IMG/VR virus record: IMGVR_UViG_3300037234_000293
Span: 1-26,772 of that record
Origin: a virus
DNA: 26,772 nucleotides
Reading direction: 5' to 3' (one strand)
Under the pieces are notes generated by a model. The model was not told where the DNA came from, ran no database searches, and saw only the letters and a list, made by a program, of their open reading frames with translations. Position numbers and translations under genes: made by a program. Position 1 is the stretch's first letter. Every line of letters begins with the position of its first letter. Below, piece after piece: positions 1 through 26,772 of this stretch.

Positions 1-293
1 CATTTTGTACAACTTGTAGCGGATTTTATTGGATAAATACGGCATCTGGATTAGCAGTTACTGCCCATGTAAGAATGAGGAATGTAGATATTCCCGTTTG
101 GACAGTTGGTGGTTTCATTGTTGATGGTGATGCTCAAATTCAAATAAAATACACAATCGCCGTTATGAATGCAATAGATAATATAGACTATTTTCTCGTT
201 GATGGAAAGGAATTTCTAAAGAAACAAATATCACTCAGAGGGGTTCCAACAGTAAATAGGATTGTAGTAACACTCGAAGAAAAGGAAGGATAA
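1..293 (+). CDS. Unknown protein, 5' end outside window
   Basis: The reading frame that ends at the TAA at 291-293 is open back to the first base of the window (frame from base 3). The gene therefore very probably starts upstream, and the in-frame ATG at 75 need not be its start. The visible 97 codons include a CxxC pair right at the window edge (reads CTTC), which could be half of a zinc site if two more ligands lie upstream. The rest is a mixed beta-rich sequence with no family I recognise. It is followed one base later by the next ATG, so it belongs to the same late operon as the neck and tail genes. By position it may be a head completion or neck protein, but this is inference from gene order only. 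Confidence 0.75.
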   Translation, partial: FCTTCSGFYWINTASGLAVTAHVRMRNVDIPVWTVGGFIVDGDAQIQIKYTIAVMNAIDNIDYFLVDGKEFLKKQISLRGVPTVNRIVVTLEEKEG

Positions 294-294
294 A

Positions 295-531
295 ATGGAA
301 CAACCAGAAGTAGTTATAGAAGGTTTGGATGTAATTGATGTTGTAAGATATATTAGTCGTAAAAAGGATAAATTTATTGCTATCGTTTTAGCTGATCTAG
401 AAGAAGTGATGGAAAAAGATAGCAACGAATATAAGTTTGTTAGAAAACTATTTTTAGACGGGTTTAATGATTATACCCGCTCTGTAATGAGAACTCTCTT
501 CGGTAACGTGGAGGGATTGATAATGAAATAA
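295..531 (+). CDS. Small late protein of unknown function
   Basis: This 78-residue protein starts at an ATG preceded by a purine-rich ribosome site (AAGGAAGGA, about 4 bases away). Its TAA overlaps the ATG of the next gene (TAATG at 529-533), so the two are probably translationally coupled. The sequence is charged and predicted mostly helical, with no cysteines, membrane segment or signal peptide. It lies between the neck-region genes and the tail terminator candidate, where phages often keep small head-tail joining proteins. I do not recognise the family, and the structural role is only positional inference. Confidence 0.75.
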   Translation: MEQPEVVIEGLDVIDVVRYISRKKDKFIAIVLADLEEVMEKDSNEYKFVRKLFLDGFNDYTRSVMRTLFGNVEGLIMK

Positions 532-1325
532 TGACCGACGAGCTACAATATATTGAAAACATAAGTTATAATGCTCAAAAGTGGGCTGATTATTTCCTTG
601 AAAATCCAGTAATTCATGATGATAGGTATGCAGAAACATTAAGACGCACACAACAACAGATTCTATTAGTGATAAGAGATTTTATTAAAGGTGCAATATC
701 TGGACATAAAGAGTATACTCGATTTAACTGGATGCAATCTGAATTAATCACTGCATTCAACAATCCTGATATAATTAGAATAGACCCAGAAACAGGAGTT
801 CTATATTTATTTGTAGGGGCTGAAGAAGTGGTCGGTGATTGGGAAGATTTTTGGAGAGGATATGAGGCGGCATTAGCAGAAAGAGCACCTAATGCATGGA
901 GAGCCTCAGATGAGAAAAGACAACAGGTTTGGCGAGAAATCGTGTGGCCGAGTGATTATTTATTAAGTAGAACATTAGCCGTAAGACGAAGAGCATGGGG
1001 AAATAAAGCTCCTTGGTGGAATTGGTTAGAGGTTGGAAATGTAGGACTGGAAGGTGCTTTCCCTAAAAATAATCCCGCAACTAGTTTTCTATATCTTGCT
1101 CAAGATAAAGCTAGACAAATATTCAATGCGGCACTAGAAGTAGTGGAAAATGAAGAATTTAATGCTATTGAACAGGCACATACAAGATTTATACTTGACC
1201 CAGATAAATATGAACCATTTGATGTTCTTGGTGAATTTTATGCAGAAGGAAAGAAATACAAAATTTATATTACCCCAAAACGAGCATTATTGGGTGTAAC
1301 TGAAGCAAGAAGGCTTGGAAGGTAA
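531..1325 (+). CDS. Unknown virion or neck-region protein
   Basis: A 264-residue protein starting at an ATG that overlaps the previous stop. It is rich in aromatic and charged residues (several Trp-Trp and Trp-Asn pairs in the middle, residues ~150-170) and has no signal peptide or membrane segment. Its C-terminal ~40 residues (KKYKIYITPKRALLG) look like a beta hairpin. It lies directly upstream of the tail terminator and tube genes, where head-tail connector or tail completion proteins are normally encoded. I do not recognise the sequence family. A head-tail joining role is inferred from order only. Codon use and base composition match the neighbouring late genes. Confidence 0.8.
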   Translation: MTDELQYIENISYNAQKWADYFLENPVIHDDRYAETLRRTQQQILLVIRDFIKGAISGHKEYTRFNWMQSELITAFNNPDIIRIDPETGVLYLFVGAEEVVGDWEDFWRGYEAALAERAPNAWRASDEKRQQVWREIVWPSDYLLSRTLAVRRRAWGNKAPWWNWLEVGNVGLEGAFPKNNPATSFLYLAQDKARQIFNAALEVVENEEFNAIEQAHTRFILDPDKYEPFDVLGEFYAEGKKYKIYITPKRALLGVTEARRLGR

Positions 1326-1340
1326 AGAGGATAAGATGAT

Positions 1341-1790
1341 ATGGAACTAGAAAGAAAACAAGACTTAAGCATATATTACTGGCTAGAGAGTCTAATGCAA
1401 CCTTATCCTATGGTTAACGTTAATGATGGATATCCTGAAGGGGATTTAGAATTACCGTCCGTTACAATAGAATCTGACGCAATCACTCCCCACCTTAAAG
1501 AAATGGGTAGTCGAATTAGTTGGAGAAGAAGATTTTGGATAATTGATGTAATAGCTTTAAATAAAGCACAAAGAGACGAATTAACATCCATCATTTTAAA
1601 TGATATAGAAAATGGAATTTCAGTATATGATTATGACGAGGGCTTTCCGCCTGGCGTTTCGCCAACAGAGATTGGCTTATTATCACCCACTGATTGGGAT
1701 GTAAGAACAATACGAGTTTTTCCAATGTTGGTGGAGAAAATGTACTGGAGAAATACCATTAGATTTTTTACGGAATATAACGCAAAATAG
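1341..1790 (+). CDS. Probable tail terminator / tail completion protein
   Basis: This 149-residue protein starts at an ATG behind an AGAGGA-type ribosome site. Its size, its place immediately before the tail tube gene, and its pattern all fit the tail terminator or minor tail completion group. The pattern is PSVTIES near residue 40, then RRRFWIIDVIALNK, then a helix with QRDELTSIILNDIE, then a C-terminal RNTIRFFTEY strand. Members cap the tube and join it to the head. The match is by general pattern (a beta-alpha-beta fold in which a strand reporting on physical or biological units precedes a helix), not a confident motif. A head-tail joining protein is the main alternative. Confidence 0.7.
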   Translation: MELERKQDLSIYYWLESLMQPYPMVNVNDGYPEGDLELPSVTIESDAITPHLKEMGSRISWRRRFWIIDVIALNKAQRDELTSIILNDIENGISVYDYDEGFPPGVSPTEIGLLSPTDWDVRTIRVFPMLVEKMYWRNTIRFFTEYNAK

Positions 1791-1804
1791 GAGAATAAAG
1801 AGAT

Positions 1805-3007
1805 ATGGCTAGAAGAATTGCAATCCCATCTAAGCATGTCCAATTAAAGCTAGTTGGTTCAAGGGATGCGTTGGTAATTCCGAGAGTACAGCGACTAACT
1901 ATTACCGCAGATCGTCCATCAACTGACATTGATGAACTAGGTAATAGGCTACACGCTGGTACTGTTGAAGATGTACCACAAATTACTGCTACCTTCCAAG
2001 CGATGGACGTTGGTATGAAAGTGCTTGGTATTCTAACTGGAACTGATGCTGCCGCATGGCCTGCGTCTGGAGTAAGTATCACCGATATTGGTGAAGTTGA
2101 TCTAATTGCTCATATTAGAGATTACACTGCAAATGACTATGTAAAGATGGCACACGCACGTAGATGTACAGTTCGTGATTTTTCATTCAACTATTCAGTT
2201 GAAGGAGAATCAACAGAAGAATATACCATCATTGGAACACAAAAGAGATGGTTCAAGAATGATGTTGTTGCTATCAAATATACATCAGGCGGTACAGGAC
2301 CTCTTGACTTAGTAGAAACACCAGCAAATTTGAAAAATGGTGACGAATGTATTTCAGTTATCGTTGATGGTGTCTATTTTGATAGAGTACCATCAACACC
2401 GGACCCTGGAGAATACAGTGTTTCAACTGATGAATTAACATTAGGAACAGCACTTGTAGACCAATGCATTGCTATTTTCCAATCAGCTTTATCAACTGAC
2501 GTATGGACAGATGTATCTGACGATACAATGCCAGCGGCTATTCGTGGTCTTGATGTACCTGTAAAATTACTTGCAAATAGTATTGCAAGGGTACAATCAG
2601 TGACCTTGAATGGTACTTTCAACCCCGAAACAGTACGTGAAATGGGCAACCGTGACGTAGTTGGATATCAGCTACAGGTGCCAAGTGTAACTGGAACAAT
2701 TACCGTATTAGATACTGATACTGAATTAGTATCACTATTTGCAACTGGTGAATTGGCTCCAACAGGAATCACAGAATTTCAAGCTTCGGAATATACAGCA
2801 TCAGGTATTACATTAGATGTGTTCTTACAAGACCCAGCAGATAAGGTAGAACCATTTGAAATCTTGAAGACAGTTTATGTACCTGGACTAGTTGTAACTA
2901 GTGATGGATTTACTTCCAACATAAATGCTAACGCACAACAAACGTTTGATATCAAGTCTGAAGACGGAAACATTATTGTTTATAGCGGAATCAGACCTGG
3001 TTCGTAA
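1805..3007 (+). CDS. Major tail tube protein with two tandem tube domains
   Basis: A 400-residue beta-rich protein lying just before the chaperones and tape measure, where the tail tube gene sits in long-tailed phages. Two segments align without gaps at an offset of 235 residues: residues 27-70 and 262-305. Both begin RVQ, share ELGNR or EMGNR 17 residues later, then a Gly, a VP pair, alternating Thr residues and an Asp. This indicates an internal duplication of the tube domain. A duplicated tube domain is known in phage T5 pb6, which forms trimeric rings with pseudo-sixfold symmetry; a similar trimer is my inference here. The start ATG has a GGAG site upstream. The gene is followed by a strong terminator, as expected for an abundant structural protein. 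No sheath gene precedes it, which argues against a contractile tail. Confidence 0.85.
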   Translation: MARRIAIPSKHVQLKLVGSRDALVIPRVQRLTITADRPSTDIDELGNRLHAGTVEDVPQITATFQAMDVGMKVLGILTGTDAAAWPASGVSITDIGEVDLIAHIRDYTANDYVKMAHARRCTVRDFSFNYSVEGESTEEYTIIGTQKRWFKNDVVAIKYTSGGTGPLDLVETPANLKNGDECISVIVDGVYFDRVPSTPDPGEYSVSTDELTLGTALVDQCIAIFQSALSTDVWTDVSDDTMPAAIRGLDVPVKLLANSIARVQSVTLNGTFNPETVREMGNRDVVGYQLQVPSVTGTITVLDTDTELVSLFATGELAPTGITEFQASEYTASGITLDVFLQDPADKVEPFEILKTVYVPGLVVTSDGFTSNINANAQQTFDIKSEDGNIIVYSGIRPGS

Positions 3008-3045
3008 GATAGTAAATAAAAACTAAATTAGCCAAAAAGGACCAA

Positions 3046-3089
3046 AAAAGGGGCTACAGATACAATTACATTGTATTGTGGTCCCTTTT
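3046..3089 (+). terminator. Intrinsic terminator after tail tube gene
   Basis: The 99-base gap after the tube gene folds into a long hairpin. The inner stem is ATACAAT / ATTGTAT around a TAC loop (3060-3076). After one bulged G, the outer stem pairs AAAAGGGGCTACA with TGTGGTCCCTTTT, with three G-U pairs. The right arm ends in TTTT. It probably limits transcription of the tail genes beyond the highly expressed tube gene, though it may be only partly efficient because no new promoter is visible behind it. Confidence 0.8.
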
Positions 3090-3106
3090 AATTATGGAGA
3101 GGTAAG

Positions 3107-3847
3107 ATGAGTAAAAGTGTAGAAAGAAATGATATAGATATAACCAAGCTTTTTCGGTATGAAAAGGAAGTAGAAATCAAAGATGAATTAAGCCAACAAT
3201 CCGGTAAATTTTATTTACGTATTATTGGTGATGCTGATATGAATAAGGCTAGGGTTTTTGGTCTTAGGGAATCTAGTAGATTACGCAAAGCACTAAAAGA
3301 CCCTGATAGTTTTGAAAGAGAAGCATTTATCAGTGAATTACCTGAATTTAAATCAGATGATATTCTAATTCAAGCAGTTATATTATTAGCTACTGGTGAA
3401 ATTCATCGTGAAGCAGTAAATATCACTGATGTACCAGAACCAAAAGCACCAAAAAGCGATGCTTCTTTGGAAGAATTAGAAAAATATCAGGAAGAGGTCG
3501 ATGGATGGGGCAATAAATATAATAATGAAGTAGACAAAACAATGAGAAAGCTTCAACGTAAAGAACAAAAGAAATTAGAAAAAGTAGAAACAGATGATCT
3601 TTACGCTCTTTATGAAGCATACATCATTGATCGACTTTGTTCAGAAGAGATGTCTGGTAAGTATTATAGCAAGTGTGTTTTTATGGGAACTTATGCAGAC
3701 CCTAAATATCAAAAGAGAGCATTTACTAGTTTTGATGAGTATGACAATGCATCTTCACATTTGAAAGATCGTCTGACAGAGCAGTATAGAATATTAGAGC
3801 TTGGCATGGACCAACTAAAAAAATTGCCAGAAGCAACGCAATCGTAA
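3107..3847 (+). CDS. Tail assembly chaperone (gpG-like, short form)
   Basis: A 246-residue soluble, highly charged, mostly helical protein between the tube and the tape measure genes. This is the position of lambda G and its counterparts, which coat the tape measure protein during tail assembly and are absent from the virion. A GGAGAGG ribosome site precedes the ATG. The middle (residues ~105-165) is a Lys/Glu-rich probable coiled coil. The decisive clue is a canonical A AAA AAA slippery heptamer 21 bases before the stop, together with a long open -1 frame after it, the arrangement used by most long-tailed phages to make a G-T fusion. Zero-frame translation ends at TAA 3845-3847. Confidence 0.85.
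   Translation: MSKSVERNDIDITKLFRYEKEVEIKDELSQQSGKFYLRIIGDADMNKARVFGLRESSRLRKALKDPDSFEREAFISELPEFKSDDILIQAVILLATGEIHREAVNITDVPEPKAPKSDASLEELEKYQEEVDGWGNKYNNEVDKTMRKLQRKEQKKLEKVETDDLYALYEAYIIDRLCSEEMSGKYYSKCVFMGTYADPKYQKRAFTSFDEYDNASSHLKDRLTEQYRILELGMDQLKKLPEATQS
3817..3823 (+). promoter_or_regulatory. -1 ribosomal frameshift site A AAA AAA
   Basis: In the chaperone frame the codons read CTA AAA AAA TTG, so the last base of CTA plus the two AAA codons form the canonical X XXY YYZ heptamer. Slipping back one base continues in an open frame to TAA at 4117-4119. A possible downstream pairing, GCAACG (3833-3838) with CGTTGC (3881-3886), begins 9 bases after the site and could stimulate slippage. 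That part is weak and untested. Confidence 0.85.
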
Positions 3848-4119
3848 GTATTTGGTCTTCTCATAAACATACGGAATTGCCGTTGCACACTGCTCTGCCC
3901 CCAGCCGATGAATTGCCTTGGACAATCGCTTGGGTAATAAGAAAGAGAGCACAGATTGATTCTTTCTTCGAATTACCAAAAGAAAAAAGACCACCTGATG
4001 ATATGATCTGGTATGGAACACAAGATGATATTGATCGTTGGTTTGATAAAGTATTTAAGAAAGGAGAAAAACCTGGTAAGGAAGTTACCTTAGAAATTGA
4101 TTCAAGTGAGATAGAATAA
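3823..4119 (+). CDS. Frameshift extension of tail chaperone (gpT-like part of gpGT)
   Basis: This is the -1 frame continuation of the chaperone gene: 98 codons that join 239 codons of the short form to give a predicted 337-residue fusion. The frame is stop-free from the slippery site onward. Its first in-frame start-like codon is a TTG at 3877 with no ribosome site, which argues against independent expression. The segment contains the pattern DELPWTIAWVIRKR followed by a DDIDRWFDKVFKKG helix and an acidic tail. In lambda the T part recruits tail tube subunits to the G-coated tape measure. The same role is inferred here from gene order and the frameshift, not from sequence similarity. Confidence 0.8.
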   Translation: MARSNAIVSIWSSHKHTELPLHTALPPADELPWTIAWVIRKRAQIDSFFELPKEKRPPDDMIWYGTQDDIDRWFDKVFKKGEKPGKEVTLEIDSSEIE

Positions 4120-4121
4120 TA

Positions 4122-7100
4122 ATGGCTGATGTAAAAGCATTAACTAGACAACTAATCCAAGAACTCAACGAAGTCGCCAGATGGTCTGAAGAAGCTGGAG
4201 AAGAGTTAGAGAAATTTTCTGGCATCCTTGAAAAATTTTCTGGAGAATCAACACACTTTCTTCCAGGAATGAAGGGGATAGTCAATATTGTTAATGATAT
4301 GTCCCTTGCAATGCGGGAACTTGGATTTAGTGATCAATATATCAATAAGACCCGTGTAGCACTAATGAATTATGCCGCTGAATATGGTAATCTTGCAAAC
4401 ATTCAAGGCAAATTATCAAGAATGCCAAAAGGCGATGCCACTGGTACAGGATTGCTCGCTAGACTTGGACCTTTACGTGACGCAAGACGTGCCGCAACAA
4501 TACAGGCTGGAAGACAAGAAGCGGCAGACTTGGCACGTATGGTGGCAGATATTCCTATTGCAGATATTGCCGCCGCAGGCGGGGATATTCAACGTATCAT
4601 TACACTCCGAAGAGAATATTTTGCCCATCTTGAATCAGAAAAACAAGTATTACATGAAATAGCCCTTGTTGAAAACAAACTTATAAATCAAGCTATTGAA
4701 AGAAGAAATATTGTTCAAGAAATGCAGGCACTTCAAGATGCGGCAAGAACTATGGGAGCGGGAGTAGGAAGAGGTGTCGCTGTTGCACCAGGCATTCCTG
4801 AAAAGATATTACCACCTGTAACTGAAGTTGAAGGCAGTATTAAACGAATTACAGAACATTTTGAGGATTTTATTCCTGGTGGACAAGTTGGAATAGATAA
4901 TTTTATAGGAAAGATGAAAGATTGGGAAATTGAGACAGCAAAAGTTACATATGCCCATGAAGACTTATCTTCTGGAATCAAAACATTCAGCTTTAGAGTT
5001 GATCGAGGGGGAAGCGCTGTTGCTACTGCCACTCTTCATATGGACCAGTGGGGCAATGTGCTGAAAGATACCGGCAATAAGTTTAGAACATTCAGTAGTG
5101 CGATTGGTAGAAACTTACTAAAGGTTCTACAATGGGGTATTGCAACCGGATTTGTTTATGGAATAATACAACAATTATCTGGAGCGATGAAACAGATCAC
5201 TGAACTTGAGACTAAATTAGCAGATGTTCAAGTTGCTTTAGGTAAAAGTACTGGTGATCTAAATGTAATATTCAAAGAAGCAGCTATAATTGCTGATTTA
5301 ACAAGTCAAAGTCTTACAGGTGTGGTAGAAAGTTATGCATTAGCATTTCAGGCGGCAGGTGGTATGGAAGACCCTCTTATAAGAAGTGCTAAAGCAAATG
5401 CTTTGTTAAGAGAATCTATGATTTTGTCAGCATTATCAGGATTAGAACAAGCCAAAGCTATGGACACTTTGATCGGGGCATTACGTCAAACAGGTAGAGA
5501 ACTAGATGACGGACGTGAGTTATTAGATAAATGGGTAGCAGTTTCACGTGAATCCAATGTATCTGTTGCTACTATGGCAGAAACTTATGCGATTGTTGGA
5601 GCACAAGCAAAAGACCTTGGATTGGAATTTGAACAATTGAATGCTTTGGCCGCAACATTGGCAGAAGCAACTCCACTGTCAGCAACAGAAGTTGGTAATG
5701 CTCTTCGTGGTATTATGGCAGGATTCCAGACTTCACAGGCTGAAAAAGTACTTAATAGATTTACAATCGAAACCAGAGAAGCAAGTGGAGAATTAAAGAA
5801 TTTCTGGTCATTATTAGAGGAAATTTCAATGTTAATTGCATCAGGAGCACTATCACCTGCTGAAATCACCGAAATTTCCAATGCGATTGGTGGTGGATAC
5901 CGTCGTGGTGGGCAAGTACAAGTAATTCTTCGTGGAATGGCAAGATCACAACAACTTGTAAATGTACAATGGGATGCAGGTGGACAAGCCGCAGATGCTC
6001 TAGAAATCAAAATGGCTACATTACAAGCGGCTATTACTCGTTTAGGAAATGCTTTTGGACAATTTGCCCAAACATTAGGCGAGGAAGGAGGAGTTTTGGA
6101 TATAGCCAGATTCCTTGTTGAAGCATTTACTCTTTTTGTAGGTGTTATAGATGACCTAGTAGCAGGTCTAGGTAAAGCAACACCTTATCTACTATCATTT
6201 GCGGCGGCATATGCGGTGCTAAATACTCAACAAATGGCGGGTCTTATGGGCAAGCCAGCAGGAGGTTTATTAGCAGGAATAACTGGAATAATGGGACCAC
6301 CTCAAGCCGGAGGCCAAATGGCACTGCCAGGAATGGCACCTTCTAGAATGCAAGCCCTCTCAGGAGCAAGAGCCGGACTCACAAGCAAAATGCGTGGAGT
6401 TGATCCATTAGCCGCTGGTATTGCTCTTGGTGTTCCGGCACTTACAGCAATTCAAGCCGCTGGAGCGGCCACAGATGAGGAGCAGACGGAAGGTTTCATC
6501 AGGGCTGGTGGTCAATTCGTGGGGGCTGTAATTGGAGGGTTAATAGGTAGTGCTACAATAGTTGGTGCACCAGTTGGAGCCGCAATTGGAGCGGCTATGG
6601 GTGGTGCATTTGCTGATTCTGTAACCGATACTGATATTGGTGCAAGAATAGCAGAAACATTTGTTGCTGAATCTAGAAAAAAGGACATTGAGGCGGGAGT
6701 AATTCCTCCAACAATAGAGGAGTTAATACCAGAAGGTGATGAGATAATAGCAAATATTATGGCATTTTTTGGTAATATAACAGAGCTTTTAGTTCCTGGA
6801 AAACAATGGGAACATGTTGAAAGACCAGCGGGAGAGAGATTTGTCACAGGAGATGACGTTATAATCAATATTCTTAAAGGCAATATTGATACTAAACTGG
6901 CTGAAGGATTGTTTAGTCAAGAAGCCGCTGATGTGCTTAAGGACTTAATTGATGCCGCATATAAAGAAGGACTTGAGGAAGGCGATCTCTCTGGAGCGTT
7001 TCGTCAATTAATAGAAAAGTCTACACCAGAAATGGAACGAGCCGCCGGTCCAATTGTTGCGGCATTTTTGGAAAAAATGAGACGAGAATTCGTTCTTGGG

Positions 7101-8594
7101 GATATTGGTTTAGGGGAATTAATAGACATCTCTAAAGAAATCACTGCACCAAGAATTGCTACCGATGTTGCTACATTAAAAGAAACATTAAGTCTCGTTG
7201 GAATAGACGTTGGTACAAATGAATTAATACAAACTTATTTGGATTTGGACGACACTGTACAAGTTTTATTACTATCTGCTCAACAATTGGCTGTAGCAGA
7301 AGATTTATTGACTTTTGTAAGAGAGGAAGCTACAAAGGCAACTGAAGAGTATAGAAGCGCTATAGAAGGAGGAGCAACTGAGGGAGAGAAAGCTAAAACA
7401 GCGGCTGGAGATTATAGAAAAGTTATAGAAGGAGTAACTGAGGCAGAGAAAGCTAGAAATGATGCCATGCAGAATTTAACAAGCACATATGAAACTCTTA
7501 CACGGGCACAAAGAGTCTCCTCAGTACAACAAGTACAAATAGTTGATGTTGGTAAATTGACACCTGCACAAGTACAAGCGGGTGTAACATTAGCCCAACA
7601 ACTTACATATGCAGAAAAAATAGCCTTAGCGGAAGGTCAAGAAGAAGTTGCCAGAGATTTGACAGATGCATTAACACCACTCATGATAAAAAGTGGTGAA
7701 GGGATTGGTGCAATATACGGAGAGACTATTGGTAGAACTACATCGGAACATCTAATGGAAGCATTTGATATTCTTGGTTTTGAAACCGAAATAAAAGAAC
7801 AACTATTTCAGCTTAGAGATATGAGAGAACAACTCGGTCAAGCAGATTATCCCGCTCTAATGAGAAGATATGGACAAGCAAAAGCAACGATTACGGCACA
7901 ATTCCCAGAATATGAATTACAAGAAGATACAGTAGGATTAATTCTAAAGGACGGCTTCAGAGAATTTCATGGAGATATGACCATACTTAACCTTGCTATG
8001 CAAGATTTGATTGACATCAATGAACAGCAATTAGAAGGTGTGTGGAATATTCCGGCAGGAATGACTGCTATGGTTGCAATAACATCTCTATATAGACAAG
8101 TTCCAGGGGGAGGGGGTGGAGGTACATCCTTTGAGGAATTATTCAATCAAATGGTAGAGGCCCAAGAAGAAGCAGAACCAGGTACAATTGCGTCATTGGA
8201 AGCACAACTGGAAGAACTAAATCTAACTATTGCTGATTATCAAGGTGCGTTAGAACTGGGTCCAAAAGAAACTGGAATACGGGAACACATATCATTACAA
8301 GCAGATTTAGTAGACCTAACAGCCCAAAGGGACGATCTTCTTCAACAGATTGCTATGACACAAATGGGACAGGGTTTGGGAATGGCCGCACAAGGGGATG
8401 TAAGTATTGTAGATCAATTACGAGAAGCATTAACAATTCAAAATAAGATCGAATTGAACGCTAATATTAGATTGGTTGTAGACGGCAGAACACTTGCAAA
8501 TATTGTAAAACAATATCTATTTGAGGATTTGGTTGGAGAAGCAAGTAAATCACTTGGCGGAGGCGGTGGTAATTACGTAGTTACACCTGAATAA
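4122..8594 (+). CDS. Tail tape measure protein
   Basis: At 1490 residues this is the longest gene in the window, directly after the chaperones. It sets tail length and is ejected with the DNA. Residues 1-300 are helical and coiled-coil-like. Residues ~331-660 resemble the conserved core of TP901-type tape measure proteins, with a run of helices containing SQSLTGVVESYALAFQAAGG, SRESNVSVATMAETYAIVGA and TPLSATEVGNALRGIMAGFQ. Hydrophobic Gly/Ala-rich segments occur around residues 689-705 and 795-838, as expected for the part that inserts in the host membrane. Residues ~1046-1135 are a charged coiled coil holding an imperfect tandem duplication. At about 0.15 nm per residue the tail would be near 220 nm, a rule-of-thumb estimate. 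The ribosome site is weak, so coupling to the chaperone stop two bases upstream is likely. Confidence 0.95.
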   Translation: MADVKALTRQLIQELNEVARWSEEAGEELEKFSGILEKFSGESTHFLPGMKGIVNIVNDMSLAMRELGFSDQYINKTRVALMNYAAEYGNLANIQGKLSRMPKGDATGTGLLARLGPLRDARRAATIQAGRQEAADLARMVADIPIADIAAAGGDIQRIITLRREYFAHLESEKQVLHEIALVENKLINQAIERRNIVQEMQALQDAARTMGAGVGRGVAVAPGIPEKILPPVTEVEGSIKRITEHFEDFIPGGQVGIDNFIGKMKDWEIETAKVTYAHEDLSSGIKTFSFRVDRGGSAVATATLHMDQWGNVLKDTGNKFRTFSSAIGRNLLKVLQWGIATGFVYGIIQQLSGAMKQITELETKLADVQVALGKSTGDLNVIFKEAAIIADLTSQSLTGVVESYALAFQAAGGMEDPLIRSAKANALLRESMILSALSGLEQAKAMDTLIGALRQTGRELDDGRELLDKWVAVSRESNVSVATMAETYAIVGAQAKDLGLEFEQLNALAATLAEATPLSATEVGNALRGIMAGFQTSQAEKVLNRFTIETREASGELKNFWSLLEEISMLIASGALSPAEITEISNAIGGGYRRGGQVQVILRGMARSQQLVNVQWDAGGQAADALEIKMATLQAAITRLGNAFGQFAQTLGEEGGVLDIARFLVEAFTLFVGVIDDLVAGLGKATPYLLSFAAAYAVLNTQQMAGLMGKPAGGLLAGITGIMGPPQAGGQMALPGMAPSRMQALSGARAGLTSKMRGVDPLAAGIALGVPALTAIQAAGAATDEEQTEGFIRAGGQFVGAVIGGLIGSATIVGAPVGAAIGAAMGGAFADSVTDTDIGARIAETFVAESRKKDIEAGVIPPTIEELIPEGDEIIANIMAFFGNITELLVPGKQWEHVERPAGERFVTGDDVIINILKGNIDTKLAEGLFSQEAADVLKDLIDAAYKEGLEEGDLSGAFRQLIEKSTPEMERAAGPIVAAFLEKMRREFVLGDIGLGELIDISKEITAPRIATDVATLKETLSLVGIDVGTNELIQTYLDLDDTVQVLLLSAQQLAVAEDLLTFVREEATKATEEYRSAIEGGATEGEKAKTAAGDYRKVIEGVTEAEKARNDAMQNLTSTYETLTRAQRVSSVQQVQIVDVGKLTPAQVQAGVTLAQQLTYAEKIALAEGQEEVARDLTDALTPLMIKSGEGIGAIYGETIGRTTSEHLMEAFDILGFETEIKEQLFQLRDMREQLGQADYPALMRRYGQAKATITAQFPEYELQEDTVGLILKDGFREFHGDMTILNLAMQDLIDINEQQLEGVWNIPAGMTAMVAITSLYRQVPGGGGGGTSFEELFNQMVEAQEEAEPGTIASLEAQLEELNLTIADYQGALELGPKETGIREHISLQADLVDLTAQRDDLLQQIAMTQMGQGLGMAAQGDVSIVDQLREALTIQNKIELNANIRLVVDGRTLANIVKQYLFEDLVGEASKSLGGGGGNYVVTPE
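7347..7469 (+). repeat. Imperfect tandem duplication inside tape measure gene
   Basis: Two adjacent copies of about 63 and 60 bases encode EYRSAIEGGATEGEKAKTAA and DYRKVIEGVTEAEKARNDA. They share AATAGAAGGA-type and GAGAAAGCTA blocks at DNA level and differ by one codon. The repeat lies in the coiled-coil part (residues ~1076-1116), where a gain or loss of helical units would alter tail length slightly. Confidence 0.75.
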
Positions 8595-8596
8595 AT

Positions 8597-8962
8597 ATGA
8601 CATCAATTTGGAAATTAAACGGACAAGACATGTACGTGGACCAATTTAGTCAGAGTCCGAAAGGAACTGTTGCAGAACTTAATCCACTTAATAGTACGTC
8701 TAGCATATATCATTTGATATTTCAATCTGATGATGAACTTAACTTTCAAGGCACTGTTATTGGAGAAACTTACGAAGAAAACATTCGAGCTACTTGGGGA
8801 AATGAAGTTGAATTAATTACTGATCTAGACCTGGGTGGATTTACTGTTCAAGTTTTACAGGTTCAATCTGTTCGTACTCGAACATTAAACCAATTTGTAG
8901 ATAGAAGTCAAGATAAAGACGCCCCTGTATATAGAATAACGGTAGTTGCGAGAGTAGTTTAA
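8597..8962 (+). CDS. Small tail-tip / baseplate protein candidate
   Basis: A 121-residue, beta-rich protein right after the tape measure gene. Its ATG follows the tape measure stop by two bases and lacks a clear ribosome site, so it is likely coupled. Its own TAA overlaps the next ATG. The region after the tape measure gene usually encodes the distal tail or baseplate parts. The protein is small for a Dit and carries no motif that I can tie to a family. It begins TSIWKLNGQDMYVDQF and ends in a strand, VYRITVVARVV. A structural role in the tail tip is inference from position. Confidence 0.75.
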   Translation: MTSIWKLNGQDMYVDQFSQSPKGTVAELNPLNSTSSIYHLIFQSDDELNFQGTVIGETYEENIRATWGNEVELITDLDLGGFTVQVLQVQSVRTRTLNQFVDRSQDKDAPVYRITVVARVV

Positions 8963-9951
8963 TGGCAGTAAAAACTCTAGATTATAGTATCACTGGAATT
9001 TCTTCTGGTAATTTAGTTCAACTTTCAGTGAATGAAGCTTTCAATACACCATCCAGAAGTGCTGTGCTGAATGTTTCTGGTACAACACTTGGTCTAGGGG
9101 ATTCTATTACAATTACTATCGGTTTTACTGGTAGTACGCTCAAAGTATTTGATGGTTATGTGACTAACATTCAAAAATCAACACCCTCTTGGGAAATTGT
9201 AGTCACTTGTGAAGATGTTCTGACCAAAGCATTGAATTACTTTATTGCGGCAGATGATCCAGAAAATCCAATAACTTATTCAAATATACTTTCAGAAAAT
9301 TATGTACAAAATGTTTTAGCCTTAGCTGAAATTACTAACTATGAGGCAGACGTACCAGGGTCGTTTACATGGGCTACAGATTTACCAGCAGAAGTTAATT
9401 TGACTAGTTCATGGCAAGCGGCAAATGAAATGGCAAATATGCTTGCTTGGCATATTCATGCTGATAGAAACGGAAAAGTATGGTTTACAGATCGAGCACC
9501 CTATGTCATGGGCGGAGATTCTGATGATTTTCAATTTGATGAAACTGCTGGAACTGATGTACTTTCTCTTACATATAGAAAATCAATAGAAGAAACAAGA
9601 AATCGTGTAGTTGTATATGGAAGAGAGGGTATATTTGCTAGTGCATCGCAGTCCCGTGGAGACATTCTTTATTCAACAGATTATTATAAAACAGCAGTAA
9701 TTGCTCACCCATTAATTCAGACACAAGCGTTGGCTCAGACTACTGCTGATTATAACTTGGTTATGTATAACCGATTGACAGAAATGTTACAACTGGAGGT
9801 AGAAGGAAATCCTTCTCTCGAAATAAATAAAATTGTAGAAGTAACAGGAAGTACATTTTCAGGGATTGGAACTTCTGATTGGTTTATTTATCAATGTAGA
9901 CACAATTTTAGCCCGAATGGATACACAGTAGATATGACATTGACTAAATAG
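8962..9951 (+). CDS. Baseplate hub-like tail protein (gp27/gpD-type fold candidate)
   Basis: A 329-residue protein with an N-terminal beta region (residues ~1-85) ending GYVTNIQKSTPSWEIVVTCE. It then has a helical segment with DVLTKALN, a middle domain around a WQAANEMANMLAWHIHADRN helix-strand, and a C-terminal part with RNRVVVYGRE and EINKIVEVTG. This order of a GYVT strand, a helix that positions residues, and a late 'R-N-x-V-x-V-x-G' strand is typical of hub proteins related to T4 gp27, P2 gpD and XkdQ. These form the ring at the end of the tube. The start overlaps the preceding stop. A Tal-like N-terminal domain is the alternative. The call rests on pattern recognition, not a search. Confidence 0.7.
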   Translation: MAVKTLDYSITGISSGNLVQLSVNEAFNTPSRSAVLNVSGTTLGLGDSITITIGFTGSTLKVFDGYVTNIQKSTPSWEIVVTCEDVLTKALNYFIAADDPENPITYSNILSENYVQNVLALAEITNYEADVPGSFTWATDLPAEVNLTSSWQAANEMANMLAWHIHADRNGKVWFTDRAPYVMGGDSDDFQFDETAGTDVLSLTYRKSIEETRNRVVVYGREGIFASASQSRGDILYSTDYYKTAVIAHPLIQTQALAQTTADYNLVMYNRLTEMLQLEVEGNPSLEINKIVEVTGSTFSGIGTSDWFIYQCRHNFSPNGYTVDMTLTK

Positions 9952-9960
9952 GTAGGGACT

Positions 9961-12900
9961 ATGGCTCTGTATGAAGATTTTGTAGATATCACAATAGGTG
10001 GAGTAGATGTATCAGATTACGTTGTAGATTATCGACGTAATGAATCTATATGTGAACCCGGTGCAACTTTTGTGTTGACTATGACTCGAAAGAAATTCGA
10101 TGATTCAATGTTAACCATTTCCACAGCCGCTGAGGTTGACATCAAAGAAAAATACCCATCTGAGGATAGAGTACTAAAAGGATATGTAACATCAGTAGAT
10201 GTTAATGCCAATGATATAAACATGAGGGTGACGGGGGGAGATAAATATATATTACTTCATGATTACTTCATTGACCATAGATTAGAGACAAACGGAGAAA
10301 GTGTAGCTTATTGGATTAGTTATATTTGTGGATTAGTTGGTTTAAGTGTTCAATTTGATACGTATCCTGGAATTGCGACACAGGTAGCAGAAGACGGTGG
10401 TGGTGGAACTCCATTAGGAATGCAACGAGCCACAGAAGCAATTAAATTACTTGAAAGAAAAGGTGCAGTATATACTCGTTATGATTCTGATCAAGACAAG
10501 ATAGTTGTATATGCTCTTGCAACATCTCAACCAAAAGTAAATATTACATCAGATAATATAACTAGTTTTGATAGAACTGAAGGAACAGAATTTACAAGAA
10601 ATGTAGTAAAGGTATGGGGAGGTCATCATTACGACTGGTTAACTGGTCAGGAACATCAATATTTGGCTGTTGCTAGAAAAAATATGGATGAACTAGTAGT
10701 AGATCAAACTAGTTATATAGCCAGTCCAGAAATTCAAACCCAAATGTTTGCCAGTATCATCGCAAGTAGAATTTTGACGATAACAGCTACTTTGGATGAT
10801 TTGGTAATAGCGGAGTGTGCAGGACTATATCCAGATGTCAAAATTACTGATTTTGCATCAATTTCAATCAATGTAGACGGAATTGGACAGTCCGCTGATC
10901 GACAGATTACCAGTTTAGGCGTTGCTGTAGATGACAACGGAGCTAAAACTACATTTGTATTTGGAGAAAAATGCCCAAGAGTAACTTTCTCTCCGCCCCC
11001 ATTTTATGTATATGCTACATCTTACAGCGGTGGGGCGGCAATTTCATATGACGCTGGTGATTCATTCTATACATTCAATGAAGGTTTACCAGCATCTGGG
11101 GGTACATATGACTGTGTAAGCATTGCGGCTAATACCTATAATCAATTAATGATGGTGGCAAATCAAGGGAAGGACATATATAAAAGACCAGGCGTTTATG
11201 GAACATGGACAAGAGTAACTGTCACTGATCCATCAAATGATGAGGGCGAATACTACTTTACAGCTAGTGAGATTACATATACAAAAGTAGAAAAAGAAAC
11301 AGGATATTATAATAAATTCCATCTTCTTGCAAATGCTACAACCAGTGGTACTGGTGGTATTGTTCCATCAGGACAAGAAAGATGGTGGGTATATTGGACA
11401 GGAGATTTTGGTTATACATGGGATAGTATGCAATTATATGTTCCTGGAAGTGGAACTAAGGCGATTGGAACAGCATCAGGACTACCAGAAGCATTAATTG
11501 ATGGAACGGGTATTACTCACGCTGATGTACTTATAGCGGCAACAGCATCTGGATCAGTTCTATGGAATGTTACTGCAAGAGATATAGAAGGGGATAAACT
11601 TGGAAATATTACTCTGATAGTAGATGGTCAAGTAGGAGTTTATACTCCACCAGATACTGTAGCGGCGGAGACTTTTTATACAAGTACTGTAGCATATGCT
11701 GGTGGAGATTACCTATTCCGAGGTTCTACTTGGTGGATGGATGGACAAGAAGACTTTCAGGAGTGGAACAAGTCAAACTGGATAATTGGTGAAACAATAA
11801 AATCAAATAGTTTCTATCTAATACGTCTTTTTGGTGGAAATGCCGGTAATCATGGAGTCTTTTCAGTCCCAAATAACAGAGAAGTAGCCTATGTTTTCGC
11901 CGAACAAACATCCCCAGCAGGTTCGGGAGCTATTATAGGTAGAACTACCGGTGAATATAGAGAAAATTATGGATATCAAGATGTTCCTGTATGGGATTGG
12001 ATTCAGAGTGCAGCTTTTGATGTATCACCTGAACAAGATTCGGCTGGTTTACAAGGATGGTCTATATTATTAGATTATTCATCCTTAAAAGCTGGTTCAG
12101 ATATAGTACGTTTTTGCATGATCGGTGCAAAGGTAAACGCTGGAGGCGGAGGCGACAATTACCCTGGTGACTGTACCATTGATATCAATTGCTACTTTTT
12201 TGAGGATGATATTACAATACCCGCAGATGAAGATAGTTGTAGTGTAACAAATGATAATAGAGTTATAGGCGTAGCAAGTTATGGAGGGAGTCCTTTATCT
12301 TATACTGGAGAGGGTACATATGGTTGGACAAAGCAAGACTCCACTACAGTCTCACCTACACCTAGAGGTTGGTTAGTAGTTCAACCACATCCACAAGGAA
12401 GTTCACCTGCCGCAGTTACAACAAGCTTAACAGGTGGAAATACCGGTCATTGGTGCATCATTGTACTTGATACAGGCAGTAAGCATGGAGATGACAGAGA
12501 TGCTGGTTGGCCGGAAGAACAACATCCTAGAGATTGGGGTGAACAAGGAGCCGTTGGAATTTACACAGTAAAGGTAGACTTTGATTCTAAAACTATCTCA
12601 AATATATCATTAGTACAATACTGGCCTCCAAACTTTCATGATCCTCCTCCAGATGTTAACCAACCACAAAGAGATACTGATATTGCAGATTGGGCCTATC
12701 AACAATCCCCTCAGTGTACTTTTATTCAACCAAATTTATTCTCCTTTTATGAAAATTGGGATGATCATGGAGGACTTTACCAACATCTTATAACTTATCC
12801 AGGATTTGCTAGAGGTCAAAATGTAAATTGGGAAAATTTCAGAACAGACCCAACACATCAATATTCAAGTCCGTTAAGGCAATGGGCAGGAGTTAGAAAG

Positions 12901-13341
12901 ATACCTTTTTATAATACAAGTCCAATAGCATATACAGCATATGGTAGAGAATTGGTGCCAGCAAGTGAGTATATAGGTCCAATTGATTCTAGAGTTCTTA
13001 ATAAAAATTACATTGAGGGAAGTATAATTGAACCACCAACAACTCCTAGTGGCATGAACCAGTTTTATAGAGGTCATCCTGATTTTGGATATTGTGTTAC
13101 AGAAAGACGAGCGGCTGTTAATAATCCTCTAACACATGACCATATATTCATGTGGAAGGCACAAAGAGCTAGTTCAACTGAATTTGAAGAAATGGGGAAT
13201 TCATCACATTACTCTGACCCATATGCTCAAACTTCTTATGGAATTACTTATCCTCTAAGTTGGGATTTTAGAACTAAAGCTGGGACAATCATGCATTCTG
13301 GTGGTGGAGCATCTACAAATTGGAATTGGTTGAGTGGATAA
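9961..13341 (+). CDS. Hub-domain protein fused to Asp-box propeller-like and large adhesin region
   Basis: An 1126-residue protein. Residues 1-~345 repeat the hub plan of the preceding gene: ITIGGVDVSDYVVDYRRNES, then LKGYVTSVDVNANDINMRVT, then TRNVVKVWGGHH and a closing beta domain. From ~350 the sequence changes to beta-propeller-like repeats with Asp-box motifs, SYDAGDSFYTF near residue 363 and TGDFGYTWD near residue 480. BNR or Asp-box repeats occur in sialidases and sortilin-type propellers. The remainder (~520-1126) is rich in Trp, Tyr and Gly and is unlike anything I recognise. It is probably the host-binding or glycan-binding part at the tail tip. An AGGTAGGG ribosome site precedes the ATG. 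No protease or peptidase motif is visible. Enzymatic activity is not claimed, because Asp boxes are structural. Confidence 0.8.
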   Translation: MALYEDFVDITIGGVDVSDYVVDYRRNESICEPGATFVLTMTRKKFDDSMLTISTAAEVDIKEKYPSEDRVLKGYVTSVDVNANDINMRVTGGDKYILLHDYFIDHRLETNGESVAYWISYICGLVGLSVQFDTYPGIATQVAEDGGGGTPLGMQRATEAIKLLERKGAVYTRYDSDQDKIVVYALATSQPKVNITSDNITSFDRTEGTEFTRNVVKVWGGHHYDWLTGQEHQYLAVARKNMDELVVDQTSYIASPEIQTQMFASIIASRILTITATLDDLVIAECAGLYPDVKITDFASISINVDGIGQSADRQITSLGVAVDDNGAKTTFVFGEKCPRVTFSPPPFYVYATSYSGGAAISYDAGDSFYTFNEGLPASGGTYDCVSIAANTYNQLMMVANQGKDIYKRPGVYGTWTRVTVTDPSNDEGEYYFTASEITYTKVEKETGYYNKFHLLANATTSGTGGIVPSGQERWWVYWTGDFGYTWDSMQLYVPGSGTKAIGTASGLPEALIDGTGITHADVLIAATASGSVLWNVTARDIEGDKLGNITLIVDGQVGVYTPPDTVAAETFYTSTVAYAGGDYLFRGSTWWMDGQEDFQEWNKSNWIIGETIKSNSFYLIRLFGGNAGNHGVFSVPNNREVAYVFAEQTSPAGSGAIIGRTTGEYRENYGYQDVPVWDWIQSAAFDVSPEQDSAGLQGWSILLDYSSLKAGSDIVRFCMIGAKVNAGGGGDNYPGDCTIDINCYFFEDDITIPADEDSCSVTNDNRVIGVASYGGSPLSYTGEGTYGWTKQDSTTVSPTPRGWLVVQPHPQGSSPAAVTTSLTGGNTGHWCIIVLDTGSKHGDDRDAGWPEEQHPRDWGEQGAVGIYTVKVDFDSKTISNISLVQYWPPNFHDPPPDVNQPQRDTDIADWAYQQSPQCTFIQPNLFSFYENWDDHGGLYQHLITYPGFARGQNVNWENFRTDPTHQYSSPLRQWAGVRKIPFYNTSPIAYTAYGRELVPASEYIGPIDSRVLNKNYIEGSIIEPPTTPSGMNQFYRGHPDFGYCVTERRAAVNNPLTHDHIFMWKAQRASSTEFEEMGNSSHYSDPYAQTSYGITYPLSWDFRTKAGTIMHSGGGASTNWNWLSG

Positions 13342-13991
13342 TGGCAATAACATATCTATTTCATACCAATGACCTGTGGGCTAGTCATCGAATATTATGG
13401 TCAGGACATTATGTGACACCTAATATTACATTATTTGCTGACTCATACAGTCACTATATTGTAGGATTACACGCATCAACACTTTCAGGATATGGAGGAG
13501 TAAGTACTAAGCTTACTCGACTTGTATTGGCATCAGGTCTTTTAGCCACTGCGGATTATGTTACTGGTAGCGGAGTTCCATATGAAGTTGATGGTCCAAC
13601 TACATTTGCTCAGGAAGGTAAAATAGCACATTATCTGAATGAATGGGGAGAGGCATTAGGTACTGCTTATATTGAAATACCATATCTCACAATGAGTGGT
13701 ACACCAAAGGGTCAAATACATTATTATGAAGGATATCCAGAGAGATCAGTTGGATGGGACGTAGCCGATGGAATAGGATACTGGATGAATGACATTGTAG
13801 GTTTAGATTATCCAGAATCTCCAAGAATTGTTATTTCCACCAATGAAACTGCTCCGCCAAGCCACGGAATAGTAGTAATAGATGTAAACGTGGCAAGTGG
13901 AATGGCTTATGGAATACAAACTCCTTCAATACTAGTCGATCTTCCATCTGGAATTGCAGTAACAGATTTGGAAGCACATCAGGTATTATAA
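13341..13991 (+). CDS. Unknown tail-tip associated protein
   Basis: A 216-residue protein beginning MAITYLFHTNDLW. The ATG overlaps the previous TAA (TAATG). A TTG 21 bases upstream is in frame but lies inside the previous gene and has no ribosome site. The protein is rich in Gly, Tyr, Ser and Thr, looks beta-structured and has no cysteines or membrane segment. It sits between the adhesin-like protein and the fibre gene, so it is probably a virion component of the tail tip, for example a baseplate or fibre attachment protein. The family is not recognised. Confidence 0.75.
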   Translation: MAITYLFHTNDLWASHRILWSGHYVTPNITLFADSYSHYIVGLHASTLSGYGGVSTKLTRLVLASGLLATADYVTGSGVPYEVDGPTTFAQEGKIAHYLNEWGEALGTAYIEIPYLTMSGTPKGQIHYYEGYPERSVGWDVADGIGYWMNDIVGLDYPESPRIVISTNETAPPSHGIVVIDVNVASGMAYGIQTPSILVDLPSGIAVTDLEAHQVL

Positions 13992-13992
13992 C

Positions 13993-16143
13993 ATGCCAGT
14001 CGTAACTAATTTAGAACAAAAAATACTTCAACTAATAAGACAGGACAAATACTCATGGTTTACCGTTGGTGTGAACCTTGCAGGCGAACCTGGTGCGTCT
14101 GGTGGTTCAGGCGTTCCTCCTGGGGGTTTCACCGGTCAGCTAATTCAAAGCAGAGTTACTTATGATACTAGTGAGGCGGCTTCATTAGATGTACCCGTTT
14201 CATTGAGTGGAGCATCACTGCTTCATAACCTAAATAGAATTAGATACTGGTTGAATGATAAAAATCCTGCATTTATAGTTCAGGATGACGGAGTGGAGAT
14301 CGCCAGCGGAATAACTGTAATGGACTTCATTGGTGCGCCCGTTACTGTTGAATTGGTTGACGGATATACAGACCGAGTTGCAATAACTATCTCTGGAACT
14401 GGTGGTGGCATAGGCAGTAGCGGTATAGTACTTGTATCCGCCGATGATACTTTGGCAAACTACTTAGAAAATAAGCTAACTGCCGCCAGCTCAAAAATTA
14501 CCGTTACAACTGCAAATCCAGGAGGTAATGAGGAAAGGCAAGTTGATTTAGGAGCAGTAAATATTGACGACCTAGATGACGTAGTAATTGTATCTGTGGG
14601 CAACGATGAAATCCTTGGCTACAGCGGTGGATGGATGAACAGAACTATAGGCGAGGCGGCTATAGCTCCAGCAGTACATACTCACGTAGAAACAGACGTA
14701 ACTGACCTAGAACATGACGCTGTAAAACTTCAAGGAACAGACGTAAGTGCTATTTCTCCAGCTAACTCAGAGATGTTGATTTATGCGGGCGGGGAATGGG
14801 CACCATCTGGACTTCCCGCTGGTGGTGCCATAGATGTACAGGAAGATGATGCACCGAAGGTATCTGATGTCACAATCTTAAACTTCGAGGGTGGAGCAAC
14901 CGTTACAGACGAGGGTGGCGGTAAAGCCACTATTCTAGTCAGCGGTGGTGCTGGCGGTGGTGAACAGGTAAAGGTTTCGTCTGATGACACCACAGAAGGT
15001 TATTTAGAGGATAAAATCGTAGAAGGTGATTATATTACTCTTACAGTACTAAATCCTGGCGGAGACGAAACACTTGAAATTACTTCCACTGCCAGTGGTG
15101 GAGGTGGAGGGGGAGATGTTTCAATTGAGGATGAAGGTGGTGAAATAACATCTGCTGTAACATCTCTTGATTTTGTTGGGGACCAAATTACTGCTACAAA
15201 TATAGGGGATGATGTAACTGTTACTTTTTCTGGTATAGTAGTTACACCACCACCATTTATAGGTTGTAAAACATATCGAAATACAGATCAACAATTAGCC
15301 TCACATAATGGCTGGCAAAATATTGACTGGACAACAGAAGATTATGATTTGGACTCAATGTGGTCAGCGGGGGCTAACCACAATGTTAACACCGCTGGAT
15401 ATTATAATATGATTGGACAGGTAACTATGAGTGGTGCATTACCCACTACAGAGAACTTTCAATTTGGAATCTTCAAAAATAGTACACTTGTTTCTACAGG
15501 TTGGGATGGTTGGTATTCAACAGCCGAAGGAAATCGGACACTTCTCTTGTATGCTGAATCATACTTTTTAGATACAGATTACATAAGACTTCAACTAGTT
15601 TGTGCAACATCAGACCAACCCTATGTTGTAGCTGGAATTGAGAACAGTTTCTTGGCATCACACATGATTCAAGGCGCTTTCATTGAAGGAGCAACTCCAG
15701 AAGTTTGTAGGGTAGTGTGGCAGAACTATCTAACCGTTCCTGATGCCACCGATACACCTGTTCCTTGGGATGCCGCAACTTATGATACTGGTGACTTTTG
15801 GGATGGTGGTGATGATACAAAGTTTACAATCTCAACAGATGGTTATTATAATTTGAAAGCAAGTGCTCTATGGGAAACTGTTTACTATCAAGGTGGAACT
15901 CCATTTGGAATCCGATTAGCTTTTCGTAAGAATGGTTCTACAAGAATTGCAAATCATTGGGATTGGAATGATATAGACACTGGTGGTGCCCGTTCCCAAG
16001 GACTTTCAACACATATTGCAACAGACGTTTATTTAGAAAATGGTGATTATGTTGAAGTAGTTGCATACCATGAAAAGGGTTCAACTGCAAATGGTATTAT
16101 TAGAGCTAATGATACATATGCAACAATACAAAGATTATCATAA
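13993..16143 (+). CDS. Modular tail fibre with duplicated beta modules and two C-terminal jelly-roll-like domains
   Basis: A 716-residue fibre-type protein. An N-terminal helix and Gly-rich linker (GEPGASGGSGVPPGG) lead into repeated modules. Module A, with D-DG...VT-DF.G...V, occurs at residues ~97-136, ~283-320 and ~377-415. Module B, with DD-T...YLE-K...NPGG-E, occurs at ~146-190 and ~326-370. Between them is the common fibre pattern LDDV...GGW and an HTH tripeptide (VHTHVETDVTDLEH, ~residue 233), a motif often metal-binding in trimeric fibres. From ~425 to ~565 and ~573 to 716 two related domains resemble C1q/TNF-like jelly rolls: an opening W strand, a GYYN strand, a KNST or KNGST turn, then a D-YI or GDYVEV strand. 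The protein probably binds the host surface as a trimer. The jelly-roll call is by pattern only. Confidence 0.85.
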   Translation: MPVVTNLEQKILQLIRQDKYSWFTVGVNLAGEPGASGGSGVPPGGFTGQLIQSRVTYDTSEAASLDVPVSLSGASLLHNLNRIRYWLNDKNPAFIVQDDGVEIASGITVMDFIGAPVTVELVDGYTDRVAITISGTGGGIGSSGIVLVSADDTLANYLENKLTAASSKITVTTANPGGNEERQVDLGAVNIDDLDDVVIVSVGNDEILGYSGGWMNRTIGEAAIAPAVHTHVETDVTDLEHDAVKLQGTDVSAISPANSEMLIYAGGEWAPSGLPAGGAIDVQEDDAPKVSDVTILNFEGGATVTDEGGGKATILVSGGAGGGEQVKVSSDDTTEGYLEDKIVEGDYITLTVLNPGGDETLEITSTASGGGGGGDVSIEDEGGEITSAVTSLDFVGDQITATNIGDDVTVTFSGIVVTPPPFIGCKTYRNTDQQLASHNGWQNIDWTTEDYDLDSMWSAGANHNVNTAGYYNMIGQVTMSGALPTTENFQFGIFKNSTLVSTGWDGWYSTAEGNRTLLLYAESYFLDTDYIRLQLVCATSDQPYVVAGIENSFLASHMIQGAFIEGATPEVCRVVWQNYLTVPDATDTPVPWDAATYDTGDFWDGGDDTKFTISTDGYYNLKASALWETVYYQGGTPFGIRLAFRKNGSTRIANHWDWNDIDTGGARSQGLSTHIATDVYLENGDYVEVVAYHEKGSTANGIIRANDTYATIQRLS

Positions 16144-16153
16144 GGGAGAAAGA

Positions 16154-16933
16154 ATGTTAAATTACGCAAAATTAGCGGATATATCAAAATGGCAGGGAGA
16201 TATAGATTATAATATCTTTTCCAGTCAAGACCTTAGTGGAGTTATTGTTAGGGCTGGAAGTATAAACTATGGAACTGGAATACCATATACAGATTACAAA
16301 TTTGAGATCAATGCAGATAAATGTGCTGAACATTTTAAAGTATTGGGGTTTTATTGGTTCTGGAGAGCGAATCAAGACCCAACACTTCAAGCAAGATACT
16401 TTTGTGATTTAATTAAGTATAAGAAATGGAATCTTCCACCTGTAGCAGATGTAGAAGCATCGAATGGAATCGAAGCTGGTTTACTACGCTCAAGATTGAA
16501 GACATTCTTAGATGTAGTAGAAACTCTGTCAGATATAAGACCAATTATTTATACCAGAGCTTCATTTTGGAATATAGCTGTAGGCAATCCAAGTTGGGCT
16601 AAAAACTATCCTCTTTGGTGTGCTCGTTATAGATATTTGGATGGAAATCTGGAACCTGACATAACGGGTCCGTGGGCAGATGGAAGATTTAAACCATCAA
16701 GTTGGAATAATTGGCTATTATGGCAATATTCTGCTGATCATAATGGATTAGGACACATGTACGGCATGGATGGCGACGACATTGATTTAAATTATTTCAA
16801 TGGAACAGAAGAAGATTTATACAAATTCGCAAAAGTAACCGAAGAACCTCAACCCCCAATAGAAGAAAAAGTTGAGATCAATAGAAAATTAGCACTATCT
16901 TTGCACGAAGAGCTAAAAGGGGTATTTATATAA
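16154..16933 (+). CDS. GH25 endolysin (N-acetylmuramidase)
   Basis: A 259-residue lysozyme of glycoside hydrolase family 25, which cuts the beta-1,4 bond between N-acetylmuramic acid and N-acetylglucosamine to release progeny. Family landmarks in order are ADISKWQG (Asp9), VIVRAG, GFYWFWRANQDP, the catalytic pair in PPVADVEA (Asp99 and Glu101), IIYTRASFW, LWCARY and LWQYSADHN, followed by GDDIDLNYF. The start chosen is the ATG at 16154, behind GGGAG at 16144-16148. Upstream in-frame starts lie inside the fibre gene. No signal peptide is present, so export needs a holin. Only ~35 residues follow the catalytic domain (acidic, proline-containing), so there is no recognisable wall-binding module. 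It is followed directly by the holin candidate. Confidence 0.93.
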   Translation: MLNYAKLADISKWQGDIDYNIFSSQDLSGVIVRAGSINYGTGIPYTDYKFEINADKCAEHFKVLGFYWFWRANQDPTLQARYFCDLIKYKKWNLPPVADVEASNGIEAGLLRSRLKTFLDVVETLSDIRPIIYTRASFWNIAVGNPSWAKNYPLWCARYRYLDGNLEPDITGPWADGRFKPSSWNNWLLWQYSADHNGLGHMYGMDGDDIDLNYFNGTEEDLYKFAKVTEEPQPPIEEKVEINRKLALSLHEELKGVFI

Positions 16934-16934
16934 T

Positions 16935-17264
16935 ATGACAGAACTTAGTGCCCTTGTACAAGAATACAAAGAAATGTTGAAAAATGGCGAAGATATACCT
17001 ATAAAATTATCAAGGCGTATCCAGCTTGCCATTTCAATAGATACACATGATGAAGTAAAGAAGATTAATGGACGACTAAAAAAAGTCGAGAAGGTGGCAG
17101 AGGAATGGAGTCGTTTTCCGTCTCTGACGTGGTTACTATATCACAAGACTAAAAAAACAGTTACTTTCATCGTAGTAGTCTTTATCATTCTAACAGTATT
17201 TTATGTGTCAGGGCTAAGAGCACCAATAATGGAGTTCTTGGGTCTGCCGCCGCTACTTCCATAG
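16935..17264 (+). CDS. Holin candidate, XhlA-like single-pass membrane protein
   Basis: A 109-residue protein with a charged helical N-terminal part (residues 1-70, with a coiled-coil-like stretch around EVKKINGRLKKVEKVAEEW) and one strong membrane segment at residues ~75-94 (TVTFIVVVFIILTVFYVSGL). A short proline-containing tail follows. The layout (N-terminal coiled coil, single late membrane helix) and the place one base after the endolysin gene resemble XhlA-type holin partners. Such proteins help open the membrane for the lysin. It could instead be another small membrane protein of the lysis cassette. The assignment is by topology and context. Confidence 0.65.
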   Translation: MTELSALVQEYKEMLKNGEDIPIKLSRRIQLAISIDTHDEVKKINGRLKKVEKVAEEWSRFPSLTWLLYHKTKKTVTFIVVVFIILTVFYVSGLRAPIMEFLGLPPLLP

Positions 17265-17267
17265 TAC

Positions 17268-17296
17268 TTGACAACAGCATAGAAATATGCTATAAT
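17268..17296 (+). promoter_or_regulatory. Consensus sigma70-type promoter with palindromic spacer
   Basis: TTGACA at 17268-17273 and TATAAT at 17291-17296 match the consensus completely with the ideal 17-base spacing. Between them lies AGCATA GAAA TATGCT (17276-17291), a perfect 6-base inverted repeat overlapping the start of the -10 box, as an operator would. The promoter starts three bases after the stop of the holin candidate and reads into the small-gene cluster. The first gene has AGGAGG about 12 bases past the -10. Confidence 0.9.
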
Positions 17297-17317
17297 ATTG
17301 ACAGGTTAGGAGGTTCA

Positions 17318-17467
17318 ATGAGCCACATTTGGCCCGAACCAGACGTAGATAAATACGAAGAATATGGCTGTGCAACACCGCCAGCGTACTATTTGATATT
17401 ATTAGCAATAGTAGCAATAGTTTCGTTTGTATGCGGATATAGCATGGTCTTTTTTATTGGGAGGTAG
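17318..17467 (+). CDS. Small single-pass membrane protein (49 aa)
   Basis: A short gene of 49 codons directly downstream of the consensus promoter, with a strong TAGGAGG ribosome site 4-5 bases before its ATG. The N-terminal ~22 residues are polar (ends CATPP). Residues ~24-48 form one membrane helix (YYLILLAIVAIVSFVCGYSM). It ends Gly-Arg, and its stop is two bases before the next ATG. It is the first gene of this operon and so presumably made in quantity. No family is recognised. Possible roles include superinfection exclusion, lysis timing or membrane modification, none shown by the sequence. Confidence 0.8.
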   Translation: MSHIWPEPDVDKYEEYGCATPPAYYLILLAIVAIVSFVCGYSMVFFIGR

Positions 17468-17469
17468 TA

Positions 17470-17682
17470 ATGGACGTTGATAAAATTGAAACTTTATGGG
17501 AAATAACTTCTAATGATGACTTCGATGCAGAGGCCTTCAGAACCCATAAGGGGACTTTTCTAACGATTCGCCGTGGCACTGGTGTTGTTACGCTTACACA
17601 AGAGAATGCCAGAATGATATTGGCTACGTTAGAAGATTATGCTAAAAGAAAAGATGCATTCAAAGGAAATTCAATTCCATAA
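17470..17682 (+). CDS. Small unknown protein (70 aa)
   Basis: A 70-residue soluble protein with a GGGAGG ribosome site 5 bases before the ATG. Its TAA overlaps the next ATG (TAATG). The sequence looks like a compact beta-sheet plus helix: TFLTIRRGTGVVTLTQENA, then a helix ending YAKRKDAFKG. The strand-turn-strand followed by TQENARMI is reminiscent of small phage proteins that read as 'apply to position' domains, but I cannot name a family. It is the second gene after the strong promoter. Confidence 0.8.
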   Translation: MDVDKIETLWEITSNDDFDAEAFRTHKGTFLTIRRGTGVVTLTQENARMILATLEDYAKRKDAFKGNSIP

Positions 17683-17975
17683 TGAGTCGGCCACAGTTTA
17701 AAACGATAACTCGTTTACGAAAAGATAATGAAAAGTTACGAAAGATCATAAGAAAAAAGAATAGAAGAATTTTTGAACTTGAAGATCAACTTCTTGGAAG
17801 GTGCAAATGTCAAAAAAGAACCACCGAAAACCAAGTAAGAAAAGAGCAAGAAGTCGAAAGGGGAGGTCAAGTCATACAGGAAGAAGGCCGAGACATAGAT
17901 CATCCCCACGTTCGATCTCTAGGAATAAGAACAGGAAAGGGTAGAAATGGAATACAAAATAATAACAGCGACTAG
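17682..17975 (+). CDS. Coiled-coil basic protein, C-terminal half uncertain
   Basis: A 97-codon frame starting at an ATG coupled to the previous stop. Residues ~10-40 form a Lys/Arg-rich heptad pattern (LRKDNEKLRKIIRKKNRRIF), ending in a CKC pair at ~42-44. After that the sequence loses obvious structure, and it runs 29 bases into the next gene. A different frame in the same stretch (17807-17944) is open, starts behind a ribosome site and stops just before the next gene. Either both are used, or the real protein is the coiled-coil part and the tail is drift. The first half is the well supported part. Confidence 0.6.
   Translation: MSRPQFKTITRLRKDNEKLRKIIRKKNRRIFELEDQLLGRCKCQKRTTENQVRKEQEVERGGQVIQEEGRDIDHPHVRSLGIRTGKGRNGIQNNNSD
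17807..17944 (+). CDS. Possible overlapping protamine-like basic peptide (45 aa)
   Basis: An open frame nested in the preceding one has an ATG at 17807 behind GGAAGG (17796-17801, spacing 5) and a TAG at 17942-17944, two bases before the next gene's ATG. The product has 8 Lys and 12 Arg in 45 residues, 3 His, many Ser and no acidic residue (motifs SKKRARSRKGR and RRPRHRSS). Such composition suits nucleic-acid binding. The tidy start and stop relative to neighbours favour a real gene. The purine-rich DNA could also give a basic peptide by chance, so it is tentative. Confidence 0.45.
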   Translation: MSKKNHRKPSKKRARSRKGRSSHTGRRPRHRSSPRSISRNKNRKG

Positions 17976-18195
17976 TTGTGATCAATTAGCCAAAAGGGTT
18001 AATAAAGCTGTTGTAGATGGTTGGGTCCCTCTTGGTGGAATTGCATTGGATGCTGGTCATGATGCTTACCAAGACTTTATAGCTCAAGCAATGGTTAGAA
18101 CAGGACTCTGGTTAGAACAAGGTCATAAACTAGGTTCATTTGAAGTTGAAAAAATAGAATCAACTCCAGAGCCAGAACCAGTTCCGTCAGGATAA
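17947..18195 (+). CDS. DUF1737-family small protein
   Basis: An 82-residue protein matching the DUF1737 plan: a MEYKIITA strand, then a helix (DQLAKRVNKAVVDG), then WVPLGGIA and a late QAMVR motif. Many bacteria and phages carry short DUF1737 proteins. No biochemical role is established. It ends in a Pro/Glu-rich tail (PEPEPVPSG). An AAGGG sequence lies before the ATG. It is followed four bases later by the next gene. Confidence 0.85.
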   Translation: MEYKIITATSCDQLAKRVNKAVVDGWVPLGGIALDAGHDAYQDFIAQAMVRTGLWLEQGHKLGSFEVEKIESTPEPEPVPSG

Positions 18196-18199
18196 TATC

Positions 18200-18739
18200 A
18201 TGAGTCATGGACCTTTGATGAAGTGTGGTCATTCAGCACAGGGAGTCCGTCACCTGAAAGGCAAAGATGCTGAAATTTTAGGTGAGACAATTTCTGCATG
18301 TGTAATTTGTGCTGGATTGACCCCCGACGCTTATATAGTAGCTGAAGAACCAGATTTGACTGGACGGAAGGCTAGGTGCAATTATTATGGAGGACCTACT
18401 GCCGGTAGAAGAATGCGTAATTCCGCCCAATGCCTGTTTAAAGGCTGTAAGGACGGAGTTTGTCATTGTGAGCAGGATAGCAGAGTAGATTTACCCTTTT
18501 TTGAGTATGGGGGGTGGGTAAAGAGTGCTCCAGAAGAATTACAGAAAGAAAGACTTGAAGTATGGAAATTGACAGGTAAATTAGGTAATGAACTGAAGTT
18601 TGTTTGGGATAAAGAGGAAAAAGCACGTCTCGAAGCAGAAAAAGAAGACGTGGTGAAACGTCTCCAAATTCTAAATCGAGAACTACGAAAACAGGCTACA
18701 ATAGATAAGTTTTATTGTGGCTGTCATGGATGGGATTGA
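18200..18739 (+). CDS. Cysteine-rich, probable zinc-binding protein
   Basis: A 179-residue protein with several cysteine groups: KCGH at residues 8-11 and CVIC at 34-37, which together could form one zinc site. A central CLFKGC...CHC cluster (~75-91) and a C-terminal CGCHGW motif follow. Residues ~112-165 are a Lys/Glu-rich coiled coil. Similar CGH...CxxC small proteins with unknown roles are common in phage early regions. Zinc binding is inferred from the spacing. The last bases overlap no other gene, and the next ATG follows after one base. Confidence 0.75.
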   Translation: MSHGPLMKCGHSAQGVRHLKGKDAEILGETISACVICAGLTPDAYIVAEEPDLTGRKARCNYYGGPTAGRRMRNSAQCLFKGCKDGVCHCEQDSRVDLPFFEYGGWVKSAPEELQKERLEVWKLTGKLGNELKFVWDKEEKARLEAEKEDVVKRLQILNRELRKQATIDKFYCGCHGWD

Positions 18740-18740
18740 T

Positions 18741-18983
18741 ATGGATAAATACAAACTTTTTTTCTATAGATTGGCGGTATACACAAACGCTTTGGCTGAA
18801 GATTGTGATAAACAATCTGTGTATTTACATATACATGGGATCACTGATCCTTGGGCTTGCTCTAGAAAGGTATTCGATAGCCTAGATGTGGAGATAAGAA
18901 ATACTCTGCAAAGACTCAGAGAGGAAAGTGACAATGAGCGGAGAACTGAAAGAACTCATATTGGAAAAGCGAAAAGAGGATAA
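18741..18983 (+). CDS. Small unknown protein (80 aa)
   Basis: The chosen start is the ATG at 18741, one base after the previous stop, giving an 80-residue product that begins MDKYKLFFYRLAVY. An in-frame GTG at 18717 would lie inside the previous gene. The sequence is helical and charged, with two cysteines (EDCDKQS and WACSRK), and ends in a very basic tail (RTERTHIGKAKRG). Its last 50 bases overlap the start of the next gene in another frame. No family is recognised. Confidence 0.7.
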   Translation: MDKYKLFFYRLAVYTNALAEDCDKQSVYLHIHGITDPWACSRKVFDSLDVEIRNTLQRLREESDNERRTERTHIGKAKRG

Positions 18984-19197
18984 ATTAGTCTATGCAACAC
19001 ATGAAGGATTTATCTCTGTTGACATAGATGAGTTTATCAAACAACCTGTTGATGGAATTCTGTATGATTTGAATCGTCTTGAGGAAGTGACATTGACTTT
19101 TATTGATGATCCAAAATGGGTGAATGATTTTGCAGTAGCCTTAATAATACGAAGACTAAAGAAAAGGATAGCTGAATTGGAGAAGGAAGGTGCTTAA
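18934..19197 (+). CDS. Small unknown protein (87 aa)
   Basis: The ATG at 18934 has GAGGA 8 bases upstream (18921-18925); an in-frame GTG two codons earlier is closer to that site and less likely. The 87-residue product begins MSGELKELILEKRKED and has a central beta segment (YATHEGFISVDIDEFI). It ends in a helical basic/acidic tail (RRLKKRIAELEKEGA) that looks like a coiled coil. The TAA overlaps the next ATG. No family is recognised. Confidence 0.75.
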   Translation: MSGELKELILEKRKEDKLVYATHEGFISVDIDEFIKQPVDGILYDLNRLEEVTLTFIDDPKWVNDFAVALIIRRLKKRIAELEKEGA

Positions 19198-19430
19198 TGG
19201 CAAAATTTTTTGAACAATATGAGCATCATGGTAAATTGGTTTGGGTTCGTAGTGCATTGAAAGATAAACATAGAAGATACTGTTTATGCTATTCTTGTAC
19301 GAAATTCAAACCTAATCAAGAAGATAATTGTCCATTAGCAGAGGGGAATTATCAATATTGTGTACAACATGATTTAACACTTCCCGTTTGGACATGTCCA
19401 AAGTTTGAGGAGAAGCCTGATGCTGAGTAA
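19197..19430 (+). CDS. Conserved-looking cysteine-rich phage protein (77 aa)
   Basis: A 77-residue protein with RRYCLCYSCTKFKP (C-x-C-x-x-C), NCPLA, YCVQHDLTLPVWTCPKF and an acidic end. This order of cysteines and the PVW-CPKF ending are familiar from small uncharacterised proteins in phages and bacteria, and suggest a compact metal-binding fold. The start is coupled to the previous stop (TAATG), with GGAAGG just upstream. I know of no function. The call rests on recalled sequence pattern. Confidence 0.8.
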   Translation: MAKFFEQYEHHGKLVWVRSALKDKHRRYCLCYSCTKFKPNQEDNCPLAEGNYQYCVQHDLTLPVWTCPKFEEKPDAE

Positions 19431-19695
19431 AGAAATGTTAGATTGGCTACAAGAACAAGAAGAAGATGATGTTGATGGATATCTAGATGTAGACCTATTT
19501 ATAAAGGAATGGGCAGAAAAGGTCAAAAAGCTTGAAGCTTTAAATAGAACACTTCTAAATGACAATGAAAGATTGGTAGATAGAAGTAATATGCTTCAAT
19601 GCTTGGAAGAAGCTGGTATTGATAATGTAGAGGCTTACTCACAGGGTATGATGATATATTATGCAAGGTATCCAGAAAAGGATGATGTATTATGA
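19420..19695 (+). CDS. Small acidic coiled-coil protein (91 aa)
   Basis: The start chosen is the ATG at 19420, 8 bases after GAGGAG and overlapping the end of the previous gene by 11 bases. A TTG at 19405 is an unlikely alternative. The product begins MLSKEMLDWLQEQEEDD. It is strongly acidic at the N-terminus and has a heptad-like helix (KVKKLEALNRTLLNDNERLV) around residues 35-60. It ends with a short Tyr-rich segment. The stop overlaps the next ATG as ATGA. No family is recognised. Confidence 0.75.
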   Translation: MLSKEMLDWLQEQEEDDVDGYLDVDLFIKEWAEKVKKLEALNRTLLNDNERLVDRSNMLQCLEEAGIDNVEAYSQGMMIYYARYPEKDDVL

Positions 19696-19988
19696 AACTA
19701 ATTGATTTTATTGATGACTTCGCAAAAGCTCTCAAAGAGCAGATCGCAGAAGATGAAAAGAGATGGGGAGATACGTGGAGACACCGCTCCATTGAAGGAC
19801 AGGTTGATCGTATGATGGCTAGGTTCGTAGACTATCAAGATCAACATAATATGGGAGGAGTTCCAATGCCTTGGTTGAAAGTGGCTGGAGAGGCGTTGAT
19901 CGGATGGGCAAGAGATAATAACCCCGATTATTACTTGGGTGATCCATTGTTGGAAATAGTTGGTATGTTTGAAGGTGAACCCGAATAA
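19692..19988 (+). CDS. Conserved-type phage protein with RWGDTWRHR motif (98 aa)
   Basis: A 98-residue protein whose core, DEKRWGDTWRHR...EGQ..R followed by VPMPWLKVAGEALIGWARDN, resembles a small helical protein family often seen in phage genomes. The molecular function is unknown. The gene overlaps the previous stop by four bases (ATGA). A 42-base gap with a small GC hairpin (GCTCCC GAA GGGGGC) follows before the next gene. Assignment to that group is from memory of the pattern. Confidence 0.8.
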   Translation: MKLIDFIDDFAKALKEQIAEDEKRWGDTWRHRSIEGQVDRMMARFVDYQDQHNMGGVPMPWLKVAGEALIGWARDNNPDYYLGDPLLEIVGMFEGEPE

Positions 19989-20030
19989 TGCTCCCGAAGG
20001 GGGCGTTAAAAATGCGTCACGGAGGAAAAA

Positions 20031-20189
20031 ATGGAAAGACTATTAATTAAAATTGCTTGGTTACTACCCAAGAAGTTAGTTATGTGGTGTGGGTATCGCA
20101 TAGGTGCTTTCGCTACTACAGGTAAGTATGAAGAAACTATTGTCCCTGAATTAACATTTATGGACGCAATGGAGAGATGGGGCGACTAA
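20031..20189 (+). CDS. Small conserved-type phage protein (52 aa)
   Basis: A 52-codon gene with a strong GGAGG site (20021-20025) before its ATG. The product has the plan LLPKKLVMWCGYRIGAFATT, then GKYEETIVPEL, then DAMERW, which I recognise as a small protein found in many phage genomes without known function. The N-terminal half is hydrophobic enough for membrane association but is probably not a full membrane helix. The stop is four bases before the next ATG. Confidence 0.85.
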   Translation: MERLLIKIAWLLPKKLVMWCGYRIGAFATTGKYEETIVPELTFMDAMERWGD

Positions 20190-20193
20190 AGAA

Positions 20194-20838
20194 ATGAGGA
20201 TTCCAAAGACAATGACAACTTATATAACATTTGTAATGGACGAGACTGGAAGTATGGATAGTCTCAAAGAAGAGGCCATAAGTGGCTTTAATAAATATAT
20301 TGACGATTTAAAGAGAGATTTGAAAGGTAGAACAAGTTTTAGCTTAATGCTGTTCGACTCTACCCAAATGAGATGGCATGTGCTGGATAAATCTATAAAG
20401 GATGTATCGCATTTGGATAAGACTACCTATCGTCCCGGTGCAATGACACCATTATGGGATGCAGTGGCAGAAGCTATCTTAGAAACTGAGAAACGGGTAA
20501 AGAATAAGAAGAATCCAAAGGTAGTAATAACCATTCTTACTGATGGCTATGAAAACGCCAGTCGTAAGTATACTACTGATGTTGTTAAGGGTATGATCAA
20601 AAGTCACAGTGATTGGGCAATTAACTTTCTAGGTGCTAATATGGATGCATGGAATGTTGCAGGCCAAATTGGTATTGAGGTTGGTAGTTCAATGAATTTC
20701 GCCTTTACTGGAAGTGGATTGAGTGCTGGATTTAGAAGTGCGTCAATTGCTACTTCTAATTTCGCAAAAGGGATAACTACTGCAAATACCTTTTATGAAG
20801 GAACTGATGATGCCGAAGATTACGTCAAAAAGAGCTAA
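20194..20838 (+). CDS. VWA-domain protein
   Basis: A 214-residue protein that is essentially one von Willebrand factor A domain. The metal-ion-dependent adhesion site is complete: D16-x-T18-G-S20 (DETGSM), Thr85 in GAMTPLWD and Asp117 in ILTDGYE. Flanking strands (YITFVM, FSLMLF, KVVITI, AINFLGAN) follow the Rossmann-like VWA order. These domains bind partner proteins through a divalent metal. In phages a VWA protein could act in host takeover, replication complexes or stress-resistance-type clusters. The neighbours here are small unknown genes, so no partner can be named. The start at 20194 follows the previous stop by four bases. An in-frame ATG at 20212 is also possible. Confidence 0.9.
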   Translation: MRIPKTMTTYITFVMDETGSMDSLKEEAISGFNKYIDDLKRDLKGRTSFSLMLFDSTQMRWHVLDKSIKDVSHLDKTTYRPGAMTPLWDAVAEAILETEKRVKNKKNPKVVITILTDGYENASRKYTTDVVKGMIKSHSDWAINFLGANMDAWNVAGQIGIEVGSSMNFAFTGSGLSAGFRSASIATSNFAKGITTANTFYEGTDDAEDYVKKS

Positions 20839-21013
20839 ATGCCCATTCTGCGGCACCATTTTAAGTGGTACGATAGAAAGGCTAAAGAATCACTATAAAT
20901 TGGATAACGGCGACCCTGACTACCTAGAAAAGACAGTGTGTCCTAATTGTGAGAAGCATGTATTCACTTTAAACGATGGAAAGGGATTGGAGCCTAGTTA
21001 TGATAGAAAATGA
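20810..21013 (+). CDS. Zinc-ribbon protein (67 aa)
   Basis: A small protein with two CxxC pairs, CPFC near the N-terminus and CPNC ~33 residues later, the four ligands of a zinc ribbon. A basic helix (TIERLKNHY) sits between them. The start chosen is the ATG at 20810, 7 bases after GAAGGA; ATGs at 20807 and 20795 are in frame. It overlaps the end of the VWA gene by 29 bases. A nucleic-acid or protein-binding adaptor role is plausible but not shown. Confidence 0.75.
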   Translation: MPKITSKRAKCPFCGTILSGTIERLKNHYKLDNGDPDYLEKTVCPNCEKHVFTLNDGKGLEPSYDRK

Positions 21014-21173
21014 AGCAGAAGAGATATTAGAAGAGATCATTGATCTGCTTAACGCAAGCGTACCTGATCTACATATGGCCGATCAGAATAATGTAGTAGA
21101 CCTGATTGAAGAACTCATTAGCTTGTATAATGACACTCAGGATATTATAACAAATATAAGGGATTTGACATGA
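21000..21173 (+). CDS. Small acidic helical protein (57 aa)
   Basis: The ATG at 21000 lies 7 bases after GGAG and overlaps the previous stop by 14 bases. The in-frame ATG at 20976 would have no ribosome site. The 57-residue product (MIENEAEEILEEIIDLLNAS...) is acidic and almost entirely helical, with amphipathic heptads, and may oligomerise. Its TGA overlaps the next ATG as ATGA. No family is recognised. An acidic protein of this size could be a nucleic-acid mimic or an adaptor, but the sequence alone does not show it. Confidence 0.75.
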   Translation: MIENEAEEILEEIIDLLNASVPDLHMADQNNVVDLIEELISLYNDTQDIITNIRDLT

Positions 21174-21397
21174 TAACAGACTTAACATTCTGGCAAAACT
21201 TAGGTGCTCTAGGAGTTGGCTTTCTAGTGTGGATGGGGATTTTAATTGCCGGTTGGTGGGCAACGACAGTAGGATTAGCATTTATAAGCAAATGGACGAT
21301 AGTAAACAAAGCCTTGGGCTGGGTATTATTACTGGCAATGTCTTTAGGAGTTGTATGGATATTCTGGGCAACCGGCGTAAGGTTACTTCACCGATAA
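21170..21397 (+). CDS. Two-pass small membrane protein (75 aa)
   Basis: A 75-residue protein with two hydrophobic helices, residues ~12-39 (GALGVGFLVWMGILIAGWW) and ~48-68 (LGWVLLLAMSLGVVWIFWA), joined by a short SKWTIVNK loop, and a basic C-terminus (RLLHR). The size and two membrane passes would fit a class II holin or a superinfection-exclusion protein, but it lies far from the lysin gene. It is the last plus-strand gene before the convergent junction and overlaps the previous stop (ATGA). Confidence 0.8.
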   Translation: MITDLTFWQNLGALGVGFLVWMGILIAGWWATTVGLAFISKWTIVNKALGWVLLLAMSLGVVWIFWATGVRLLHR

Positions 21398-21488
21398 GAA
21401 TTGAAATTTTAATTTTACAACTAAACCGATATCGTTTTTATTTTGAATTTTAACGTCGTTGGGGTACACAGGCCTGGCATCCACGACA

Positions 21489-21617
21489 AATCGGAGCAAA
21501 TTTGTCCGAATTAGGGGGGGTAATCGGAGCAAATTTACCCAATTAGTCGGAATACCACGCCAAAAAAACTCCGATCTAGCCACCACTCTAAATCGGAGTA
21601 ATCTTGTCGTATTGGTC
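21489..21617 (+). repeat. Three copies of an AATCGGAG-type repeat at the convergent junction
   Basis: Copies begin at 21489 (AATCGGAGCAAATTTGTC...AATTAG), 21522 (AATCGGAGCAAATTTACC...AATTAG) and 21591 (AATCGGAGTAATCTTGTCG...). The first two agree over about 25 bases with few changes. The third matches the first in AATCGGAG, TTGTC and ATT. The third copy also serves as one arm of the minus-strand terminator at 21562-21599. Copy 1 contains GACAAAT and ATTTGTC arms around an 8-base loop. Confidence 0.75.
21562..21599 (-). terminator. Intrinsic terminator for minus-strand gene 21622-22236
   Basis: On the minus strand, ACTCCGAT and ATCGGAGT form an 8-base perfect stem around a 16-base loop and are followed by a run of T (complement of the A run at 21562-21568). 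It lies 23 bases after the stop of the gene ending at 21622. No equally good signal is visible for the converging plus-strand operon. Confidence 0.8.
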
Positions 21618-21621
21618 TAGA

Positions 21622-22236
21622 TTAGACCCAATCTATCGCTTCTCCTTTTTGACCTTTAACACTGTTGTCCCAATTTTCCAGTATGTCGATTCCATTGTCA
21701 TGGAATATACCGAGCATTCTATTAAACTGTTCGCCAGTGTAGGTTAACTCTGCTCCACTAGACTCAACTATCTTGAGTGACTCAAGAGTCAATCCTTGCG
21801 ATTCCATCCAATGCTTAACGAAGTGACTCATGATTGTACTACTGCCGCTCCTTTTATCTGGCGTGGGAATCTTACCCTTGCATATTGAAGCCGCAAAGTA
21901 AGACAGCGTATACCAGAATTCACGCTGAGCGATTCCCTTTGGTATTGTGCCATAGCGTAAAGCATTGAAGAATTTACCAGCTAAATCCTTGCGCTTCTCT
22001 CCTGTCTCAAGATTCCTTGCGGGTTGGAATTCTGACAACTCAACTTTCCTTTTGTCTTTCCCTTTAGTCCATACCGCAACAAAAGAGCGAGTCATATTTC
22101 CAACTAGCTGGGTGGGGATATTCGTTATTAACTCCTTTCCATTTAAGGGATTCCTTTTCACTCGGAAAGCGTCAACGATTTGAACAAAAGCGTTGACAAT
22201 GGTTTGCATGGGTGACTCAATCTTTAGCATAGCCAT
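21622..22236 (-). CDS. Unknown protein, last gene of a minus-strand operon
   Basis: A 204-residue soluble protein with an AAGGAG site before the ATG at 22236, which overlaps the stop of the upstream membrane peptide gene (TAATG). The N-terminal part is helical (TIVNAFVQIVDAFRVKRN). The middle contains a basic stretch (KGKDKRKVELSEF) and REFWYTLSYFAASICKGK. The C-terminal part looks like a small winged or helical domain with ELTYTGEQFNRMLGIF. I do not recognise the family. Being transcribed opposite to the virion genes, it is more likely an early or regulatory product than a structural one. A terminator follows. Confidence 0.8.
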   Translation of the reverse strand: MAMLKIESPMQTIVNAFVQIVDAFRVKRNPLNGKELITNIPTQLVGNMTRSFVAVWTKGKDKRKVELSEFQPARNLETGEKRKDLAGKFFNALRYGTIPKGIAQREFWYTLSYFAASICKGKIPTPDKRSGSSTIMSHFVKHWMESQGLTLESLKIVESSGAELTYTGEQFNRMLGIFHDNGIDILENWDNSVKGQKGEAIDWV

Positions 22237-22340
22237 TACCTACTCCTTAATGAGAGAGCGGTTAAATACCAGAGTAGAGCTATAGCCCCAACAATGGCAA
22301 CCGCCACAACTAGGTGGGTATCTGCTACGGGTAAAAACAT
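22236..22340 (-). CDS. Membrane peptide (34 aa)
   Basis: A 34-codon gene with AAAGGAG (22347-22353) 6 bases before the ATG at 22340. The product is one membrane helix, residues ~10-30 (VVAVAIVGAIALLWYLTA), after a short polar start (FLPVADTH) and before a basic end (RSR). The stop overlaps the next start as TAATG. It is preceded by a -10 box at 22388-22393. The strong ribosome site, membrane composition and coupling make a real gene likely. Its function is unknown. Confidence 0.75.
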   Translation of the reverse strand: MFLPVADTHLVVAVAIVGAIALLWYLTALSLRSR

Positions 22341-22387
22341 AGGCATCTCCTTTGTGGTGGGTGGGTGGTGGTGGGTAGACATAGTCC

Positions 22388-22417
22388 ATTATAGCATAGG
22401 TGGAGACGCTGTGCCTA
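22388..22417 (-). promoter_or_regulatory. Probable promoter for 22340 to 21622 operon
   Basis: On the minus strand a perfect TATAAT (22388-22393) is preceded, after 18 bases, by TAGGCA (22412-22417), which matches TTGACA at four positions. The predicted start lies about 35-40 bases before the first gene's start codon. The -35 is weak, so activation by a factor bound upstream is plausible. Confidence 0.55.
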
Positions 22418-22440
22418 TCCACTTTCCAAATCTGATATAT

Positions 22441-22642
22441 CCTATCTTATTAGTGTGATTATACCAGCTTTTGGGTACGGATATATAACGTTAAAGATAA
22501 ACATTATCCGATTTGAATTGGACTAATCCTACCTTATTACATTTCTAGTGGATCGGGAAAAGACAAATAAGACCTTATTAGTCTGATTTAGCGCCAGGAA
22601 CGGGTGCGGGTACCAAGGCACCTATTCAGACCTTATTTATCC
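22441..22642 (+). repeat. Four CTTATTA-type repeats
   Basis: CTTATT cores begin at 22446, 22533, 22574 and 22632. They sit in related contexts: TCCTATCTTATTAG, TCCTACCTTATTAC, AGACCTTATTAGTCTG and AGACCTTATTTATCC. The second pair share AGACC, and the third copy is partly palindromic (AGAC...GTCT). They lie between the GTAC array and the promoter region. They could be operators or replication iterons; the sequence does not decide. Confidence 0.65.
22458..22466 (-). promoter_or_regulatory. Candidate extended -10 promoter
   Basis: The minus strand reads TGGTATAAT, an extended -10 element (TGn plus perfect TATAAT) with no convincing -35. It would give a longer leader for the same operon as the promoter at 22388-22417. 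One CTTATTA-type repeat overlaps its downstream side. Confidence 0.35.
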
Positions 22643-23101
22643 AGTACCAACTCCCCTGAGTAACGGGTACCGAGAAGTCTTGTCGCTTGTCGGGTACCAG
22701 TGTAATGAGTAACGGGTTCCATTTAGCCTTGTCATGTACGGGTACCAGTACCCATTAATCTTGTCGCTGTACCAACCTGGGGCCAGGAACCGAGAATTGC
22801 TATCAGGTACCAGCATACCGCTGATCTTGTCATAATAGTGGATAAACTTTATCATATATAATCCTATATATACTGTACCAGGCTCTAGGTAACAGCCGCT
22901 GTACCAAATGTAGGTAAATGAACCAAATTGCGGTTCAGTCCTACTAATTCGCCAAAAGGTACCAACATAATGAGTTAATTGGTACAATGTCACTAAACTT
23001 GGCATTCCGATAAGATTTTTGGCATAATATCGCAATTTATGTGTTTGTGTATACAAAAACTAGATTCTACCATTGTCATACTATATACTCAATACTGGTA
23101 C
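22610..23101. repeat. GTAC-rich array 1 with CTTGTC motifs
   Basis: GTAC begins at 22610, 22644, 22667, 22694, 22736, 22742, 22748, 22769, 22807, 22875, 22901, 22959, 22982 and 23098, mostly as GGTACC, CTGTACC or CAGTACC. Degenerate GGTTCC and GGAACC sites lie in gaps near 22716 and 22788. CTTGTC occurs at 22679, 22728, 22760 and 22826, and TGAGTAACGGGT at 22657 and 22706, a 49-base partial duplication. About 1-2 GTAC would be expected by chance in 400 bases. Confidence 0.85.
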
Positions 23102-23110
23102 AATGATGTT

Positions 23111-23140
23111 AAATAAAAAGAGACCCTGTTATGGGTCTCT
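23111..23140 (-). terminator. Intrinsic terminator ending operon 25026 to 23161
   Basis: On the minus strand AGAGACCC and GGGTCTCT form an 8-base perfect stem with a 6-base loop, followed immediately by TTTTATTT. It lies 20 bases beyond the stop of the gene at 23161-23421. Its tail, TCTCTTTTTATTT, is identical to that of the terminator at 25415-25458. Confidence 0.92.
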
Positions 23141-23160
23141 CTCTATTCTAGCATGTAATA

Positions 23161-23421
23161 CTATTGTTTGGGTACCTCCGGTCTTGACAAGGATAACCAT
23201 GAATATAATGGTTCAATCCTTGTTACGGGTGTAGAGAGTACTGATGGGTTCGTGAAGTCTGGATTCAGGTGCTCTCTCTCTGGTGTGGATATAAGCATGG
23301 CATCTCCCAATCGCACCGGATAGAGAAGTTTACCGTCTTTTAACTTCTTACTACCACCCATCACCTTTAGACCATCAACCATGTAGATGGCACCTGATAC
23401 TGTTGTAACTTGGAGTATCAT
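23161..23421 (-). CDS. Unknown small protein (86 aa)
   Basis: An 86-residue protein beginning MILQVTTVSGAIYMVDGLKV, with AAAGGAG 9 bases before the ATG. The spacer contains GTACCC. The N-terminal half looks like a small beta barrel: two strands, a GGSKKLKDGKLL turn, then PVRLGDAMLIS. The rest is proline-rich and perhaps unstructured. It is the last gene before the terminator at 23111-23140. No family is recognised; the pattern of a short barrel closing with 'LGDAMLIST' recalls small phage proteins of unknown role. Confidence 0.75.
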   Translation of the reverse strand: MILQVTTVSGAIYMVDGLKVMGGSKKLKDGKLLYPVRLGDAMLISTPEREHLNPDFTNPSVLSTPVTRIEPLYSWLSLSRPEVPKQ

Positions 23422-23439
23422 GGGTACATTCTCCTTTCT

Positions 23440-23658
23440 CTAGTACAGTCTGCTGGTTTCTTGGGTCAACTCCCAATGTGTGGCACCCCTGTTAATCCAT
23501 GCCTTCATACTAGCAATCATGGTACTTATTGCTATTTCCCACCCCTTTACCACTTCACGGGCCACTAATGCTCCATCCTTATCATATACCAGAATTATGT
23601 ACATCTTGTCACTCCTTTGGTACTTCAGTCGTCTTTCTACGGATTTGGACACGAACAT
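23440..23658 (-). CDS. Unknown small protein, two possible starts
   Basis: The longer form (72 residues) starts at 23658 behind GAGGAG, four bases after the upstream gene's stop. A second in-frame ATG at 23604 has a better ribosome site (AAAGGAG, spacing 7) and gives a 54-residue product that begins MYIILVYDKDGALVARE and looks like a complete small domain (strand, turn, strand, helix). Either or both may be used. The helix STMIASMKAWINRGATHWEL is the longest regular element. The family is not recognised. Confidence 0.7.
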   Translation of the reverse strand: MFVSKSVERRLKYQRSDKMYIILVYDKDGALVAREVVKGWEIAISTMIASMKAWINRGATHWELTQETSRLY

Positions 23659-23661
23659 GGT

Positions 23662-23916
23662 TCAATCTCCTCTCATCACTTCATTCATAGCGATCAGGTA
23701 CGCACAGAACTCAAAGCCAGGTGGTATAGGCTCTCGGTTCCAGCCCACTTGACAGAACTCCCCGCCATCGTGGTGATACTCAGTACCCATCGGGTAGGTA
23801 ACAGTGATGTTTGTGGGTCTACCACAGTTTGGACACTTTACATTGAGAATCTCATAACAGACCCACTGAGCGTTATGCCGTATCTCTTGCCGGTCCACTA
23901 ACTCAACTTCAATCAT
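23662..23916 (-). CDS. Small zinc-finger-like protein (84 aa)
   Basis: An 84-residue protein starting at 23916 behind AAAGGAG. It contains KCPNCGRP near residue 28, a His pair (EYHHDGG) and two later cysteines (EFCQVGW and EFCAYL), so a single zinc site is plausible. It begins with a beta segment, MIEVELVDRQEI. It is a middle gene of the operon that starts at the promoter 25073-25101. The function is unknown. A regulatory or host-interaction role would be a guess. Confidence 0.75.
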   Translation of the reverse strand: MIEVELVDRQEIRHNAQWVCYEILNVKCPNCGRPTNITVTYPMGTEYHHDGGEFCQVGWNREPIPPGFEFCAYLIAMNEVMRGD

Positions 23917-23938
23917 TATCTACTCCTTTCCTGGCATG

Positions 23939-24520
23939 TCATATGTAGCTGGGGTCAAGCCCCAACTCATAACCATGCGGATATGGAAGCGGTGCGAAAC
24001 GATATGCTTCACTCTCAACGTCCGATTTTATGAAGTGTGGCACCTCCCTTTTGGTCCACTTATGCAATCTCACCTTCTGGAAGTAGTAGTACAAACGATA
24101 TGCCGTAACTGGGTCGTATTTTTTAAACCGCTCACTTACACAGGGATAGAATGGGGTCATACCACCCGATGATAACTCACAACAGTTATCATTCAGCGTA
24201 ATCATCATCCGGTGCATGTGATCTCTCACACCTAGCAGTACATCAGATGTGGCGTGACGTTTGCCAAACCGGTGCGTATACTCCCTTCCTAACTGTATAC
24301 CCAATTTCAACAGCCAATGCCAGTTTTCAAATGATTCTCCTACCCACTTGGTACATGGGTGATTGATATAACATGCCTTGTAGCCAAAGTCGATGTCGGC
24401 CCGTACTCTCATTACAGTACTGAGCATCTGGGCCGATTCAACTATCATCTTCACTACATGCTTATCAACATGGTATCTAGCACAAACTTCTGGGTCATCG
24501 TGTAGTACAAAGATGTTCAT
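23939..24520 (-). CDS. Conserved-type phage protein starting MNIFVL (DKHVVKM motif)
   Basis: A 193-residue protein with the signature MNIFVLHDDPEVCARYHVDK followed by HVVKMIVESAQMLSTVMR, then NHPCTKWVGESFENWHWL, a basic-aromatic region with MTPFYPCVSERFKKYDPVTA, and a KWTKREVPHF ending. I recognise this as a protein common in tailed phages, sometimes annotated as a pyrimidine-dimer glycosylase-like protein on weak grounds. A true catalytic assignment is not justified here. The invariant His, Lys, Trp and Asp residues suggest an enzyme. The start overlaps the upstream stop (ATGA) and has GGAGG before it. Confidence 0.8.
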   Translation of the reverse strand: MNIFVLHDDPEVCARYHVDKHVVKMIVESAQMLSTVMRVRADIDFGYKACYINHPCTKWVGESFENWHWLLKLGIQLGREYTHRFGKRHATSDVLLGVRDHMHRMMITLNDNCCELSSGGMTPFYPCVSERFKKYDPVTAYRLYYYFQKVRLHKWTKREVPHFIKSDVESEAYRFAPLPYPHGYELGLDPSYI

Positions 24521-25026
24521 TTGATCCTCCGGTCCAAGTATAGGATGTCATCACAATCTTCTGAATGTCGGTGCAACGCATTAGCATACTGTTCTATAAT
24601 CACCTTCCTTGATTTGAACCGGCTATTCGGCTCGAATATGTTACGCCCACACATGGGACAGCGAAACTCTAGTACTGCACCACGCTTGGGGTAACGGCGA
24701 CGTTTTATGGTCCCAGGATATGGGAGTCCACTCCATTTATAGCCATAACATGCAAGTACCCACAACATGCCTTGCACCGCAAATGGAGCTTTTGTTTTGT
24801 AGTCCTTCATGTCGGCCCGCATTAATAGCGTGGGTATTGTCCGATTGAAGGCACCACGATGAGCCAAGATAACAGATATTTTGATCTCTGGAACCAGATC
24901 AAGTACCAGGCCCAAGTTGTACATCTTGGCTACGATTGCCTTTGCATCGTCCCAAGAAGGACTGAACACCTCGCCAGTGACGAAGGTTGTCCCAGTCTCC
25001 TTTATGCCCATAGATTTTTTCTTCAT
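24517..25026 (-). CDS. Unknown protein with C-terminal zinc-finger-like motif
   Basis: The first gene behind the promoter at 25073-25101. The start chosen is the ATG at 25026, four bases after AAGGAGG, giving 169 residues. An ATG at 25059 would lie only a few bases from the predicted transcription start. The N-terminal and middle parts (AKAIVAKMYNLGLVLDLVPE and FAVQGMLWVLACYGYKW) look like a helix-rich fold. The C-terminal part has CPMCGRN, then H-x-H...DC about 30 residues on, compatible with one zinc site. The gene probably codes for an early, non-virion protein. No family is recognised. Confidence 0.8.
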   Translation of the reverse strand: MKKKSMGIKETGTTFVTGEVFSPSWDDAKAIVAKMYNLGLVLDLVPEIKISVILAHRGAFNRTIPTLLMRADMKDYKTKAPFAVQGMLWVLACYGYKWSGLPYPGTIKRRRYPKRGAVLEFRCPMCGRNIFEPNSRFKSRKVIIEQYANALHRHSEDCDDILYLDRRIK

Positions 25027-25072
25027 TGGACCTCCTTTTCCGGTACAATCTACTGACATATTTTCTCACCTA

Positions 25073-25101
25073 ATTGTATCATAAGGTGCAATCTATGTCA
25101 A
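25073..25101 (-). promoter_or_regulatory. Strong sigma70-type promoter of operon 25026 to 23161
   Basis: The minus strand reads TTGACA (25096-25101), a 17-base spacer, then TACAAT (25073-25078), five of six matches at -10 and six of six at -35. The predicted start near 25066 leaves a ~40-base leader that includes GTACC and the AAGGAGG site. The first GTAC of array 2 is three bases upstream of the -35 box. Confidence 0.9.
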
Positions 25102-25104
25102 CAG

Positions 25105-25402
25105 GTACATCGTCCCTGATACCAAGGTACGTACCCAGAAAGATTGGTTTGTACGTCTTTAAAAGGAAGGTTAGATCGTACCGCAAGGAACCGGTGCACG
25201 TACCTTAGGTCCTGGAACCCAGGTCATGGTACACGTACATTGCATCAAGGTACCAATGGCCCGAAAACTCCGACTTTGTACAAAAAGGCACCTGCACCTA
25301 TACCAATCCACCTTGTACCAGCAATCCTGGGTTCCCGTACCTTGAGCGTAAATTGGACGTACCTTATCCGAATTGGTACGTACCTAGGTAACGGCATTGT
25401 AC
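25105..25402. repeat. GTAC-rich array 2 upstream of the minus operon promoter
   Basis: Sixteen GTAC tetramers start at 25105, 25127, 25131, 25151, 25178, 25200, 25229, 25235, 25250, 25278, 25315, 25337, 25359, 25376, 25380 and 25399. About one would be expected by chance. Many steps are 19-24 bases, near two helical turns. Most sites read GGTAC or GTACC, and two are GGTACGTACC double sites. Degenerate GGAACC and GGTTCC sites fill some gaps. No gene is seen here: open frames on either strand lack ribosome sites. Confidence 0.9.
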
Positions 25403-25414
25403 CACGATTGTCAC

Positions 25415-25458
25415 AAATAAAAAGAGATGGTGGGGAGGGACCCAATGAGGTCCCTCCC
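25415..25458 (-). terminator. Hairpin terminator before array 2
   Basis: GGGAGGGACC and GGTCCCTCCC pair perfectly over 10 bases around a 6-base loop (25433-25458). On the minus strand this is followed, after a short spacer, by TCTCTTTTTATTT, the same tail as at 23111-23140. The spacer of about 9 bases before the T run is longer than ideal, so efficiency is uncertain. Confidence 0.7.
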
Positions 25459-25501
25459 GCTTCTATGGTACTCTCTATAATCATTTATCCCTTTTAGGAA
25501 C

Positions 25502-25523
25502 TCAGATCATATCGCACCTCCTT
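25502..25523 (-). other. Perfect ribosome site before a two-codon ORF
   Basis: On the minus strand AAGGAGG (25517-25523) stands 6 bases before ATG ATC TGA (25510-25502). No longer reading frame uses this site: the neighbouring GTG frame stops after seven codons, and the next ATG, at 25484, runs through the terminator hairpin. The stretch lies between two terminators (25561-25604 and 25415-25458), so it could be a short separate transcript. It may be a minigene like lambda bar, a leader, or the remains of a lost gene. Confidence 0.5.
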
Positions 25524-25560
25524 ACAGTGTGAAGTTTTGTATCGGTATAATAGAATAATT

Positions 25561-25604
25561 GCAAAATATGACCCAAGCCTCATTATAATGTCAAGGCTTG
25601 GGTC
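25561..25604 (-). terminator. Terminator after gene 25653-26153
   Basis: GACCCAAGCCT and AGGCTTGGGTC form an 11-base perfect stem (25570-25580 with 25594-25604) around a 13-base loop that itself holds the palindrome CATTATAATG. On the minus strand it is followed by ATATTTTGC. It lies about 48 bases beyond the stop of the gene ending at 25653. Confidence 0.8.
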
Positions 25605-25652
25605 GGTTCACGTTAGGCGTGATCCTTATTCAATTCAGGTACAAGGTAAAGC

Positions 25653-26153
25653 TTACAGCCAAACGTCGATCTCCTCTTCCTCGTCCCCAGTCTTGGTTTC
25701 CCGTACCCGCTTTGGAATGGGGTGTTTCTGCACAGACACCTTGATTAATTCTCCGGTGCTGATTGCGGCTTTCATCCACATTGGGACGGGTGCCTCATAC
25801 GTACCGCCACGACTCTTCGCTTTCGCAATAAGCGTGTACTCATTCAGGTACGTCAACTTCTTGGCATTGGCGGCGACCCAGATTGCGGCACCACCTGTGC
25901 TGTCCCCCCTTCCGCCAAGCGTACCCAAGATCATGGCACAAATGAAGGCTACATTCGCTGACCCAATCTTGGTCTGCTCCTTCTTGTTCTTGGATACTAC
26001 CGTTGCAACTACATCACCATTGGGATGAAGTAATTGCACCAGGTCGTACTGATTTCGAACCGTTGTCTCAAGATTGTACAGCGGTTCCTGGCCCAGCGTG
26101 CGAATTGCTGGTAGTGAGATAGCTTTTCTCGGTGCGGCTTGTTGTTTAGCCAT
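25653..26153 (-). CDS. Unknown protein with acidic C-terminal tail
   Basis: A 166-residue protein. The start chosen is the ATG at 26153, with GAGGAG about 10 bases upstream and an overlap of 8 bases with the preceding gene. A TTG at 26210 is an unlikely longer start. The N-terminus is basic and helical (AKQQAAPRKAISL). The middle has beta segments (YDLVQLLHPNGDVVATVVSK) and a Gly-rich hydrophobic stretch (AFICAMILGTLGGRGD). It ends in KTGDEEEEIDVWL, an acidic run capped by hydrophobic residues. Such tips are typical of single-stranded DNA binding proteins, but no OB-fold motif is clear, so the role is unassigned. Confidence 0.75.
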   Translation of the reverse strand: MAKQQAAPRKAISLPAIRTLGQEPLYNLETTVRNQYDLVQLLHPNGDVVATVVSKNKKEQTKIGSANVAFICAMILGTLGGRGDSTGGAAIWVAANAKKLTYLNEYTLIAKAKSRGGTYEAPVPMWMKAAISTGELIKVSVQKHPIPKRVRETKTGDEEEEIDVWL

Positions 26154-26340
26154 TTCGAGTGTCTCCTCTAGTATCTTGAGCTGAATATCCGGTGCATTTG
26201 GCACGTTCAACAGGAGATGCTCTTAATATGTGGGCCATCTCGCCAGATTTGGCACATTTCCTTAATCTTGAATATACAGTCCATCCATTTGGTCCAAATA
26301 CACTAATTGTAACCTTATATATCTGCTGGGGACGAAGCAT
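26146..26340 (-). CDS. Small basic protein (64 aa)
   Basis: A 64-residue, strongly basic protein (starts MLRPQQIYKVTISVFGPNGW) with AAGGAG 8 bases before the ATG at 26340. Its stop overlaps the start of the next gene, which supports coupling. The beginning looks like a two-strand beta hairpin, followed by a helix with RLRKCAKSGEMAHIL and a basic, Gly- and Arg-containing tail. Two cysteines are far apart, so a zinc site is unlikely. No family is recognised. Confidence 0.75.
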   Translation of the reverse strand: MLRPQQIYKVTISVFGPNGWTVYSRLRKCAKSGEMAHILRASPVERAKCTGYSAQDTRGDTRNG

Positions 26341-26398
26341 ATTTTATCTCCTTCCACATCAACAAAACGGTATCAATGGGATCGCTGGGGTACGATAT

Positions 26399-26772
26399 TT
26401 ATCCTACTGGCATAGGCTGGACGCTAATTATACGCTGCATTATTTTATGGCCCAATATAAATGTTTCGGGCCATCGGTAATCGTTCTGCATCGCATCCAG
26501 CACTTTGGCATCGGACCGGCACTTGTCATAGACCCGTGCGGCTAACGCCAATGCTTCCTGATCTTCATAGAACCCGCAAATTGGGGTTCCATCCCTACGC
26601 TGGGCCGTAAAACAGATTTTCAATACGGGAATTGCAATCAACCAGGGACTATTTCCTCGGTGCGAACTGTCATCTTCTGTCTTAGCATCCTTATCTATTG
26701 GTGCCATGTTCATAATCCACACCACTTGATTAACTAATTCAGAATGTGCACCTGCAACAATCTGGTCAGCCT
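26399..26772 (-). CDS. Unknown protein, 5' end outside window
   Basis: The frame ending at the TAA at 26399-26401 is open to the right window edge (codons ADQIVAGAHSELVNQVVW precede the first start-like GTG at 26725). No ribosome site stands before any internal start, so the gene very probably begins beyond the window. The visible part has a mixed alpha/beta pattern with LIAIPVLKICFTAQRR, YEDQEALALAARVYDKCRSD and an ending in QRIISVQPMPVG. I do not recognise the family. It is the upstream gene of the small operon 26340 to 25653, separated by 58 bases. Confidence 0.7.
   Translation of the reverse strand, partial: ADQIVAGAHSELVNQVVWIMNMAPIDKDAKTEDDSSHRGNSPWLIAIPVLKICFTAQRRDGTPICGFYEDQEALALAARVYDKCRSDAKVLDAMQNDYRWPETFILGHKIMQRIISVQPMPVG

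Follow-up and report, generated by a model that had tools for sequence, protein, structure and literature searches.

What might read the sixteen copies of GTAC that a tailed phage has gathered into 298 noncoding bases beside a promoter, and how far does the signal to which they belong extend? In this study, we addressed this question in the window, that is, the whole of IMG/VR contig IMGVR_UViG_3300037234_000293 (26,772 bases), a tailed-phage fragment whose plus strand carries tail genes, one for a tape measure protein among them, along with genes for a baseplate-like protein and a glycosyl hydrolase 25 endolysin, and whose minus strand carries, from 21.6 kb to the contig end, a block of small genes referred to here as the early block (Table 1). 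The GTAC excess reported by the initial annotation is real: the tetramer starts at 25105, 25127, 25131, 25151, 25178, 25200, 25229, 25235, 25250, 25278, 25315, 25337, 25359, 25376, 25380, and 25399, compared to a window mean of 1.41 per 300 bases and to 3.3 ± 1.7 (maximum, 11 in 5,000) in composition-matched first-order Markov sequence, and no other of the 256 tetramers is as strongly clustered. The steps of 19 to 24 bases described there are present, as is the minus-strand −35 box (TTGACA at 25101-25096, with a 17-bp spacer to TACAAT) of a strong promoter-like site that the array directly adjoins, and the second array to which the annotation alluded was found as well (array 1). The terminator that it placed at the end of array 2 stood in part, in that a hairpin at 25436-25461 reads as one, but the U-run lies about 8 bases past the stem and our scan did not flag the hairpin. 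Each array has a terminator-like hairpin of the upstream minus-strand genes on one side and a promoter-like site on the other. Further along, at 25565-25620, a hairpin GACCCAAGCC..GGCTTGGGTC has a loop that, read on the minus strand, gives the promoter-like string TTGACATTATAAT; the stem around it is terminator-like.

Table 1. Features of the early block in the window and their counterparts in two related phages
Feature	Position	Strand	Remarks
GGTNC-rich early domain	22474..26772	.	Reaches the contig end and may extend further
Array 1	22603..23110	.	Second dense noncoding GGTNC/GTAC array
Array 1 counterparts	G005 L145:6778-6930; G029 L148:7267-7557
Array 2	25104..25405	.	Dense GGTNC/GTAC sites, noncoding, upstream of a minus-strand promoter
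Array 2 counterpart	G005 L145:8486-8769
Promoter, σ70 type, TTGACA-17-TACAAT	25073..25101	-	TGCACC site within the spacer
Promoter counterparts	G005 L145:8468-8496; G029 L148:4300-4328	- (G005); + (G029)
Promoter-like TAGGCA-18-TATAAT	22388..22417	-	Downstream of array 1; consensus match only
Terminator-like hairpin and U-run of upstream minus-strand genes	25418..25461	-	Bounds array 2
Terminator-like hairpin AGAGACCC..GGGTCTCT, then T-run	23112..23140	-	Bounds array 1; inverted repeat I18
Basic protein, 204 aa	21622..22236	-	Adjoins the domain from outside in 3/3 phages
Small genes 23161-23421, 23440-23658, 23662-23916	23161..23916	-	Coding, with lattice sites
PHROG 624/Pyr_excise-like protein, 193 aa	23939..24520	-	Gene carries lattice sites
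Basic zinc-finger-like protein, 180 aa, pI 9.7, charge +13.7	24517..25059	-	First gene after array 2
Genes 25653-26210 and 26399-26725	25653..26725	-	Conserved in 3/3 phages; coding, with lattice sites

Using a tail-tube-like protein (1805-3007) as query, we obtained 43 related loci and found a syntenic early block in two relatives, G005 (96 kb; L145) and G029 (77 kb; L148), of which the latter has a near copy, G007. The identities to the window's proteins in the two relatives are 64% and 48% for the 24517 protein, 48% and 47% for the 23939 protein, 53% and 39% for the 25653 protein, 60% and 35% for the 26399 protein, and 41% and 33% for the 21622 protein. As single queries, 24517-25059, 21622-22236, and 13993-16143 each returned no close relatives, and neither the 24517 nor the 25653 protein had a relative among 50,697 phage records; the PHROG 624 protein was discarded as a route to relatives, belonging to a widespread family whose matches have flanks without GTAC arrays. 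In both G005 and G029, the early block forms the end of a long early operon and adjoins late genes. Between 20 and 40 kb, G005 (L160) further encodes amidoligase-type and glutamine amidotransferase genes, two DNA methyltransferases, and a ribonucleotide reductase. One tail-tube relative (52% identity; L166, DAOVVF010000015.1) sits on a MAG contig that bears the label Candidatus Parcubacteria; as a pointer to the host this is weak and does not suffice to name one.

The comparison with these relatives bears out the expectation, raised by the initial annotation, that the sites would be kept without the sequence between them: arrays recur at the same place in both phages, and in array 2 an alignment of the window with G005 covers just the 62 bases nearest the promoter (71%), the remainder sharing sites and no alignable intervening sequence. 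The promoters of the three 24517 homologues—TTGACA TAGATTGCACCTTATGA TACAAT, TTGACT GGTACTGCACCCTATGA TAGAAT, and TTGAAA TACAACGTACCATATAG TATACT—all bear GYACC, as GCACC or GTACC, at the identical position of the spacer. Array 1 has some features of its own. Between 22679 and 22830, CTTGTC occurs five times (0.1 expected), alternating with GGTACC, and may be a second motif of diverged units with GGTACC-GTTACT, a string that array 1 has in common with 49-bp repeats of G029 (L148:7434-7560). To its left (22521-22650) lie ACCTTATTA/CCTTATT repeats with inverted repeats (GACTAATCC..GACCTTATTAGTCTGATTT), and the leader of the 21622 gene contains a CACCCACCACC-type repeat in both the window (22330-22375) and G005 (L145:6425-6460).

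The over-represented word is not GTAC, as had been proposed, but GGTNC. When 3,328 short patterns were ranked without prior choice, by how far their counts in each early block exceeded a first-order Markov expectation, GGTNC/GNACC came out on top for the three blocks combined, and it headed the list for every phage in a separate run on patterns with four fixed bases; with the window taken by itself, the five-base word GTACC has a slight lead over it (12.8 compared to 12.5). Counting both strands, we observed 108 sites in the window's GGTNC-rich early domain (34.0 expected) and 179 in that of each relative (49.5 expected in both), an enrichment of 3.2- to 3.6-fold compared to 1.13- to 1.22-fold in the remainder of the same genomes. 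The corresponding z scores of 12.5, 18.2, and 18.2 were reached in none of 346 control windows of 4 kb from other viral DNA, where no pattern exceeded z = 10.5, and chance is rejected as the cause of the GGTNC/GTAC excess. The word prefers T before and, in part, C after it, giving TGGTNC(C). CGGTGC, found nine times in the early block (about 0.7 expected; 23990-26660) and mostly on one strand, the plus strand, forms part of the GGTNC excess and in part reflects His-Arg codons; at the end of another genome, G002, GTTCG/TTCGA is enriched, which we presume to be tRNA T-arm sequence and which forms no lattice.

The sites are not only frequent but also spaced with a regularity that we describe as a lattice. 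Pooled over the three phages, same-strand GGTNC distances peak at 21, 40, 59, 79, and 98 bp, and the positions of antisense relative to sense sites peak at +7, +27, +47, and +66 and at −13 and −33. Jittering the sites by up to 12 bp abolishes the period (power, 8.2; control maximum, ≤2.9). The period is sharpest in coding DNA, which alone gives a power of 9.1 at 19.5 bp (jitter maximum, 3.4; background genome DNA, 2.2), compared to 3.3 in the dense arrays (jitter maximum, 3.0), and it is significant in the coding DNA of each phage separately, at 19.25 bp (5.0; jitter maximum, 3.5), 19.5 bp (10.4; 3.8), and 19.75 bp (5.7; 3.8). A rigid 19.77-bp lattice accounts, to within about 4 bp, for 53 of 55 unit coordinates in a 2.15-kb stretch of G005 (R = 0.77; jitter maximum, 0.42). 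Over a long range, the pitch is about 19.5 to 19.8 bp, and the register is kept for up to 2 kb. Among 219 patterns with one free position, GGTNC stands alone with 9.1, followed by the overlapping ACCNA (4.2) and all others (≤3.7). In coding DNA, the two half-sites of one node seldom occur together and two-node steps are commoner than one-node steps, which suggests that about one site per 40 bp is enough; near-cognate words on the lattice positions of G005 gave no clear signal. An apparent second lattice in G019 and G021 (CNGNTA, period 22) proved to be a 42-nucleotide coding tandem repeat in a structural gene, a case that shows what tandem protein repeats look like and sets them aside as the source of the period.

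These results change the extent of what had been annotated. The cluster itself is real, yet the phenomenon spans 22474 to the contig end, coding DNA included; likewise, an array of sites acting at the DNA level, which the initial annotation had proposed as an extended operator, an enhancer-like element, or a nucleoprotein site, is supported, but with sites running on through the genes at fixed lattice positions, it exceeds an operator or enhancer that stands before a single promoter. We asked what the coding sites owe to the proteins by shuffling synonymous codons within genes, leaving proteins and codon usage unchanged. The six conserved genes of the phages hold 155 sites, compared to 83.6 ± 6.3 in the shuffles (maximum, 107); by phage, the figures are 48 compared to 26.9 ± 4.0, 92 compared to 53.7 ± 5.1, and 84 compared to 47.7 ± 4.6. 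The shuffles also lower the periodicity, which the observed period exceeds, and as they fall short in both density and period, composition and codon usage are rejected as the cause. Moreover, at positions where two phages encode the same peptide, 30 of 37 directed comparisons keep GGTNC (81%) and 24 of 34 keep GNACC (71%), whereas the figure for all words of this form is 41%; a few other words reach similar values. The lattice is selected at the DNA level, and it is present in three related phages; these share homologous genes and some sites and therefore do not represent three independent inventions.

This evidence bears directly on the possibility that the arrays are ordinary extended operators, which bind a conventional repressor or activator at the two promoters, with the coding sites a side effect of composition or amino acid content. 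The position of the arrays between a terminator-like hairpin and a σ70-type promoter, the site inside the promoter spacer, and the density of the arrays, which at 36 to 47 sites per kb are the most enriched part of the domain, would all suit such operators. We nevertheless consider this reading unlikely, given that site counts in coding DNA are 2.3 to 3.6 times expectation and the period is sharper there than in the arrays, that density and period are removed by synonymous shuffling, and that sites are retained between phages above most words. The palindromic GTAC words could also form the stems of structured RNAs, and the arrays do fold more strongly than their dinucleotide shuffles (z = −2.4 to −4.5). 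This excess vanishes once the sites are held fixed and the other bases are shuffled (z = −0.4 to −0.8; +1.5 for the minus strand of array 1), no Rfam family matches, and the lattice lies on both strands and within genes, which leaves structured RNA very improbable. Both RNA structure and ordinary operator clusters explain the data less well than would a cooperative protein filament.

What geometry would such a protein impose? The full dyad, GGTNC-NN-GNACC, recurring every 19.7 bp fits a protein dimer for every two DNA turns of 9.9 bp. Free DNA makes one turn about every 10.5 bp, so that contacts spaced at 9.9 bp per turn would stay aligned only if the DNA were wrapped in a left-handed sense or overtwisted, and a left-handed wrap would amount to roughly one superhelical turn per 165 bp. 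The claim that proteins at successive sites would sit on one face of the DNA holds under the same proviso, the long-range pitch being about 19.5 to 19.8 bp and not 21. With the sites masked, the autocorrelation of AT dinucleotides is strongest at 9.8 to 9.9 bp in all three domains (z of about 4, 4, and 1.3 compared to background windows). Around GGTNC, AT dinucleotides oscillate with a 9.9-bp period whose phase is +3.4, +3.7, and +3.3 bp in the three phages, matching the dyad at +3.5 that follows from the opposite-strand offset of +7, and whose amplitude is 1.75, compared to 0.41 in the background. Against jittered sites, the amplitude is clear only in G005 (1.95; maximum, 1.19), lies at the edge of the null in the window (2.09; 2.10) and G029 (1.30; 1.37), and falls inside it for the coding DNA alone of these two. 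Dinucleotide periodicity of 10 to 11 bp is common in genomes and need not imply bending (PMC7537859), so that we treat the phased AT dinucleotides as supporting evidence only. The early block resembles this genome-wide periodicity in that AT dinucleotides recur near the DNA helical repeat and differs from it in that the wave is phase-locked to GGTNC and absent around GGTNC elsewhere in the same genomes.

Taken as a whole, the data lead us to lean slightly towards a reading in which the early block is the template of a regular nucleoprotein filament that shuts off early transcription. A two-fold symmetric, cooperative protein, probably encoded by the phage, would contact GGTNC half-sites of the dyad once per ∼19.7 bp, or two turns at ∼9.9 bp; it would nucleate at the dense noncoding arrays beside the early promoters, and the filament would spread from there through coding DNA and, by coating it, switch off early transcription. 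As early-type promoters lie within the block, early shut-off is the simplest role, although the silencing is deduced from position only, and the lattice may instead serve activation, replication, partition, or packaging. A narrower proposal, to which we give about an even chance, is that the coding early genes contain a "chromatin code" in which one word per two turns, together with AT dinucleotides once per turn, would set the register of a repressive filament over several kilobases. Alternatively, a wrapping protein could use the lattice for another DNA transaction, such as partition, replication control, packaging, or protection of the entering DNA. The pitch and the phased AT dinucleotides do suggest wrapping, and the block's place where the early operon of G005 and G029 gives way to late genes would suit such a function; with the domain restricted to the early block and its promoters, and with the replication genes of G005 far from it, we regard this as quite improbable.

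If a filament forms, the leading candidate for its putative subunit, judged by sequence features, is the protein encoded at 24517-25059, which has the highest positive charge in the block, carries a CPMCG..H..C motif, and is well conserved. Its gene itself contains lattice sites and, were the protein the binder, would be autoregulated by array 2. The protein encoded at 21622-22236 is a second candidate. Fold searches gave no convincing match for the low-confidence model of the former and no known fold for that of the latter (pLDDT, 79.5). Among the early proteins of the window, which is a genome fragment, no known DNA-binding family or fold was matched except for the PHROG 624 label "DNA binding protein," and the true binder may be encoded outside the fragment.

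Specific binding sites usually form short clusters in front of genes. Here, genes carry a lattice of sites in fixed register for kilobases and conserved proteins as well, so that the same DNA serves two codes. If a protein reads this lattice, it would represent a sequence-programmed, heterochromatin-like form of phage silencing, with contacts every 19.7 bp and wrapping at 9.9 bp per turn. We found no described system of this kind in the open-access literature, and two known systems come closest. The stoperators of cluster A mycobacteriophages are, in the part of their description drawn on here, many short specific sites in early genes and at promoters, mainly in one orientation (PMC6550527), and scattered repressor sites of this type, blocking elongation in a temperate phage without a filament, might be envisaged for the early block, which shares with them the numerous specific sites across early genes and at promoters. 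We judge this improbable: both orientations are used here at a defined offset (sense/antisense, 52/56 in the window and 72/107 and 74/105 in the relatives), and the positions obey a fixed lattice, whereas that part of the source describes no fixed pitch for stoperators (PMC6550527). Moreover, the genes scanned in G005 (PolA, DnaB, and RNR) give it the look of a lytic phage, and the proteins scanned in the window and G005 include no integrase or immunity repressor.

The second system is protein p6 of phage φ29, whose dimers wrap DNA every 24 bp, reading its bendability, and shut off the early promoter C2 (PMC10899789). No p6 homologue was found among the early proteins of the window fragment. 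The proposed filament would resemble p6 in its dimers at regular intervals, its wrapping, its preferred nucleation regions, and its shut-off of an early promoter; where p6-type complexes make contacts at a fixed interval along kilobases of viral DNA, the early block shows a sequence lattice of about 19.5 to 19.8 bp that may mark such contacts. However, p6 forms a right-handed superhelix over the whole genome at 24 bp (PMC10899789), whereas the early-block lattice is local, has a pitch of about 19.7 bp, and consists of a specific word, its short pitch implying left-handed wrapping or overtwisting if a protein follows it; where p6-type complexes have no specific recognition sequence, GGTNC is both enriched and phased. 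Neither a p6-type nor a stoperator assignment accounts for the early block in full. Should the reader of the lattice prove p6-like, the system would be less new and kin to the known p6 complexes.
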